Position numbers and translations under genes: made by a program | The notes under the pieces: generated by a model | Databases searched by the model: none | What the model was told of the DNA's origin: nothing | The model's input: only the letters and a program-made list of their open reading frames with translations | From: Clostridia bacterium | GTDB taxonomy: Bacteria; Bacillota; Clostridia; Oscillospirales; Acutalibacteraceae | DNA: 64,000 bases | NCBI GenBank assembly: GCA_017399405.1 | Contig: JAFQCT010000016.1 | Span: forward strand, 62,001-126,000 | Reading direction: 5' to 3' | Shown here: piece after piece, positions 1 through 64,000 of the stretch | Layout: every line of letters begins with the position of its first letter | Numbering within the stretch: position 1 is the first letter of the stretch

Positions 1-1
1 A

Positions 2-412
2 GCCGCAGCGTTTCTTCGTTCGTTAGGTGCTGACACAGTTACAGTTAAACAGTTGTTTGCAAACAGTATGGAAACACAGAAAGCAAAAAGCGAAATTGTG
101 AAATCAGCGGCTATGTATAATGACTGTGCAATCGGTGTTGTTGATTTTGTTACTGACGATGTCCGTATTGTTGCGGGACAGGCAGCAGACGACCTTTTGA
201 ATATTGATGGTGTAAATGCATCATTTGTATTATTCAGCACAAGTGATACTATAAATATTTCAGCCCGTTCTTACGGTGAAATAAATGTGCAGATTATAAT
301 GGAAGAACTTGGCGGTGGCGGTCATCAAACTATGGCTGCAGCACAACTTCAGGGTGAAACATTTGATAATGCACTTGCATTACTTAAAAATGCTATTGAT
401 AAATTAAATTAA
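2..412 (+). CDS. gdpP: Cyclic-di-AMP phosphodiesterase GdpP, C-terminal part (5' end outside the window)
   Basis: The reading frame is open from base 2, so the window shows only the last ~136 residues. They form a DHHA1 domain ending in the GGGGH motif typical of DHH/DHHA1 phosphoesterases (GGGGHQTMAAAQL). In Firmicutes the membrane protein GdpP (YybT) hydrolyses c-di-AMP and commonly lies just upstream of rplI and dnaB, as here. The first start codon inside the window (TTG at 53) is not the real start. The PAS, GGDEF-like and DHH parts that would confirm GdpP over a stand-alone DHH enzyme are not visible, so the name rests on the domain end plus gene order. Confidence 0.85.
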   Translation, partial: AAAFLRSLGADTVTVKQLFANSMETQKAKSEIVKSAAMYNDCAIGVVDFVTDDVRIVAGQAADDLLNIDGVNASFVLFSTSDTINISARSYGEINVQIIMEELGGGGHQTMAAAQLQGETFDNALALLKNAIDKLN

Positions 413-431
413 GCGAAAAGAGGTATATATA

Positions 432-872
432 ATGGATGTTATTTTGAAAGCAGATGTTAAAGGATTAGGCAAAAAAGGTGAAAAGGTAAAGGCTTCTGAC
501 GGTTATGCTCGTAACTTCCTTTTCCCTAAAGGACTTGCAGTAGAGGCAAATGCACAAAGCCTTACAGAACTTCGTAACCGTGAACAGTCAAATCAGCATA
601 AAATTGATATGGAAGTTGCTGCTGCTAACGATTCTAAGGCAAAACTTCAGGGCAAAGTTGTAAAAATTACTGCAAAAGCAGGTAATAATGGTAAACTTTT
701 CGGTTCAGTAACATCAAAAGAGGTTGCGGCTGAAATCACAAAACAGTACGGTGTAAAAGTTGATAAAAGAAAAATCACAATGGACGACATTAAAAACTTT
801 GGCTCATATAAAATTGAAGTTAAACTCTATACAAATATTGTAGCAGAAATGACCGTAATGGTTGGAGAATAA
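432..872 (+). CDS. rplI: 50S ribosomal protein L9
   Basis: The 146-residue protein begins with the L9 signature (MDVILKADVKGLGKKGE) followed by GYARNFLFPKGLA, the N-terminal rRNA-binding domain. A long lysine-rich helix and a C-terminal domain follow. Length matches the family (about 148). L9 binds 23S rRNA domain V and helps keep the reading frame. The start at 432 follows an AAAAGAGGT ribosome site. It sits 19 bases after gdpP and before dnaB, probably in one transcript. Confidence 0.97.
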   Translation: MDVILKADVKGLGKKGEKVKASDGYARNFLFPKGLAVEANAQSLTELRNREQSNQHKIDMEVAAANDSKAKLQGKVVKITAKAGNNGKLFGSVTSKEVAAEITKQYGVKVDKRKITMDDIKNFGSYKIEVKLYTNIVAEMTVMVGE

Positions 873-910
873 TTTGTAACCGATAGTAAAAAACAATGGA
901 GAAAAATGTT

Positions 911-2296
911 ATGGAAAGTAATTATTCAGCACTTGGCGATTTTGTATTGCCTCATAGTATGGACGCTGAACAAGCAGTATTGGGTGCCATTCTTAAAGAC
1001 CCTGACTGCCTTCATATTGTTGCAGATACGCTTAAATTAGAGCATCTTTTTGTACCACAGCATAAGGCTATCTATTCAGCAATTCTTAATATTGATACAA
1101 TGGGCAATCGTATTGACCCATTAGTTGTACTTGAACAGCTTAAGAAAGATGGTTCTTTTGATGATATCGGCGGTAAAGCATACCTTATGAAGCTTGCTGA
1201 GGCAGTGCCATCAACAAAAAATGTTGAGTCATACATAAAAATTATTATTGAAAAGTACTATCTTCGTACTTTAATGCTTACTGCCCGTGAAATTCTTGAC
1301 GAAACAGGCAATGAAAGTGCATCACCTGACGAACTTCTTAATAAGGCAGAACAGAAAATCTATGATATTCGTCGTGGTAAGAATACATCAGGTCCTGCAA
1401 AGGTTAGTGACATTATTGTTTCTGATGTTTTTGAGCGTCTTAAAAAACTTGCAAGTGCCGACCCTCAACAAAAAGAACAGTATATGGGTATCCCAACAGG
1501 ATTTTCATATCTTGACAAAGTTCTTGGTGGTGGTTTTCACCGTTCAGACCTTATAATCATTGGTGCTCGTCCTGCTATGGGTAAAACAAGTTTTGCTTTG
1601 AATGTTGCAAGAAATATTGCAATGAAAGGCAGAAAAGTGTTGTTCTTCTCACTTGAAATGTCAAAAGAACAGTTGGCACAGCGTATTATTTCAACTGAAG
1701 CAAGAATTATAAGTAATAAACTCAGAACAGGTGATGTAAGTCAGGCAGATTGGGAAAGACTTGGTCTTGCATTACAGAATCTTGTAAATTGTGAACTCTA
1801 TTTTGATGATAGTGCTAATATCAATGTTCACGAAATGAAAGCCCGTGCGTTGCGAATGAAAGATATTGATTGTATCGTAATCGACTATCTTCAACTTATG
1901 TCAGGCACAAAGCGTACTGATAACCGTGTAAACGAAGTTGGAGAAATCACTCGCGGACTTAAAATGATGGCTAAAGACCTTAATGTTCCTGTTGTAACTT
2001 GTTCGCAGTTGTCCCGTGGTGTTGCAAAAAATAACGGTGACCACCGTCCACAAATGACAGACCTTCGTGAATCAGGTACTATTGAGCAAGATGCTGATAT
2101 TGTTCTTATGCTTCACCGTGAAGATTATTATAAGCACGATACTGACGAGGGTGACGATACAGTAAGTGAAACAGCAAATATTGCAGAAGTTATTGTAGGT
2201 AAAAACAGACACGGTTCAACTGAAACAGTAAAAGTTGCGTGGAACCCTGAGTTTACAATGTTCTCTACTCTTGAAAGGATTAAAGATGACAAATAA
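911..2296 (+). CDS. dnaB: Replicative DNA helicase DnaB (DnaC in Bacillus naming)
   Basis: The 461-residue protein unwinds DNA ahead of the replisome as a hexameric ATPase. An N-terminal helical domain (PHSMDAEQAVLGAIL) is followed by a RecA-like domain with Walker A GARPAMGKTS near residue 218 and Walker B-like CIVIDYLQLM. The DLRESGTIEQDADIV motif is typical of the family. An upstream ATG at 896 is in frame, but GGAG at 898-901 lies 9 bases before the ATG at 911, which I therefore prefer. Its last 11 bases overlap the start of tilS. Confidence 0.96.
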   Translation: MESNYSALGDFVLPHSMDAEQAVLGAILKDPDCLHIVADTLKLEHLFVPQHKAIYSAILNIDTMGNRIDPLVVLEQLKKDGSFDDIGGKAYLMKLAEAVPSTKNVESYIKIIIEKYYLRTLMLTAREILDETGNESASPDELLNKAEQKIYDIRRGKNTSGPAKVSDIIVSDVFERLKKLASADPQQKEQYMGIPTGFSYLDKVLGGGFHRSDLIIIGARPAMGKTSFALNVARNIAMKGRKVLFFSLEMSKEQLAQRIISTEARIISNKLRTGDVSQADWERLGLALQNLVNCELYFDDSANINVHEMKARALRMKDIDCIVIDYLQLMSGTKRTDNRVNEVGEITRGLKMMAKDLNVPVVTCSQLSRGVAKNNGDHRPQMTDLRESGTIEQDADIVLMLHREDYYKHDTDEGDDTVSETANIAEVIVGKNRHGSTETVKVAWNPEFTMFSTLERIKDDK

Positions 2297-3620
2297 GGTT
2301 ATCAAAACAGTCAAAGAACATAGTATGATTTCAAAAGGCGATACCGTTGGTGTAGGCCTTTCGGGTGGTGCTGACTCTGTTGCACTTTTACATATTCTCG
2401 TAAATAATAAAGAAAAACTTGGAATTTCAAAGATTAAAGGAATACATATTCATCACGGTATCCGCGGTGATGAGGCTGACAGAGATTTGAATTTTTCAAA
2501 GAATTTTTGCGAAAAATTGGGTGTTGAGTTCGTTTATTATTATGCAGATGTTCCTGCCGAAGCCCAAAAAACAGGCGAGAGCATTGAAGAATGTGCAAGA
2601 AGAATAAGATACGACTTGTTTTCGAAATTAGGTTGTACAAAAATCGCAACTGCCCATAATCTTAATGATAATATGGAAACTGTGATTTTTAATATGACAA
2701 GGGGTACATCTGTTTCAGGTTTGTGCGGAATCCCTTATGTGCGTGATATTTATATTCGTCCTTTACTTGATTGCACAAGAAATGAAATTGAAGAATACTT
2801 AAAAGAAAACGCACTTGAGTTTGTTACTGACAGTACAAATTTGTGTGACGATTACACTCGCAATAAAATCCGTCATAATATAATTCCACAACTTTTCAGT
2901 ATCAATCCGTCTTTTGATAGTGCATTTTCAAATTGTGTTGAGTCAGTAAAACTTGCTAATGATTATATTATGCAAAGTGCAACCAAAGTCCTTGAAAGTG
3001 CAAGAAATAATGAAAATGAATATAATTGCAAGCAAATCAATAATTGTCATAATGCAGTTAAAAATCAAGTTGTTTCGTTAATACTTAAAGAACAAGGCGT
3101 TCCCGATATTACAAAAAAATATATTGATGCAGTATCATATATTATTAAAAATGGCGGTAAAGCAAGTCTGGGCGGGAATGTTACTGCTTATGTGGATTGT
3201 GAAAAACTTTGTTTTGGTGAACAAAAAACTGTTGAGCATTTTGAAATTAAAGTAAAAAACGATGAAAAAACAGTTAAAACTCCCGTAGGTACGGTTGTTT
3301 TAGATTGTTTGTTCAAAGAAGATTTACAAAATCTTAATAGATTTGATATGGAAACTCTTATAGATTGTGATAAAATATGTGGTAGCCTGACAATTCGTAA
3401 CAGAATAGATGGCGACGCTTATCAACCTGCAAAAAGAGTAAACAAAAAACTTAAAAAACTTTTTAATGAATCAAAAAAGGCTGTTAGCGAGCGTGACAAA
3501 ATGCTTATTCTTTCAGATGAGTGTGGAATTATCTGGACAGAGTATTTTGGAGTTGCTGACCGTTGCAGAATTGAAAAAAATACAAAAAAAGCATTAAGAA
3601 TTTATGTGGTGGGGGAATAA
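2286..3620 (+). CDS. tilS: tRNA(Ile)-lysidine synthase TilS
   Basis: TilS attaches lysine to C34 of the AUA-reading tRNA-Ile, changing its identity from Met to Ile. The PP-loop motif SGGADS (residues 26-31) binds ATP, and the C-terminal region resembles the TilS C domain. Length is 444 residues. The frame is open upstream, but the ATG at 2286 has GAAAGGA 6 bases upstream and overlaps the dnaB stop by 11 bases, suggesting translational coupling. The order tilS-hpt-ftsH is widely conserved in Firmicutes. Confidence 0.94.
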   Translation: MTNKVIKTVKEHSMISKGDTVGVGLSGGADSVALLHILVNNKEKLGISKIKGIHIHHGIRGDEADRDLNFSKNFCEKLGVEFVYYYADVPAEAQKTGESIEECARRIRYDLFSKLGCTKIATAHNLNDNMETVIFNMTRGTSVSGLCGIPYVRDIYIRPLLDCTRNEIEEYLKENALEFVTDSTNLCDDYTRNKIRHNIIPQLFSINPSFDSAFSNCVESVKLANDYIMQSATKVLESARNNENEYNCKQINNCHNAVKNQVVSLILKEQGVPDITKKYIDAVSYIIKNGGKASLGGNVTAYVDCEKLCFGEQKTVEHFEIKVKNDEKTVKTPVGTVVLDCLFKEDLQNLNRFDMETLIDCDKICGSLTIRNRIDGDAYQPAKRVNKKLKKLFNESKKAVSERDKMLILSDECGIIWTEYFGVADRCRIEKNTKKALRIYVVGE

Positions 3621-3624
3621 TAAA

Positions 3625-4167
3625 ATGTTAAACGATATTGAAAGAGTACTTTTGTCAGAAGAAGAACTTAAAAGTATTGTAACTCGTCTTGGTAATCAAA
3701 TAAGTGAAGATTATAAAGATAAAAAATTAGTTCTTGTAAGTGTGCTTAAAGGCTCAGTAATCTTTATGGCAGACTTAATGAGAGCAATTAAAATACCTTG
3801 CGTAATTGATTTTATGTCAGTTTCAAGTTACGGTGCAGGTACAAAAACATCAGGTGTCGTTAAAATTATAAAAGACCTTGATACTGATGTGGTTGAAGGT
3901 GCAGATTTGCTTATTGTTGAGGATATTCTTGACAGTGGTGTTACTCTTGATTATCTTATGAAAGTTCTTTCAGCAAGAAATCCAAGTAGTATTAAAATTT
4001 GTACATTACTTGATAAGCCTGAAAGAAGAAAAGCACCTATTAAAGCGGATTATGCGGGTGCACAAATTCCAGATGCCTTTGTTGTAGGTTATGGACTCGA
4101 TTTTGACGAAAAATACAGAAACTTACCGTTTGTTGGTGCGTTAAAACCATCAGTGTACGAAGACTAA
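3625..4167 (+). CDS. hpt: Hypoxanthine phosphoribosyltransferase
   Basis: The 180-residue purine salvage enzyme joins hypoxanthine or guanine to PRPP. The PRPP-binding motif VEDILDSGVT starts near residue 98, and VLKGSVIFMADLMR and DFMSVSSYG are the usual HPRT segments. The ATG at 3625 is preceded by a GGGGG run 9 bases away. An in-frame GTG/ATG upstream (3604) would overlap tilS and lacks a ribosome site. Gene order between tilS and ftsH supports the call. Confidence 0.95.
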   Translation: MLNDIERVLLSEEELKSIVTRLGNQISEDYKDKKLVLVSVLKGSVIFMADLMRAIKIPCVIDFMSVSSYGAGTKTSGVVKIIKDLDTDVVEGADLLIVEDILDSGVTLDYLMKVLSARNPSSIKICTLLDKPERRKAPIKADYAGAQIPDAFVVGYGLDFDEKYRNLPFVGALKPSVYED

Positions 4168-4197
4168 AAGACCCAATATACAGGAGTGAAAAACAAA

Positions 4198-6174
4198 TTG
4201 AAAAAATTTAACTGGAAAGTTATTATCCCATATATATTGATTCCCGTAGCGTTTATTACTGTCATCTATATGTATATGGGTAAAGAACAGCAAAAAGATT
4301 TGAAATATTACGAAGTTGTAGAATTCTTCGATAATGGTCAGGTTGCCGAAGTCGATTTGAATATGAACAGCGGTGCAATGACATTCAAACTTGAAGGTGA
4401 AGATAAAACATATAAATATACAGTACCCAATGTAAATCTCTTTATCAACGATGTTCACGAAGGATTAAGAGAATACAATAAGAAAAATCCCGACAAACCT
4501 GTTGAGTTTGATTATAAAGCAGGTAATTCAGGTTCATGGATTTTCAGTATATTACCATCATTGTTGTTGACTATTGGACTTATTGTGCTTATGAGCATTA
4601 TGTTCAAAAAGATGAACAACTCTATAAATACTGAAAATAACCGTGCAATGAATTTCGGTAAAGCAAGAGTAAAACGAGCAGATGACGAAACAAAGAAAGT
4701 AACATTTAAGGATGTTGCAGGTGCAGATGAAGAAAAAGAAGAACTTACAGAACTTGTTGAGTTCCTTAAAGCACCTGAAGAATTTTCAAAACTTGGTGCT
4801 CGTATTCCAAAAGGCGTGCTTCTTGTGGGTCCTCCGGGTACCGGTAAAACACTTCTTGCTCGTGCTGTGGCAGGTGAGGCAAACGCCCCATTCTTCTCAA
4901 TTTCAGGTTCTGATTTTGTAGAAATGTATGTTGGTGTTGGTGCGTCTCGTGTTCGTGACTTGTTCAAAGAAGCAAAAAAGAGCCAACCATCAATTATATT
5001 CATTGACGAAATTGATGCTGTTGGTCGTCACCGTGGTGCCGGTATGGGTGGTGGCCACGATGAGCGTGAACAGACACTTAACCAGTTACTTGTTGAAATG
5101 GATGGTTTCGGTGCAAATGACGGTGTTATTGTGATTGCCGCAACTAACCGTCCTGATATTCTTGACCCTGCACTTCTTCGTCCGGGCCGATTTGACCGTC
5201 AGGTTACAGTAGGTTACCCTGATGTTAAGGGTAGAGAAGAAATTTTACAAGTTCACGCAAAGAATAAACCATTAGCACCTGATGTTGATTTGCATCAAAT
5301 TGCTGCAACAACAGTTGGCTTTACAGGTGCAGACCTTGAAAACCTTCTTAATGAAGCAGCACTTCTTGCAGCAAAACGCAAGAAACTTGCAATTACAATG
5401 GATGAAATCGAAGAAGCAACAATGAAAGTTGTTGTAGGTTCTGAGAAAAAATCACGCAAGATTTCAGAAAAAGATAAGAAAATTACTGCTTATCACGAAG
5501 CAGGTCACGCAATATCATCATATTATCTTGAAAATCAAGACCCTGTTACACACATTTCAATTGTTCCTCGCGGAATGGCTGCAGGCTTTACTCTTTATAC
5601 ACCTGAAAAAGATAATGCTCATATGCTGAAATCCCGTATGCTTGATGATATCGTGTCACTTCTTGGCGGTCGTGTTGCAGAGCAGATTATTTTCAATGAT
5701 ATTTCAACAGGTGCTTCAAACGACATTCAGCGTGCTACTGAAACCGCAAGAAATATGATTACAAAATATGGTATGAGTGAAAAACTTGGACCTATTGCAT
5801 TTGGTTCAGGTAACGACGAAGTGTTCCTCGGTAAAGATTACAACCATATGCGTAACTATTCTGAAAATATTGCCGCTGTAATTGATGAAGAAGTTGAAAC
5901 AATTATTAGAAATGCATATAACAAGGCTGATAAAATCCTTACAGAGCATATCGACCAACTTCATATTGTTTCAGAAGCCCTTATCAAACTTGAAAAGATT
6001 GACAAAGAGCAGTTTGAGTCACTTATGACAACAGGCGAACTTCCAATAGTACCCGAAAAAGACACAAAAGAAGAACTTGCTGAAACAGTAGAACTTGCAG
6101 AAGAAGTAGTTGAAGAAACAGTTGAAATTACTGAAGAAAACAACGAAACTGCTGAAAATGGCGATAATGCGTAA
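4198..6174 (+). CDS. ftsH: ATP-dependent zinc metalloprotease FtsH
   Basis: FtsH is a membrane-anchored AAA+ protease for misfolded membrane proteins and short-lived regulators. Visible in order: a first membrane helix ([17 protein letters not shown]), an extracytoplasmic segment, a second helix, Walker A GPPGTGKT (about 211), Walker B FIDEID, the second region of homology (RPGRFDRQV), and the zinc site HEAGH (His433). The tail is strongly acidic. A GTG at 4186 is in frame but overlaps the AGGAG ribosome site (4182-4186). The TTG at 4198 is therefore the likelier start, giving 658 residues. Confidence 0.96.
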
Positions 6175-6192
6175 AACTGCATAAATTAGAAA

Positions 6193-6224
6193 AGCAACAG
6201 AGTATTTTTTCTGTTGCTTTTTTT
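6193..6224 (+). terminator. Rho-independent terminator after ftsH
   Basis: AGCAACAG (6193-6200) pairs with CTGTTGCT (6211-6218), and the second arm runs into a stretch of seven T. It closes the gdpP-ftsH gene run. Confidence 0.88.
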
Positions 6225-6236
6225 ATTAAATATAGA

Positions 6237-6265
6237 TTGATTTTTTCTATAAAATAGTATAGAAT
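6237..6265 (+). promoter_or_regulatory. Candidate sigma-A promoter of ilvB
   Basis: TTGATT (6237-6242), 17 bases, TAGAAT (6260-6265). It lies between the ftsH terminator and ilvB. The ~60-base leader that follows shows no T-box or attenuator that I can recognise. Confidence 0.45.
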
Positions 6266-6330
6266 ATATATTAATATTTTCACGCATTAAAGCGTTATAA
6301 CAAATTGCAAATACTTGGAGTGAATGAAAG

Positions 6331-8040
6331 ATGAAACTCAACGGTTCAGAAATTTTAACTGAAGTTTTAATTGAGCAGGGGGTTGATACCGTTTTCGGTT
6401 ATCCGGGCGGTGCAGTCCTTAATATTTATGATGCTCTTTATAAATATAGTGACAAGATTAAGCACATTTTATCAGCACACGAACAAGGTGCTTCTCACGC
6501 AGCTGACGGTTATGCGAGAGCAACAGGTAAAACAGGTGTGTGTATCGCAACAAGTGGTCCGGGTGCTACTAACCTTGTTACAGGTATTGCAACAGCATAT
6601 ATGGATAGTGTTCCAATGGTTGTAATCACAGGTAATGTTGGTAAAAGCCTTATTGGTCGTGATGCTTTCCAAGAGGTTTACATTACAGGTATTACTATGC
6701 CTATCACAAAACATAATTATATGGTGCAAGATGTAAATGAACTTGCTGATACAATCCGTGAAGCATTCCGTATTGCAAATTCAGGCAGAAAAGGCCCTGT
6801 TCTTATTGATATTACAAAAGATGTAACTGCCGCAGTAACAGAGTTCGAGAGAAAAGAAAAAATCGAAATTAAAGACGATACAGTTATTAACATTGATGAA
6901 CTTAAAACAGTTGCAGATATTATCAATAAGGCGAAAAAGCCAGTTATAATGTTCGGTGGCGGTGTTGTATCTTCAAATGCATCAGATTTAGCACTTGAAC
7001 TTGTTGGAAAAGCAAATATTCCATCTTGTCATACTCTTATGTCAGCAGGTGTAATTGGCTATAATAATCCGCTTAATCTCGGCCTTTTAGGTATGCACGG
7101 TAGCTACACAACAAATAAAGCGGTTGATGATGCAGATGTGCTTATCGCAATCGGTACTCGTTTTTCTGACCGTGTTGCTCTTGATACAAACAACTTTGCA
7201 AAGAAAGCAACAATTATTCAAATTGATATTGACCTTAGTGAAATCAATAAGAATGTGGCTGTTGACCATTATGTAATCGGTGATGTTAAAACAGTTCTTG
7301 AAAATCTTTTACCGCTTATTAAGAAAAATGACAGAAGTGATTGGCTTAAAGTTATTGATACATACAAAGCAGTTGACTATAAACCACAGGACGATGACTC
7401 ACAGATTTTACCACATCAGTTAATCGGTGCAATTTGCGATATGGCAGGTGAAGACACTGTTGTTGTAACTGATGTTGGTCAGCATCAAATGTGGGCTGCA
7501 CAGTATGTTCACCATGTAAATCCAAGAGGCTTCCTTACAAGCGGTGGTCTTGGTACAATGGGTTATGGTTACGGTGCTGCAATCGGTGCAAAGGCTGCAC
7601 TTGGTGACAGTAAAAAGGTTGTTCACATTACAGGTGACGGTTCATTCCATATGAATCTTAATGAGGCTTGTACTGCAGTAAGCTATGAACTTCCCGTTAT
7701 CACAGTTATTATGAATAACCAAGTTTTAGGTATGGTGCGTCAATGGCAGCGTTGCTTCTATGGTAAGCGTTTTTCACAAACTGACCCACATCGTAAAACA
7801 GATTTCGTAAAACTTGCAGAGGGATTTGGTGCAAAGGGCTATTCTGTTGCAACTATTGCAGAGTTCAAAACTGCATTTGCAGAAGCACTCAAATCAAATG
7901 GTCCTGTTTGGATTGAATGTGCAATCGATAAAGATGAACGCGTATTGCCAATGATTCCTGCTGGCAAAACAGTTAACGACATTATGATGGGCGACTGTAA
8001 AACTTGCCCAAACCAATGCGAAACTAAAAACTTAAAATAA
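6331..8040 (+). CDS. ilvB: Acetolactate synthase, large (catalytic) subunit
   Basis: A thiamine-diphosphate enzyme that condenses pyruvate with pyruvate or 2-oxobutyrate, the first common step to valine, leucine and isoleucine. At 569 residues it is full length. The N-terminal TPP-binding part has the catalytic Glu in SAHEQGASHAADGYARA (Glu51), a central FAD/dehydrogenase-like domain follows, and the C-terminal domain has GDGSFHMNLNE. Start ATG at 6331 follows GGAGTGA. No small regulatory subunit (ilvN) is next to it, so that gene must be elsewhere or absent. Confidence 0.95.
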   Translation: MKLNGSEILTEVLIEQGVDTVFGYPGGAVLNIYDALYKYSDKIKHILSAHEQGASHAADGYARATGKTGVCIATSGPGATNLVTGIATAYMDSVPMVVITGNVGKSLIGRDAFQEVYITGITMPITKHNYMVQDVNELADTIREAFRIANSGRKGPVLIDITKDVTAAVTEFERKEKIEIKDDTVINIDELKTVADIINKAKKPVIMFGGGVVSSNASDLALELVGKANIPSCHTLMSAGVIGYNNPLNLGLLGMHGSYTTNKAVDDADVLIAIGTRFSDRVALDTNNFAKKATIIQIDIDLSEINKNVAVDHYVIGDVKTVLENLLPLIKKNDRSDWLKVIDTYKAVDYKPQDDDSQILPHQLIGAICDMAGEDTVVVTDVGQHQMWAAQYVHHVNPRGFLTSGGLGTMGYGYGAAIGAKAALGDSKKVVHITGDGSFHMNLNEACTAVSYELPVITVIMNNQVLGMVRQWQRCFYGKRFSQTDPHRKTDFVKLAEGFGAKGYSVATIAEFKTAFAEALKSNGPVWIECAIDKDERVLPMIPAGKTVNDIMMGDCKTCPNQCETKNLK

Positions 8041-8052
8041 AACAAAAAATTA

Positions 8053-8078
8053 AGTCCACTCTTTCGAGTGGACTTTTT
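8053..8078. terminator. Bidirectional terminator between ilvB and ilvC
   Basis: AGTCCACTC, loop TTTC, GAGTGGACT, then TTTTC. On the other strand the same hairpin is followed by TTAATTTTTT, so it can serve both converging genes. Confidence 0.88.
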
Positions 8079-8092
8079 CTTTGTGAATTAAA

Positions 8093-9183
<1,091 letters not shown>

Positions 9184-9186
<3 letters not shown>

Positions 9187-9211
9187 ATATATCATAATAT
9201 TTAATTGTCAA
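9184..9211 (-). promoter_or_regulatory. Sigma-A promoter of ilvC
   Basis: Read on the minus strand: TTGACA (9211-9206), 16 bases, TATAAT (9189-9184). Both hexamers are perfect matches to consensus. The -10 overlaps the palindrome described separately. Confidence 0.75.
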
Positions 9212-9229
9212 TACCTTTTTTTGAAAAAA

Positions 9230-9916
9230 TTAGTCAAAAGATATTTTTTCATTAAGTACAGCGTGGTGCAGGTGAATGGTAACCGCACTCTTAACTCCAA
9301 CTGAATCTCTGCTTTTAAGAAAGTTCATTATCATAATGTGGTCTTTGTAAGCCTCTTCAGCAATAACATCAAGATTGTAATTAAGTTCAATGGTTTTTCT
9401 TATAGTATTTGTAAGAATAGGTAAGAAGTGACCTAAAAACTCATTATGTGATGCTTTAAGGATTGCACCATGGAATGCACTTTCAGATTCAATACGCTCA
9501 ATTCCACGAGGGTCTTTCTTAAGTTCAGCCTGACAAATCTCACCAAGTCGCAAAATCTCTTGGATTTCTTCATCAGTAGCACGCTTGCAAGCAAGGGCCG
9601 CTGCTTCAGGCTCAAAAATAAGACGAGTTTCATATAAATCACGAAGAGTAACCTTTTTATTAAGAAAATCATTTACATCAACATCTTGTGAGTATTGGTC
9701 AATCTTTTCAGCAACAAAAGTGCCCTTACCACGCTTAACCACAAGCACACCGTTAGAAATAAGTGTCTTGATAGCCTCACGAAGAGTAGAACGACTTACA
9801 CCTAACTCTTGCGATAACTCATTTTCATTAGGCAACTTTTCACCATAGTTATATTTATGCTCTTCAACAATCATTCTTTTGAGTGTTTCAGCAGTTCTTT
9901 GTGACAAATTTTCCAT
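9230..9916 (-). CDS. GntR-family (FadR subfamily) transcriptional regulator
   Basis: The 228-residue protein has an N-terminal winged helix (NELSQELGVSRSTLREAIKTL, then VVKRGKGTFV) and a C-terminal all-helical FCD-type ligand domain. FadR-type members bind short palindromes and sense organic acids or amino acids. An in-frame TTG at 9931 exists, but GGAG lies 9 bases before the ATG at 9916, so I use that. It sits between ilvC (same strand, downstream) and divergent ilvD, which suggests control of branched-chain amino acid genes. The ligand is not evident from sequence. Confidence 0.88.
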   Translation of the reverse strand: MENLSQRTAETLKRMIVEEHKYNYGEKLPNENELSQELGVSRSTLREAIKTLISNGVLVVKRGKGTFVAEKIDQYSQDVDVNDFLNKKVTLRDLYETRLIFEPEAAALACKRATDEEIQEILRLGEICQAELKKDPRGIERIESESAFHGAILKASHNEFLGHFLPILTNTIRKTIELNYNLDVIAEEAYKDHIMIMNFLKSRDSVGVKSAVTIHLHHAVLNEKISFD

Positions 9917-9951
9917 TGAATATTTCTCCAATCACGAAAACATTAAAACCT

Positions 9952-9980
9952 ACTATACACCATTCTTTCAAAAAATGCAA
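9952..9980 (-). promoter_or_regulatory. Sigma-A promoter of the GntR gene
   Basis: On the minus strand TTGCAT (9980-9975), 17 bases, TATAGT (9957-9952). The -10 octamer ACTATACA recurs inverted as TGTATAGT at 10043-10050, upstream of ilvD. Confidence 0.55.
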
Positions 9981-10004
9981 ATAAAATGTTTTTCATATTT
10001 ATAC

Positions 10005-10033
10005 TTGCAAAATTCGTTGCATGAGTATAAAAT
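10005..10033 (+). promoter_or_regulatory. Candidate promoter of ilvD
   Basis: TTGCAA (10005-10010), 17 bases, TAAAAT (10028-10033). The match is moderate. No TTGTnTGACA element like that at ilvC is present here. Confidence 0.35.
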
Positions 10034-10092
10034 ATAATTTAATGTATAGTGGGGAATTTGTTTTCACCATAAACAAACGGAGGCGTAGACTT

Positions 10093-11766
10093 ATGAACTT
10101 AAGAAGTGAAAATGTAGTAAAAGGTGTTGAAAGAGCACCTAACAGAAGCCTTTTCTATGCAATGGGCTATACTAAAGAAGAATTAGAAAGACCTTTAATT
10201 GCAGTTGTGTCTGCACATAGCGAAATTGTTCCGGGTCATATTCATCTTGATAAAATTACAGAAGCAGTTAAAGCGGGGGTCCGTATGGCAGGTGGTACTC
10301 CTGTAATGGTACCTGCAATTGGCGTATGTGACGGTATCGCTATGGGACATATCGGTATGAAATACTCACTTGCATCTCGTGAACTTATTGCAGATAGCGT
10401 TGAAACAATGATTATGGCTCACGGCTTTGACGGTGCTGTGCTTGTTCCTAACTGTGATAAGATTGTTCCTGGTATGATTATGGCTGCAGTTCGTCTTAAT
10501 ATTCCTGCAGTTGTATGTTCAGGCGGACCTATGATGTCAGGTCTTATTGACGGTGTTGAAACATCACTTTCAAAAATGTTTGAGGCAGTTGGTGCTCGCA
10601 AAGCAAATATGATTGATGACTGCAAACTCCTTGAATTTGAAGAAAATGTTTGCCCTGGTTGTGGTTCTTGTTCAGGTATGTACACAGCAAACTCAATGAA
10701 CTGTCTTGCAGAAGCAGTTGGTATTGCTCTCCCTGGCAACGGCACAATCCCTGCAGTACATAGTGGTCGTATTCAACTTGCAAAGCATGCAGGTATGGCA
10801 ATTATGAATCTTGTAGAGAAAGACATTAAAGCTCGCGATATTATCAATGAAAAATCAATCCGTAACGCTCTTGCTTGTGATATGGCTCTTGGTTGTTCAT
10901 CAAACAGCGTTCTTCACTTGCTTGCTATCGCTAATGAAGCGGGTGTTCCTGTTGACCTTCAAATGTTCAACGAAATCAGTGCAAAAGTTCCAAACCTTTG
11001 CCATTTGGCACCTGCAGGCGGAACTCATATGCACGACCTTAACAATGCAGGCGGTATTCCTGCAGTTCAGGCTGAACTTGCAAAGAAAGACCTTCTTGAT
11101 TTGTCACTTATTACTGCAACAGGTAAAACAGTTGGCGAAAATATTGAGGGTGCATATATTAAGAATACTGATGCAATTCGTCCTATCGATAACCCATACA
11201 GTGAAACAGGTGGTATTGCAATCCTTTGGGGTAATATTGCTAAAGACGGTTGTGTAGTTAAGCGTTCAGCAGTAGCTCCTGAAATGCTTGTTCATTCAGG
11301 TCCTGCAAGAGTATTTAACTCTGAAGACGAAGCAATTGACGCAATCTACAATGGCAAAATCGTTGACGGTGATGTTGTTGTTATCCGTTACGAAGGTCCT
11401 GTTGGTGGCCCTGGTATGAGAGAAATGCTTAACCCAACTTCAGCACTTGCCGGTATGAAACTTGATAAAACAGTAGCACTTATTACTGACGGTCGTTTCA
11501 GCGGTGCATCTCGCGGTGCTTCAATTGGACATGTGTCACCTGAAGCAGCAGTAGGCGGTGAAATCGGTCTTATTTATGAGGGCGATATTATTGAAATTGA
11601 TATCCCTGCAAGCAAAATCAATGTAAAAGTTTCTGACGAAGAATTAGCAGAAAGAAGAAAATCTTATGTTAAACCTGAACCAAATGTAAAATCAGGTTGG
11701 CTTGCTCGCTATTCAACTCTCGTTTCATCTGCAAAAGACGGTGCAGTTATGAAGAAGGTGTTTTGA
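10093..11766 (+). CDS. ilvD: Dihydroxy-acid dehydratase
   Basis: Fe-S enzyme that dehydrates dihydroxy acids to 2-keto acids, the third step of branched-chain amino acid synthesis. The 557-residue protein shows the family segments [28 protein letters not shown] with cluster cysteines, and [12 protein letters not shown] near the C-terminus. The frame is open from 10021, but GGAGGCG precedes the ATG at 10093 and the N-terminus [11 protein letters not shown] fits the family. The NERD gene follows after 3 bases. Confidence 0.96.
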
Positions 11767-11769
11767 TAA

Positions 11770-12519
11770 ATGGCAAAAGTAGTTCGTATTAAATCTGAAC
11801 TAAAATCCAATAAAAACAAAGCGTTTTGGCATATGTCTTTTGCTTTGTTCTTTACACTTGCATTCTTTGGTGTTGGTGCAGGAATGTTATTTGCGATACT
11901 ACTTGGCAAATCAACTCTGCATATTGCATTCCCGTGTATGTTTATGGGCTTGGCACTTGTGTTATTGGCTTTATTTATGATTGCAAAACATAATTACGAT
12001 ATCCTTAACGCTGGTGTGAAAGGCGAACAGCAAACTTATGAAGTATTAAAGAAATTACCTAAAGAGTTTACGGTAATTACAAACCCCGTACTTCATAATC
12101 GTGGTTGTGTAAACGAACTTGATTTTGTTGTAGTTGGCAGAAATGGTGTGTTTGTAGTTGAAAGCAAAAATTATCGTGGAATAATCACAGGTAAAACTTC
12201 TGCACAGAATTGGAAACAGATTAAACACGGTAAAAACAAGACTTATGAAAAAGAAGTAAAAAATCCTGCAAAACAAGCCTATCGTCAAGGCAGAAGAATG
12301 GCAGAAATGTTTATAGATGTTGGTATTTCAGCCGACATTTTCCCGATTCTTTACTTTGTTGACAATCGTTCTGAACTTAAAATTACTGATGATGCTGAAA
12401 TAAATGTTGCAATAATCAACAGCGAAAATGATTTGCTTGATTATATTACAAAATCTAAAGGTAAGCATATAGTTGATGAGTCGGAAAGTGCAGAAATTAT
12501 AAGATTTTTCAAAAAATAA
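11770..12519 (+). CDS. NERD-domain membrane protein
   Basis: The 249-residue protein starts with two hydrophobic helices (about residues 18-41 and 47-66). A NERD (nuclease-related) domain follows with the motif VNELDFVVVGRNGVFVVESKN, which carries the acidic and Glu-x-Lys residues of the PD-(D/E)xK-like fold. It begins 3 bases after ilvD and is probably co-transcribed, though its role is unknown and unlikely to be metabolic. NERD proteins are often supposed to act on nucleic acid. A nuclease activity here is inference. Confidence 0.75.
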   Translation: MAKVVRIKSELKSNKNKAFWHMSFALFFTLAFFGVGAGMLFAILLGKSTLHIAFPCMFMGLALVLLALFMIAKHNYDILNAGVKGEQQTYEVLKKLPKEFTVITNPVLHNRGCVNELDFVVVGRNGVFVVESKNYRGIITGKTSAQNWKQIKHGKNKTYEKEVKNPAKQAYRQGRRMAEMFIDVGISADIFPILYFVDNRSELKITDDAEINVAIINSENDLLDYITKSKGKHIVDESESAEIIRFFKK

Positions 12520-12527
12520 TAAATACA

Positions 12528-12577
12528 TATTGTCCATAATTCACGCATAAATTTAAGTGGTGATATTATGGACAATA
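12528..12577 (+). repeat. 13-bp inverted repeat enclosing the ribosome site and start codon of the M23 gene
   Basis: TATTGTCCATAAT (12528-12540) and ATTATGGACAATA (12565-12577) are perfect complements separated by 24 bases. The loop holds AAGTGGTGAT, the likely ribosome site, and the ATG (12568) lies in the 3' arm. The arm is followed by ATTTTT. In RNA it could hide the start codon or act as an intragenic terminator. The same geometry occurs at 40125-40174. Confidence 0.7.
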
Positions 12578-13308
12578 ATTTTTATGAAGTACCCCGTGAA
12601 CGCAGAAGAGTAACTGAAAATCAAAAATCTAAAAATTTTATGACACGAATCATTATAATTCAACTTGCCTTATCGTTACTTATTACAGGGGCTTTGTTTC
12701 TTATTTGCAGAACTGACAGCAATCTTTCACAGAATATCAAATCTTTTTATAGCGAGATGTGTAAAAATGATATTGCGGTGTCAGAAATTTTTGATAGTTT
12801 CAAAAATGTTGTGCAAGAAACATTCTCCCCAAGCGTTGAAATTGAAGATGCTACAGGAGAAACTGAAACCACAACAGGAGAAAAGGCTGACTTTTCTCCT
12901 GTTTTTTTAACTGTTAATTTTACAAAGCCGATAAAAGAGGGAAATATAACATCAAAATTCGGCTATCGCATTAGTCCAATTACAAATAAATATTCATTAC
13001 ATTCAGGTCTCGATATTGCATCACCCGAAAGTACAAAAATATATTCGGTATATGATGGAATAGTTGAAAGGGCAGAATATAATGAAATCAACGGAAATTA
13101 TATAGTAATTAAACATAGCAATACACTTAAAACCACATATAATCATTGTAATAAACTGCTTGTGAAAGAGGGCGAAACTGTAAGAAAGGGTGAAGTAATC
13201 GCCCTTGTAGGTCAAACAGGGTACGCAACGGGCAATCATTTGCATTTTGAAGTATTATTGAACGGTAAATATATAAACCCTTTGTATGTGTTGAGTTATG
13301 ATTTTTAA
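12568..13308 (+). CDS. M23 (LytM-type) peptidase-like membrane protein, SpoIVFA/SpoIIQ-like
   Basis: The 246-residue protein has one N-terminal membrane helix (about residues 30-47), a linker, and a C-terminal LytM domain. The zinc residues are present: HSGLD (His145, Asp149) and NHLHFE (His224, His226), so an active peptidoglycan endopeptidase is possible. It overlaps by 11 bases a gene for an M50 protease. This mirrors spoIVFA-spoIVFB, where the LytM protein controls the sigma-K processing protease. SpoIIQ of the engulfment machinery has the same architecture. The choice between the two rests on the neighbour. Confidence 0.75.
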   Translation: MDNNFYEVPRERRRVTENQKSKNFMTRIIIIQLALSLLITGALFLICRTDSNLSQNIKSFYSEMCKNDIAVSEIFDSFKNVVQETFSPSVEIEDATGETETTTGEKADFSPVFLTVNFTKPIKEGNITSKFGYRISPITNKYSLHSGLDIASPESTKIYSVYDGIVERAEYNEINGNYIVIKHSNTLKTTYNHCNKLLVKEGETVRKGEVIALVGQTGYATGNHLHFEVLLNGKYINPLYVLSYDF

Positions 13309-13903
13309 GGTTTTTGGTGTTAAAGTAGAAATAACATTTTGGTTTGCGGCATTTATAACATTTATAATTTCACTGAATGTACCGTCAAATGTGCTTATAA
13401 CCATTTTATCCTCATTACTTCACGAAATGGGACATCTTTTAGTTATGACAAGCGTAGGTAATAAACCACAAGCAGTAAGATTTGAAATAACGGGTATGAA
13501 TATAATTCGCCAACCCGATTTCAAAATCAGTACAAAAAATGAGATTTTAATAGCCCTTGGCGGACCACTTATAAATTTAATATGCTTTATAACTTCGGTA
13601 GTTATCCTTTGCATTTATGAAAACGAGAAAATTTTAACCTTTGGTTGCATAAATCTGATACTTATGATTTTTAATCTTTTACCAATTAAAAAACTTGATG
13701 GAGGAATGGCACTATACTATACTTTATCGCAAAAATACGATAACATAATTTGTTCAAAAATTCTTAAAATCACATCAGTTTTTTTCGTTGTACTAATTTA
13801 TGTTTGGGGAATATACGCTTTTGTATCAAGCGGATATAACATTTCACTAATAATTATTGCAATTTTCTTGACTCTTTCAATGTTAGGCAATAATGATTAT
13901 TGA
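13298..13903 (+). CDS. M50 site-2-type intramembrane metalloprotease, SpoIVFB-like
   Basis: The 201-residue, strongly hydrophobic protein has the zinc motif HEMGH (His42, Glu43, His46) in a membrane helix. A second conserved motif NLLPIKKLDGG supplies the third zinc ligand Asp. No CBS or PDZ domain is visible. In B. subtilis SpoIVFB cleaves pro-sigma-K in the mother cell. Overlap with the M23 gene and the lack of its own ribosome site point to coupled translation. Its substrate here is inferred, not seen. Confidence 0.8.
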   Translation: MIFKVFGVKVEITFWFAAFITFIISLNVPSNVLITILSSLLHEMGHLLVMTSVGNKPQAVRFEITGMNIIRQPDFKISTKNEILIALGGPLINLICFITSVVILCIYENEKILTFGCINLILMIFNLLPIKKLDGGMALYYTLSQKYDNIICSKILKITSVFFVVLIYVWGIYAFVSSGYNISLIIIAIFLTLSMLGNNDY

Positions 13904-13957
13904 AATCGGTCGCAATTTGTAGTAAAATATATTGATAATTAAATTGTGAGGTTTGTT

Positions 13958-15802
13958 ATGGTAAAAAAGGAAGTAGAAAAACTGCTTAAAAAAGTTCAAA
14001 AACCTGCCCGTTATACAGGCGGTGAACTTAACAGCGTTATAAAAGATAAAAATAGTGTAAAACTTCGTTATGCATTTTGTTTCCCCGATAATTACGAGAT
14101 TGGTATGTCACATCTTGGTATGAAAATACTTTATAGTGTTGTAAATGAACGCGAAGATGCTTGGTGTGAACGCGTATTTGCCCCTTGGGACGATATGGAA
14201 ACACTTATGCGTGAAAACAATGTTAAACTCTATGCACTTGAAAGTGGAGATAGTCTTGATGAGTTCGATTTAATCGGTTTTTCATTACAGTATGAATTAA
14301 GTTATACAAATGTACTTAATATGCTTGATTTAGGTGGAGTGCCTGTACTCAAAAAGGACAGAACATCACTTACACCAATTGTTATTGCGGGTGGTCCTTG
14401 CGTTTGTAACCCTGAACCAATGGTAGATTTTATTGACATTTTCTTACCGGGCGAGGGTGAAGAAGTTACAAACGATATTGTTGACTTGCTTATTAAACAT
14501 AAAGAAATGGGTTCAACAAGACTTGAATTTTTGCGTGAAGCAGCTAAAATCCAAGGTGTTTATGTGCCTGAATTCTATAATGTAGATTATAACGAAGACG
14601 GTACTATAAAATCAGTCGAAAACTTTGAAACCGCACCCGAAAAAGTACAGAAAAGAATTGTATCGGACCTTGATAATGCACATTATCCAAAAGATTTTAT
14701 TGTTCCTTTTATTGATGTTGTTCAGGATAGAACTGTAGGCGAAGTATTCCGCGGTTGTACCCGTGGTTGCAGATTTTGTCAGGCTTGCTTTATTACAAGA
14801 CCAATCCGTGAAAAATCACCTGAAGTAATCAACGAACAATGTCGCAGAATAAGTGATGCAACAGGTTATGACGAGATTTCACTTTGCTCACTTTCAACAA
14901 GTGATTACACTAAAATTGAACAGCTTATTCCAATGCTTTTTGATTGGGCACTAAAAGAAAATATCAATGTTTCTTTGCCATCACTTCGCGTTGATAATTT
15001 TTCAGATGAACTTATGGAAGAACTTAAAAAAGTTCGTCGAAGTGGTCTTACTTTTGCCCCCGAAGCAGGCACTCAAAGACTTCGTGACGCAATCAACAAA
15101 AATGTTACTGAAGAAGAGGTTTTGCGTACAGCTCTTAAAGCATTTGACGGTGGTTGGACAAGTGTTAAACTTTATTTTATGATGGGACTTCCAACTGAAA
15201 CTATGGAAGATATTGAGGGTATTGCAGATTTAGCACAAAAAGTTGTCGATACATTTTACCGCAATCCTAATAAGGAAAAGGGTAAAGGCGTGCAGGTTAA
15301 TATTAGCGTTGCATCTTTTGTGCCAAAACCATTTACACCATTCCAATGGGAGCCACAAGATAAGGGTGAATTGCTTGTCGAAAAGCAGAAACACCTGCTT
15401 TCAAGTGTTAAGAGTCGCAAAATTTCTGTAAGTTATCATCAGTCAGAAACTTCTGTGCTTGAAGGTGTTTTTGCCCGTGGTGACCGTCGCCTTGGTGAAG
15501 TGATTTATAAGGCTTGGCAAAAAGGTTGTAAGTTTGATGCATGGGACGAGTTCTTTGACTATTCAAAATGGGCAGAAGCATTCCGCGAGTGTAATCTTAC
15601 TACTGATTTTTATACAAGTCGTAGGCGTGAATATACTGAAATTCTTCCTTGGGAGATTATGGATTACGGTATTCGTAAAGAGTTTCTTATTGATGAAAAC
15701 AAAAAAGCACATGAAAGTATTACAACTCCACAATGTCGCATTAAATGTTCTGCTTGTGGTGCAAATAAATTGAATGGGGGTCATTGTGATGCCAGAAGTT
15801 AA
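13958..15802 (+). CDS. B12-binding-domain/radical SAM protein (TIGR03960-type)
   Basis: The 614-residue protein combines an N-terminal B12-binding-like region with a radical SAM core whose cluster motif is CTRGCRFCQAC. The C-terminus carries extra cysteines (CRIKCSACGA...HC). The protein following it (TIGR03936/DUF2344 type) is its usual partner, and in Firmicutes the pair lies near the spoIVF and rplU genes. The reaction is unknown to me. The start at 13958 has GAGG 6 bases upstream, and the earlier in-frame GTG (13946) overlaps it. Confidence 0.9.
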   Translation: MVKKEVEKLLKKVQKPARYTGGELNSVIKDKNSVKLRYAFCFPDNYEIGMSHLGMKILYSVVNEREDAWCERVFAPWDDMETLMRENNVKLYALESGDSLDEFDLIGFSLQYELSYTNVLNMLDLGGVPVLKKDRTSLTPIVIAGGPCVCNPEPMVDFIDIFLPGEGEEVTNDIVDLLIKHKEMGSTRLEFLREAAKIQGVYVPEFYNVDYNEDGTIKSVENFETAPEKVQKRIVSDLDNAHYPKDFIVPFIDVVQDRTVGEVFRGCTRGCRFCQACFITRPIREKSPEVINEQCRRISDATGYDEISLCSLSTSDYTKIEQLIPMLFDWALKENINVSLPSLRVDNFSDELMEELKKVRRSGLTFAPEAGTQRLRDAINKNVTEEEVLRTALKAFDGGWTSVKLYFMMGLPTETMEDIEGIADLAQKVVDTFYRNPNKEKGKGVQVNISVASFVPKPFTPFQWEPQDKGELLVEKQKHLLSSVKSRKISVSYHQSETSVLEGVFARGDRRLGEVIYKAWQKGCKFDAWDEFFDYSKWAEAFRECNLTTDFYTSRRREYTEILPWEIMDYGIRKEFLIDENKKAHESITTPQCRIKCSACGANKLNGGHCDARS

Positions 15803-16472
15803 AAAATGGGCTATGGATGTGCGAATGTCCTTTGAGAAAACAGGTATGGCAAAGTTTATTTCACATCTTGATACAGTCCGCTTAATTACCCGTTCAATGA
15901 AAAGAGCGTGTGTGCCAATTTGGTTTACAGAAGGTTTTAATCCTCACGCATTCTTAACATTTGCAATGCCACTTTCATTAGGCTTTGAAAGTTATTGCGA
16001 AACTGTTGACTTTCGTCTTATGGAAGAAATGGATTTAGACGAATTAGCAAAAAAAATAAATGACGCATTGCCTGTTGATATTACGGTAAAAGAAATATAT
16101 GTTTATGAAACTTCTCCTAATGACATCCGTTGGGCAGAGTATAAAATAATCTTTAATAATCCTGATAAGGTACTACTTGAAACTGCAAAAAATAAACTTT
16201 CGTCAGACGAAATTATAGTTGAGAAGAAAGCAAAACAGGGCAGAAAAAAGGTTGCAAAAGAAGTAAATATCAAAGACCACATTAAGTCTTTTGAATTAAG
16301 TGAAGATAATGGTAAACTCATTCTTGATACGGTTCTTTCTTCAGGTACAAGTATCAATATCAATCCAATGCTTTTAATTGGTGCTCTTGTAAAGAACACT
16401 AATACCGATGAACAAGATGTTGATGTAATCAAAATAGAGTCTTATACACAAAATATGGAAGTATTCAAGTAA
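15789..16472 (+). CDS. Radical SAM-associated protein (TIGR03936/DUF2344 family)
   Basis: The 227-residue protein contains FEKTGMAKFISHLDTVR and WFTEGFNPHAFLTFAMPLSLG, the conserved N-terminal segments of DUF2344. It overlaps the radical SAM gene by 14 bases. A GGGGG run lies about 8 bases before the ATG at 15789, so this start is preferred over 15774. The family is fused to or paired with B12-radical SAM proteins, consistent with a joint RNA- or translation-related job, but no activity can be read from the sequence. Confidence 0.85.
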   Translation: MPEVKKWAMDVRMSFEKTGMAKFISHLDTVRLITRSMKRACVPIWFTEGFNPHAFLTFAMPLSLGFESYCETVDFRLMEEMDLDELAKKINDALPVDITVKEIYVYETSPNDIRWAEYKIIFNNPDKVLLETAKNKLSSDEIIVEKKAKQGRKKVAKEVNIKDHIKSFELSEDNGKLILDTVLSSGTSININPMLLIGALVKNTNTDEQDVDVIKIESYTQNMEVFK

Positions 16473-17647
16473 TGGCAACTTTATTAGTAATTATTATATT
16501 TGCAACTTATGTAGGCCTCGGTATTCCCGATTCGCTTTTTGGTACTGCTTGGCCGGCAATCTATACTGAATTTGATTTGCCTATTTCATATTCTAATTTT
16601 GTTACGGGAATTATGTATGTAGGTACAATAGTTTCAAGTCTTTTTAGTGCAAGACTTACCAAAAAATTCGGCACACCTATAGTTGTAGCATTTAGTACAG
16701 CACTTACTGCAATTGCGATTTTAGGCTTTTCATTTTCAAAGAATATGTTAATGCTTTGCCTTTGTGCAATTCCATTAGGATTTGGTGCAGGTGGAATTGA
16801 TAATGTTCTCAATACCTATGTTGCGTTGAATTATAAAGCAACTCATGTGAATTTCTTGCATTGTTCATACGGTGTAGGTGTTACATTAAGTCCGTTTTTA
16901 ATGTCTTTAGCACTGAAAAACAGTAATAACTGGCAAGGCGGATACAGAATAATGTTCTTTTTTCAGTTAGCACTTACTGTTATGTGTTTTCTGTCAATTC
17001 CAATATGGAAAAAAGTCAAAGAACAAAAAGCAACAGAAGATGAAACGAGGGTTGTATCAATTTCTCAATTATTAAAAATTCCGATTGCTCGTGCAAGTCT
17101 TGTAATTTATTTTGGCTCTTGTGCTGTTGAATCAGTTTGTCTTGCTTGGGGCAGTACATTCCTTGTAAACTCAAAAGAACTTACTCCCGAAAAAGCAGCA
17201 CAAATGATTACATTTTATTTTATAGGAATGACTTTAGGTAGGTTTTTATCAGGTGTGCTTGTGAATAAAATCTCACCTAAAAAGATTATCGTAGTAGGGG
17301 AGTCAATAACCTTAATTGCAATTATTCTTACTTTTGCAAGTAATCCAAGTATAGCAGGAATAGGCTTATTTTTTATAGGTCTTGGTAACGGACCAATATT
17401 CCCTAATATGACTCACTTAACACCAATACATATGGGGCGAGATATCTCACAATCCTTTATAGGACTTCAGGGTGCAATATCTTATGCTAGTATTTTATTG
17501 TCTCCAATTACTTTTGGCCTGCTTGCAGAAAAACTTTCAACCGATATTTTCTCTGTTTTTCAGATAATTGCCTTTATAATAACTTCAGTATCAACTTGCG
17601 TTATGTTAAAGCACTCAAAACAAATTCAACCAATGGTTGAAAAATAA
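16472..17647 (+). CDS. Major facilitator superfamily transporter
   Basis: The 391-residue protein has about 12 hydrophobic segments and the MFS loop motif SARLTKKFGTP between helices 2 and 3. It starts on the last base of the previous stop (TAATG), so translation is probably coupled. The N-terminus LGIPDSLFGTAWP is nearly the same as in a second MFS protein at 38955 (LGLPDSLFGAAWP), so the two are paralogues. Substrate unknown. The family resembles FucP-like sugar or drug carriers. Confidence 0.85.
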   Translation: MATLLVIIIFATYVGLGIPDSLFGTAWPAIYTEFDLPISYSNFVTGIMYVGTIVSSLFSARLTKKFGTPIVVAFSTALTAIAILGFSFSKNMLMLCLCAIPLGFGAGGIDNVLNTYVALNYKATHVNFLHCSYGVGVTLSPFLMSLALKNSNNWQGGYRIMFFFQLALTVMCFLSIPIWKKVKEQKATEDETRVVSISQLLKIPIARASLVIYFGSCAVESVCLAWGSTFLVNSKELTPEKAAQMITFYFIGMTLGRFLSGVLVNKISPKKIIVVGESITLIAIILTFASNPSIAGIGLFFIGLGNGPIFPNMTHLTPIHMGRDISQSFIGLQGAISYASILLSPITFGLLAEKLSTDIFSVFQIIAFIITSVSTCVMLKHSKQIQPMVEK

Positions 17648-17666
17648 AAAATCAACTTTTATTACA

Positions 17667-17712
17667 TTTACTTTTTGAAGATTTCACCATACAATGCAAG
17701 TGTAACCGGTTA
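17667..17712 (+). promoter_or_regulatory. Promoter and palindromic site upstream of the XRE gene
   Basis: TTTACT (17667-17672), 17 bases, TACAAT (17690-17695). The perfect 10-bp palindrome TAACCGGTTA (17703-17712) lies at the predicted transcription start. That is the expected place for autorepression by the XRE protein. The operator role is inference. Confidence 0.45.
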
Positions 17713-17735
17713 ATAATTTCAAAGGAGAAATTGAA

Positions 17736-18233
17736 ATGGAAAAAACAATTGGTAAAAAACTTTATGATTTAAGAAAACAGTCAGGCTTTACACAAGATTA
17801 TGTTGCAGAAAAATTAGGTGTGTCAGCACAGGCGGTATCAAAATGGGAAAATGATATTGCGTGTCCTGATATTATGACATTACCTAATATTGCAGAAATT
17901 TACGGTATTACAATTGATGAACTTTTCAAAAATGAAGAAGTGCAGTCAAATGTAAAGTATGAAAAGACAGAAAAAATCAATGAAAATGAACTTGTTTTAA
18001 GAGTGTATGTCGATACTATTCACGGTGATGATATTAAAGTGAATTTGCCATATCTTCTTATAAAAGAGCTTATAAATGTGGGTAAAGATATTTCATCTGT
18101 GTTTACAGGTATAGATTTAAGCGGAGTAAACTTTGAAAGCATTTTCAAAATGGTTGAAATGGGTGTACTTGGTGAAATTGTGAATGTAAAAACACAAAAT
18201 GGAGATATTGTTCGGGTGGTAGTTGAAAAATGA
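17736..18233 (+). CDS. XRE-family regulator with a C-terminal YvlB/LiaX-like domain
   Basis: The 165-residue protein has an HTH_3 DNA-binding domain at residues 5-62 (LRKQSGFTQDYVAEKLGVSAQAVSKWE). After a linker, residues ~85-165 show a strand-helix-helix-strand unit (DIKVNLPYLLIKELINVG ... GEIVNVKTQNGDIVRVVVE) like those of YvlB/LiaX-type envelope-stress proteins. The next gene encodes a stand-alone version of this unit and overlaps by 4 bases. A role in sensing through that partner is inference. Confidence 0.8.
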   Translation: MEKTIGKKLYDLRKQSGFTQDYVAEKLGVSAQAVSKWENDIACPDIMTLPNIAEIYGITIDELFKNEEVQSNVKYEKTEKINENELVLRVYVDTIHGDDIKVNLPYLLIKELINVGKDISSVFTGIDLSGVNFESIFKMVEMGVLGEIVNVKTQNGDIVRVVVEK

Positions 18234-18469
18234 AAGTAACTTTTCCTGTTAATCAGAAAAGAAAATGTATAAAAATACCCAATGCACTTATTCTTAATAG
18301 ATTTACTATTTGTATTTTCAAATTGATTTTTGGGCTACACTTTAATCCACTTCTAAAAATCAAATATAAACATATAAAGCCTATTGTTAAAAAGGCTAAA
18401 AGTTATAAAGGATACGAAATTGTAAATATAAATACAAGACAAGGTGAAAATATTATTATTTCTTTATAA
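18230..18469 (+). CDS. Small partner protein with the same YvlB/LiaX-like fold unit
   Basis: The 79-residue basic protein starts inside the XRE stop (ATGA overlap). It mirrors the C-terminal half of the XRE protein: a strand KCIKIPNAL, a helix, then IKPIVKKAKSYKGYEIVNINTRQGENIIISL. The last part aligns with GEIVNVKTQNGDIVRVVV of its neighbour. No membrane segment or catalytic motif is clear. It may pair with the regulator. I do not recognise a named family. Confidence 0.65.
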   Translation: MKVTFPVNQKRKCIKIPNALILNRFTICIFKLIFGLHFNPLLKIKYKHIKPIVKKAKSYKGYEIVNINTRQGENIIISL

Positions 18470-18488
18470 AAACTTTTTCAAAAAACTC

Positions 18489-18517
18489 TTGCATTTTTTA
18501 TTGACTTGTGGTATTAT
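18489..18517 (+). promoter_or_regulatory. Candidate promoter of rplS
   Basis: TTGCAT (18489-18494), 17 bases, TATTAT (18512-18517). The ~100-base leader downstream contains the putative L19 structure. Confidence 0.5.
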
Positions 18518-18558
18518 ACATAGGCATTTGTGGGAAACTGCAAAAAAATAACTATTAT

Positions 18559-18600
18559 CTCGGGTGGTCCTCTGCTGACATTCGGTACGAACACTTGAAA
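18559..18600 (+). promoter_or_regulatory. Putative ribosomal protein L19 leader
   Basis: CGGGTG (18561-18566) can pair with CACTTG (18592-18597), enclosing GTCCTCTGCTGAC and TTCGGTACGAA. Position in the rplS 5' leader and the GGTCCTCTGCTG text recall the L19 autoregulatory leader known in Firmicutes. I compare from memory only. A covariance-model search would settle it. Confidence 0.5.
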
Positions 18601-18621
18601 ATTTTTTATCGGAGGTTAGTT

Positions 18622-18963
18622 ATGGACGCATTAAAATTAATGGCAGAGGGTTGCATTAAAGAAGCAAACCCAGCAATCAGAGTCGGTGATGTAGTTAAAG
18701 TTCACGTTAAGATTCGCGAAGGTGAAAGAGAAAGAATTCAGGTTTTTGAAGGCACAATTATTGCTCGCAAGGGTGCTGGTGTTTCAGAAACATTCACAGT
18801 TCGTCGTGTATCATACGGCGTTGGTGTTGAAAGAGTATTCCCTGTAAACTCACCTAATGTTGCTAAAGTTGAAACTGTTAGACGCGGTCGCGTTCGCAGA
18901 AGCAAACTTTATTATCTTCGTGACAGAGTTGGTAAGGCTGCTAAAGTTAAAGAGCAGATTTAA
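18622..18963 (+). CDS. rplS: 50S ribosomal protein L19
   Basis: The 113-residue protein lies at the 30S-50S interface. The segments [22 protein letters not shown] and [21 protein letters not shown] are diagnostic. The frame is open from 18508, but the ATG at 18622 follows GGAGG and gives the normal family length. A hairpin terminator follows, so it is probably a single-gene unit with its own leader. Confidence 0.97.
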
Positions 18964-18988
18964 CCGATTTTCATCGAAAAGCAAACAG

Positions 18989-19012
18989 AGCAGAGAGCAA
19001 TCTCTGCTTTTT
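18989..19012 (+). terminator. Terminator after rplS
   Basis: AGCAGAGA, loop GCAA, TCTCTGCT, then TTTTGTTTT. Confidence 0.88.
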
Positions 19013-19046
19013 GTTTTCTCGTTCACCACAAGTTGACTTAGTGAGT

Positions 19047-19071
19047 TGTAGGGGCGATTCACGAATCGCCC
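19047..19071. repeat. Dispersed hairpin repeat, copy 1
   Basis: TGTAGGGGCGATTC followed by ACGAATCGCCC: a near-perfect palindrome (GGGCGATTC, AC, GAATCGCCC). An identical 25-base copy lies at 20039-20063, so prmA is bracketed by two copies in the same orientation. Confidence 0.85.
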
Positions 19072-19098
19072 GAAAATAATAAGAAAAGAGAGAAATCT

Positions 19099-20022
19099 AT
19101 GGACTGGACCGAAATTAAAATAGAAATAGATGCAGAAAATATTGATAAAGCAGCTGATATCGCAAGTATGGCAGTACCTTATGGAATCTATATTGAAGAT
19201 TACCGCACACTTGAACAAGAGGCTTGGGAAATCGCAAATATTGATTTAATTGATGAAGAGTTACTCGCAAAAGACCGCACAAAAGGTTGCGTTCATATCT
19301 ATATTTCACCTGAAGAAAATTATAAAGAAGCAATTTCTTTTTTAACTGAAAGATATGAAAGTGAAAAAATTCCTCATACAATTGAATATAAACCTTGCAA
19401 AAATGAAGATTGGGAAAATAATTGGAAAGAATATTTCAAACCAATGAAAATTGGCGAAAAACTTCTTATTAGACCTTTATGGATTGACGATTATGATGCA
19501 GAAGGCAGAGCAGTTTTAAGTATTGAACCAGGTCTTGCATTCGGTAGTGGTGGTCACAATACAACCCGCCTTTGTCTTGAAACACTTGAAAAGCATATAA
19601 AAACAGGTGACAGTGTTCTTGATTGCGGTTGCGGTAGTGGTATTTTGTCAGTTGCATCATTACTTATGGGTGCTGACAATGCAACAGGTGTTGATATTGA
19701 TAAACTTGCAGTTAAAACAGCAATCGAAAATGGTAAAGTAAACGGTTTTGAAGCACCAAAATATAACATTCTTAACGGCAATCTTGTTGATAAAGTTACG
19801 GGTATATTTGATGTTGTAGTTGCAAATATCGTTGCTGATATTATTATTCTTTTCTCAAGTCAGGTAGGGGAGTTTCTTAAAGATGACGGTGTGTTTATCA
19901 CATCAGGTATTATTGAACCTCGTGAGGAAGAAGTAACAAAAGCATTCCACGATAACAACTTCGAAATCATTGAAAGATACGAAGACGGCGGTTGGCTCTG
20001 CTTTGTTTGTAAAAAGATATAA
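19099..20022 (+). CDS. prmA: Ribosomal protein L11 methyltransferase
   Basis: The 307-residue SAM-dependent enzyme trimethylates ribosomal protein L11. An N-terminal substrate domain (EDWENNWKEYFKP) precedes the Rossmann fold with AFGSGGHNTTRL and motif I VLDCGCGSGILS. The acidic SAM-ribose contact is in GVDIDKLAV, and VANIVADI fills the catalytic-loop position. Length matches the family. Identical hairpin repeats lie on both sides, and the second one is followed by T5. Confidence 0.94.
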   Translation: MDWTEIKIEIDAENIDKAADIASMAVPYGIYIEDYRTLEQEAWEIANIDLIDEELLAKDRTKGCVHIYISPEENYKEAISFLTERYESEKIPHTIEYKPCKNEDWENNWKEYFKPMKIGEKLLIRPLWIDDYDAEGRAVLSIEPGLAFGSGGHNTTRLCLETLEKHIKTGDSVLDCGCGSGILSVASLLMGADNATGVDIDKLAVKTAIENGKVNGFEAPKYNILNGNLVDKVTGIFDVVVANIVADIIILFSSQVGEFLKDDGVFITSGIIEPREEEVTKAFHDNNFEIIERYEDGGWLCFVCKKI

Positions 20023-20038
20023 AATCATATATAGTTTT

Positions 20039-20068
20039 TGTAGGGGCGATTCACGAATCGCCCTTTTT
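20039..20068 (+). repeat. Dispersed hairpin repeat, copy 2, probably also the prmA terminator
   Basis: The same 25 bases as copy 1 (20039-20063) followed by TTTTTC. The stem GGGCGATTC/GAATCGCCC plus T-run would work as an intrinsic terminator for prmA. Confidence 0.8.
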
Positions 20069-20086
20069 CTATACTCTACCACTAAA

Positions 20087-20115
20087 TTGACAAACATATA
20101 TTTTAATGATATACT
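20087..20115 (+). promoter_or_regulatory. Sigma-A promoter of the 277-residue membrane protein gene
   Basis: TTGACA (20087-20092), 17 bases, TATACT (20110-20115). Confidence 0.65.
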
Positions 20116-20147
20116 TGAAATATAGAATAAATGAAAGGGTGTAGAAA

Positions 20148-20981
20148 ATGAGTAAAGAACAATTGAAAAAGTGGATTAAAATACTTGTCTTGGCAGTTCT
20201 TGCGTTTGTTGCAGTATATATTATTTTTGTTATGCTTGATGCACCGGGATTTGTTACCACTTATTTTGATAAACCTTTTTTCTGCATAATCCCTTTGTGT
20301 TTAATAGGTGTAGCGGGAATATTACACATTATTTATATGTTCGTTGAAAAAGGCGAACCATTACGAATAATAGGTAATATTTTTGTAGGTATTCTTGTAG
20401 TCTATATTGTTTTTTTCGGTTCAAATATTACACATGCTGAATATAATAATAGAGATAGATATAAAAATTTAGATAATCTTGAAACTAAGATTATAAATAA
20501 TATATTTGAAGATGAAAGTATAAAGGAAGATGATTATAGAAAGTCATATCATTGGTCTGTCTTCAAAACAATGATTTTTGAAAGTGAATATAACGGATAT
20601 GATTTTGAGTCAAACGAAAGTATTGTATGTTCCACAGATTCATATTGTGTAGATAATTATGCGTTAGGTTATAATAAAGTTATTGATGGTTTAGAGAATA
20701 AATTAAATGTTTTGAAAGATGTCCGTTATGATGATATTATATTGACAGAAAATGAAAAATCGGGCAACTATAATGGAGTGGAATATAAATGCTCTTATGC
20801 AGAAATAAGAAATGCAAACCATAATCGTTACTATACAAGATTAGCAATTCTTGTAACAAGTGACGATAGTGCTTATCTTATAAATATGCGTATCAGCAAT
20901 GATGACTTAATTGAAGTAAATATAGAGCAACAAACACAAAAACTTATTGATTTAATAAAATCTATGGAAATATTTATATGA
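20148..20981 (+). CDS. Membrane protein of unknown function
   Basis: The 277-residue protein has three hydrophobic segments in its first ~95 residues (about 9-32, 42-64, 74-92). A ~180-residue hydrophilic, acidic and Tyr/Asn-rich domain follows that probably lies outside. I recognise no family or catalytic motif. It has its own promoter and a GC-rich terminator, so it is a single-gene unit. ATG at 20148 follows GAAAGGGTG. Confidence 0.75.
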   Translation: MSKEQLKKWIKILVLAVLAFVAVYIIFVMLDAPGFVTTYFDKPFFCIIPLCLIGVAGILHIIYMFVEKGEPLRIIGNIFVGILVVYIVFFGSNITHAEYNNRDRYKNLDNLETKIINNIFEDESIKEDDYRKSYHWSVFKTMIFESEYNGYDFESNESIVCSTDSYCVDNYALGYNKVIDGLENKLNVLKDVRYDDIILTENEKSGNYNGVEYKCSYAEIRNANHNRYYTRLAILVTSDDSAYLINMRISNDDLIEVNIEQQTQKLIDLIKSMEIFI

Positions 20982-20996
20982 TAATATAAAACAGTT

Positions 20997-21026
20997 TGGC
21001 GGGGTTATGACTCCGCCATAATTTTT
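20997..21026 (+). terminator. Terminator after the membrane protein gene
   Basis: TGGCGGGGT, loop TATG, ACTCCGCCA, then TAATTTTT. One G-U pair in the stem. The T-run is interrupted, so strength is uncertain. Confidence 0.7.
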
Positions 21027-21048
21027 ACCATTTTTTACATAAAAACTC

Positions 21049-21077
21049 TTGACAAATCCTGTAAAATATTATATATT
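21049..21077 (+). promoter_or_regulatory. Sigma-A promoter of feoAB
   Basis: TTGACA (21049-21054), 17 bases, TATATT (21072-21077). The first DtxR-like palindrome begins 8 bases after the -10. Confidence 0.7.
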
Positions 21078-21085
21078 TATATATG

Positions 21086-21146
21086 GTTAGCAAAGGCTAA
21101 CTTTATATATTACTAAAATGTTAGCACTTGCTAACAAAAGGCTAAC
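21086..21146. promoter_or_regulatory. Two DtxR-like palindromes and a half site upstream of feoA
   Basis: GTTAGCAAAGGCTAAC (21086-21101) and GTTAGCACTTGCTAAC (21120-21135) share 6-base arms around a 4-base centre. A half site GGCTAAC (21140-21146) follows. They resemble the TTAGGnnnnCCTAA type bound by DtxR/IdeR-family metal repressors and lie just after the feoAB promoter, so iron-dependent repression is likely. The regulator itself is not in the window. Confidence 0.6.
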
Positions 21147-21198
21147 AAACATAAGCAAAATAACTTGACCATATATATTAGTACAAGGAGAGTGTGGT

Positions 21199-21429
21199 AT
21201 GAAATCTCTTAAAGATGTCAAAATAGGTGGAACTGCAAAAGTAATAAAAGTCCACGGTGAAGGTGCCATAAGACGACGCATTATGGATATGGGAATTACA
21301 AAAGGCGTTGAGCTGTATGTAAGAAAAGTAGCCCCTTTAGGTGACCCACTTGAAATATATGTTAGAGGGTATGAACTCTCTTTAAGAAAAGCAGACGCAG
21401 AAATGATTGAGGTAGAAGATATAAAATGA
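21199..21429 (+). CDS. feoA: Ferrous iron transport protein FeoA
   Basis: The 76-residue SH3-like cytoplasmic protein supports FeoB. The pattern GEGAIRRRIMDMGITKGVELYV is diagnostic for FeoA. An AAGGAGAG ribosome site precedes the ATG. Its stop overlaps the feoB start (ATGA), so the pair is translationally coupled. Confidence 0.95.
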   Translation: MKSLKDVKIGGTAKVIKVHGEGAIRRRIMDMGITKGVELYVRKVAPLGDPLEIYVRGYELSLRKADAEMIEVEDIK

Positions 21430-23543
21430 GTATAAAAATTGCACTTGCAGGTAACCCAAACTGTGGTAAAACAACACTTTTTAATTTGCTAACAGGCTCA
21501 AATCAGTTTGTTGGCAACTGGCCTGGTGTTACCGTTGAGAAAAAAGAAGGTAAACTTAAAAATCGCGAAGATGTTATAATTGTTGACTTACCGGGCATTT
21601 ACTCTTTGTCACCATATACACTTGAAGAAGTTGTTGCAAGAAAGTTCCTTGTAAATGAGTGTCCTGACGCTATAATTAACCTTGTTGACGGAACAAACCT
21701 TGAACGCAATCTTTATCTTACAACACAACTTACTGAACTTGGCATTCCCGTTGTAATTGCAATCAATATGATGGATGTTGTTGAAAAAAGAGGGGACAAA
21801 ATTAACATTGAAATTCTTTCTAAAAAACTCGGTTGTAATGTGGTTGAAATTTCAGCATTAAAGGGTACAGGTATTAGTGAGGTTGTTGACTTTACAATAC
21901 AGGCGGCAAAAACTCAACATCGTGCACCAATACATAGATACAGCGGTGCAGTTGAACATGCCCTTGCTCATATTGAAGAGGCAACAATTCACAATATGAA
22001 TACACCGCAACAGCGTTGGTATGCGGTAAAAATCTTTGAGCGTGACGAGCAGGTTTTAGCAACTCTTAATATTGATAAAAAAATCCTCACACATATTGAA
22101 ATGGATATTAAAATGACTGAAACAGAACTTAATGATGACGCTGAAAGCATTATTATCAATGAAAGATATTTGTTTATTGAGTCAGTTGTAAAAGAGTGTT
22201 TCAAAAGAAAAAGACGCAATAAAATCACAACATCTGATAAAATCGATAAAATTGTTACCAACAGATTTTTAGCATTGCCAATTTTCGCAGTTGTAATGTT
22301 TTTAGTGTATTACATATCCGTTTCAACAGTTGGTACATGGGCAACTGACTGGGCAAATGATGGCGTTTTCGGCGAAGGTTGGTCACTTTTCGGTATGTTT
22401 ATTCCAAGTGTGCCACAACTTGTAGAATCCTTACTTATTACACTTAACTGTGCCGATTGGTTACAAAGTTTAATACTTGACGGTATTGTTTCTGGTGTTG
22501 GTGCAGTTTTAGGTTTCGTGCCACAAATGATAGTGCTTTTTATATTCCTTGCATTCCTTGAGGCATGTGGTTATATGTCACGAGTAGCCTTTATGATGGA
22601 TAAACTTTTCAGAAAGTTTGGTCTTTCAGGTAAATCTTTTATTCCAATGCTTATAGGTTCAGGTTGTGGTGTGCCGGGTATTATGGCATCTCGTACAATC
22701 GAAAATCAGCGTGACCGTAGAATGACAATCATCACTACAACATTTATTCCTTGTAGTGCAAAAATCCCGATTATAGCACTTATTGCAGGCAATCTTTTCC
22801 ACGATGCATGGTGGGTAGCACCAAGTGCATATTTTATAGGCGTTGCTGCAGTTGTAGTGTCAGGTATAATGCTTAAAAAGACAAAACTTTTTGCAGGTGA
22901 AGTAGCACCGTTTGTACTTGAATTGCCAATTTACCATATGCCAACATTCGGGAATATTATGAGAAGTATGTGGGAAAGAGCAAGTTCCTTTATCAAAAAA
23001 GCAGGTACAGTTATTCTTGTATCTTCAATTATAATCTGGCTTGGCTCATCTTTTGGTGTAATGAATGGTAAGTTTACATTTAGTCTTGATATGTCACTTT
23101 CTGACAGTGTAATCGGTATGATTGGTGATGCTCTTAAATTCCTTTTTGTACCATTAGGTTTTGGCAATGCTGAAACCGCTGTTGCAACAATAATGGGACT
23201 CATAGCAAAAGAAGAAATTGTTTCAGTGCTTGAAATTCTTGAATTTAATGGTTTAAGTCAACTTGCAGGGTATTCATTCCTTGTGTTCAATCTTCTTTGT
23301 GCACCTTGTTTTGCTGCTATGGGTGCAATCAGACGAGAAATGAATTCAGCAAAATGGACTTTCTTCGCAATCACTTATCAATGCACATTTGCTTATGCAG
23401 TATCTTTAATGATTTATCAGTTTGGTAATCTCTTTATGGGTACACCAAATCTTTTAGGCGTAATTTGTGCAACACTTGTCTTAGTGGTAATAGTATTTAT
23501 GCTTATGAAACCATTTAAGGAATACAAAAAATATAAAGGTTGA
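21426..23543 (+). CDS. feoB: Ferrous iron transporter FeoB
   Basis: The 705-residue protein has an N-terminal GTPase domain (GNPNCGKTTLFN, then VDLPGIYSL and INMMDV) and a polytopic membrane part with the two Gate-like regions (GSGCGVPGIMASRTIENQRDRRM and GLIAKEEIV). It imports Fe2+. It lies directly between feoA and a short Cys-rich FeoB-associated gene, all behind DtxR-like sites. Confidence 0.97.
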   Translation: MSIKIALAGNPNCGKTTLFNLLTGSNQFVGNWPGVTVEKKEGKLKNREDVIIVDLPGIYSLSPYTLEEVVARKFLVNECPDAIINLVDGTNLERNLYLTTQLTELGIPVVIAINMMDVVEKRGDKINIEILSKKLGCNVVEISALKGTGISEVVDFTIQAAKTQHRAPIHRYSGAVEHALAHIEEATIHNMNTPQQRWYAVKIFERDEQVLATLNIDKKILTHIEMDIKMTETELNDDAESIIINERYLFIESVVKECFKRKRRNKITTSDKIDKIVTNRFLALPIFAVVMFLVYYISVSTVGTWATDWANDGVFGEGWSLFGMFIPSVPQLVESLLITLNCADWLQSLILDGIVSGVGAVLGFVPQMIVLFIFLAFLEACGYMSRVAFMMDKLFRKFGLSGKSFIPMLIGSGCGVPGIMASRTIENQRDRRMTIITTTFIPCSAKIPIIALIAGNLFHDAWWVAPSAYFIGVAAVVVSGIMLKKTKLFAGEVAPFVLELPIYHMPTFGNIMRSMWERASSFIKKAGTVILVSSIIIWLGSSFGVMNGKFTFSLDMSLSDSVIGMIGDALKFLFVPLGFGNAETAVATIMGLIAKEEIVSVLEILEFNGLSQLAGYSFLVFNLLCAPCFAAMGAIRREMNSAKWTFFAITYQCTFAYAVSLMIYQFGNLFMGTPNLLGVICATLVLVVIVFMLMKPFKEYKKYKG

Positions 23544-23548
23544 TATTT

Positions 23549-23716
23549 ATGATTGAATTTTTAAGTGCAAATATAGGTACAATTATTGTTTTTATTGTAT
23601 TGGCAGTAATTGTAGGTGCAATAATTTATAAAATGTATCGTGACAAGAAAAAAGGCAAATCATCTTGCGGATGTAATTGCTCATCTTGTCCAATGGCAAA
23701 TGAATGTCATAAATAA
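23549..23716 (+). CDS. FeoB-associated Cys-rich membrane protein
   Basis: The 55-residue product has an N-terminal single membrane helix (about residues 8-28), a basic stretch RDKKKGK and a Cys-rich tail CGCNCSSC...C. This is the architecture of the small FeoB-associated proteins found after feoB in many Firmicutes. It begins 5 bases after feoB and is followed by a terminator. The cysteines may bind iron or an Fe-S cluster, which is inference. Confidence 0.85.
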   Translation: MIEFLSANIGTIIVFIVLAVIVGAIIYKMYRDKKKGKSSCGCNCSSCPMANECHK

Positions 23717-23722
23717 ACTGAT

Positions 23723-23752
23723 GGCTACTAACTAGTTTAGTAGCCTTTTTTC
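23723..23752 (+). terminator. Terminator of the feo operon
   Basis: GGCTACTAA pairs with TTAGTAGCC around a short loop (CTAGT), followed by TTTTTT. Confidence 0.88.
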
Positions 23753-23781
23753 TTGAAAAAATTTTCGACTTGCAATATAAT
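23753..23781 (+). promoter_or_regulatory. Sigma-A promoter of the GH5 gene
   Basis: TTGAAA (23753-23758), 17 bases, TATAAT (23776-23781), directly after the feo terminator. Confidence 0.6.
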
Positions 23782-23801
23782 AAACAAAAAGAGGTGCTTT
23801 T

Positions 23802-25049
23802 ATGAAAAAACTGATTTCACTTTTACTTGTGTTTACAATGATTTTAACTCTATTCGGTTGTTCAAAACCCGAAACAAAGTCTTTAGACCAATATAATAAC
23901 TCAAACCCAAAAGAAATGAGCCTTTTAACAGTTAAAGATGGCTATATAGTTAATGAAAACGATGAAAATGTAATACTTAAAGGCGTTAACTTAGGTAACT
24001 GGCTCTTGTGGGAAACTTGGATGGGATTTGTGCCTGAATATACTCACGATTGGGCATATTACGATACTTTACAAGTTTTAATTGACCGTTTTGGCGAAGA
24101 AAAAACTGCCGAAATCGTAAAAACTTATGAAGAGAATTTTATTACAGAAGATGATATTGCACAAATTGAAAAACTTGGTTTTAACTGTGTCCGTGTACCT
24201 TTTTGGTATCGCAACTTTATGACAGAAGACCTTAAGTGGCTATCAGAAAATCACGACGATAATAAAGGCTTTCAAAAACTCGATTGGCTGATTTCAACTT
24301 GTGAAAAATACGGAATTTATGTAATGCTTGACTTACACGGAGCTCCTGGTGGTCAAAGCAAAAATCATTGTACAGGCAAAGCAGGACGCAACGAACTTTA
24401 TGAAAATGAAAATATGATGAACGCAACTGTTGAACTTTGGTCTGTAATCGCAGAACGCTATAAAGATAACAAAACCGTATGTGCTTATGATTTACTAAAC
24501 GAGCCACAAAACAATGGCGGTTATGAGGGCGATTACAGTTGGTCAGCAGAAAGTGAAGAAGCAGTATCTCGAACAAACAAGGCATACGATAAACTTTATA
24601 AAGCAATCCGCGAAATTGATAAAAATCATATAATCTCATTTGAGGGTGTGTGGTCAACAACAGTTTTACCTAATCCACAAGAAATGGGTTACGAAAATCT
24701 GCTTTATCAGTTGCACCTTTACGACAGCGAAAAAGGTATGATTCGTTATCGCGTTGATGAACTTAAAACTGCTCGAAAAGATTGGGGAGTTGCAGTAGTT
24801 GTAGGCGAATACAATAACCACGAATGTGAAGAATATGCCCAAAAGAAATATGAGAAAAATGACATCAGCCGAATTAAGTGGACTTATAAAACTTACAATG
24901 CAGGCGAAACTTGGGGTATCTTCAATAAAGATGTTGAGCGTATCGATATTAAGACCGCATCTTATGAAGAAATCATAACATTCATAATTGAAAACACCAA
25001 AACTCAAAACTTTAATTTTAATGCTGAAGAAATGAGTATTCTTCGATAG
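23802..25049 (+). CDS. Glycoside hydrolase family 5 lipoprotein
   Basis: The 415-residue protein starts with a lipoprotein signal peptide (KKLISLLLVFTMILTLFGC; lipid Cys at 20). The GH5 barrel shows GVNLGNWLLWETWM, LDLHGAPGGQSKN and the acid/base glutamate in LLNEPQN; a later glutamate in VVGEYNNHE is the likely nucleophile. The GVNLGNWL opening is typical of exo-1,3-glucanase-type GH5 members, so a beta-glucan substrate is plausible. It is anchored outside the cell. It has its own promoter and lies just upstream of the ara genes. Confidence 0.88.
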   Translation: MKKLISLLLVFTMILTLFGCSKPETKSLDQYNNSNPKEMSLLTVKDGYIVNENDENVILKGVNLGNWLLWETWMGFVPEYTHDWAYYDTLQVLIDRFGEEKTAEIVKTYEENFITEDDIAQIEKLGFNCVRVPFWYRNFMTEDLKWLSENHDDNKGFQKLDWLISTCEKYGIYVMLDLHGAPGGQSKNHCTGKAGRNELYENENMMNATVELWSVIAERYKDNKTVCAYDLLNEPQNNGGYEGDYSWSAESEEAVSRTNKAYDKLYKAIREIDKNHIISFEGVWSTTVLPNPQEMGYENLLYQLHLYDSEKGMIRYRVDELKTARKDWGVAVVVGEYNNHECEEYAQKKYEKNDISRIKWTYKTYNAGETWGIFNKDVERIDIKTASYEEIITFIIENTKTQNFNFNAEEMSILR

Positions 25050-25055
25050 TTTTTA

Positions 25056-25084
25056 TTGATTATTTTTTACAATAATGGTATAAT
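25056..25084 (+). promoter_or_regulatory. Sigma-A promoter of the ara operon
   Basis: TTGATT (25056-25061), 17 bases, TATAAT (25079-25084). A short palindrome TATAC-TC-GTATA (25095-25106) lies at about +5 to +16. It could be an operator, but it also precedes the ribosome site directly. Confidence 0.65.
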
Positions 25085-25120
25085 TTATAAGATATATACT
25101 CGTATAAGGAGTTGGAAAAT

Positions 25121-26722
25121 TTGGATATTCAAGCAATTAAATCTACAATCGAAAATGGCAACGCTGTTCTCGGTATTGAAATGGGCTCAACACGAATTAA
25201 AGCAGTCCTCATTGACGAAAAGCATAACCCTATTGCAAGTGGTTCACACGGTTGGGAAAATCGCTTTGAAAATGGTGTTTGGACTTATCATTTGGACGAT
25301 GTTTGGGCAGGACTTCAAGATGCTTATAAAAATCTTAAAGCAGATGTAGAAGAAAAGTATGGCGTAAAGCTTACAAAACTCAAATCAATGGGCTTTTCTG
25401 CTATGATGCACGGTTATCTTCCATTTGATAAAGACGGTAAACAACTTGCGGAGTTCAGAACTTGGAGAAATACAATTACAGAGCAATCTGCTGAAGAATT
25501 AACAAAACTTTTCAAGTTTAATATTCCACAGCGTTGGAGTATTGCTCATTTATATCAAGCAATATTAAACGGTGAAGACCATCTCCCAAACATTGATTTT
25601 CTCACAACTCTTGAGGGGTATGTTCATTGGATGCTCACAGGTGAAAAAGCAATCGGTATTGGTGAAGCAGCAGGTATGTTCCCAATTGACAGCACAAAAA
25701 ATTGCTACGATGAAAAAATGGTAGCAGATTTTGATGCAAAGATTGAAGAAAAAGGTTATAGTTGGAAACTTCTTGATATTCTTCCCAAAATCCTTGTTGC
25801 AGGGGACCGTGCAGGTACACTCACAAAAGATGGTGCGTTACTTCTTGACCCGACAGGCGAGCTTGAAAGTGATATTCCGCTTTGCCCACCTGAAGGTGAT
25901 GCGGGTACAGGAATGGTTGCAACAAACAGTGTTGCTGCAAAAACAGGTAACATTTCAGCAGGTACATCAATCTTTGGTATGATAGTACTTGATAAAGCAC
26001 TTTCAGATGTTTATACAGAAATTGATATGGTAACAACTCCAACAGGTAAGCCTGTTGCTATGGTACATTGTAATACTTGTACATCAGACCTTGATGCTTA
26101 TGTAAAACTATTTGCAGAAGTGCTTGCAAATAGTGGTGTAGAGGTTAATAAACCTGCACTATACGATATGCTTTATGCAGAAGCACTTAAAGGTGACGCG
26201 GATTGTAACGGTATTATTAGTTTCAATTATTATTCAGGTGAGCCTGTAACAGATACTGCAGAGGGCAGACCATTACTTGTAAGAATGCCTGATAGTAAAT
26301 TCAGTCTTGCAAACTTTATGCGTGCACAACTTTATGGCACAATGGCAACACTTCGCCTTGGTATGAACATTCTTTTTGATAAAGAAAATGTTCAAATTGA
26401 AAAACTTCTCGGTCACGGTGGTTTATTCAAGACACCAATCGTTGGTCAAAAACTTATGGCAGGGGCACTTAATACTCCTGTTGCGGTTATGGAAACTGCA
26501 GGCGAGGGCGGTGCTTGGGGTATTGCACTTCTCGCATCATATATGGTAAACAAGAGTGATAATGAAACTCTTGAAGATTATCTTGAAAACAAAGTTTTTG
26601 CAGAGTATAAAGCAAGTGTAATTGAGCCTGACAAAGCAGATGTTAATGGCTTCAATGAATATATTAAAAGATATGAGTCAGCGGTTGCAGTTGAAAAGTC
26701 TGCAATTGATGTTCTTAAATAA
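25121..26722 (+). CDS. araB: FGGY-family kinase, probable L-ribulokinase
   Basis: The 533-residue sugar kinase has the N-terminal phosphate-binding motif [16 protein letters not shown] and the FGGY C-terminal signature around [11 protein letters not shown]. Gene order with araA and araD makes L-ribulose the expected substrate; xylulose is the alternative. The TTG at 25121 is chosen because AGGAG (25107-25111) lies 9 bases upstream. The TTG at 25112 abuts that site. Confidence 0.87.
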
Positions 26723-26737
26723 AAGGAGAAAATTATT

Positions 26738-28216
26738 ATGAGTCTTAAAAATTATGAATTTTGGTTTGTAGTTGGTAGTCAGTTCCTTTACGGTCCCGAA
26801 GTTTTGGAAACAGTTGCAGCCCGTGCACAAGAAATGGTTGATGAACTCAATGCATCAGGTTCACTTCCATGCAAAGTTGTTTACAAAGTTACTGCAAAGA
26901 CAAATAAAGAAATTACAGATGTTGTAAGAGAAGCAAACTATGATAAAAAATGTGCAGGTATCATTACTTGGTGTCATACATTCAGTCCATCAAAAATGTG
27001 GATTAACGGTTTTGTAGATTTACAGAAACCTTATTGTCACCTTGCAACACAGTATAATACAGAAATCCCTAACGATGAAATTGATATGGACTTTATGAAT
27101 CTTAATCAGGCTGCTCACGGTGACCGTGAACACGGATTTATCGCAGCAAGACTTCGTATGCCTCGCAAGGTAATCGCAGGTCATTGGACTAAGGATTCTG
27201 TTCGTGCTCGTCTTGGTGACTGGATGCGTTCAGCAGTTGGTGTTGCAGTAAGTAAAGACCTTAAAGTTATGCGTTTTGGCGACAATATGCGTGAAGTTGC
27301 TGTTACTGAGGGCGATAAAGTTGAAGTACAGGCTAAACTCGGTTGGCAGGTTAACACTTGGGCAGTTGGTGACCTTGTGAAAGAAATGAACGCTGTTACA
27401 GATGCTGAAATTGATGCTTTAATGGATACTTACAAAGCTGAATATGATATTGCAACAAATAATATCGAAGCAATTCGTTATCAAGCCCGTGAAGAAATCG
27501 CAATGAAGAAAATGCTCGACAGTGAAGGCTGCATGGCATTCTCAAACACATTCCAAGATTTGTATGGTATGGAACAGCTTCCAGGTCTTGCAAGTCAGCA
27601 TTTGATGGCTCAGGGTTACGGCTATGGTGGTGAAGGCGACTGGAAAGTTGCTGCTATGACTGCTATTATGAAAGCAATGGCAGAAGGCAAAAACGGTGGA
27701 ACAGGCTTTATGGAAGACTATACATATCACCTTGTTGAAGGCGAAGAATATAGCCTTGGTGCACATATGCTTGAGGTTTGTCCGTCAATGGCAGCAGCAA
27801 AGCCTCGTATTGAAACACATCATCTTGGAATAGGTATGAATGAAAAAGACCCTGCAAGACTTGTTTTTGAAGGTAAAGCAGGTAGTGCTATCGTTGTATC
27901 ATTAGTTGATATGGGCGGCCGTCTTCGTCTTATCTGTCAAGATATTGAGTGTGTTAAACCAATTATGGAAATGCCAAATCTTCCTGTTGCTCGCGTTATG
28001 TGGAGAGCAATGCCTGATTTAGAAACAGGTATTGAATGTTGGATTACAGCAGGTGGTGCTCATCATACAGTTCTCAGTTATGATGTAACAGCAGAACAAA
28101 TGAAAGATTGGGCAAATATGATGGATATTGAATTCGTTCATATCAATAAAGATACAACAGTTGCAGGACTCCAGCAAGACTTGTTCCTTGCTGACCTTGC
28201 TTGGAAATTGAAATAA
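26738..28216 (+). CDS. araA: L-arabinose isomerase
   Basis: The 492-residue Mn2+ enzyme converts L-arabinose to L-ribulose. The start NYEFWFVVGSQFLYG and the segments WCHTFSPSKMWI and NQAAHGDREHGF are typical. The metal-binding Glu/His residues lie in AFSNTFQDLYG-region and ETHHLGIG contexts. AAAGGAG precedes the ATG 15 bases after araB. Confidence 0.97.
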   Translation: MSLKNYEFWFVVGSQFLYGPEVLETVAARAQEMVDELNASGSLPCKVVYKVTAKTNKEITDVVREANYDKKCAGIITWCHTFSPSKMWINGFVDLQKPYCHLATQYNTEIPNDEIDMDFMNLNQAAHGDREHGFIAARLRMPRKVIAGHWTKDSVRARLGDWMRSAVGVAVSKDLKVMRFGDNMREVAVTEGDKVEVQAKLGWQVNTWAVGDLVKEMNAVTDAEIDALMDTYKAEYDIATNNIEAIRYQAREEIAMKKMLDSEGCMAFSNTFQDLYGMEQLPGLASQHLMAQGYGYGGEGDWKVAAMTAIMKAMAEGKNGGTGFMEDYTYHLVEGEEYSLGAHMLEVCPSMAAAKPRIETHHLGIGMNEKDPARLVFEGKAGSAIVVSLVDMGGRLRLICQDIECVKPIMEMPNLPVARVMWRAMPDLETGIECWITAGGAHHTVLSYDVTAEQMKDWANMMDIEFVHINKDTTVAGLQQDLFLADLAWKLK

Positions 28217-28225
28217 GGTGAAAAT

Positions 28226-28921
28226 ATGCTTGAACAGTTAAAAAAAGAAGTGTTTGAGGCAAATATGCTTTTGCCAAAATACGGACTTATCACATTTACT
28301 TGGGGTAATGTGTCAGGTGTTGACCGTGAAAAAGGACTTATGGTAATTAAACCATCAGGTGTTGAGTATGACACAATGAAACCGGAAGATATGGTGGTAG
28401 TTGACTTGAAAACAGGTAAAAAAGTTGAGGGTGACTTAAATCCGTCATCTGATACTGATACTCATGTGGCACTTTATAATGCATTCCCTGATATAAAAGG
28501 TGTTGTTCATACTCATTCTCGTTGGGCAACAACATTTGCACAGGCAGGTATGGGAATCCCCGCACTCGGTACTACTCACGGTGACTATTTCTATGGTGAA
28601 ATTCCTTGCACTCGCAAAATGACTCCTGAGGAAATAGGTGGCAAATACGAACTCGAAACAGGTAATGTAATCATTGAAACTTTTAATGATAAAGAGCCTA
28701 ATGACATTCCTGCTGTCCTTGTTCACAGTCACGGACCATTTACTTGGGGTACTGACCCACACAACGCAGTTCATAATGCTGTTGTCCTTGAAGAACTTGC
28801 ATTTATGGCTTGGCATAATATTATGATGAATCCTGGGATTCAGCCAATGCAACAAGAACTTCTTGATAAACATTATCTTCGTAAACACGGTGCAAATGCC
28901 TACTACGGACAAAAGAAATAA
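28226..28921 (+). CDS. araD: L-ribulose-5-phosphate 4-epimerase
   Basis: The 231-residue class II aldolase-like enzyme passes L-ribulose-5-P to D-xylulose-5-P. Segments [36 protein letters not shown] with zinc-binding histidines, and HSHGPFTWG are typical. Third gene of the ara operon, 9 bases after araA. Confidence 0.96.
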
Positions 28922-28945
28922 TTTTTATGAAAAGAAGGATATAAA

Positions 28946-29437
28946 ATGAGCAAAGTTAAAAATGATGCAAAAATCAAAAATCCATTGATTGTTGCTGTTC
29001 GTGAACAACTTGAACATCGTGCATATTGGCTTTATCTTCTTTGTGATGAAGCAGGTAAACGCGGTCTTGATTGGTGGGATTTCGGTAGTGCTGCAATTAA
29101 GCGTTGCGGATTAACACACGGTGCAAATCACATTAAAAAGGGTGGTACTGATAGCCTTGTAGGACTTCGTAAAACTCTTTTTACAAAACCTGCACAAATG
29201 GTTTTTGAAATGAAAATACTTGAAAGTACAGATGACAAACTTTCAATAGATTTTCACTATTGTCCGCTTGTAAAAGCTTGGCAAAAAGCAGGTTGCACAG
29301 ACGAAGAAATAGCACTTCTTTGCGATATTGCAATGTGTGGCGACCACGGAATAGGTGAAGCTTATGGTGCAGTTCTTGACTTGCCAAAATGTATTGCAAA
29401 AGGTGACGACATTTGTTCACTTCGTTATCATAAATAA
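28946..29437 (+). CDS. L-2-amino-thiazoline-4-carboxylate hydrolase-like protein
   Basis: The 163-residue protein fits the ATC_hydrolase family as I remember it: FHYCPLVKAWQKAGCTDEEIALLCDIAMCGDHG, with conserved Cys and Asp, and a C-terminal CIAKGDDICSLRYHK. The founding member opens a thiazoline ring on the way to cysteine. Why it is the last gene of the arabinose operon (24-base gap) is unclear. A hydrolase or carbohydrate-related role in gut Clostridia is open. Family call from memory. Confidence 0.72.
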   Translation: MSKVKNDAKIKNPLIVAVREQLEHRAYWLYLLCDEAGKRGLDWWDFGSAAIKRCGLTHGANHIKKGGTDSLVGLRKTLFTKPAQMVFEMKILESTDDKLSIDFHYCPLVKAWQKAGCTDEEIALLCDIAMCGDHGIGEAYGAVLDLPKCIAKGDDICSLRYHK

Positions 29438-29444
29438 TACATAA

Positions 29445-29476
29445 AAAATGGGTATTCCGTATGGAATACCCATTTT
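29445..29476. terminator. Bidirectional terminator after the ara operon
   Basis: AAAATGGGTATTCC, loop GTAT, GGAATACCCATTTT: symmetric, with A and T runs on both sides, between converging genes. Confidence 0.9.
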
Positions 29477-29477
29477 G

Positions 29478-30584
29478 CTATTTAGTCATTAACCAAAGTG
29501 CCAAATTTAATATTAAAAATAGAATATTTACAATAGTAAAGGTCAGTATGTATTTACCCATATTGACTTTTTCTTTTGCCACAAACTTAAATGAAATTAA
29601 ACTCGCCATAGATGCTATCAAGGTACCAAGACCGCCAAGATTTACACCTATAAGCAAATCTCTTGCATTTTCAGTGAATTTTGAAAGAAGAATAGCCGCA
29701 GGAACATTTGAAAACACCTGACTTGAAACAACACCGACAATAACCTCGTTACCATTTACAACACTTTTCAAAAAGTCGCTTATCGGTTTAATTTCACCAA
29801 GATTACCTATAAAAATAAACAAGAAAACAAAAGTAAAAAGCAAACTGTAATCGACTCTTAAAATGATTTTTCTGTCAAATATAAGTATAACAACAACTGT
29901 TATCAAAACTGTTATAATATAAGGAATTACGCGAAAAACAGTCAGTAAAGCTAATACAAATAGAACCAAATAAATTCCAATATGTAATTTTGAAAAATTA
30001 GTTTTATTATCAACATTTTGTGTGCCAATTTTACCCTTGCCTGTAAATAAACAAGAAATCACAACGAGTAAAAGAGAAAGTAAAGCATAGGGGAGTATTG
30101 TGACAATAAAATCACCCATACTCATATTGAATGTAGAAAACAAATACAAGTTTTGTGGATTGCCAATTGGAGTCAGCATACTACCCAAATTCGCCGCAAC
30201 AGTTTCAACAGTTACAATCCAGATTAACTTTTCCATTTTGCCCGATAACTTCAGTGCAGTTACAGTAAATGGTACAAAGGTTATTAGGGCTACATCATTT
30301 GTGATTACCATTGACGAGAAAAAACAAAGTAAACCAAGTATAAGCGAAAGTCCCGCAATACTTTTTACTTTTGAAAGCATCTTTTCTGCAATAAACTTAA
30401 AAACACCCATACTGTTAAGTCCCGCCATAACAACCATAAGACAAAACAGTAACCCCAATGTACGAAAATCAATATATTCAAAATAGCCCATATTGGGAGT
30501 GACAAAAATTGCCGATATAACCGCTAGAATAAATGATAGTATCAATACAATTTCACTTTTAATAAATTCTTTTACTTTTGTCAT
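29478..30584 (-). CDS. SLC13/ArsB-type anion permease
   Basis: The 368-residue protein has about 10 hydrophobic segments. The motifs SSMVITNDVALITFVPF and GSMLTPIGNPQNLYLFS match the two inverted-repeat signature loops of the divalent anion:Na+ symporter/ion transporter superfamily (YbiR-like). The substrate could be citrate, another dicarboxylate or an oxyanion and cannot be told. It starts 1 base after the upstream GNAT gene, sharing its promoter. Confidence 0.85.
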   Translation of the reverse strand: MTKVKEFIKSEIVLILSFILAVISAIFVTPNMGYFEYIDFRTLGLLFCLMVVMAGLNSMGVFKFIAEKMLSKVKSIAGLSLILGLLCFFSSMVITNDVALITFVPFTVTALKLSGKMEKLIWIVTVETVAANLGSMLTPIGNPQNLYLFSTFNMSMGDFIVTILPYALLSLLLVVISCLFTGKGKIGTQNVDNKTNFSKLHIGIYLVLFVLALLTVFRVIPYIITVLITVVVILIFDRKIILRVDYSLLFTFVFLFIFIGNLGEIKPISDFLKSVVNGNEVIVGVVSSQVFSNVPAAILLSKFTENARDLLIGVNLGGLGTLIASMASLISFKFVAKEKVNMGKYILTFTIVNILFLILNLALWLMTK

Positions 30585-30585
30585 A

Positions 30586-31041
30586 TTATATCTCTTTTAT
30601 CAATTTGTAAAATTCACCGTATTCGTCTTTACCGTCAAAAAGCACATTAGTAAAACCTTTCTTTTGGTAAAGATGTAAAGCAGATATATTGTCTTTATCA
30701 ACACCGATTGTAGCCTCTTTGTAGCCCAACTTCTTAATTTCTTCTAAAATATAATCAATTAGAATTCCACCAATTCCTTGATTTCGGTATTCTTTTTTAA
30801 CTATAAGACGGGAAATATATATTCTTTGGTTTGGAATAGTATAATCAGTATCATTCATATCAATTACATAAGCAATTTCACCGATAAACTTACCGTTGAT
30901 TTTATAAACAAATACAACACGATTACCTACTTCAATTTCTTTACGAAATTTTTCAGTAAACTCACATTTTTTCATATTCCAAATGTTGTTACACTTTTTG
31001 TAATCTTTAATATCTAATTTTTCAATTGTGTACGTATCCAT
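30586..31041 (-). CDS. GNAT-family N-acetyltransferase
   Basis: The 151-residue protein contains the acetyl-CoA-binding pattern ISRLIVKKEYRNQGIGGILI and the C-terminal NISALHLYQKKGF segment. The substrate is unknown. An ATG at 31065 is in frame, but it lies at the predicted transcription start. AAAGGTGG is placed 10 bases before the ATG at 31041, which I choose. Confidence 0.88.
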   Translation of the reverse strand: MDTYTIEKLDIKDYKKCNNIWNMKKCEFTEKFRKEIEVGNRVVFVYKINGKFIGEIAYVIDMNDTDYTIPNQRIYISRLIVKKEYRNQGIGGILIDYILEEIKKLGYKEATIGVDKDNISALHLYQKKGFTNVLFDGKDEYGEFYKLIKEI

Positions 31042-31065
31042 ATCAATCTTGCCACCTTTTGACAT

Positions 31066-31093
31066 ATTATAACATTTTATAATCGAAAATCAA
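31066..31093 (-). promoter_or_regulatory. Promoter of the GNAT-permease gene pair
   Basis: On the minus strand TTGATT (31093-31088), 16 bases, TATAAT (31071-31066). Transcription would start near 31059. Confidence 0.6.
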
Positions 31094-31137
31094 TACAATA
31101 AATTTGAGTTTATCGAATTGTTTATATGATTCACAAA

Positions 31138-31219
31138 TGTAGGGGCGGATGCCCACATCCGCCCGCATTAAGGTAATCTTAAACTTTGAAACGGGACGAT
31201 GTGGGCATCGTCCCCTACA
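31138..31219. repeat. Dispersed hairpin repeat, copies 3 and 4 in inverted orientation
   Basis: Copy 3 (31138-31164) has the stem GGGCGGATG-CCCA-CATCCGCCC after TGTAG. Copy 4 (31193-31219), read on the minus strand, has GGGACGATG-CCCA-CATCGTCCC after TGTAG. Stem changes are compensated on both arms, and the TGTAGGGG edge is shared with copies 1 and 2. The two copies together form a large imperfect palindrome. Confidence 0.85.
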
Positions 31220-31310
31220 ATATTTTTATGCCATAAGTCATTTATAATCGCAACGCAGTTCCGACATTACGAATTGAACTCGACAAACTCAAATTTGAAA
31301 AATTAAATAT

Positions 31311-31340
31311 AAAAAAGAACCCATCTTTGATGAGTTCTTC
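31311..31340 (-). terminator. Terminator of the tRNA-Ser gene
   Basis: On the minus strand AAGAACTCATC, AAA, GATGGGTTCTT, then TTTT, directly after the tRNA. Confidence 0.85.
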
Positions 31341-31346
31341 TTTGTT

Positions 31347-31438
31347 TGGCGGAGATGAAGAGATTTGAACTCTTGCGCCGCTATTCACGACCTACCGCAT
31401 TTCGAGTGCGGACCCTTCAACCACTTGGGTACATCTCC
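31347..31438 (-). tRNA. tRNA-Ser, anticodon CGA
   Basis: On the minus strand the acceptor GGAGATG (31438-31432) pairs with CATCTCC, followed by G and an encoded CCA (31349-31347). The anticodon stem is CCGCA/TGCGG with loop CTCGAAA, so the anticodon is CGA. A long variable arm (GTCGTGAATAGCGGC region) and T-loop GTTCAAATC fit a class II serine tRNA. It has its own promoter and terminator. Confidence 0.95.
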
Positions 31439-31452
31439 AAAATTACTTACAT

Positions 31453-31481
31453 ATTTTATCAAAACACTATTTCATTGTCAA
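31453..31481 (-). promoter_or_regulatory. Sigma-A promoter of tRNA-Ser
   Basis: On the minus strand TTGACA, 17 bases, TAAAAT (31458-31453), placed about 15 bases before the tRNA. Confidence 0.75.
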
Positions 31482-31503
31482 TAATCATAATTTAATCCTA
31501 TAA

Positions 31504-31532
31504 TTGATTATATGAAGTATTTGTGTTATTAT
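31504..31532 (+). promoter_or_regulatory. Promoter of the DUF4304-like gene
   Basis: TTGATT (31504-31509), 17 bases, TATTAT (31527-31532). Confidence 0.5.
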
Positions 31533-31555
31533 ATAAAATAAAGGCGGTGACAAAA

Positions 31556-32299
31556 ATGTTGTTTAAGAAAGAGAAAAAAACAACAACTGAAAAAGTAAAT
31601 GAAATTCAAAATGAAGTCTATAAATATCTTAAACCTTTAGGTTTCAGAAAGCATGGAAGAACATTTTGTCGATTTGTTGATACTGATATTGCTCAGGTTA
31701 TAGACTTTCAAGTCGATTTAGCTGCCAGAGGTAATAATCATTGTTTATGGATTAATGTAGGAATAGGCATTCCTGAATGTAATGAGCGAACTTTTAATAA
31801 GAAAATACCAATCAAGAAATATTATCATGAGTATGAATGTACTATGCGAGCAAGGCTGGGGTGTATTGTTGATAAAAAAGATACTTATTATGATTTGCGG
31901 AAGAAATATAATAAATATGCAAATGATATAGTAAATAAACTTGAAAAGCATATTATTCCCGTTTTCGATGTATTAAATAGTCGTGAATCCATTTTAAAGG
32001 AACGAAAAAATTATACGCAATTTGATTTTAACACTCATATAATATTGCTTGATGAAGCTATGATATATGGAAGAATGGGCGAAACAGAAAAAGCAATAGA
32101 ACTCTTTCTAAAATATTATGATAAATCAATACAAGAAGCACGTGAACATAGACAATACATTCTTGAAAATGGCACACAAATTAAAGATAGCGAATGGTAC
32201 ATTCTACCAAATGGCGGAAGATGTGCTTTGCCTGATGAGAACAGTGGGCATTTAGCATACCTTAAAAATCTTGCAAAAGAACTTAATATTTCACTTTAG
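31556..32299 (+). CDS. DUF4304-like cytoplasmic protein
   Basis: The 247-residue protein has no signal peptide or membrane helix. The N-terminal part (LKPLGFRKHGRTFCRFVD ... VIDFQVD) has the pattern of DUF4304 proteins, whose function is unknown. The C-terminal half is helical and may contain a TPR-like hairpin (EAMIYGRMGETEKAIELFLKYY). The start at 31556 follows AAGGCGGTG; the open frame upstream begins before any ribosome site. Confidence 0.68.
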   Translation: MLFKKEKKTTTEKVNEIQNEVYKYLKPLGFRKHGRTFCRFVDTDIAQVIDFQVDLAARGNNHCLWINVGIGIPECNERTFNKKIPIKKYYHEYECTMRARLGCIVDKKDTYYDLRKKYNKYANDIVNKLEKHIIPVFDVLNSRESILKERKNYTQFDFNTHIILLDEAMIYGRMGETEKAIELFLKYYDKSIQEAREHRQYILENGTQIKDSEWYILPNGGRCALPDENSGHLAYLKNLAKELNISL

Positions 32300-32308
32300 A
32301 GCAAAATT

Positions 32309-32343
32309 AAAAACCGTAATCTAAAATTTGGATTACGGTTTTT
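32309..32343. terminator. Bidirectional terminator between converging genes
   Basis: AAAAACCGTAATC (32309-32321) pairs with GATTACGGTTTTT (32331-32343). A and T runs on both sides serve both strands. Confidence 0.9.
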
Positions 32344-32347
32344 AATT

Positions 32348-33295
32348 TTATATATGGTCTTTATATCTCTCTGCTGTGATTATTCCGTTATCAACATTCA
32401 ATTTGCAGATTCTTGCATTTCGTGCATCAAAAGCACTTGCATTAAGTCCGTCATCATAGTCACGAGCGTGATAAATTGCATACCATTGACCATCTTCCTT
32501 AATCATAGAATGATGTCCTGTGCCTTCTTCAAATTCATTTGCACTAAGTACGGGGTGATATGTATTATCATCAGGGTATTTCTCAAATTTAATCTTTGTA
32601 AGGTCTGTTTCATCTGTTTTCGCTCTTGCGTAGCCAATGTAATAAGTAGGCTGTTCAAAACAGTTGCCTGAATACATAAGATAATGCCAATCGCCCTCTT
32701 TGAAGTAGAAAGCCCCCTCGATTGTATGCCAATGCTGACCTTTTTTGTAACGGTCACGGCGGTAAATATCTTCGTCAAGTGTTGGCTCAACAACTAAAAC
32801 TGGATTTCCCGCAGGCGTGAATGGGTCAAGCATTTTGTCAACATAAATACAAGTACCAATTCTTTCACCCTCAAATCTGTTTTGAGAATAGAAAAGAAAA
32901 AGTCCTGCCTCATTCTTTACAATGTGTGAATCAATTGAGAATGGGTGAAGAATCTGCTTTGTACCTGTGAATGGTCCCAGTGGATTATCGGCAACTGATA
33001 CATGCATAGCACCTCTGTGACCGCCTTTGTCAGGTGTGTCATTATAAATTTCAATTGAGTTGTACATATAAAACTTACCGTCTAATTCAATAACACTTGG
33101 TGCCCAGAATGAGTCGTGATTTGGCACAGTCATTACGACACCGTAATATTCCCAACCATCAAAAAGATTATCTGAATGATAGGCATAGATTGCGTCGTGA
33201 CCTGTAACATAAATATAATATCTACCATCGCTTTTAATAATATATGGGTCCGCCTGCCCAACATAATGTGTCTTGTCAACTTTTAATAAATGCAT
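32348..33295 (-). CDS. Glycoside hydrolase family 43 enzyme
   Basis: The 315-residue five-bladed propeller enzyme lacks a signal peptide, so it is intracellular. GH43 catalytic residues appear in order: general base Asp in GQADPYIIKSDG, pKa-setting Asp in SIDSHIVKNE, and acid Glu in TIEGAFYFKEGDW. FWAPSVIELDGKFYMYNS is also typical. Likely an arabinofuranosidase or xylosidase acting on imported oligosaccharides, consistent with the araBAD genes nearby. The start at 33295 follows GGGGGA. The family has no accessory domain here. Confidence 0.88.
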   Translation of the reverse strand: MHLLKVDKTHYVGQADPYIIKSDGRYYIYVTGHDAIYAYHSDNLFDGWEYYGVVMTVPNHDSFWAPSVIELDGKFYMYNSIEIYNDTPDKGGHRGAMHVSVADNPLGPFTGTKQILHPFSIDSHIVKNEAGLFLFYSQNRFEGERIGTCIYVDKMLDPFTPAGNPVLVVEPTLDEDIYRRDRYKKGQHWHTIEGAFYFKEGDWHYLMYSGNCFEQPTYYIGYARAKTDETDLTKIKFEKYPDDNTYHPVLSANEFEEGTGHHSMIKEDGQWYAIYHARDYDDGLNASAFDARNARICKLNVDNGIITAERYKDHI

Positions 33296-33323
33296 ATAAA
33301 ATCCCCCAAAAAAGTATAACAAA

Positions 33324-33352
33324 ATTATATATTGTTGTTGTAAATATTGCAA
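33324..33352 (-). promoter_or_regulatory. Sigma-A promoter of the GH43 gene
   Basis: On the minus strand TTGCAA (33352-33347), 17 bases, TATAAT (33329-33324). Confidence 0.6.
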
Positions 33353-33389
33353 GTAAAAACCATATATTTCTTTAACAACATTTGGATTA

Positions 33390-33435
33390 TTAACAAGCAC
33401 TCAAACCTCTGTTATACTGTGTATGCATATATGCA
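33390..33435 (+). promoter_or_regulatory. Promoter and 12-bp palindrome of the SH3/C39 gene
   Basis: TTAACA (33390-33395), 17 bases, TATACT (33413-33418). The perfect palindrome TGCATATATGCA (33424-33435) covers the expected transcription start and could be an operator. Confidence 0.5.
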
Positions 33436-33451
33436 GAAAAGGAGGCAACCT

Positions 33452-34423
33452 ATGAAAAGAATATTATCAATATTTTTAACACTTATTATTTCTTTATCAA
33501 TATTTATAATGCCTATAAAATCTTATGGTGCGACTCTTACTTCACAAGCAGGCATAGTATCAATTTCAAGCGGAAGACTTAATGTGCGAAAAACTGCATC
33601 AACGGGAAGTGTGATTCTAACAAGTCTTGCAAAAGACTCATATATAACGCTGATTTCACAATCGGGTAATTGGTATTATGTTGAATATGCTGATGGCAAA
33701 TACGGTTATTGTCACAAAGATTACATTAAACTTGACTCAGGAAAAACCGCAACCGTAAAAACAAATTCAACTTCACTCAATGTGCGAAGTGGTGCAGGAA
33801 CAAGTTATGCTGTAAAAGATTCAATACCAAAGGGGGAGATTGTAATCGTTCTGTCAACCTCTAATGGTTGGAGTAAAGTCCTTTATAATGGTACGAAAAC
33901 AGGATATGTAAGTAGTCAGTATTTGTCAACAAGTACAACATCAACAAACTATTCAAAAATTGTTCTAAAAGTACCAAGTTATAAGCAAACTGACGCCCGT
34001 TGGGCAAATGTGAAAATAGGTACATCGGGCAAAACTATTGCCCAAATTGGTTGTGCAACAACGGCAATTGCTATGATGGAATCTTATCGCACAGGCACAA
34101 CAATTTACCCTGATGCTATGTCTAAAAAGTTAAGTTATTCTTCATCAGGTAATGTGTATTGGCCAAGCAATTATAAGGCGGTAACAAACAGTAGTGGATA
34201 TTTGACTAAAATCTACGAAAAGCTTAAAGAAGGTAAGCCTATATTGTTTGGTGCAAAAAAATCATCAGGTACTCAACATTGGGTTGTGATTACTGGTTAT
34301 AATGGAGGTAGTACACTAACTGCCTCAGGCTTTACAATCAATGACCCGGGCTCAAGTAAAAGAACAAATCTTCAACATCTTCTTAATGAGTATCCAACTT
34401 TTTATAAATATTTCTATTATTAA
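33452..34423 (+). CDS. Secreted SH3-domain protein with a C39-like cysteine peptidase domain
   Basis: The 323-residue protein has a signal peptide (about 1-26) and two bacterial SH3 domains (GRLNVRKTASTGS ... GYCHKDYI and TSLNVRSGAGTSY ... GYVSSQYL). The C-terminal C39_2-like papain-fold domain has candidate catalytic Cys in QIGCATTAIAMM, His in TQHWVVITGY and Asp in INDPG. SH3 domains probably hold it to peptidoglycan. Cleavage target unknown. The start at 33452 follows GGAGG; the upstream open frame precedes the promoter. Confidence 0.88.
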   Translation: MKRILSIFLTLIISLSIFIMPIKSYGATLTSQAGIVSISSGRLNVRKTASTGSVILTSLAKDSYITLISQSGNWYYVEYADGKYGYCHKDYIKLDSGKTATVKTNSTSLNVRSGAGTSYAVKDSIPKGEIVIVLSTSNGWSKVLYNGTKTGYVSSQYLSTSTTSTNYSKIVLKVPSYKQTDARWANVKIGTSGKTIAQIGCATTAIAMMESYRTGTTIYPDAMSKKLSYSSSGNVYWPSNYKAVTNSSGYLTKIYEKLKEGKPILFGAKKSSGTQHWVVITGYNGGSTLTASGFTINDPGSSKRTNLQHLLNEYPTFYKYFYY

Positions 34424-34427
34424 CATA

Positions 34428-34464
34428 AATAATCCGTATTTCATATTATGAGGTACGGATTATT
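34428..34464 (+). terminator. Hairpin after the SH3/C39 gene
   Basis: AATAATCCGTA (34428-34438) pairs perfectly with TACGGATTATT (34454-34464). The following CCCGTTTAT is a poor T-run, so it may be a weak terminator. Confidence 0.5.
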
Positions 34465-34512
34465 CCCGTTTATAGACATTTTTCTGTTATATGTACTATA
34501 TCTAAAAATCTA

Positions 34513-34541
34513 TTGAAATTAGCAACATAATGCTTTATAAT
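34513..34541 (+). promoter_or_regulatory. Sigma-A promoter of the subtilase gene
   Basis: TTGAAA (34513-34518), 17 bases, TATAAT (34536-34541). Confidence 0.65.
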
Positions 34542-34578
34542 AAACAAAATGTTGAGAATTTTTCGTGGAGGTGTGCAT

Positions 34579-37500
34579 ATGAGAAAACTTTTATCAGTAC
34601 TTTTATCAGTAATTATTGCAGTTTTGTCTGTTTCGCAAGGTTTTTCTTCATTTGCACAAGAAAATGAAAAGAAAAAACTTTATACTTTTGCAGAAGAACT
34701 TTCCAATATGGTTCGCAAAAGTGATGTTGATATTGTTGAAAAAAGTGACGAAGATAACATTGAAAAAGAAATTGTTAAGGCTGATGTGTTTTACAGCAAT
34801 TCTGTAGAAACTGATTTTGCTGATTTACCTGATAATGCATTTGAAACACAAAGATTGATTGTTAAATCAAAGATACTTATTGATTATCAAGGGGCAATAG
34901 ATTGCGTAAGCGGTTATAATGACCTTTATATTTTGCAGTATGATAGTGTTTTTGCTGCTAAAATGGCATATAAATATTATCTTAGTTGTGATTATATTGA
35001 TTATGTTGAACCTGATGTCATTATGAGTGCACAGGATGATGTTGAAAGTCCTGAAATAGATATTGATGATGAAGATATATCAGATATGAATGAAGTAACT
35101 GCTGAAGCGATTGAATGGTTGTCTGATAAAATCGGTTTTTCTGAAATAAAAGATAAACTATCAGAAATGATAAATGATGATTATGTTCTTGTTGCGGTTC
35201 TTGATAGTGGTATTGATACCGACCATGAATATTTTGAAAACAGACTTGTTCCTTCTGACTATAACGGTAGTTCTTCAGGTGAGAGAGGTAGCGTTGAAGA
35301 TGATTATGGTCATGGCACTCATGTTGCAGGTATAATTGTCGGCAATACTTTAGATAATGTAAAAATCAAACCATATAAAGTGCTAAACGATATGGGTAAT
35401 GGCTCGCTAAGTAGTATTGCTGTTGCTATTGATTTAGCGGTTGCTGACGGTGCTGATATTATTAATATGAGCCTTACTGCACAAAATAAAAGCCAGACAA
35501 TGATTGATGCTGTTAATAACGCTGTAGCAAACGATATTAATGTTGTTGCTGCAGCAGGTAATAAGCATTCAGACCTTGACAATGTGTATATTACACCCGC
35601 TTGTATTGATGCTGCTATTACTGTAAGTGCTACTGACAGAAATGATAAACTTGCAAGTTTTTCAAATTATGATGGACCTATTGATATAGCAGCACCCGGA
35701 GAGAATATAAAAAGTTGTTATTTGAATAATACATATACATCTATGAGTGGTACATCAATGGCAGCACCACAGGTTTCTGCAGGTCTTGCAATTCTACAGA
35801 CTATATTTGTTGATAAACCTGCAGCCGAATGTGAAGAGATGATAAAAGAATATGCAATTGTAATGCATGAAAATGAAGGTGAAAATCATTTTGGTGCAGG
35901 GTTATTGTGCCTTAAATATTTGATTGGTGGTAAGCCTACAACTGCTGACCCGGTTTTCAGTGTTGATAGTTGTACCTTTACTGACCCGTTTTATGTTTCC
36001 ATTTCTTGCCCTGAAAGTGACGCAGATATATATTATATAATTCATAATACTAGTGATTTTGAAACAATAAACTGGTTTGATAGCTTTGAATATTCTTCAC
36101 CAATTAGAGTTACAGCTGATACAAAAATTTCAGCTGTTGCATTGGGCGGTGGTAAGTTACCAAGTTCAATTGTAACTGTTGAATATGACCGTTTTACAGA
36201 ATCAGAAGAACAAGATTTTGATATAAACTCTTTGGGCTTTATTACTGAATATTACGGAACAAAAACAGAATTGATTATACCTGAAATTATAAAAGGTAAA
36301 ATTGTTAACGGAATTGCAAGTAATGCTTTTGAAAATAATTCTTATGTTAAAAAAGTTGTTTTACCTGAAACTGCAGAATATATTAATTCAAGTGCTTTTA
36401 AGGGTTGTGAAAAACTTGAATGTGTTATAGGACCATCAGTTAAAACAATTGGATTAAAAGCGTTTGCAGAATGTAAAAACCTTATTACAGTAGATTTTCC
36501 TAATCTTGAAGGAATAGGTGACTACGCTTTTTCTGAATCAGGAATTACTGAAGTGAATTTTGCAAATGTTACTGATTTGGGTACTAATGTATTTAATGGT
36601 TGTGATAAGCTTGAAACCGCAATGCTGCCTTTAGTTGAAAACATCAATATTGGAACATTTAGAAATTGCACAGCGTTAAAGTCTGTTGATATAAGTAGTG
36701 CAACCAAAATATCAGCAAACGCATTCAGAAATACGGGTATAGAAAGAATTAAAATAGAAAAAGTTGAAGAAATAGGTAACTTTGCATTTTGTGACAACGA
36801 GTCATTAGTAAGCATAGTATTGCCTGATGTAGTGTTAGCCAATGCTTATGTATTCCAAAATTGCCCGTCATTAAAATATATTTCTATGCCAAAACTTGAA
36901 GAATTGAATAACTATTCTTTCAAAGGGTGTACTGAGCTGAAAATATTACATTTACCATCAGTAAAAACAGTATCAAAAAACGCGTTTGCAGATTCATCAG
37001 TTCAATATCTAAAATTAGATGCTGCTGAAAAAATAAAAGATTTGCCTGATGACCTTATACAGCTTGTGATTTCAAGTACAGTTGAAGAAATTTCAGATAT
37101 TCCTACAACTGATTTCTGTGTTTACGGATATGAGGGTACATACGCACAAGAATTTGCAAATGAGAATAATAAGGAGTTTTACTCCGTTCCTTTCGTTGTT
37201 TCTGAAACTGAAGGTGATGTTGATGCAGAGTTGGGGTACATTTTTGTTTATGTCCAAGGTTTTAACTGCACTTATCAGTGGTATAAGAATGACGCTAATT
37301 CAAATGAAAATGGTGTGCCGATTTCAGGTGCAACAGGCTTTTACTACAAACCTTCTCGTTCTGATAATGCAGAAGTGTATTATTGTGTAATTACAAGTAA
37401 TGACGGTGTTACGACCGAATCAATCACAACCAAAGCATTTATAAATGCACCGGAATATAAAAATGCTGATTATACTGAGTATAACGCGTTATATGAGGAG

Positions 37501-37845
37501 TATCAACAGATTGATAAAACACTATATAAAGACGGTGAGTTTGATGAGGTTGATAGATTATTCCAAATCGATGTTACTGAGTATTCGTTAGCACAACAAG
37601 ATTTGTTAGACGAATATGTTAAGAATATCAGAGATTTAATAAACAAAGCAGAGCTGAACTTTATTTTGTGCGATGTCAATGCAGATGGTAAAATTTCTGT
37701 TATTGATGCTCGTCTTGCGTTGAAAGCAGTTGTGGGTAGTTATGCATTAGATAAAACTCAAACACTTGCTGCTGATGTAAATGGTGACGGTAAGGTTTCA
37801 ATTGCCGATTCCCGTGCAATTCTCAAATCTGTTTTAGACCAATAA
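34579..37845 (+). CDS. Secreted S8 subtilisin-like protease with BspA-type LRR, Ig-like and dockerin domains
   Basis: The 1088-residue protein begins with a signal peptide and a propeptide. The S8 domain has Asp209 (AVLDSGIDTDH), His245 (GHGTHVAGI) and Ser393 (SGTSMAAPQ). A chitobiase-like C-terminal domain (about 455-545) follows, then about ten BspA/LRR_5 repeats (about 560-860), an Ig-like domain and finally a type I dockerin from about 1030 with two calcium loops (DVNADGKISVIDARLALK and DVNGDGKVSIADSRAILK). Dockerins bind cohesins, so the enzyme is probably delivered to a cell-surface or cellulosome-like scaffold. The start at 34579 follows GGAGGTG. Confidence 0.93.
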   Translation: MRKLLSVLLSVIIAVLSVSQGFSSFAQENEKKKLYTFAEELSNMVRKSDVDIVEKSDEDNIEKEIVKADVFYSNSVETDFADLPDNAFETQRLIVKSKILIDYQGAIDCVSGYNDLYILQYDSVFAAKMAYKYYLSCDYIDYVEPDVIMSAQDDVESPEIDIDDEDISDMNEVTAEAIEWLSDKIGFSEIKDKLSEMINDDYVLVAVLDSGIDTDHEYFENRLVPSDYNGSSSGERGSVEDDYGHGTHVAGIIVGNTLDNVKIKPYKVLNDMGNGSLSSIAVAIDLAVADGADIINMSLTAQNKSQTMIDAVNNAVANDINVVAAAGNKHSDLDNVYITPACIDAAITVSATDRNDKLASFSNYDGPIDIAAPGENIKSCYLNNTYTSMSGTSMAAPQVSAGLAILQTIFVDKPAAECEEMIKEYAIVMHENEGENHFGAGLLCLKYLIGGKPTTADPVFSVDSCTFTDPFYVSISCPESDADIYYIIHNTSDFETINWFDSFEYSSPIRVTADTKISAVALGGGKLPSSIVTVEYDRFTESEEQDFDINSLGFITEYYGTKTELIIPEIIKGKIVNGIASNAFENNSYVKKVVLPETAEYINSSAFKGCEKLECVIGPSVKTIGLKAFAECKNLITVDFPNLEGIGDYAFSESGITEVNFANVTDLGTNVFNGCDKLETAMLPLVENINIGTFRNCTALKSVDISSATKISANAFRNTGIERIKIEKVEEIGNFAFCDNESLVSIVLPDVVLANAYVFQNCPSLKYISMPKLEELNNYSFKGCTELKILHLPSVKTVSKNAFADSSVQYLKLDAAEKIKDLPDDLIQLVISSTVEEISDIPTTDFCVYGYEGTYAQEFANENNKEFYSVPFVVSETEGDVDAELGYIFVYVQGFNCTYQWYKNDANSNENGVPISGATGFYYKPSRSDNAEVYYCVITSNDGVTTESITTKAFINAPEYKNADYTEYNALYEEYQQIDKTLYKDGEFDEVDRLFQIDVTEYSLAQQDLLDEYVKNIRDLINKAELNFILCDVNADGKISVIDARLALKAVVGSYALDKTQTLAADVNGDGKVSIADSRAILKSVLDQ

Positions 37846-37853
37846 AATGAATT

Positions 37854-37888
37854 AAAGCCTTGAGGTTAAATCTCAAGGCTTTCGTTTT
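37854..37888. terminator. Shared terminator of the subtilase and FliB-like genes
   Basis: AAAGCCTTGAG (37854-37864) pairs with CTCAAGGCTTT (37872-37882), followed by CGTTTT. The minus-strand stop codon (37866) lies in the loop. Confidence 0.82.
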
Positions 37889-38792
37889 GCAATAATTCAA
37901 TTAAAGCGTTAAAATTTTCATCAGAATACTCAATTTCAGAAGAGTACATTCTTGCCACATCTTCAATATTATATCCGATTCTGCATAATGTCGAAATCAT
38001 ATAACAACTGATAATTGCAAATAATAATCTACCATTAAAATTACCATCATAAACCGATTCGCCAAGATGACGGTAAATAAAGTAAATAAGCAGATTTTTA
38101 AGTTCTTTTTCGTAAGTGCAGGGTAGTTTGAAGTGAATGTCATCAGTTGATTTTATTTTCTCTAACATTTCACTCCAAATATTATCAAGTCTTTCAAGTT
38201 TAAGATAAATGTCAGCCCAATCATAAACTGATTTTTCTGGGATTTTAATATTGAATTTATCAAGCAATTTTTCAATTGCAGATTCAAAACTATCTTCGCA
38301 TTCAATAATTTTGAAAATCTCATTCCTTATATTGAAAAACTCGGTTTCATCATCATAAACTACGCCGATTTCTTTGGTTTCATCAATTTCTATAAGTTCA
38401 AATTTTGCATTTTCATTGATAATAATTCTTGCAACTTCTTCGCAGGTAAGACCTAATCCTATCTCAACCCTGTCACCGTAAAAATTCTTAAATCTTGGGT
38501 GGTCACTACAAATCTGACAAAGAGACTCCTCACCAAGATTTAATATGATTTCACATAAATTGTTTTTATTCAAAAAAGGGCAACGCTCATTATCAGTCAA
38601 CTTAAAATAAGCACAATCATCATTTATTATAATATTATCATTTAGTTTTCTTCCAAATTCAGTGTTGTTATTTTTATATTGCTCAAAAGTTTCATCATCA
38701 ATATCAATTTCCCAACCAATGCAACAACTGTGTTTGCATTTATCTGCAATACAACTGAACTTTTTATAGTAGTTTGGTGCAAAAACTTTCAT
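37866..38792 (-). CDS. FliB-family (flagellin lysine-N-methylase-like) Cys-rich protein
   Basis: The 308-residue protein begins with FSCIADKCKHSCCIGWEIDID and continues with CPFLNKNNLCEI and LCQICSDHPRF, the cysteine spacing of the FliB family. FliB methylates flagellin lysines in Salmonella, probably using a metal centre held by these cysteines. No flagellar genes occur in the window, and many non-motile Clostridia carry such proteins, so the target may be something else. A CATATT-G-AATATG palindrome lies at 38803-38815 just before the gene. Confidence 0.85.
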   Translation of the reverse strand: MKVFAPNYYKKFSCIADKCKHSCCIGWEIDIDDETFEQYKNNNTEFGRKLNDNIIINDDCAYFKLTDNERCPFLNKNNLCEIILNLGEESLCQICSDHPRFKNFYGDRVEIGLGLTCEEVARIIINENAKFELIEIDETKEIGVVYDDETEFFNIRNEIFKIIECEDSFESAIEKLLDKFNIKIPEKSVYDWADIYLKLERLDNIWSEMLEKIKSTDDIHFKLPCTYEKELKNLLIYFIYRHLGESVYDGNFNGRLLFAIISCYMISTLCRIGYNIEDVARMYSSEIEYSDENFNALIELLQNESLEI

Positions 38793-38820
38793 ATTAAAAC
38801 TCCATATTCAATATGAGACA

Positions 38821-38849
38821 ATTATAAATTAAAATATAAGTCTTTTCAA
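38821..38849 (-). promoter_or_regulatory. Sigma-A promoter of the FliB-like gene
   Basis: On the minus strand TTGAAA (38849-38844), 17 bases, TATAAT (38826-38821). The palindrome at 38803-38815 begins near the predicted start of transcription. Confidence 0.65.
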
Positions 38850-38896
38850 CGGAATTTTTGTATTTTTATAAGTTTAGTTATATATTTTTATTATCG

Positions 38897-38925
38897 TTGA
38901 AATTAAAATATTTCTATGATACAAT
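38897..38925 (+). promoter_or_regulatory. Promoter of the MFS transporter next to the bile salt hydrolase gene
   Basis: TTGAAA (38897-38902), 17 bases, TACAAT (38920-38925). The -10 is flanked by the inverted hexamers TCTATG and CATAGA. Confidence 0.6.
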
Positions 38926-38954
38926 ACCATAGACCAAAAACATAAGGAGTTAAT

Positions 38955-40118
38955 ATGCTTTTCATTTTAGTTGTAATCTATATTGTATTTATATCGTTGG
39001 GTCTTCCTGATTCGCTTTTTGGAGCAGCATGGCCAGTTGTCCACAAAGATTTTGCAATTCAAGAAAGTTTCGCATCTTTGTATGGCATAATTACTGGTGT
39101 TTGTGTCGGTGGAGTAAGCTTTATTGCCGGTAAAGTAATACGAAAATTTGGAACACCTTTAGTCACTTTTGTTTCAACTTTGCTTACTGTATTAGGGCTT
39201 TTAATTATGAGTGTTTCACCTAATATTGTTGTTATGATGCTCGGCGCGGTTGTGCTTGGTTATGGTGCAGGAGTAATAGATACAGCACTTAATAACTTTG
39301 TGTCACTTCATTATAAAGCACAACATATGAATTGGCTTCACGCATTCTGGGGCGTTGGTGTTACAATAAGTCCACTTATTATGTCATTCTTCCTTGCAGG
39401 TGAAGCTGGGTCTTGGAGAAATGGTTACAGAGTAATTGCGCTTTTACAATTATCTATTGCAGTTGTAATTGCATTTTCTCTTAAAAAATGGAGAACAATT
39501 AAAGAAATTGAAACTGAGGAAGAAACTGCACCTGAAAATAAAAAAGGATTGTTTGACCTTCTTAAAATTAAGGGTGTACTTACAAGCTTGCTTTCACAGG
39601 GGCTTTATTGTAGTATGGAGTTTCTTATTGGTACATGGGGTGCTTCATTCCTCGTTCACGTTCATACACTGCAACCTGATGAAGCTGCAAAGTGGATTTC
39701 GTTATATTTTTGTGGAATAACAATAGGTAGAATTATATCAGGCTTTATTTCAATGAAAGCAAATGACAATACAATGATTCGTCTTGGAATTGCAACCTCA
39801 TTTGTGGGCGTAGTTCTTTTGGCACTTCCTCTTGGCAATATTTCACTTGCAGGGTTACTTCTAATTGGTGTAGGCTTCGGACCAATATTTCCAAGTATAT
39901 TACATAGTGTGCCGGACCGTTTTGGCAAAGAGTATTCGGCAGATATTACAGGTTTTCATATGGGTGGTGCTTACGGTATAGGCTTTGCAATTCAATTGAT
40001 ATTTGGTTTTGTGGCAACCGCAACAACTTTTAATATCACACCATTTGTATTGCTCGCACTCTGTATAGGCTTGTTTATAGCAAACGAAACAACAATAAAA
40101 ATATTAAAGAAAAAATAA
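38955..40118 (+). CDS. Major facilitator superfamily transporter (paralogue of 16472-17647)
   Basis: The 387-residue protein has about 12 hydrophobic segments and shares LGLPDSLFGAAWP, the loop AGKVIRKFGTP and GVGVTISPLIMS with the MFS protein at 16472. The substrate is not evident. The choloylglycine hydrolase gene begins 43 bases later on the same strand, so transport of bile acids, taurine/glycine conjugates or a related amide is a reasonable guess, no more. Confidence 0.85.
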   Translation: MLFILVVIYIVFISLGLPDSLFGAAWPVVHKDFAIQESFASLYGIITGVCVGGVSFIAGKVIRKFGTPLVTFVSTLLTVLGLLIMSVSPNIVVMMLGAVVLGYGAGVIDTALNNFVSLHYKAQHMNWLHAFWGVGVTISPLIMSFFLAGEAGSWRNGYRVIALLQLSIAVVIAFSLKKWRTIKEIETEEETAPENKKGLFDLLKIKGVLTSLLSQGLYCSMEFLIGTWGASFLVHVHTLQPDEAAKWISLYFCGITIGRIISGFISMKANDNTMIRLGIATSFVGVVLLALPLGNISLAGLLLIGVGFGPIFPSILHSVPDRFGKEYSADITGFHMGGAYGIGFAIQLIFGFVATATTFNITPFVLLALCIGLFIANETTIKILKKK

Positions 40119-40124
40119 TTACAG

Positions 40125-40174
40125 TTGAAGTACACATACTACTCTAAAGGAGATGTAAAATATGTGTACTTCAA
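40125..40174 (+). repeat. 13-bp inverted repeat enclosing the ribosome site and start codon of the choloylglycine hydrolase gene
   Basis: TTGAAGTACACAT (40125-40137) and ATGTGTACTTCAA (40162-40174) are perfect complements with a 24-base loop. The loop holds AAAGGAG, and the 3' arm begins exactly with the start codon. TTTCATTTTT follows. Arm length and loop length are the same as at 12528-12577. Confidence 0.75.
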
Positions 40175-41133
40175 TTTCATTTTTAACAAAAGACCATTAT
40201 TTTGGCAGAACGCTTGATTTAGAGTATTCCTATGACGAAAAAATAGTTATAACTCCAAGAGAATATCCCTTTGAGTTTCGTTATCAAAAGCCGGTAAACA
40301 ACCATTTTGCTATGATTGGTATGGCAACGGTTGTTGATGATTACCCGTTATATTACGAAGCAACCAATGAAAAGGGTTTGTCAATGGCAGGACTTAATTT
40401 CCCTGATAAAACTGTTTATAAAGACTTTGACCATCAAAAGAACAATATCTGCCCATTTGAACTTATTCCTTGGGTTTTAAGTAAGTGTGAAAGCGTTGAG
40501 GAGTCAAAAGAATTGTTATATAATACAAATATTATTTCTGCCGATTTCAATGACGATTTTAAGTCAACACCATTACATTGGATGATTTCTGACCGCGATT
40601 CCTCAATTACAGTTGAATGTGTTGATGATGGACTTAAAATTTACTACAACCCCGTAAGTGTGTTGACTAACAATCCCGAATTTCCAATACAAATCTTTAA
40701 TCTTAACAATTATATGAGTTTAACTCGTGAAGAACCTGAAACAAGATTTGCCGAAGGCTTTGATTTTAGTAAATACAGTAGGGGAATGGGGGCGTTAGGA
40801 CTACCCGGTGACAATTCATCAATGTCACGATTTGTCCGTGCAGTTTTCACGCGATTAAACTCTGTCTGCGGAGAAAGTGAAAATGAAAGTATTAGTCAGT
40901 TTTTTCATATTCTCGGCACAGTTTCTCAAACAAGAGGCACAGTCAGGGCGAGTGATGGTTTTATGACCACAATCTACACATCCTGTTGTAATACTGATAA
41001 GGGTATTTATTATTATACAACCTACGAAAATAATCAGATTTCAGCAGTTAATATGTCTAACGAAAACCTTGACACAAATGAACTATTGATATATAATCTT
41101 GAAAGCGAACAGCAAATAAATTATCAAAATTAA
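40162..41133 (+). CDS. bsh: Choloylglycine hydrolase family (bile salt hydrolase/penicillin V acylase)
   Basis: The 323-residue Ntn hydrolase starts MCTS, so removal of Met exposes the nucleophile Cys2. Conserved family residues are visible: Arg16 and Asp19 in FGRTLDLEYSY, GLSMAGLNFP, Asn170/171 in VLTNNPEF, and the Arg in MSRFVRAVF. GLPGD-N-SSMSRF is especially like gut bile salt hydrolases, which split glycine or taurine from bile acids. A penicillin V acylase or other amide substrate is not excluded. It follows an MFS gene and starts within an inverted repeat. Confidence 0.88.
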   Translation: MCTSISFLTKDHYFGRTLDLEYSYDEKIVITPREYPFEFRYQKPVNNHFAMIGMATVVDDYPLYYEATNEKGLSMAGLNFPDKTVYKDFDHQKNNICPFELIPWVLSKCESVEESKELLYNTNIISADFNDDFKSTPLHWMISDRDSSITVECVDDGLKIYYNPVSVLTNNPEFPIQIFNLNNYMSLTREEPETRFAEGFDFSKYSRGMGALGLPGDNSSMSRFVRAVFTRLNSVCGESENESISQFFHILGTVSQTRGTVRASDGFMTTIYTSCCNTDKGIYYYTTYENNQISAVNMSNENLDTNELLIYNLESEQQINYQN

Positions 41134-41140
41134 ATATTGT

Positions 41141-41227
41141 ACTGCCACCGGGTAGTGTGATGCAATTATTAGCATTCACGGGTATATCATTAGGTCTTTG
41201 AAGATATACCGTGAATGTTATTTTTTT
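41141..41227 (+). promoter_or_regulatory. Attenuator-like 5' leader of pnuC (candidate riboswitch)
   Basis: Three overlapping hairpins are visible. ACTGCC-ACCG-GGTAGT (41141-41156). GTGTGATGC (41155-41163) with GCATTCAC (41172-41179). AGCATTCACGGGTATATC (41171-41188) with GATATACCGTGAATGTT (41203-41219), followed by A and seven T (41221-41227). The second and third share GCATTCAC, so they exclude each other like antiterminator and terminator. pnuC follows after its GGAG site. I do not recognise a known NAD riboswitch class. Confidence 0.65.
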
Positions 41228-41236
41228 GGAGATTTT

Positions 41237-41926
41237 ATGAAAAGATTACTTAATTATTTTACGAAATTTGAAATAGGATTATGGAGTTCATCGGTACTTT
41301 TAATACTTGTTTCTTTCTGCATTTTTGACCGTGAAAATTATATGACTTTAATTGCTTCGTTAATCGGTGCAACATTTTTGATTTTCAATGCAAAGGGCAA
41401 TCCAATAGGACAGTTATTGACAATGGTTTTCGGACTTTTATACGGGATTATTTCTTATGGCTTTGCTTATTATGGTGAGATGATTACATACCTCGGTATG
41501 ACTTTTCCAATGGCTTTTTTTGCCCTTGTTTCATGGCTTAGAAATCCTTATAAAGATAATAAAGCAGAAGTAAAAGTCAACAGATTATCAAAAAAAGAAA
41601 TACCTTTTATGATTGCATTAACACTCGTTGTAACAGTTATCTTTTATTTTGTTTTAAGATATTTCAATACTGCTAATTTATTGCCAAGCACAATATCTGT
41701 AACAACAAGTTTTTTAGCAGTTTATCTTACTTTCAGACGAAGCCCATACTTTGCTCTTGCCTATGCTATGAATGATGTTGTGCTTATTGTACTGTGGATT
41801 TTGGCGTCAATTACTGATATCTCATATTTGTCCGTAGTAATTTGTTTTGTTGTATTTTTCGTAAACGATATGTATGGATTTATAAGTTGGAAACGAATGG
41901 AAAAACGACAAAAACTGAATATGTAA
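41237..41926 (+). CDS. pnuC: Nicotinamide riboside transporter PnuC
   Basis: The 229-residue membrane protein has about seven hydrophobic helices. The pattern NAKGNPIGQLLTMVFGLLYGIISY and the final DMYGFISWKRM are typical of PnuC, which imports nicotinamide riboside for NAD synthesis. GGAG precedes the ATG at 41237; the open frame upstream is the leader. A terminator-like leader suggests control by an NAD-related ligand. Confidence 0.92.
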   Translation: MKRLLNYFTKFEIGLWSSSVLLILVSFCIFDRENYMTLIASLIGATFLIFNAKGNPIGQLLTMVFGLLYGIISYGFAYYGEMITYLGMTFPMAFFALVSWLRNPYKDNKAEVKVNRLSKKEIPFMIALTLVVTVIFYFVLRYFNTANLLPSTISVTTSFLAVYLTFRRSPYFALAYAMNDVVLIVLWILASITDISYLSVVICFVVFFVNDMYGFISWKRMEKRQKLNM

Positions 41927-41927
41927 A

Positions 41928-41970
41928 AACAAAGCTGATGTTAAAAATCAAAACATCAGCTTTGTTCTTT
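41928..41970. terminator. Bidirectional terminator after pnuC
   Basis: AACAAAGCTGATGTT (41928-41942) pairs with AACATCAGCTTTGTT (41952-41966), then CTTT. It also ends the minus-strand lipoprotein gene. Confidence 0.88.
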
Positions 41971-42286
41971 AGCCCATAATGTCCCTTATACCGTTGCCTA
42001 CACCTTCGCCAATGTCTGACGCTGCTTCGCCAATACCGTCAGCAACATCACCTGCGGCATTACCTGCATTGCTTACACCGTTACTGATATCATCTTTCAT
42101 ATCATTACCGTTGTTCGCGTTATTATTTGTGTTGTTGTTTGTATTGTTTGTAGTGCTTGTTCTGTTGGTTGTGCTTGTACTTGTGTTTGTGTCACTTACT
42201 TTACCATCTTCTGTGTTGTTGCAACCAACAAGGAAAACACAAAGTAAAGCCGCTACCATTACCATAACAATTGCTGCTTTTTTCAC
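41969..42286 (-). CDS. Small Thr/Asn-rich lipoprotein
   Basis: The 105-residue product has a lipoprotein signal peptide ending in VFLVGC (Cys22). A low-complexity Thr/Asn/Ser stretch (about 33-60) and a Gly/Ala-rich helical tail follow. The start is GTG at 42286 behind AAGGAGGG. No enzymatic domain is visible. It lies 58 bases after ypeB on the same strand and may be co-transcribed with it. Confidence 0.75.
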   Translation of the reverse strand: MKKAAIVMVMVAALLCVFLVGCNNTEDGKVSDTNTSTSTTNRTSTTNNTNNNTNNNANNGNDMKDDISNGVSNAGNAAGDVADGIGEAASDIGEGVGNGIRDIMG

Positions 42287-42344
42287 TGTAATCCCTCCTT
42301 AAACAGTGGTGTTATTATTATTTCTTGTGATTGGCGGTTTTATA

Positions 42345-43691
42345 CTATTTCGTGAGTACACCGCCATCACTGTAAAGCAAAATTAAAATATTATCTTCTT
42401 CACCTGTGTCACAATCTATATATACAAGCAACTCTTGACCTTCTTGTGTCTTACAATGAATTTCATAGCAGTATTGTTCTGTTTTCCAGTCAGTAGGAAT
42501 AATACAGAGTTGAGTGTCTATAACTTCAAGTGTGTCGTTGATTTTAGCTACTGCCTGTGCCTCTGTTAGCGTTGGAGTGAACGATTTGCGATTGTGATGA
42601 TTATGCACATATCCCGTTGCATCAAAGGATAATACTTCACCGGTTTCAAGACTTACGCTTACCTTGATTAAATCAGGGTAGATGACTACACCTTTATTAT
42701 CACTTGCAAAGTTTACGGTGCATATTCCGTCATCAGTAAAATAGTAACATTCTTTAAGATTAGTGTAGCCAATTTTTTCAAGATATTTTTTAGCGTTTCT
42801 TACAGCCTCATCTTGTTTGATTTCAACTTCTCCCACAAACTTTGAGTTAATCATATAAAGTGGATATCCACCATTTTTCGTAATGGCAGTTGTGCAGTTT
42901 TCACTTTTGAAAACATAGCAGGGTATATCACCATTTTCTTCATAAGAATATTCAAGAGTACCTTTTTCATTTTCGCATACTTTTTGAGCAACTTTAAGTG
43001 CATCATCCTGCGATATTTCTTTTAATCCTTTGAGTAATAAGGCTTCACCTTGTTCAATATGGTCAGAAAATGGACCATCATAAATAAGAGACGGTAAGTC
43101 TGAGAGGGATTGTTCAACATCATCAAAACTACTGTTAATAGTTACCAGATTACTGTTTTTTTCTAAAAGGGTAGAGTCGTAATCATCAAATGAAAATGTT
43201 CCGTTTTCAAGTTCATAACACATTTGATTTACTTGTTCATTTAATGAGTTGCAGTATTCGTAAAGACTTGCAAGTTGTTGACGCTCTTCTGCACTTAAAC
43301 TTTCACCACTTGCACTTTTGCGTCCTAATGCCATTACAAATTCGCCAACTTGTGATAAAAACTTATATGTGTTTGCAAGTTGTGTATCACTTGACGGTAA
43401 CATAGCTAAACTGTTTTTTGCACCTGAAGATTCACGCCACAACTCCGATGCAAGTTTTGAAAGCATAGTGGGTGTACTTGAATACATAACTTTTTCAAGA
43501 TTGGTACTAATGTTATTAAGATTTTCATCAAGAGATACAAGTGCCAATTGATTGCTCAAAAGTACTTCTCGCTCAAATCTTGCAAGTTTAACTGATTGCA
43601 CAATACTGAAAATTCCAAGTACCAGAATAATTGTTGTTGTGTAGAGTATAATTCGTATTTTGCTTCGCGAAAAAGAGGCTCTTTTACCCAT
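42345..43691 (-). CDS. ypeB: Germination protein YpeB
   Basis: The 448-residue protein has an N-terminal membrane helix (about 14-32), a long helical domain and C-terminal PepSY-like domains (IKQDEAVRNAKKYLEKIGY and the preceding and following repeats). In Bacillus YpeB is needed for stability and localisation of the cortex-lytic enzyme SleB, whose gene is normally directly upstream. Here the upstream neighbour is a divergent cysteine desulfurase gene and no SleB-like gene is in the window. Confidence 0.88.
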   Translation of the reverse strand: MGKRASFSRSKIRIILYTTTIILVLGIFSIVQSVKLARFEREVLLSNQLALVSLDENLNNISTNLEKVMYSSTPTMLSKLASELWRESSGAKNSLAMLPSSDTQLANTYKFLSQVGEFVMALGRKSASGESLSAEERQQLASLYEYCNSLNEQVNQMCYELENGTFSFDDYDSTLLEKNSNLVTINSSFDDVEQSLSDLPSLIYDGPFSDHIEQGEALLLKGLKEISQDDALKVAQKVCENEKGTLEYSYEENGDIPCYVFKSENCTTAITKNGGYPLYMINSKFVGEVEIKQDEAVRNAKKYLEKIGYTNLKECYYFTDDGICTVNFASDNKGVVIYPDLIKVSVSLETGEVLSFDATGYVHNHHNRKSFTPTLTEAQAVAKINDTLEVIDTQLCIIPTDWKTEQYCYEIHCKTQEGQELLVYIDCDTGEEDNILILLYSDGGVLTK

Positions 43692-43770
43692 TTTTTACAC
43701 TCCTTTATAAGTTTGGTGATATTATTAACAAAAAATTCAAAAATATACCTTAAAAATCGTCATTTTCTAT

Positions 43771-43799
43771 TTGCCAAATAAGAGATTTTGTAGTATAAT
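43771..43799 (+). promoter_or_regulatory. Sigma-A promoter of the cysteine desulfurase-thiI gene run
   Basis: TTGCCA (43771-43776), 17 bases, TATAAT (43794-43799). No terminator is seen until past the HAD gene at 54173, so this may drive up to ten genes. Confidence 0.65.
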
Positions 43800-43839
43800 T
43801 ACTTTGATTTATTATGCAGAATGGGGGAGAAGTGTCGTA

Positions 43840-44964
43840 ATGGTTTATCTTGATAACAGTGCTACTACAAAACCTTGCGAAAAAGCAGTACAAAAAGCGT
43901 TTATAATGATGACTGAAAACTTTGGTAATCCCTCATCACTTCACTTTTGCGGATTTAATGCCAAGAAAGAATTAGATAGTGCAAGACGCACTTTATCTGA
44001 CTTTTTATCTTGTCAGCAAAATGAGGTTTTCTTTACACCAAGTGGTACGATTGCAAATAATACTGCAATACTTGGTACTGCAAAAGCAAAGCGTCGTGAA
44101 GGTAAAAAAGTAATAACAACATTACTTGAACATCCAAGCGTAATAAAGCATTTTGAAATACTTAGCGAACAAGGTTTTGAAGTTGTTTACTTAAAGCCTG
44201 ATTGTAACGGTAAAATCAGCCTTCAAGAACTTTCAAATGCGGTTGACGAAGATACAATTCTCGTCAGCGTAATGGCAGTAAATAATGAGGTTGGTTCAAT
44301 TCAAGATATTTCAAAAATCAAAGGCATTATAAAAGATAATAAATCAAAAGCATATTTTCATTGTGACGCAGTTCAGGCATTCGGCAAAATAATATTGAAA
44401 CCTAAAAAACTGGGTATCGATTTAATGAGTATGAGTGCCCATAAAATACATGGCATAAAAGGTGCAGGTGCTTTATATGTTAACAACAGTATCCGCATTT
44501 TACCGAGTATTGTAGGTGGCGGACAAGAAAGTGGTCTTATTTCAGGTACTGAGGCAATGCCGGCAATTTGTGCATTCGCTGAAGCAGTAAATGACATCGG
44601 TAGTGTAGAGAAAAACCTTGCCGAAGTCACAAAAGTAAGAGATTACTTTGTAAATAAGATTTCAACGCTCCCAAAAGTTTATCTTAATTCACCACAAGAT
44701 GCACTCCCGTATATAATCAACATTTCAGTTGAAGGTGTGCCATCACAAGTAATGCTCAACTCACTTTCGTCAATGGGTATTTGTGTTTCTGCAGGCTCAG
44801 CTTGTGCAAAGGGCCACCGAAGTGATGTGCTAACCGCCATGGGCGTAACACCAAAAGGCATTGATAGTGCAATTCGTATCAGTTTGTCAAAAACTACCAC
44901 AGAAAATGAAATGGATTTATTGTATAATGGAATAGTTGACACTATAAATCGTGTTAGGAGATAA
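43840..44964 (+). CDS. Cysteine desulfurase (NifS/IscS type)
   Basis: The 374-residue PLP enzyme frees sulfur from cysteine as a persulfide. YLDNSATTKP is the N-terminal signature, the PLP lysine is in MSAHKIHGIKGAGAL, and the active-site Cys is in SAGSACAKGHRSD. The ATG at 43840 follows GGGGGAGA; the open frame upstream covers the promoter. thiI begins 2 bases later, so it most likely feeds sulfur to ThiI for 4-thiouridine in tRNA and perhaps thiamine. Confidence 0.94.
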   Translation: MVYLDNSATTKPCEKAVQKAFIMMTENFGNPSSLHFCGFNAKKELDSARRTLSDFLSCQQNEVFFTPSGTIANNTAILGTAKAKRREGKKVITTLLEHPSVIKHFEILSEQGFEVVYLKPDCNGKISLQELSNAVDEDTILVSVMAVNNEVGSIQDISKIKGIIKDNKSKAYFHCDAVQAFGKIILKPKKLGIDLMSMSAHKIHGIKGAGALYVNNSIRILPSIVGGGQESGLISGTEAMPAICAFAEAVNDIGSVEKNLAEVTKVRDYFVNKISTLPKVYLNSPQDALPYIINISVEGVPSQVMLNSLSSMGICVSAGSACAKGHRSDVLTAMGVTPKGIDSAIRISLSKTTTENEMDLLYNGIVDTINRVRR

Positions 44965-44966
44965 AA

Positions 44967-46139
44967 ATGAAAGAAATCATACTCATAAAAAACGGTGAGT
45001 TAGCACTTAAAGGACTTAACCGTTCAACATTTGAAGATATTTTAATTAAGAATATTCGCAAAAGAATAAAACCACTTGGCGAATTTGAATACAGAAAAGA
45101 ACAGTCAACTGTCGCAGTTGTCCCTATGGAAGATTATATCGATATGGATGAGGTAAGTGACAGAATAAGCCGAGTTTTCGGTATTGCAGCATATTCCCGT
45201 GCATTACAGGTTGAAAAGGATATGGATGTTATACTCAAAAATGCACCCGAGTATCTTGCAGAACAACTTAAAAATGCAAAAACTTTCAAGGTTGAAGGTA
45301 AGCGTTCAGATAAAAAGTTCCCACTTAAATCTCCTGAAATTTCAGCAGAAGTTGGCGGTGCAATTTTAAGTGCGTTTCCACATTTAAGAGTAGATGTTAA
45401 AAATCCAGAAATACTTGTTACTATTGAAATTCGCGAAAAATTTGCATTTATCCGTGGTAACCAAACTAAAGGTGCGGGCGGTATGCCAACAGGTACAGCG
45501 GGTAAATCTTCAATTCTTATTTCAGGTGGTATTGACAGTCCCGTTGCAGCATATATGATGGCAAAACGCGGTCTTGTGCTTAATGCAATCCATTTTGCAT
45601 CTCCACCATATACTTCACCTCAATCAGAAGAAAAAGTTCACAATCTTCTTCGCCAGGTTTCAAGATATAGCGGTAACATAACTCTCTTCACCGTTGGTTT
45701 TACAGAAATTCAAGAAGAAATTCGTGATAAATGTCCTGAAGATTTGTTTACTCTTATTATGCGTCGTTTTATGATGAGAATTGCACAACGCATAGCAGAA
45801 AAAGAAGAAAGCAAAGCACTTATCACAGGCGAAAGTCTTGGTCAGGTGGCAAGTCAAACATTAAACGCACTTGCATGTACTGACGCGGTCGTATCAATGC
45901 CTGTTTTCAGACCTCTTATCGGTCTTGATAAAGAAGAAATCATTAAGGTTTCAAGAAGAATTGATACTTTTGATATTTCAATTGAGCCTTATGAAGATTG
46001 TTGCACAGTATTTACACCAAAACATCCAAAAACAAAACCACAGATATCTGTACTTGAAAATGCTGAAAAAGCGTTAGATGTTGAGGCTCTTATTAACCGT
46101 GCAATTGAAAACACAACTATTAAAAATATTTGTTTTTAA
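44967..46139 (+). CDS. thiI: tRNA 4-thiouridine synthetase ThiI
   Basis: The 390-residue protein has the N-terminal ferredoxin-like and THUMP domains (about 1-165) and an ATP pyrophosphatase domain with the PP-loop SGGIDSPVAAYMM. It thiolates U8 of tRNA. The protein ends without the rhodanese extension of the E. coli form, as is usual in Firmicutes, and works with the desulfurase just upstream. Confidence 0.96.
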   Translation: MKEIILIKNGELALKGLNRSTFEDILIKNIRKRIKPLGEFEYRKEQSTVAVVPMEDYIDMDEVSDRISRVFGIAAYSRALQVEKDMDVILKNAPEYLAEQLKNAKTFKVEGKRSDKKFPLKSPEISAEVGGAILSAFPHLRVDVKNPEILVTIEIREKFAFIRGNQTKGAGGMPTGTAGKSSILISGGIDSPVAAYMMAKRGLVLNAIHFASPPYTSPQSEEKVHNLLRQVSRYSGNITLFTVGFTEIQEEIRDKCPEDLFTLIMRRFMMRIAQRIAEKEESKALITGESLGQVASQTLNALACTDAVVSMPVFRPLIGLDKEEIIKVSRRIDTFDISIEPYEDCCTVFTPKHPKTKPQISVLENAEKALDVEALINRAIENTTIKNICF

Positions 46140-46151
46140 GGTAGATTTATA

Positions 46152-46631
46152 ATGACTCTGGAAGAAAAAGTTGTTAAAGTACTTAATGAAAAAGGTTTTG
46201 TGTTGGCTACAGCCGAGTCCTGCACAGGTGGTCTTATAGCAAAAAGAATAACAGATGTAAGTGGCTCGTCAGCAGTTTTTAATTGCGGTATAGTTAGTTA
46301 CAGTAATGAAATTAAGGAAAAAGTACTTGGCGTAAGTCATAAAACCCTTGAAACTTACGGTGCAGTAAGTGAACAAACTGTGCGTGAAATGGTGAAAGGT
46401 GCTTTGAAGATTTCGGGTGCTGATATTGCAGTTTCCGTTTCAGGAATTGCAGGACCTAATTCTGATAACACAGAAAAACCTGTGGGACTTATTTTTCTTG
46501 CAGTTTCAAATGGTAAAACTATAACAGTAAAACAACTAAATAATACTTTTACAGAAAATATAAGGGAAAACAACAGACAAAGTGCATCTGACGAAGCACT
46601 TAAAATGATTTTAGATTTGGTAGGTGAGTGA
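46152..46631 (+). CDS. pncC: Nicotinamide-nucleotide amidase (stand-alone CinA C-terminal domain)
   Basis: The 159-residue protein contains LATAESCTGGLIAKRITDV, IVSYSNEIKEKVLGV, and VSVSGIAGPNSDNTEKPVG, the complete signature of CinA-C/PncC, which deamidates NMN. No CinA N-terminal domain is attached. Two genes further on, the SpoIID fusion protein carries a degenerate CinA-like region. Confidence 0.93.
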   Translation: MTLEEKVVKVLNEKGFVLATAESCTGGLIAKRITDVSGSSAVFNCGIVSYSNEIKEKVLGVSHKTLETYGAVSEQTVREMVKGALKISGADIAVSVSGIAGPNSDNTEKPVGLIFLAVSNGKTITVKQLNNTFTENIRENNRQSASDEALKMILDLVGE

Positions 46632-46632
46632 T

Positions 46633-47547
46633 ATGAAAAAAAGAAGAATGGGAGCAGGCAGAATAATCTTACTTATTATCTGTATTCTCGTATTCATCTT
46701 TTCTGCGTCACTTGTCGTAAAACATTTTGTTGAAATCAAAAAAAATCAGGATTACTATGAACAGATACAAGAACTTGTAACTGATGCACCGGAGCAGACT
46801 CCTGACTATGATTCAGTAGTTAAAGTTAATACAGATACAGTTGGTTGGATAAAAGTTCCTAATACAAATATCGATTATCCGGTTGTTCAATACATTAACA
46901 ATGATTATTATCTTAATCACGATTTTGATAAAAAATATAATTATCGCGGTGCAATCTTTATGGATTACCGTAATAATCCCACCGATTTAGATGCAAATAC
47001 AATAATTTATGGTCATAACTGTTACGATAAAACAATGTTTTCAGAACTTGACCAGTACGAAAAATTAGATTTCTATAAAAAAACACCTGTGTTTGAGTTT
47101 AATACTCTTACAAAATGTTATAAATGGAAAATCTATGCAGCCTTTATTACAAATGCTGACCCGGATGAAGATAACGGTTATGTTTTCAATTACATATATC
47201 CGTATATGGATGGTGAAAACTTTAACGGCTTTATTGAAGAGGTAAACAAACGCAGACTTTATGTAACTGATGTTGATATTACTGATGATGATAAAATGCT
47301 AGTTCTTTCAACTTGTGTAAGAACTCTTGACACAGTTAATAAATACGGTAAAACAACATATCGTGCAGATGCCAGACTTGTAATTGTTGCAAGGGCTTTG
47401 CGTGATGGTGAAAGTGCTGAAGTTGATGTTTCAAAGGCTTATGTAAATAAAAATCCAAAGTATCCGCAACTTTGGTACGATAATAAAAACATTGAAAATC
47501 CTTTCAAAGATGAAGAAAAATGGTATCCTCAGGAGGTAGTGAAGTAA
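46633..47547 (+). CDS. Class B sortase, first of two
   Basis: The 304-residue protein has an N-terminal membrane helix (about 11-32) and a class B sortase domain outside. Catalytic residues are His128 (YGHN), Cys228 (LSTC) and Arg248 (DARLVIV); an insertion lies between Cys and Arg. After the core, a tail NPKYPQLWYDNKN...NPF is shared with the next gene. No sorting-signal protein was found in the window. The ATG at 46633 is preferred to the GTG at 46624, which overlaps the AGGTGAG ribosome site. Confidence 0.92.
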   Translation: MKKRRMGAGRIILLIICILVFIFSASLVVKHFVEIKKNQDYYEQIQELVTDAPEQTPDYDSVVKVNTDTVGWIKVPNTNIDYPVVQYINNDYYLNHDFDKKYNYRGAIFMDYRNNPTDLDANTIIYGHNCYDKTMFSELDQYEKLDFYKKTPVFEFNTLTKCYKWKIYAAFITNADPDEDNGYVFNYIYPYMDGENFNGFIEEVNKRRLYVTDVDITDDDKMLVLSTCVRTLDTVNKYGKTTYRADARLVIVARALRDGESAEVDVSKAYVNKNPKYPQLWYDNKNIENPFKDEEKWYPQEVVK

Positions 47548-48878
47548 TGAATAATAGCGAAAACAATAATAACGAAATACTCTCCTTTGAGGAACTTCGT
47601 AAAAAACTTGGTATGGATGAACCGCCAAAAACAGAAACAAAACCAAATAACACAGAAAAAACTGTTGATACTACACCGTCAACTGACGATATTTTTGCTC
47701 AGATTGAGCAGACACTTAACGAAACAACTGAAACAGTAAACGAATCGAAGCACATTGTTGAAAACGGTAAAACTTTTGTTGATATTACAGAACAGTATGT
47801 AAAAAAAGAAACTGTAACTGAACCTGAAATAATAACAGAAGAAAAAGCAGAAACAGTAATAGTGACACCTAAAAAGAAAAAAGTCCGTACTTTTAATGAG
47901 ATTTTCTCTGACTTCTTCAAAGGTTTTATTCCGTTAAAAAAAGACAGTACAAAAGAAAAAATCCGTAAAATTATAATGGATGTTGCAATAATTACAATAA
48001 TTGGTTGCTGTTTTGCTTTTGCTGATTTGTATGTTGAAAGACAAGTGCAGTTGAAACAAAAGGAAGAAATCAAAGAAACAATTGTAGAAACTGACGATTT
48101 TGACGACAATCAATATGTTGAAGCGTGGCAAGATGTTTTTGCAAAATATCCAACAATTCAATTCCCTGAAAATATGAATCTGAAATATTCATATCTTTAT
48201 GCGGTTAATCAAGATTTAGTCGGTTGGGTTAAAATTGATAATACAAATCTTGATGTTCAGGTTGTTCAGTCAAGCGATAATGATTATTATCTTAACCGTG
48301 ATTTCTACGGAAAAACAAGTCGTTACGGTTGCCCTTATCTTGATTTCAAAAATGATTCAAAATATCTTGACGACAATACAGTTATTTATGGTCACCATAT
48401 GACTGACGGTCTTATGTTCTCAAATCTTGATAAATATAAGACTCTTGAAGGCTATAAAGAATCACCTATAATCGAATACAGTACACTATATGAAACATAT
48501 TATTTCAAAGTGTTCGCAGCATTTATTTCAAATGCAAAAGTTGTTGACGATAACGGTAACTTCTTTAACTTTATAGTTACCGATTTTGTAACTGATGAAA
48601 AATTCAGCGGATTCGTTGATGAAGTTGAGAAACGCAGTATTTTCAAAACAGATGTTAATGTTCAGCCGGATGATAAACTCATTACACTTGTTACTTGTTC
48701 TTATGAGTTTGATAGTGCAAGGCTTGTTGTTATGGGCAGACTTCTTCGCGAAAATGAAGATAAATCAGTGCTTGTTGATGAAGCAACACTTAATACATCA
48801 CCTAAATATCCTCAAGCGTGGTATGATGCAAAAAATATGACTAACCCATACGCTGACGATATTTGCTGGACACCATAA
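47547..48878 (+). CDS. Class B sortase, second of two, with long cytoplasmic N-terminus
   Basis: The 443-residue protein starts on the last base of the previous stop (TAATG) behind AGGAGGT. About 140 residues of acidic, Thr/Glu-rich sequence precede a single membrane helix (about 144-163), so they should lie in the cytoplasm. The sortase domain has His283 (YGHH), Cys384 (LVTC) and Arg392 (SARLVV). The tail SPKYPQAWYDAKN...NPY matches the first sortase. A long cytoplasmic head is unusual for class B sortases. Confidence 0.9.
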   Translation: MNNSENNNNEILSFEELRKKLGMDEPPKTETKPNNTEKTVDTTPSTDDIFAQIEQTLNETTETVNESKHIVENGKTFVDITEQYVKKETVTEPEIITEEKAETVIVTPKKKKVRTFNEIFSDFFKGFIPLKKDSTKEKIRKIIMDVAIITIIGCCFAFADLYVERQVQLKQKEEIKETIVETDDFDDNQYVEAWQDVFAKYPTIQFPENMNLKYSYLYAVNQDLVGWVKIDNTNLDVQVVQSSDNDYYLNRDFYGKTSRYGCPYLDFKNDSKYLDDNTVIYGHHMTDGLMFSNLDKYKTLEGYKESPIIEYSTLYETYYFKVFAAFISNAKVVDDNGNFFNFIVTDFVTDEKFSGFVDEVEKRSIFKTDVNVQPDDKLITLVTCSYEFDSARLVVMGRLLRENEDKSVLVDEATLNTSPKYPQAWYDAKNMTNPYADDICWTP

Positions 48879-48927
48879 ATTAGTTGAATATTAGTTTATA
48901 TAGGGTAAAAAGAGAGGTAAAAGTAAA

Positions 48928-51105
48928 ATGAGAGTAAGATTATTGTCACTTAATGTTGACAAGAGTATGCCTTTTGCAAGATACCAAGCAAGAGTGGTAA
49001 GCAGTATTAAGGCATATTCAGAAGACGCATCTGTTTTTGAAGAGTATGACAATCTTCGTGATTTGTTCACTGCTTTGCAAGATGCGTTAGAAAACGATGA
49101 ACTTATTATTACAGCAGTTGATAATAAGAACTACAACAAACTTAAAAATGCACTTATTCAGGCACTTGAAACTGAAACTGTGTATAATTCATCAATCCTC
49201 AATATGCTTGAAAGTGATGAGGAAATGGACGATGCAACTAGAAAAGCATTTTCAACTTTCCCTGAGCCTGCAACAGTATTCTTGTCAAAAGACGGATTGT
49301 ATTCAGGCTTCGGTATTGAAAACGGTACACAGTATCTTTTAATGCTTCCTATTGATAACGAAAGAATCAATATTATTTTAAGAAACGGTGTTGTTCCGTT
49401 CCTCTCAAAAAGTATTGAAGTTCCTGTTGAAAACGAGTTTCTTAGCGAAAAGAAATTCTTTGATAACGAAAAAGTTGCAATTGCAGTAAGCCGAATTGTT
49501 GAATCAGGCTCAGTAGTTGCAGTTAACGGTACACAAAATGCAGAAGTAATCAAGAGTTGCGGTGATAATATCCCTAATTTTGATGAAGTTTTCGTGTTCA
49601 CCCCTCATGTTGAAGATAAAGGTGATGTGAACGCTACTGAATATGCTGCACAACTTGCTAAAGTAAGTCTCGATTTATCTGCTGCAAATATTGGTGCTTC
49701 AATTAGTGATATTTACACATCAAATGATGCAAGATTTATCTGTATTGCAGTTGCTAATGACGAATCAGCAGTTGTAAGAAAACTTTATATGTCAGAAGAT
49801 GAAACAGAATCAGCATTTATTGAAGCTGCTGCTGTTGAACTTATTGAACTTATCGGTGAAAAAGCAGCAGGCGTGCAAAGCGTAGGCATTGAAATTACAG
49901 AAGATAATAACAAAATTACAGATGAAGATAAAAAGCCTGTAAATAAGAAATCAATTATCATTATTTCTGCTGTTTTAGGTGCAATTGTACTTCTTTGTGC
50001 AATCCTTGGTATCGTCTATAAAGTTCAGGGTGAAAATGGTGCACTTGCAAACGCTTTCAATAAGATTTTTAATATTACTACAACAACTACAACCACAACA
50101 ACTACAACAGAAACAACTACTGAACTTACTACTGAGGCCCCTGCCGCAGAAATGAAAATTTCTGATTTTATGATAGCAGACTTAATTAAGATTGAAATGC
50201 TTAAGAATACAGAAGAAACAACAGAAAGCACTACTGAAAGCACAACGGGTGCAGATGAGTCATCAACTGACGGTACAACAGAGCCTGAAACTCAGGTTGA
50301 TAAAGGTGCACCAACCGTTATGAAAATCAATGGTGTAGAAATTGAGGCAAAAGAAGCACTTGGCAGACTCGTTATGACTGAAATGGGCGAAGGTTATAAC
50401 ATTGAGGCAGTTAAAGCACAAGCAGTTGTAATTTATACATATCTTAAATACCGCGATACAAATTTTGAAATCGACGGTGTAAAAATTAGTGATACAGTTA
50501 ATGATGAAGTAAAATCAGCAGTTGATGCTGTGTTCGGTGAATATCTTACTTACGATGGTGAGGTAGCACTTACACCTTACTTTGAAATCGCAGCAAAGAA
50601 AACAACTGATGCTAAAACCATTTTCTCAAAAGAATATCCATATCTTAAACCTGTTTCAATTAACGGTGACCCTGATTCTTCATCAGAGGCATTCAAGGTT
50701 GAGCGTAAGTATTCAATGGGTGAGTTCAAAGGATTACTTCTTAACTTTGACAGTACACTTAAACTCAGCGAAGAACCTATTATGTGGGTTGATGTAAAAG
50801 CACACGACGCATCAGTTTCTTCAAGTATTGGTTATGTAACAAAGGTAACAGTGGGCGATAAAGAAATAAGCGGTATTGATTTCCGTACAAAAGTATTTAC
50901 ACAGTCAACACTTCTTTCACATTGTTTCACAGTTGATTATAACGAAACAACAGGCGAATTCCTTGTTACATCATACGGTAACGGTTTGGGCGTAGGTATG
51001 AGTAAAACAGGTGCTGATTATATGGCAAATAATAAATCAAGCTATAAGAAAATTCTTTCAACATATTTCAGTGGCACTAAACTTACACAGGAGGAAAAGG
51101 TATGA
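48928..51105 (+). CDS. Membrane protein: CinA-like region, TM helix, Thr-rich linker, SpoIID domain
   Basis: The 725-residue protein has four parts. Residues ~1-330 lack a signal peptide and resemble degenerate Cin[21 protein letters not shown] and [11 protein letters not shown] (131-141) fit the molybdopterin-binding-like half, while [10 protein letters not shown] (~253-262) and [13 protein letters not shown] fit the PncC half, without ESCTGG. A membrane helix spans ~341-366. A Thr run at ~383-400 follows. The end (~464-725) is a SpoIID domain with catalytic-type Glu485 in [15 protein letters not shown] and [17 protein letters not shown]. SpoIID-type domains cut glycan strands. The CinA comparison was made by eye. 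Confidence 0.8.
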
Positions 51106-52121
51106 AAATTTTAGTTACAGGCGGAGCAGGATTTATTGGTTCACATACTTGTGTTGAACTTTTGAATTCTGGTTATGAGATTGTTATAGTTGATAATCTC
51201 TATAATTCAAGTGAAAAATCACTTGACAGAGTTCGTGAACTCACAGGTAAAGATTTTGCATTTTATCCTTATGACATTCGTGATAAAGAGAATATGCGTA
51301 AAGTTTTTGAAGAACACAAAATTGATGCGTGCATTCACTTTGCAGGACTTAAAGCAGTAGGTGAAAGCTGTCGCGAGCCTTTAATGTATTACGATAATAA
51401 TATTGGCGGTACATTAGCACTTTGTGAGGTTATGGCAGAATATAACTGTAAAAAAATTGTATTTAGTTCATCAGCAACTGTTTATGGTATGAACAATATC
51501 TCACCACTTAAAGAAGATATGAAAACAGGTGGTACTACAAATCCTTACGGTACTACAAAATATATGATTGAGATTATTCTTGATGACTTCCATAAGGCGG
51601 ATAAAGATTGGGCAGTAACACTTCTTCGTTATTTTAACCCAATCGGTGCACATAAGAGTGGCAGAATTGGTGAAAATCCAAACGGTATCCCAAATAACCT
51701 TATGCCATATATTACTCAGGTTGCTATTGGTAAGTTACCATATCTTAATGTTTTTGGTGACGATTATAATACTCCTGACGGTACAGGTGTTCGTGACTAT
51801 ATTCATGTTGTTGACCTTGCTCTCGGCCATGTTAAAGCGGTTGAAAAAATCCTTAAAGATGAGCCAAAAGTTAATGTTTACAATCTTGGTACTGGTAACG
51901 GATACAGCGTTCTTGATATTGTTAAAGCATTTGAGCAAGCTTCAGGACAGAAGATTGAATACAAAATTGCTCCTCGTCGTCCTGGTGACCTTGATGTTTG
52001 CTATTCAGATGCAACAAAAGCATTCAATGAACTCGGTTGGAAAGCAGAACGCGGACTTCTCGAAATGTGTGAAGACTCTTGGCGTTGGCAAAGCAATAAT
52101 CCAAACGGATTTGATGATTAA
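51102..52121 (+). CDS. galE: UDP-glucose 4-epimerase
   Basis: The 339-residue short-chain dehydrogenase-type enzyme interconverts UDP-glucose and UDP-galactose. The NAD motif [11 protein letters not shown], the Ser of FSSSATVYG and the YxxxK pair in [11 protein letters not shown] are visible. It overlaps the SpoIID-fusion gene by 4 bases (ATGA) behind GGAGGAAAAGG. Its place among surface-protein genes suggests a role in envelope sugars. Confidence 0.95.
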
Positions 52122-52156
52122 AAAATATTAAAATACTAAAGTAAAGGGTGGTTCAA

Positions 52157-52726
52157 GTGAAAAAAGGCTTACTAGTAGGAATAGGTGCAGTTGTTCTTGT
52201 TGTTATTCTTGTAATTGGTGGTTTAGTCGGCACATACAACGGACTTGTTGATAAACAAGCAGAAGTTGAAAAAGCTGACGCTCAGATTCAAACTTATTTA
52301 CAACGCCGTGCAGATTTAATTCCAAATCTGGTAAATACAGTTAAGGGTTATGCTTCTCACGAAACTGAAGTTTATACGGCTCTTGCAGATGCCCGTGCAA
52401 AACTTAATTCAGCATCAAATGCAGAAGAATATACCGAAGCACTTGAAAGCTATGATTCTGCAATTTCACGACTCTTGGTAGTTGTTGAAAATTACCCTGA
52501 ACTTAAAGCGAATCAAAATTTCATTTATCTTCAGGATGAATTGACAGGAACAGAAAATAGAATTGGTACTGCACGAAAAGATTATAATGATGCAGTTACA
52601 GAGTATAATAAGTCAATCAAAAAATTCCCTACAGTAATTTTTGCAGGAATATTAGGCTTTGATGAGGCGGAACTTTTTGAGGCAAGTGATAATGCACAAA
52701 ACGTTCCTATTGTTGATTTTGAGTAA
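52157..52726 (+). CDS. LemA family protein
   Basis: The 189-residue protein has an N-terminal membrane helix and the LemA core: YNGLVDKQAEVEKADAQIQTYLQRRADLIPNLVNTVKGYASHE. LemA proteins are found with TPM-domain proteins, as here, but their molecular role is not settled. The start is GTG at 52157, 8 bases after AAAGGG; GTG at 52148 overlaps that site. Confidence 0.93.
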   Translation: MKKGLLVGIGAVVLVVILVIGGLVGTYNGLVDKQAEVEKADAQIQTYLQRRADLIPNLVNTVKGYASHETEVYTALADARAKLNSASNAEEYTEALESYDSAISRLLVVVENYPELKANQNFIYLQDELTGTENRIGTARKDYNDAVTEYNKSIKKFPTVIFAGILGFDEAELFEASDNAQNVPIVDFE

Positions 52727-52733
52727 AGAAGAT

Positions 52734-53561
52734 ATGAAAAAGTATAATAAAATTTTAACTGTTACTTTAATATTGTTAATTCTATTGTCATTTTCATCAA
52801 TGGCAATAGATTTACCAAAACCCACAAATAATTTCTTTGTAAACGATTTTGCAGATGTTATTGATGATAATGTAGAAAATGAACTTCAGTCTATTGGTGC
52901 AAGTTTATATAAACAAACAACCGCACAAGTAGTTGTTGTTACGGTAGACTCCCTTGATGGATATGATGTAGAGGAATATGCCCTTGAATTAGGTCGAGAG
53001 TGGGAAGTAGGCAGTAAAGAAAGTAACAACGGTGTAGTTTTGCTTTTATCTGTAAATGAACGTCAGGTGACAATTCAGGTTGGTTATGGCCTTGAAGGGT
53101 GTCTTCCAGATGGTAAAACAGGTAGAATTCTTGATACATACGCAATTCCATATTTAAGGGATGACGACTTTTCTTCAGGCCTTGCAAGTGCTTATAAAGC
53201 TATTGCTAATGTTATATGTGTTGAATATGGCATTGAACTAGAGAACCTGAACTTTGAAGATTATAATAACGATTATAATTTTGAAATGTCTAATGATGAA
53301 ATAGTTATAATCTTTATTGCGATATTTATGGTAATTGCAATATTTTCTTTTATAGTATTCAAATGTAACGGTGGTGGCTCAAATCACGGTGGCGGAACAC
53401 ACTATGGTGGCGGTCGTTATTATGGCGGAACTACCTATCGTGGCGGTTTCGGTTCAGGCAGTGGAGGATTCCATAGTGGTGGCGGATTCCGTGGTGGCGG
53501 AGGAGGCTTCCGCGGAGGTGGAGGTTCATTTGGTGGCGGAGGCTCGTCACGAGGATTCTAA
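52734..53561 (+). CDS. TPM-domain (YgcG-like) membrane protein with Gly-rich tail
   Basis: The 275-residue protein has a signal peptide, a TPM domain (FVNDFADVIDDNVENEL ... QVVVVTVDSLDGYDVEEYALELGREW ... IQVGYGLEGCLPD), a membrane helix near 200-220, and a Gly/Ser/Arg-rich tail ending GGGSSRGF. TPM proteins pair with LemA in many bacteria, and roles in membrane stress or protein quality control have been proposed. The start at 52734 matches the signal peptide; the open frame upstream overlaps lemA. Confidence 0.9.
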   Translation: MKKYNKILTVTLILLILLSFSSMAIDLPKPTNNFFVNDFADVIDDNVENELQSIGASLYKQTTAQVVVVTVDSLDGYDVEEYALELGREWEVGSKESNNGVVLLLSVNERQVTIQVGYGLEGCLPDGKTGRILDTYAIPYLRDDDFSSGLASAYKAIANVICVEYGIELENLNFEDYNNDYNFEMSNDEIVIIFIAIFMVIAIFSFIVFKCNGGGSNHGGGTHYGGGRYYGGTTYRGGFGSGSGGFHSGGGFRGGGGGFRGGGGSFGGGGSSRGF

Positions 53562-53570
53562 GGGGATATT

Positions 53571-54173
53571 ATGAGAGTATTTGATTTTGATAACACAATT
53601 TATGATGGCGAAAGCGGAATGGATATCTTTCTTTATTACTTGAAGAGAGACCCAAAAGGTGTAGCAAAGTTTGTTCCGAAATTTATGGAAGGCTTTCTCA
53701 AATATAAACGCCATCTTATTACAATTGAAGAAGTTAAAACTGAATACGCTTCTTATGTTAAGGAATATTTTGAACGGATTGAAAACATTCAAGAAGATTT
53801 TGAACATTTTTGGGATATAAACGAAAAAAATATCAAATCATTTTATCCTAAAATTCAAAAAGAAGATGATGTTATTCTTTCAGCTTGTCCGTATTGTCTT
53901 TTAAGCATAATGACAAACCGTCTCGGTGTTAAAAATGTGATTTCTACTGAACTTGATGCTGAAACAGGTGAAATTGGTGAAATCTGCTATAACGAAAACA
54001 AAGTGAAAATGTTCCGTGATGTATATGGCGATGTTGAAATCGACGAGTTTTATACTGATTCAATGAGTGATAAACCAATGATGGATATTTCAAAAACAGT
54101 ATTTCTTGTAGATGGTGAAAAACTCATTAAAATCAAAAAAGACGGAGTTTATCTTAACGAGAAATTCGAATAA
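53571..54173 (+). CDS. HAD-superfamily phosphatase
   Basis: The 200-residue protein starts with the HAD nucleophile motif RVFDFDNTIYDGESG. A helical cap follows, then a motif II-like region (ILSACPYCLLS), a Lys in NKVKMF, and motif IV-like FYTDSMSDKPMMD. The arrangement is that of HAD subfamily IB (PSP/SerB-like). The substrate is unknown. It is the last gene before rnpB and begins 9 bases after the TPM gene. Confidence 0.86.
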   Translation: MRVFDFDNTIYDGESGMDIFLYYLKRDPKGVAKFVPKFMEGFLKYKRHLITIEEVKTEYASYVKEYFERIENIQEDFEHFWDINEKNIKSFYPKIQKEDDVILSACPYCLLSIMTNRLGVKNVISTELDAETGEIGEICYNENKVKMFRDVYGDVEIDEFYTDSMSDKPMMDISKTVFLVDGEKLIKIKKDGVYLNEKFE

Positions 54174-54197
54174 CAATTATTTGAATTACAATTAAAT

Positions 54198-54532
54198 AAT
54201 GAGTAGGTTGGGCAGTTGCGTAGATTTTTAATCTATGAGGAAAGTCCGAGCATCATACAGCAGGGTAACGGCTAACGGCCGCCGAGGGTGACCTTAGGGA
54301 AAGTGCATAGAAAATTACCGCCACTTTTTAAGTGGTAAGGGTGGAAAGGCGAGGTAAGAGCTCACCGGCGTTGCAGAGATGTAACGGCCGAGCAAACCCT
54401 ACCCGATGCAACATCGACAGAAGTTGTCAGCTGGGCATATACTTCAACAGATGGCTAAAGGCACATAGCAATATGTGTCGCAGATAGATAATTGCCTTAA
54501 ACGACAGAACTCGGCTTACAGACCTACTCATT
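54198..54532 (+). ncRNA. rnpB: RNase P RNA, bacterial class A
   Basis: The closing helix is AATGAGTAGGT (54198-54208) with ACCTACTCATT (54522-54532). Conserved blocks occur in order: GAGGAAAGTCCGAGC, GGGTGACC, GGTGGAAAGGCGAGG-like P-loop region, GAGCAAACCCTACCC, and ACAGAACTCGGCTTACAG. The molecule is the catalytic part of RNase P, which matures tRNA 5' ends. Length (about 335) is normal for type A. Confidence 0.95.
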
Positions 54533-54561
54533 TTAACAAAAAACAACGAACCCCGTATAAT
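54533..54561 (+). promoter_or_regulatory. Sigma-A promoter downstream of rnpB
   Basis: TTAACA (54533-54538), 17 bases, TATAAT (54556-54561). The -35 directly follows the rnpB closing helix, and the promoter drives the 114-residue protein gene and recD2. Confidence 0.6.
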
Positions 54562-54579
54562 GCATTGAGGTGATTTTTA

Positions 54580-54924
54580 ATGTTAGATGCATTTGTAGGG
54601 TCCGTTTTTTTGTTCTTAACTCTTTTAGGTACAGTTGCAATTTGCTATATTATTATGCTAAAATTGTTAATACCTAAAAGTGATGGTATTTATTACATAG
54701 TTTTACCTTGTAATCAGAATACAAAGAATGTCCGTAAAAAAGCATACGGTACAAGAATTAAACTCAACTTATTAGGTGAAGATTGTTATTCTAAAGTAGT
54801 TGTGTTGGATTCTGGTATTACAGAAAATGAAAAAGAAGAATTACTCCCAATCTGCAAAGAAAGTAATGGGATTTATCTTGTTCAAAAAGAATATATGAAG
54901 GATTACTTTGATGGAAGAATTTGA
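54580..54924 (+). CDS. Small membrane protein of unknown function upstream of recD2
   Basis: The 114-residue product has one N-terminal membrane helix (about 6-31) and a ~80-residue cytoplasmic domain with a lysine-rich strand region. The pattern KVVVLDSGITENEKEELLPICKE suggests a Rossmann-like half-domain, but I recognise no family. It overlaps the recD2 start by 14 bases, so expression is linked. Start ATG follows GAGGTG. Confidence 0.72.
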   Translation: MLDAFVGSVFLFLTLLGTVAICYIIMLKLLIPKSDGIYYIVLPCNQNTKNVRKKAYGTRIKLNLLGEDCYSKVVVLDSGITENEKEELLPICKESNGIYLVQKEYMKDYFDGRI

Positions 54925-57112
54925 AACAAAAATCAAAATAACGGGTACAGTAACAGATATAACCTATCATAATGATGTGAACGGTTATACTGTTTTTGTA
55001 GTTGATAATGATGAAGAAGAACTTACTGTTGTAGGTACTGTTGCCGATTTGAAAATGGGTGACCGTGTTGAAATAGTAGGTGACTATGTGTATCATTCAG
55101 TATATGGCAGACAGTTTAAGGCTGATTTCTGCAATGCACTTATGCCCGAATCCATTGAAGATTTATATCATTATCTTGCAAGTGGTGCAGTAAAAGGTAT
55201 AAGAGAATCAACTGCACTTAAAATTATTGACAGGTTTGGAGAAAACACCTTTGATATATTACAATATGAGCCTGAAAGACTTGCAGAAATCAAGGGCATT
55301 TCTCTTGAAAAAGCAAAGAAAATAGGTAAAGAGTATAATGCACAATGCTCAACAAGAGCGTTAATTATAGCACTTTCAAAATACGGACTAAAAACAAGTG
55401 AATGTATTACTGCTTTCGATAAATTAGGCAAAAATGCAGTAGAAATTATTGAAAATAACCCATATATTCTTTGTGAGGGTGATAACAGAATATCATTTGA
55501 AAGGGCAGAGCAGATTGCCGATATGTTACCGCAAAAACCTGACTCTCAATACAGAATTGAGGCGGGTGTGCTTTATGTGGTTAATCATAATTTTAGAAAT
55601 GGTCATACTTGCTTACCACTTGAAAAATTATTTGTTCCGTCGGGCGATTTGTTAGGCGAAAGCCGTGAAAGTATAGAAATTGCAATCGATAATCTTTTAA
55701 GTACAAAAAGACTTGTATGCGAAAAAATCGGTAACCGCGATTTTATTTTCTTGCCTGAAGCATATAATGTAGAAAAATCAATCGCAAAAAGACTTAATGT
55801 GTTACTAAAATACCCACCTGAAAACCCAATTGATGTTAATAAATACATAGAAAAGATTGAGAAATCTTCGCAAATTGAATATGCTGAAAAGCAAAAAGAA
55901 GCAATTGTAACCGCTGTAAATAAAGGTATTCTTATTTTGACAGGTGGTCCCGGTACAGGTAAAACAACTACTCTTAACGGTATTATCAATATGTTCGAGA
56001 AAGATTTTCTTGATATTGCACTTTGTGCACCAACAGGTCGTGCTGCTCAAAGAATGACCGAAGCCACAGGACGAAATGCAACCACAATCCACCGACTTTT
56101 AGAAGTTGAGTGGAGTGAGGGTGATAAACCGGTTTTCAAGCGTAATCTTCGTAATCCACTTGATTGTCAGGCAGTAATTGTGGACGAAATGTCAATGGTT
56201 GATATTTTTCTTTTTGCGAGCCTTTTAGATGCTCTACCACTTGGCTGTCGACTTATAATGGTAGGTGATAGTGACCAATTACCATCTGTAAGTGCAGGTA
56301 ATGTGTTAAAGGATTTAATCGAAAGCGGACTTATGCCTGTGGTTGAACTTAAAGAGATTTTCCGTCAGGCAATGAACAGCAATATTGTTAAAAATGCTCA
56401 TGCAATCGTTAATGGTGAGTATATTGAAACAGATTATAAAGACGGTGACTTTTTCTTTATGCACCGCCACTATCCACTTGATGCAGTGCGAACAATAAAA
56501 GACCTTTGCACTAAAAGATTGCCCGATGCTTATGGCTTTGACCCTGCAACACAGATTCAGGTGCTTTGTCCGTCAAAAAAAGGTGATACAGGTACTGTAA
56601 ATCTTAATCAGGTGTTGCAAGAGACTCTTAATCCGTCTGAAAAAGGAAAGGCAGAGTATAACACAGGTTATCGTATCTTTCGTGAAGGCGATAAAGTTAT
56701 GCAAACCAAGAATAATTATAATATTCATTGGGAATCACCAAATGATGAGGGTGACGGAATATTCAACGGTGATATCGGTTTTATTGAGATTATTGATATT
56801 GCCCACGATGCTGTTGTTATCGATTTTTCAGGCAAAAGAGCTACATATACTAAAGAACAACTTACTGAAATTGAACTTGCCTACGCTGTAACCGTTCATA
56901 AAAGTCAGGGTAGCGAGTTTGATGCAGTTGTTATACCTATGATTTTAGTGAATAATAAACTTTGTTATAGAAATCTTCTCTATACTGCTGTTACAAGAGC
57001 AAAGAAACTACTCATTCTTGTAGGCACAACAGGTTGTCTTAACAGTATGATAGATAATAACAAAACACAACTTCGTTATTCATCACTTAAACATTTTATG
57101 CTTGACAACTGA
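54911..57112 (+). CDS. recD2: RecD2-type ATP-dependent DNA helicase
   Basis: The 733-residue protein is the RecBC-independent RecD2 form: an N-terminal OB-like domain (TGTVTDITYHNDVNGYTVF), helix-hairpin-helix segments, then a superfamily 1B helicase with Walker A LTGGPGTGKTTT, Walker B VDEMSMVD, and the C-terminal motif AYAVTVHKSQGSEFD. It unwinds DNA 5' to 3' and helps in repair. The ATG at 54911 follows AAGGA; the TTG at 54908 is less likely. Confidence 0.95.
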   Translation: MEEFETKIKITGTVTDITYHNDVNGYTVFVVDNDEEELTVVGTVADLKMGDRVEIVGDYVYHSVYGRQFKADFCNALMPESIEDLYHYLASGAVKGIRESTALKIIDRFGENTFDILQYEPERLAEIKGISLEKAKKIGKEYNAQCSTRALIIALSKYGLKTSECITAFDKLGKNAVEIIENNPYILCEGDNRISFERAEQIADMLPQKPDSQYRIEAGVLYVVNHNFRNGHTCLPLEKLFVPSGDLLGESRESIEIAIDNLLSTKRLVCEKIGNRDFIFLPEAYNVEKSIAKRLNVLLKYPPENPIDVNKYIEKIEKSSQIEYAEKQKEAIVTAVNKGILILTGGPGTGKTTTLNGIINMFEKDFLDIALCAPTGRAAQRMTEATGRNATTIHRLLEVEWSEGDKPVFKRNLRNPLDCQAVIVDEMSMVDIFLFASLLDALPLGCRLIMVGDSDQLPSVSAGNVLKDLIESGLMPVVELKEIFRQAMNSNIVKNAHAIVNGEYIETDYKDGDFFFMHRHYPLDAVRTIKDLCTKRLPDAYGFDPATQIQVLCPSKKGDTGTVNLNQVLQETLNPSEKGKAEYNTGYRIFREGDKVMQTKNNYNIHWESPNDEGDGIFNGDIGFIEIIDIAHDAVVIDFSGKRATYTKEQLTEIELAYAVTVHKSQGSEFDAVVIPMILVNNKLCYRNLLYTAVTRAKKLLILVGTTGCLNSMIDNNKTQLRYSSLKHFMLDN

Positions 57113-57129
57113 TTTTAAGGGTGTATAAT
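57102..57129 (+). promoter_or_regulatory. Sigma-A promoter of thiT inside the end of recD2
   Basis: TTGACA (57102-57107), 16 bases, TATAAT (57124-57129). Both hexamers are perfect; the -35 overlaps the last codons of recD2. Confidence 0.8.
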
Positions 57130-57149
57130 GTAAGTAAGCCAAGAAAATT

Positions 57150-57245
57150 CAATATATTGGGTGCTGACGGTAAGTCGGCTGAGATTAGAGCTAATCCGCT
57201 CTTGACCATTGAACCTGATACGGATAATGCCGGCGTAGGAAATTC
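57150..57245 (+). promoter_or_regulatory. TPP riboswitch aptamer
   Basis: Conserved pieces of the THI element appear in order: GGGTGCTGACGG, GGCTGAGA (CTGAGA block), GACCATTGAACCTGAT, and ACGGATAATGCCGGCGTAGG. Thiamine diphosphate binding would turn off the downstream thiamine transporter gene. Confidence 0.95.
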
Positions 57246-57248
57246 TTC

Positions 57249-57284
57249 ATTCAGCCTTGCGGTATTCCTTGGCTGAATTTTTTA
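57249..57284 (+). terminator. Expression-platform terminator of the TPP riboswitch
   Basis: ATTCAGCC (57249-57256), 14-base loop, GGCTGAAT (57271-57278), then TTTTT. It lies between the aptamer and the thiT ribosome site, so control is probably by transcription termination. Confidence 0.85.
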
Positions 57285-57301
57285 TTTGGAGATGATATTG
57301 A

Positions 57302-57967
57302 ATGAAAAAGAAAAGTATGGTTTGGCTTTATTGGCTTGTTGAAAGTGCAATTATGATTGCTCTTTCGGCTGTTCTGGAATTAGTTTCAAAATCCATTATT
57401 CCAGAAATGACATTTGGTGGACAAATCACAATCGTAAGTATGCTTCCTGTTGTTTTAGTAGCTTGGAAGTATGGAGTAGGTAAAGGGCTTATAACAGGTT
57501 TTATTTATTCATTAGTACAAATGGTAATGGGTATTAGCACAATCAGTAAAATGATTTTACCAACATCTGACGAGTACCTTGGCAGTTTATTAAATATCGC
57601 ACTTATGTTTATCTTTGACTACATACTTGCATATACAGTGCTTGGGCTTTCTGCAATGTATAAAAAAACAATTAAAAAAGATTATATTTCATTACCACTT
57701 GGTGCGTTTACAGTTCTTTTACTTCGTTATATCTGCCACATTGTTTCAGGATACATTCTTTTCGGTGCTTGGGCAGAATGGTTCTTCACACAAGATGGCT
57801 TTTATTCTTGGGGTGAAACTATTATGAACACATTTAGCGGTAACGGACTCTCACTCATTTACTCAATTATATATAACGGATTTTATATGATTCCTGAAAT
57901 TATAATCACAACAGTTGTTGCGGTGGTAATCAGCAAAATTCCACAGATAACAAAAACAAAAGCATAA
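57302..57967 (+). CDS. thiT: Energy-coupled thiamine transporter substrate-binding protein ThiT
   Basis: The 221-residue membrane protein has six hydrophobic helices. The thiamine-binding patterns include VAWKYGVGKGLITGFIYSLVQ and WAEWFF-WGETIMNTFSGNG-like segments. ThiT is the S component of an ECF transporter; the shared ECF energy module must be encoded elsewhere. The TPP riboswitch directly upstream confirms the substrate. Confidence 0.94.
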   Translation: MKKKSMVWLYWLVESAIMIALSAVLELVSKSIIPEMTFGGQITIVSMLPVVLVAWKYGVGKGLITGFIYSLVQMVMGISTISKMILPTSDEYLGSLLNIALMFIFDYILAYTVLGLSAMYKKTIKKDYISLPLGAFTVLLLRYICHIVSGYILFGAWAEWFFTQDGFYSWGETIMNTFSGNGLSLIYSIIYNGFYMIPEIIITTVVAVVISKIPQITKTKA

Positions 57968-57971
57968 ATAA

Positions 57972-58003
57972 AAATCCCTTACTCGTAAGAGTAGGGGATT
58001 TAA
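57972..58003. terminator. Bidirectional terminator after thiT
   Basis: AAATCCCTTACTC, loop GTAA, GAGTAGGGGATTT with one G-U pair, between converging genes. Confidence 0.8.
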
Positions 58004-58005
58004 TA

Positions 58006-59532
58006 TTATTCCTCAAATCTTCTGTCAAAACTTCTGTATTGTATGGCTTCTGTAATATGCCTTGTATCAATTTCTTCCGCATTATCAAGGTCAGCAATTG
58101 TTCTTGCAATTCTTAATACTTTATCATAAGCACGGGCAGAAAGTGAAAGCCTTTCAAAAGCAGTTTTAAGTATAAATAACGCGTTTTCAGTCATAATACA
58201 ATACTTTCTGGTACTTGCAGCGTCCATTTTTGCGTTGCAAGTAATTTTTGTACCCTTAAAACGCTTGTGCTGAATTGCTCTTGCTTTTTCAACTCTTTTC
58301 TTGATTTCACTTGATGGCTCCGACTTGTGATTTCCTGAAAGATTTTCAAAATCAACGGGAGGTACATTGATATGTATGTCAAGTCTGTCAATAAGCGGAC
58401 CACTCACACGATTTAAGTATCTTTGTGCAGCACCGTTTGAACAAGTACAAGGGCGTGTAGGATGCCCGTAATAACCGCAAGGGCAAGGATTCATAGCACA
58501 AATCATCATAACTGAACAAGGGTATTGAAATTTAGCCATAGCCCTTGAAATACTGATAATGCCATCTTCAATAGGTTGGCGTAATACCTCAAGAGTGTTT
58601 CTTGTGAATTCAGGCAATTCGTCAAGAAATAAAACTCCGTTATGTGCTAATGATACTTCACCGGGTCTTGGTATGGCACCACCACCTGAAAGTCCCGCAG
58701 GGGATACAGTATGATGTGGCGAACGAAACGGCCTTGAACGAATAAGTGAAATACCACTTGGCAACGCACCTGCAATTGAATAAATGTTTGTAGTTTCAAT
58801 TGATTCGTCAAAAGTCATATCAGGCAAAATTGATGGCATTCTTTTGGCAAGCATACTTTTACCTGAGCCGGGAGGGCCTACCATAAGTACATTATGTCCG
58901 CCTGCCGCGGCAATTTCCAATGCTCGTTTAACTTCCTCCTGACCGCGTACATCTGCAAAATCAGGAATATTCACAGGGTTATAATATTCAGTATAACTGT
59001 CAGCAGTAACAGGTTGAATTTCTTCCATTCCCGTTAGATGCTTAAGTAGTTGGAATACATTTTTTACAGGGTAAACCTCAATCCCTTGAACAACAGCACC
59101 CTCACTTGTATTGTCAACAGGTATAAAAATCTTTTTAATACCATTCTTTTTAGCACAAAGTACCATTGGTAAAACACCATTTACTTTGCGAAGTTCACCA
59201 TCAAGAGAAAGTTCGCCAATGAATGCCATATCATCAGTAACACCTTTAAGTTGCTCGTTTGCACAAAGTAATGAAATGAGAATAGGCAAGTCATAAAGAG
59301 GACCTTCTTTTTTCATATCAGCAGGGGCGAGGTTTACTGTTATTCTGCTTACAGGGTATTGAAGATTTGCATTTTTGATTGCAGAACGCACTCTTTCACG
59401 ACTTTCCGAAACAGCAGTATCGGGAAGTCCAACAATATCAAATCGTGGAAGTCCGCCTGAAATATCTGCTTCAACAATAACGTTGTAAGCGTCCATTCCA
59501 AAAAGACCAAGACTTGTAACTCTTGCAAACAA
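58006..59532 (-). CDS. ComM/YifB family Mg-chelatase-like AAA+ protein
   Basis: The 508-residue protein starts FARVTSLGLFGMDAYNV, the N-terminal Lon-like domain of YifB/ComM. The AAA+ domain has Walker A MVGPPGSGKSMLA and Walker B LFLDELPEF, plus the zinc-type segment CAMNPCPCGYYG...CTC. ComM is a helicase that promotes branch migration in natural transformation; in non-competent species its role is uncertain. The TTG at 59532 is chosen because AAGGATG lies 8 bases upstream and the N-terminus fits the family. Confidence 0.92.
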   Translation of the reverse strand: MFARVTSLGLFGMDAYNVIVEADISGGLPRFDIVGLPDTAVSESRERVRSAIKNANLQYPVSRITVNLAPADMKKEGPLYDLPILISLLCANEQLKGVTDDMAFIGELSLDGELRKVNGVLPMVLCAKKNGIKKIFIPVDNTSEGAVVQGIEVYPVKNVFQLLKHLTGMEEIQPVTADSYTEYYNPVNIPDFADVRGQEEVKRALEIAAAGGHNVLMVGPPGSGKSMLAKRMPSILPDMTFDESIETTNIYSIAGALPSGISLIRSRPFRSPHHTVSPAGLSGGGAIPRPGEVSLAHNGVLFLDELPEFTRNTLEVLRQPIEDGIISISRAMAKFQYPCSVMMICAMNPCPCGYYGHPTRPCTCSNGAAQRYLNRVSGPLIDRLDIHINVPPVDFENLSGNHKSEPSSEIKKRVEKARAIQHKRFKGTKITCNAKMDAASTRKYCIMTENALFILKTAFERLSLSARAYDKVLRIARTIADLDNAEEIDTRHITEAIQYRSFDRRFEE

Positions 59533-59674
59533 AATAATCACATCCTTGAAATTACTGAAATAATTATACAATACATAACATAATATTTTCAACATAAAAA
59601 TAATATATATTTTGTATTTACTTTTGAATACTTTTAGCGTAAAATATATTTAGTAAAATTTAGGAGGTATTGTT

Positions 59675-61393
59675 GTGAACGATATCAACAAACTTTATGA
59701 ACAATGGCTTTATTCTGCAACAGCAGATGCTGATTTAATCCCTGAACTTGAAAGTGTTAAGGGTGATAATGAAGCAATTCTTGACCGTTTCTATAAAAAT
59801 CTTGAATTTGGTACTGCAGGACTTCGCGGTGTTATCGGTACAGGCACAAATCGTATGAATGTTTATACGGTTAATCAGGCAACTCAAGGTCTTGCAGATT
59901 ATCTTAATGAAACATTTGAAAACCCATCAGTTGCAATCGCTTATGATTCAAGAATTAAGTCAAAAGAGTTTGCAGAAAGTGCTGCGGGTGTTTTAGCAGC
60001 AAATGGAGTTAAGGTGTATATTTATCCTGAACTTGTACCAACTCCAATGCTTTCATTTGCAGTAAGACGCCTTGAATGTTCATCAGGTATCATTATTACC
60101 GCAAGCCATAACCCATCAAAATATAACGGATTTAAGTGCTATGACCCTAATGGTTATCAGATGACTGATGAAGCAGCTGCAAAGACTTATGAATATATCC
60201 AAAATATTGATATGTTCACAGGTGTTAAAACAATGAGTTTTGACGATGCATTGGCTGAAGATATGGTCGATTATATTGAAGATTGGCTTTATGACGAGTT
60301 TTATGCAAAAGTGAAATCTTGCCTTGTAAACCCTGATTCAATCAAAAAAGCAGACCTTAAAGTGATTTACACACCACTTAACGGTGCAGGTAATAAGCCG
60401 GTTCGCAAAGTTCTTAAAATGGCAGGTATTAACGATGTAACCGTTGTTAAAGAGCAAGAAAAACCTGATGGTAATTTCCCAACTTGCCCTTATCCTAATC
60501 CTGAAATTCGTCAGGCTTTTGAGTGTGCAATTGAAACTTCAAAGGGTACTGACGCTGATTTGCTTCTTGCTACTGACCCTGACTGTGACCGCGTTGGTAT
60601 AGCAGTAAAAGACGGTGATGATTATGTTCTTATGACCGGTAACGAAGTTGGTGCGATGCTTTGTGAGTATCTTCTCTCAACTCTTAAAGAACAGAATAAA
60701 TTACCTGAAAATCCTATTGTAGTTAAATCAATCGTTACAACACCTCTTATTGAGGCAATCTGTAAAGAGTATGGTGCCCAAGTTGCAGACTTGCTTACAG
60801 GATTTAAGTACATTGGCGAACTTATTACAAATCTTGAAAAAGAGGGTAAAGAAGATAATTTCGTTGTTGGTATGGAAGAATCTTACGGTTATCTTCGCGG
60901 AATCCATGCTCGCGATAAAGATGCTGTTGTAGCATCACTTATGATTTGTGAAATGGCTGCTGTGTATAAACTCAAAGGAATTTCTCTTAAACAGTTTATG
61001 GATAGTATTTATGAAAAATATGGTATGTATCTTAATACTGTTCTTAACTTCGCATTTGAAGGTGCAAGTGGTATGCAGAAAATGGCAGATATTATGAACT
61101 CACTTCGCGAAAATGCACCAACATCTTTTGCTAATAATAAAGTCGTAAAAGTTGCCGATTATAAAGAAAGTGTTGTGAAAGATATATTAACAGGGGTGAG
61201 TGCTGTAATAAATCTTCCTAAATCAAATGTGCTTTCATATACACTTCAAGATAACAGTAAAGTTATTGTTCGCCCATCAGGTACAGAACCTAAAATTAAG
61301 ATTTATATTACTGCTTGTGGTGATACAAGAGCAGAGTCAGAAGAAAAAACTAAACTTATTTCTGAAGACGCTAAAAAACTTTTAGGAGTATAA
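59675..61393 (+). CDS. Phospho-sugar mutase (phosphoglucomutase/phosphomannomutase family)
   Basis: The 572-residue protein has the four-domain alpha-phosphohexomutase layout: the N-terminal NLEFGTAGLRGVIG, the phosphoserine loop TASHNPSKYNG, the Mg2+ loop ATDPDCDRVG, and the C-terminal phosphate loop RPSGTEPKIK. Length and NLEFGTAGLR fit PgcA-type enzymes, which interconvert glucose-1-P and glucose-6-P. With galE this would supply UDP-sugar precursors. Start is GTG behind AGGAGG. Phosphopentomutase-like activity is an alternative. Confidence 0.93.
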   Translation: MNDINKLYEQWLYSATADADLIPELESVKGDNEAILDRFYKNLEFGTAGLRGVIGTGTNRMNVYTVNQATQGLADYLNETFENPSVAIAYDSRIKSKEFAESAAGVLAANGVKVYIYPELVPTPMLSFAVRRLECSSGIIITASHNPSKYNGFKCYDPNGYQMTDEAAAKTYEYIQNIDMFTGVKTMSFDDALAEDMVDYIEDWLYDEFYAKVKSCLVNPDSIKKADLKVIYTPLNGAGNKPVRKVLKMAGINDVTVVKEQEKPDGNFPTCPYPNPEIRQAFECAIETSKGTDADLLLATDPDCDRVGIAVKDGDDYVLMTGNEVGAMLCEYLLSTLKEQNKLPENPIVVKSIVTTPLIEAICKEYGAQVADLLTGFKYIGELITNLEKEGKEDNFVVGMEESYGYLRGIHARDKDAVVASLMICEMAAVYKLKGISLKQFMDSIYEKYGMYLNTVLNFAFEGASGMQKMADIMNSLRENAPTSFANNKVVKVADYKESVVKDILTGVSAVINLPKSNVLSYTLQDNSKVIVRPSGTEPKIKIYITACGDTRAESEEKTKLISEDAKKLLGV

Positions 61394-61396
61394 TAA

Positions 61397-61492
61397 ATGA
61401 ATAGAGAAAAATTTATAAAAGGTGTTGCAATTTTTCTTGCAGTGCTTATGATTGGAAGTACTGCAACTGTATTGTTACAAATGTTTATGTAA
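61397..61492 (+). CDS. 31-residue putative membrane peptide
   Basis: Short open frame 3 bases after the mutase gene with AGGAG about 10 bases upstream. The product is a short basic N-terminus (MNREKFIKG) and one hydrophobic helix (VAIFLAVLMIGSTATVLLQ). A terminator follows immediately, which supports it being the last translated gene of the transcript. Function unknown. Confidence 0.55.
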   Translation: MNREKFIKGVAIFLAVLMIGSTATVLLQMFM

Positions 61493-61500
61493 TTAAATTG

Positions 61501-61528
61501 GCCACAGATTAGTTTCTGTGGCTTTTTT
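61501..61528 (+). terminator. Terminator of the phospho-sugar mutase transcript
   Basis: GCCACAGA (61501-61508) pairs with TCTGTGGC (61515-61522), followed by TTTTTT. Confidence 0.9.
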
Positions 61529-61575
61529 ATTGACTTAAAACGACTCTTTTTGTGAAAATTATACATAATTTTTAG

Positions 61576-61603
61576 TTGACATTTATTTTTTTTGTGCTAT
61601 AAT
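61576..61603 (+). promoter_or_regulatory. Sigma-A promoter of the sigma factor gene
   Basis: TTGACA (61576-61581), 16 bases, TATAAT (61598-61603); both hexamers perfect. Confidence 0.8.
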
Positions 61604-61662
61604 CTATTTAATATGAGTATGTGTGTTGCTTAAAAGTTGTTTTTCGAGGTGAATTGTAAGAT

Positions 61663-62229
61663 ATGAGTAATATTATTGATGATAATATTCTTGTATCCCG
61701 TGCAAAATCCGGTAATGCCGAAGCACTTACAATTTTGCTTGAAAAATATTCTGAAAATATAATGCAGAAATCACTTACTTTCAAAAACCTTAACGGTCTT
61801 GAAAGTGATGACCTTTATCAAGAGGGTATGATTGGGTTTGTTGCCGCAGTTTATTCTTTTGATGAAAAGCTTGGTGTTCAGTTTTCTACATACGCCAATA
61901 CTTTAGCTTTTAGAAAAATGCTTTCTGCAATCCGTAAAGCGAATAACAAATCAAACCTTCCTTTGCAATATTATGTTTCTTTAGAAGATGAAACTGACTT
62001 ACTTTCACATTCACCAACTCCTGAAGAAATTGTAATTTTTAATGAAGAACTTGATTTAATCAATGATTTTATTGAGAATAATCTTTCAAAGTCAGAAAAA
62101 AAGGTGTTCAGACTCAACATCGCAGGCCTTTCATATTCTGAAATTGCAGATATTTTAGATTGTGATGAAAAATTTGTGGATAATGCACTTCAAAGAATTC
62201 GCAGAAAACTCCGCAAATTAGATATATAA
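61663..62229 (+). CDS. Sigma-70 family RNA polymerase sigma factor (SigH/ECF-like)
   Basis: The 188-residue protein has region 2 (NGLESDDLYQEGMIGFVAAVYSFDEKLGVQFSTYA) and region 4 (LSKSEKKVFRLNIAGLSYSEIADILDCDEKFVDNALQRIRRKLRK). It lacks regions 1.1 and 3 of housekeeping sigma factors. The region 2 sequence is closer to SigH-type sporulation sigma factors than to typical ECF members, but its regulon cannot be told. No anti-sigma gene is adjacent. It has a strong sigma-A promoter. Confidence 0.88.
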   Translation: MSNIIDDNILVSRAKSGNAEALTILLEKYSENIMQKSLTFKNLNGLESDDLYQEGMIGFVAAVYSFDEKLGVQFSTYANTLAFRKMLSAIRKANNKSNLPLQYYVSLEDETDLLSHSPTPEEIVIFNEELDLINDFIENNLSKSEKKVFRLNIAGLSYSEIADILDCDEKFVDNALQRIRRKLRKLDI

Positions 62230-62318
62230 ATACGCCCTTAACTCAAAGAGGAGCATTGTTTCAATGACTACGGTGCAATTCCGTATGGGGTAAAAATAAA
62301 TTAAGCGAGGTACTAAAA

Positions 62319-62594
62319 ATGTACGAAGACAAAACACTCACCTGTAAAAATTGTGGAAACGAGTTCGTTTTTACTGCAGGCGAACAGGAATTCTATGCAG
62401 AGAAAGGACTTGTAAACGAGCCAAAGGTGTGTAAAGAGTGCCGTATTGCCCGTAAGAATGCTAACCGTGGCGAAAGAGTTTATCATACTGCTGTATGTGC
62501 ATCTTGTGGTGGCGAGGCAAAGATTCCTTTTGAACCAAAAGATGATAGACCTGTTTATTGTAGCGATTGCTTTGCAAAAATGAAGGCTGAATAA
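62319..62594 (+). CDS. Small zinc-ribbon protein
   Basis: The 91-residue protein has two or three CxxC pairs: LTCKNCGNEFVFTAGEQEFY, VCKECR, and VCASCGGEAKIPF...VYCSDCF. The first resembles the zinc-trc type ribbon (CxxCGxxFxFTxGEQxFY) found in many small bacterial proteins; the second is a CxxC/CxDC ribbon. Role unknown, with nucleic acid or protein contact possible. The start follows GCGAGG. Confidence 0.88.
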   Translation: MYEDKTLTCKNCGNEFVFTAGEQEFYAEKGLVNEPKVCKECRIARKNANRGERVYHTAVCASCGGEAKIPFEPKDDRPVYCSDCFAKMKAE

Positions 62595-62614
62595 TTTTAT
62601 ATTTCAAAAAAATT

Positions 62615-62649
62615 AAGCACGGGACTTATTCAAAGTCTCGTGCTTTTTT
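62615..62649 (+). terminator. Terminator after the zinc-ribbon gene
   Basis: AGCACGGGACT (62616-62626) pairs with AGTCTCGTGCT (62634-62644), followed by TTTTTTG. Confidence 0.9.
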
Positions 62650-62695
62650 GTATATTCTTCTTTTCATTCGGCAAAATATTCTGGGAGGAAGAAAT

Positions 62696-63049
62696 ATGAT
62701 TTTTTTGAAAGCCTTTTTAGTTGGTGGTCTAATTTGCGTGATAGGTCAGTTGCTTATTGACTGGACTAAACTTACACCTGCAAGAATTCTTGTTTCATTC
62801 GTAGTAATTGGTGTAATACTTGGTGGATTAGGTGTTTATCAGCCATTGGTAGATTGGGCAGGTGCAGGTGCTACCGTGCCACTTACAGGGTTTGGAAATA
62901 CATTAGTTCAAGGTACAAAAGAAGCACTTCGTAAAGATGGTGCGTTAGGAATAATAACAGGACCACTTTCATCAGCATCTGTGGGCATAACTGTTGCAAT
63001 GGTATGTGGACTCATAGTTGCGTTTATCACAAAGCCTAAATCAAAATAG
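62696..63049 (+). CDS. spoVAE: Stage V sporulation protein AE (SpoVAE)
   Basis: The 117-residue membrane protein has FLVGGLICVIGQLLIDWTKLTPARILV, YQPLVDWAGAGATVPLTGFGNTL and ALGIITGPLSSASVGI, all typical of SpoVAE(b). With SpoVAC and SpoVAD it moves dipicolinic acid into the forespore. It lies alone here, without spoVAC or spoVAD next to it. The ATG at 62696 follows GGGAGGA; the upstream open frame overlaps the terminator. Confidence 0.93.
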   Translation: MIFLKAFLVGGLICVIGQLLIDWTKLTPARILVSFVVIGVILGGLGVYQPLVDWAGAGATVPLTGFGNTLVQGTKEALRKDGALGIITGPLSSASVGITVAMVCGLIVAFITKPKSK

Positions 63050-63052
63050 AAA

Positions 63053-63083
63053 TAAAAAAGGACTGCTCATAACTGAACAGTCC
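63053..63083 (-). terminator. Terminator of the 59-residue membrane protein gene
   Basis: On the minus strand AGGACTG, 12-base loop, CAGTCCT, then TTTTTATTT. On the plus strand it is not followed by T, so it serves the minus strand. Confidence 0.75.
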
Positions 63084-63101
63084 TCACTTGTTATTAAAAT
63101 C

Positions 63102-63281
63102 TTATGCAACAGTTTCTGAAACAAATGAGTCGTCACAGCATGAGCAAGAAACATAATTTTCAGCATCATTACCAATAACAACTTTCTTACTGTCAACATA
63201 TTTCTTGATAAGAACATATGCAGCAACTGCAACAGCAGCAATACCAACAATAACAGCAATAACTTTTAAAGCCTTTTTCAT
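63102..63281 (-). CDS. Small membrane protein with Cys-rich tail
   Basis: The 59-residue product has one membrane helix (about 7-25: VIAVIVGIAAVAVAAYVLI), a basic stretch KKYVDSKK and a tail with YVSCSCCDD. The ATG at 63281 follows GGAGG; the ATG at 63296 is out of reach of that site. The three cysteines could bind a metal. The promoter is embedded in a 13-bp-arm palindrome, so expression is probably tightly regulated. I know no family. Confidence 0.72.
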   Translation of the reverse strand: MKKALKVIAVIVGIAAVAVAAYVLIKKYVDSKKVVIGNDAENYVSCSCCDDSFVSETVA

Positions 63282-63301
63282 AATATTTTCCTCCAAGAAT
63301 T

Positions 63302-63343
63302 TTTTACTGAATATATTATATAAAATATTCAGTAAAATGTCAA
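63302..63343 (-). promoter_or_regulatory. Promoter embedded in a 13-bp inverted repeat
   Basis: On the minus strand TTGACA (63343-63338), 17 bases, TATAAT (63320-63315). The arms TTTTACTGAATAT (63302-63314) and ATATTCAGTAAAA (63325-63337) lie on either side of the -10, one filling the spacer and one covering the start site. This is a classic repressor layout. The regulator is unknown. Confidence 0.75.
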
Positions 63344-63357
63344 CGCATATTTATTCA

Positions 63358-63393
63358 AAAAAAGAAAAATGCCGAAGACTTTCGTCAACGGCA
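63358..63393 (-). terminator. Terminator of rpsT
   Basis: On the minus strand TGCCG, TT, GACGAAAGTC, TT, CGGCA, then TTTTTC. An outer 5-bp and inner 3-bp stem around GAAA. Confidence 0.82.
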
Positions 63394-63405
63394 AAGAACT
63401 ACGCA

Positions 63406-63663
63406 TTAAGCCTTGTTAAGTTTTGTAACGAGAGCAGACTTTTTACGAGCTGCATTATTCTTATGAAGAAGACCTTTAGCAGCAGCCTGGTCGATTTTCT
63501 TAACAGCAACCTTTACAAGCTCTTCCTTATCAGCAGCATTTGTTTCAATAGCAACATTTGCCTTTTTGATAGCTGTTTTAAGAGCAGAGTTTGTTGACTT
63601 GTTACGCTGTGCCTTTGTCTTGTTAACGAGAACACGCTTTTTAGCTGATTTGATGTTTGGCAT
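63406..63663 (-). CDS. rpsT: 30S ribosomal protein S20
   Basis: The 85-residue, lysine-rich helical protein starts MPNIKSAKKRV, as S20 does, and contains NSALKTAIKK and GLLHKNNAARKKSALV. It binds 16S rRNA near its 5' domain. The ATG at 63663 follows GGAGG; the open frame upstream covers the promoter. The order rpsT with divergent gpr is common in Firmicutes. Confidence 0.97.
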   Translation of the reverse strand: MPNIKSAKKRVLVNKTKAQRNKSTNSALKTAIKKANVAIETNAADKEELVKVAVKKIDQAAAKGLLHKNNAARKKSALVTKLNKA

Positions 63664-63698
63664 ATTCGTTACACCTCCTTCGTATTTTACAGATACAT

Positions 63699-63727
63699 AT
63701 GTTACCACGAAATAAAACAAAAATCAA
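63699..63727 (-). promoter_or_regulatory. Sigma-A promoter of rpsT
   Basis: On the minus strand TTGATT (63727-63722), 17 bases, TAACAT (63704-63699). Confidence 0.6.
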
Positions 63728-63799
63728 GTTATTTTTTACAAAAATGACTATTATTTTTTCATTGGTACAATAATATTAAAGAAAATATGAGGTGATAGC

Positions 63800-64000
63800 G
63801 TGAATTGTAGAACAGATATAGCACTTGAGCGTCAAGAAATGTTAGCAGATACTGACCAAAAGGGTATTAAAGTAAGGCGTTGGGAGAAAGAAAAAGCACA
63901 AGTAACTGAAATAGAAATATTGAATGAGTACGGTGCAAATACCTTGCAAAAACCGATTGGCAGATATATTACTGTGGATTTGCCTGAGTTTTCTCACGAA
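63800..64000 (+). CDS. gpr: Germination protease GPR, N-terminal part (3' end outside the window)
   Basis: 67 residues are visible from a GTG start at 63800 behind GAGGTG; the frame is open to the window end. NCRTDIALERQEML and KPIGRYITVDLPEF are the conserved N-terminal segments of GPR, the aspartic endopeptidase that degrades small acid-soluble spore proteins at germination. Position opposite rpsT fits the family. In other species spoIIP follows, outside this window. Confidence 0.92.
   Translation, partial: MNCRTDIALERQEMLADTDQKGIKVRRWEKEKAQVTEIEILNEYGANTLQKPIGRYITVDLPEFSHE

Follow-up and report, generated by a model that had tools for sequence, protein, structure and literature searches.

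A degenerate CinA joined across the membrane to a SpoIID domain, and its place in a putative CinA, class B sortase and SpoIID module of gut clostridia

The evidence gathered here supports the presence, in the window (the whole stretch of 64,000 nucleotides of a Clostridia bacterium genome that was analysed), of a fusion protein in which a degenerate CinA, made up of a MoCF-like half followed by a PncC half, is joined via a membrane helix to a SpoIID domain. On the basis of the anatomy, homology, loss of catalytic motifs, constraint, gene order and fusions established below, we tentatively assign this open reading frame to a hitherto undescribed membrane module of gut clostridia composed of CinA, class B sortase and SpoIID, in which the degenerate CinA half (hereafter pseudo-CinA) may be a scaffold that places or regulates the outer SpoIID domain, a reading that we hold to be plausible and somewhat short of probable. 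The curated models scanned (Pfam and NCBIfam) would label the protein "SpoIID/LytB domain-containing" and nothing more. SpoIID cuts glycans during engulfment, and CinA acts on pyridine nucleotides. It is still an open question how cells direct wall hydrolases from within and keep them in check, and to our knowledge few inside-out links to such enzymes have been described. The link reported here is encoded in single genes and is repeated across a family, as a direct fusion in some lineages and through a dead paralogue in others.

The frame (48928..51105, + strand; 725 aa, ATG start) opens with a degenerate CinA MoCF (COG1058) domain at residues 1-163 (48928..49416, +), which is followed by a degenerate PncC domain at residues 175-318 (49450..49881, +). 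A single membrane helix, a hydrophobic stretch preceded by NKK (residues 342-364; 49951..50019, +), occupies a similar position in family homologues, and the Lys residues that precede it indicate, by the positive-inside rule, an N-in/C-out orientation. The only hydrophobic stretch found in the protein lies at about 338-366 and the N-terminus has none, in agreement with the original prediction, which had seen no signal peptide there. Beyond the helix come an extracellular linker recognized from its Thr/Glu-rich sequence (50026..50292, +) and a SpoIID domain in canonical order (residues 459-723; 50302..51096, +), identified by TIGR02669 and Pfam SpoIID, in which E485 (50380..50382, +) is the equivalent of the catalytic E101 of C. 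difficile SpoIID; the helix, Thr-rich linker and SpoIID domain with a catalytic-type Glu had been described correctly in that prediction. The 3' end of the frame runs into the beginning of the next gene, which encodes an NAD-dependent epimerase and which we take to be galE. Past the epimerase gene, at 52148-53561, stand a LemA gene and then a gene for a membrane protein that has a TPM domain and a Gly-rich tail (Pfam).

The descent of the N-terminal half from CinA is not evident from curated models. A Pfam scan of the fusion frame gave no CinA match, the NCBIfam CinA models match it weakly (E 0.012-0.017, 14-15 bits vs cut-offs of 293 and 379), and the pseudo-CinA is not covered above cut-off by any model of either library, so that the CinA call of the original prediction went beyond routine annotation. 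In a small set of ORFs from the loci fetched for comparison, blastp against a genuine CinA returned an E value of 4.6e-6, and tblastn across the whole genome holding that CinA returned 8e-5. An hhalign comparison of 36 aligned pseudo-CinA sequences with 10 genuine CinAs scored 103. Among the controls, no score from 30 column shuffles exceeded 24, the reversed alignment gave 17 and an unrelated SpoIID alignment 15. The pseudo-PncC half by itself reached a probability of no more than 59.6. When the 36-row alignment was used as a profile to search PDB sequences, no CinA was retrieved, the top rows being importins at E 0.07.

The AlphaFold model of residues 1-341 matches CinA structures across both halves, and the MoCF (COG1058) and PncC folds are present in CinA order, so that the outcome named beforehand as refuting the CinA assignment, a predicted structure of about residues 1-335 devoid of these folds, did not materialize. 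Foldseek TM-scores against whole CinA chains are low (0.30-0.38, rmsd 15-17), which we attribute to a different placement of the halves together with the absence of the KH domain, and the model, with a pTM of 0.55, does not fix the arrangement of the two halves. The KH-like middle domain, located at about residues 170-255 in CinA, was skipped by hhalign, and in the model about 12 low-confidence residues alone link the halves at its position. The structure and profile tests rule out an unrelated N-terminal domain; of the "degenerate, apparently full-length CinA" originally proposed, the degenerate MoCF-like and PncC halves in order are thus borne out, whereas full length is ruled out by the absence of the KH domain.

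The reported absence of the catalytic GGLGPT and ESCTGG motifs extends well beyond the window. GGLG and ESCTG occur in 0/36 sequences of the genus alignment (A3, the window included) and in 0/36 proteins of a second genus set that overlaps it, and GGLG and SCTGG occur in none of the 21 aligned family pseudo-CinAs from outside the genus. In the window itself, the GGLGPT site of the pseudo-MoCF reads AVDNKN and the ESCTGG site of the pseudo-PncC reads VNGTQN. According to the excerpted text of PMC5384747, A. tumefaciens CinA needs Ser31, Lys63, Tyr58 and Arg145, Ala mutants being inactive; in the profile alignment of pseudo-PncC, another residue replaces the catalytic Ser, and the segment with the Tyr and Lys lies in a gap. 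The KH domain, which contributes to the ADP-ribose site of CinA (PMC4246079, in excerpt), is lost from pseudo-CinA as well. A search pattern for the Tyr/Lys pair proved too strict, matching 1/19 lone PncCs.

Upstream of the fusion gene, the window carries thiI, a conserved neighbour (44967..46139, +; Pfam ThiI E 1.1e-71), pncC, encoding an NMN deamidase that stands alone and retains ESCTGG and SYSNEIK (46152..46631, +; Pfam CinA E 1.9e-53), class B sortase 1 (46624..47547, +; TIGR03064 174.5 bits, above cut-off) and class B sortase 2, which has a cytosolic N-terminal extension (47520..48878, +; TIGR03064 165.6 bits, above cut-off). The fusion gene starts 49 bases past the end of the second sortase gene, so pncC, placed two genes upstream in the original prediction, is in fact the third, with the two sortase genes intervening. 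Within the genus, the N-terminal half was matched in its own genome and in 35/36 of the other genomes searched, the match in G005 being partial at a contig end and the one genome lacking it (G004) being 75% complete. The named relatives are mostly MAGs, many of them titled with gut or rumen sources, and two are called "Candidatus Fimenecus". The fusion gene lies on the contig and strand of pncC, 2.7-4.5 kb downstream, in 30/36 genomes, and in the other six the two are on different contigs.

PncC sits in short, lone ORFs in the genus genomes with a match, and lone PncC is frequent within the wider family too; in other families, 21 genomes had a match, with PncC in ORFs of at least 416 aa in 18 and in short ones in three. 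No CinA-type MoCF domain was found in the genus genomes searched. Five of them have three MoCF matches each above the Pfam cut-off, in ORFs that lack a PncC match and whose sizes would be typical of molybdenum-cofactor genes, and two genomes show one sub-threshold match.

Across the family, the pseudo-CinA profile matched 83/150 genomes, a count that includes genuine CinA. Forty-two loci were fetched, comprising L107, from another family and chosen for its SpoIID ORF, and 41 family loci, which were selected on pseudo-CinA or on long CinA ORFs and without regard to sortase. A pseudo-CinA ORF is present in 31 of them, four of the assignments being weak (L119, L131, L134 and L138; HMM E 2e-6 to 0.009), and a sortase ORF or domain precedes it in 31/31. 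Genuine CinA/PncC accompanies it in 26/31 and ThiI in 24/31, several of the other loci being cut by contig or fetched-stretch ends, and wherever the genes are present they invariably run thiI, CinA/PncC, class B sortase(s), pseudo-CinA. The pseudo-CinA itself may be bare with a membrane helix, may carry the linker only or may carry SpoIID, which makes SpoIID an add-on and the sortase link the constant. Bare forms with nothing outside to anchor are found in several genera (L112-L114, L125-L127), and in L128 and L144 a bare pseudo-CinA stands beside a separate SpoIID protein. Locus L116 holds tandem pseudo-CinA genes (4353-5975 and 6083-8236, +), one linker-only and one with a permuted SpoIID.

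The same partners are also fused to one another in a range of combinations. Genuine CinA is joined through a membrane helix to a class B sortase (CinA-TM-SrtB) in L069, L108, L115, L119, L129, L136, L138, L142 and L158, and PncC is joined likewise in L068, L070 and L141. CinA-TM-SrtB-SpoIID proteins are encoded in L120 and, with a divergent MoCF half, in L137 (1209 aa; CinA/PncC, Sortase and SpoIID above the Pfam cut-offs, MoCF not found). Degenerate counterparts are pseudo-TM-SrtB in L134 and L138 and pseudo-TM-SrtB-SpoIID in L129, where SpoIID exceeds the NCBIfam cut-off and the sortase match, at E 2.6e-38, yet falls below its own; SrtB-SpoIID occurs in L115 and L161, each truncated where the fetched stretch ends. 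CinA/PncC-TM-SrtB extends to four other families of the order (L069:1837-4074, -; L070:2116-3924, +; L068:3702-6425, +; L158:2172-4844, +). A sortase is carried by 12/13 PncC ORFs of at least 560 aa in the fetched family loci, the exception being an 877-aa CinA in L143 (2370-5000, -), which has a membrane helix and whose long C-terminal part matches neither sortase nor any other Pfam family. In L138 and L129, a genuine CinA-TM-SrtB is followed by a degenerate copy, and these two loci look like intermediates in a tandem duplication followed by decay of one CinA.

Of 150 family genomes, 38 have a strong pseudo-CinA as a separate protein and 37 a PncC frame of at least 660 aa; the two sets, listed by hand, share no genome, where 9.4 would be expected if descent is disregarded. 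It is as if tethering CinA directly to the sortase could replace a separate pseudo-CinA. A CinA-SrtB fusion and a weak pseudo-CinA do occur together in L119, L129 and L138 (the last, from genome G409, found on fetching only), which weakens any strict exclusivity, and shared ancestry may explain much of the pattern.

The original prediction had envisaged a pseudo-enzyme sensor or scaffold inside the cell that may control a wall-cutting domain outside, and the family-wide comparison makes the scaffold part of that proposal more likely. In such a scheme, a second CinA copy beside a sortase gene, perhaps arising by duplication, would have lost the KH domain and catalytic residues and gained a membrane helix, and some lineages would have added an extracellular SpoIID glycan-cutting domain. 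The pseudo-CinA would keep CinA-type dimer contacts and pair with itself or with the genuine PncC/CinA from the same locus, gathering class B sortases and SpoIID at one place under the membrane, so that glycan cutting could occur where sortase anchors proteins. The constant sortase link, the recurrent fusion of the same three partners, the existence of bare pseudo-CinA-TM proteins and the near-exclusivity with direct CinA-SrtB fusion all argue for a scaffold, as do two precedents of enzyme folds acting as membrane-side envelope organisers (Glp/GlpR, PMC10522489; SteAB-RipA, PMC12977500; both in excerpt). However, adjacent genes fuse easily, and the recurrent fusion of neighbours is therefore weaker evidence than the fusion of distant genes would be; the exclusivity is not absolute and may reflect descent; and several pseudo-CinA proteins have no SpoIID, so that control of SpoIID cannot be the founding function.

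Both precedents are likenesses by analogy. SteAB-RipA of Mycobacteriales likewise links a cytosolic enzyme-like dimer across the membrane to a wall hydrolase, but it consists of several proteins with a thiamine-pyrophosphokinase-like pocket and an endopeptidase, whereas a single chain with a CinA fold and a SpoIID-type domain is found here (PMC12977500, in excerpt). The gephyrin-like Glp/GlpR scaffold of Corynebacteriales is of MoeA type with a separate receptor, in contrast to the CinA-derived and fused protein of the window (excerpt of PMC10522489). Relative to CinA/PncC (COG1058 + KH + COG1546; T. thermophilus 4cta/4ct8 and A. tumefaciens 2a9s), the MoCF-like and PncC folds and their order are alike, but the pseudo-CinA lacks the KH domain and both catalytic motifs, is membrane-anchored and bears an extra outer domain. 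The excerpted text of PMC3855486 notes occasional fusions of CinA domains to other domains, which that study left out; among the literature matches listed, neither a CinA-sortase or CinA-SpoIID fusion nor such a module is described.

The pseudo-CinA fusion would be a variant of inside-out wall control, and something more if the three-part module acts as one machine. We regard it as possible, with more reserve than for the scaffold itself, that gut clostridia have a dedicated envelope machine of the NAD-recycling enzyme CinA (live or dead), SrtB and a SpoIID-type glycan cutter, variously fused and with the cutter circularly permuted in some proteins, through which the cytosol controls where the wall opens for sortase attachment. 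The recruitment of a housekeeping pyridine-nucleotide enzyme beside a sortase and a glycan cutter hints at an undescribed form of wall control from inside, and suggests PncC/CinA, SrtB and SpoIID as candidate partners.

In the genus, the missing PncC Tyr/Lys segment is replaced by a motif at residues 224-233 (49597..49626, +), of which F, P, E, D and G are kept in all sequences covering the site, while T is invariant in 36/36 rows of A3 and is Ala in G034 and G027. This replacement would be expected if the pseudo-CinA were a ligand sensor whose remodelled pocket took up a small molecule, such as a pyridine nucleotide or ADP-ribose, and which then switched the outer SpoIID via the helix; the pseudo-PncC being the most constrained part in comparison with L071 points the same way, as does SteA, which forms a dimer in the cytosol, has a conserved pocket of nucleotide type and, together with SteB, positions a wall hydrolase (PMC12977500, in excerpt). 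We nevertheless consider a sensor unlikely. The motif is not retained in the 21 aligned family pseudo-CinAs from outside the genus, which rules it out as a family-wide site, and its confinement to the genus makes a single conserved ligand unlikely. Moreover, the Ser31, Tyr58 and Lys63 required in PncC (PMC5384747, in excerpt) fall in changed segments or gaps in the profile alignment, and a single helix with a long flexible Thr-rich linker would probably transmit signals poorly.

The pseudo-CinA fusion is under purifying selection. Against L071, the nearest named relative of the window, dN/dS is 0.15 for the pseudo-MoCF, 0.036 for the pseudo-PncC, 0.12 for the membrane helix and linker and 0.072 for SpoIID, with 0.10 for the genuine PncC compared between the same two genomes; against L073, where dS is already 1.4-2.4, the corresponding values are 0.08, 0.09, 0.20 and 0.19. 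Three more distant pairs were left out of dN/dS use, as most of their parts are saturated. With ratios well below 1 and no internal stop in any genus match, a decaying pseudogene is ruled out. Across the 36 pseudo-CinA sequences, 34 columns are invariant, down to 35% identity. Such conservation, like the low dN/dS of both halves, is hard to reconcile with a dead CinA that is a mere folded plug and tether, a by-product of neighbour fusion with no partner or ligand, and the bare pseudo-CinA-TM proteins, in which a mere tether makes no sense, count against it further. Although neighbouring genes do fuse in many combinations and the extent of degeneration differs greatly from genus to genus, as would be anticipated for a passive anchor, we judge this explanation improbable.

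The same low credence attaches to a role in sporulation, in which the fusion would be a second engulfment SpoIID that partners SpoIIP and whose cytosolic half couples wall cutting to the pyridine-nucleotide state of the mother cell. The genus does possess Spo0A (38/40 genomes), SpoIIP (39/40) and another SpoIID match besides the fusion (in pieces in G014). In the genome from which the window comes, the fusion gene is followed about 14 kb downstream by spoIIP (in L162, a 3-kb stretch just beyond the window end); in several relatives the distance is roughly 14-17 kb. However, that canonical SpoIID is already present besides the fusion, and the pseudo-CinA is tied to sortase genes in the fetched loci. 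A re-tooled enzyme, in which the pseudo-CinA half would catalyse a new reaction and SpoIID would work on its own outside, is very improbable, as the strongly conserved polar loop (His/Glu/Asp/Lys) at the old active-site segment that would suggest it is limited to the genus and no family-wide conserved polar cluster was seen in the 21-sequence alignment.

Returning to the outer domain that the putative scaffold carries, TIGR02669 matches it with an E value of 3.1e-28, above cut-off, and Pfam SpoIID with 27.7 bits against a cut-off of 23, while the engulfment SpoIID equivalog model TIGR02870 gives 119.8 bits and does not reach its cut-off of 234.75. E485 aligns with E101 of C. difficile SpoIID in a phmmer stretch that scores about 10 bits by itself, and its position holds Glu in 33/35 aligned genus sequences and Asp in the other two. 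The domain differs from the SpoIID lytic transglycosylase (5i1t, 4rwr) and from SpoIID/LytB in being borne by a pseudo-CinA, membrane helix and linker and in having mostly lost the His of the GHGVGM motif, which is kept in 4/35 genus sequences.

In 13 family proteins, 11 of them fused and two free-standing (L109, L110, L111, L116, L118, L123, L124, L128, L130, L144, L146, L147 and L148), the SpoIID domain is circularly permuted, the last ~48 profile positions, which include the GHGVGMSQ segment, coming first and the remainder after. Curated Pfam and NCBIfam models confirm the permuted order in L144 and L111. Of the 36 genus copies checked, 35 show the canonical order, the other being cut by a contig end. 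In a tree of the shared SpoIID segment (39 sequences, 212 columns), the genus nests within the permuted group with a UFBoot of 90, the node uniting all the permuted sequences with those of the genus having a UFBoot of 17; this placement leaves both a reversion to canonical order and two separate permutations possible. The permuted family amounts to a natural protein-engineering experiment. A dockerin on a wall-cutting domain is unusual, and one of the free-standing permuted SpoIID proteins (L144:558-1904, -), encoded beside a bare pseudo-CinA-TM gene, carries a type I dockerin (Pfam E 3.4e-10).
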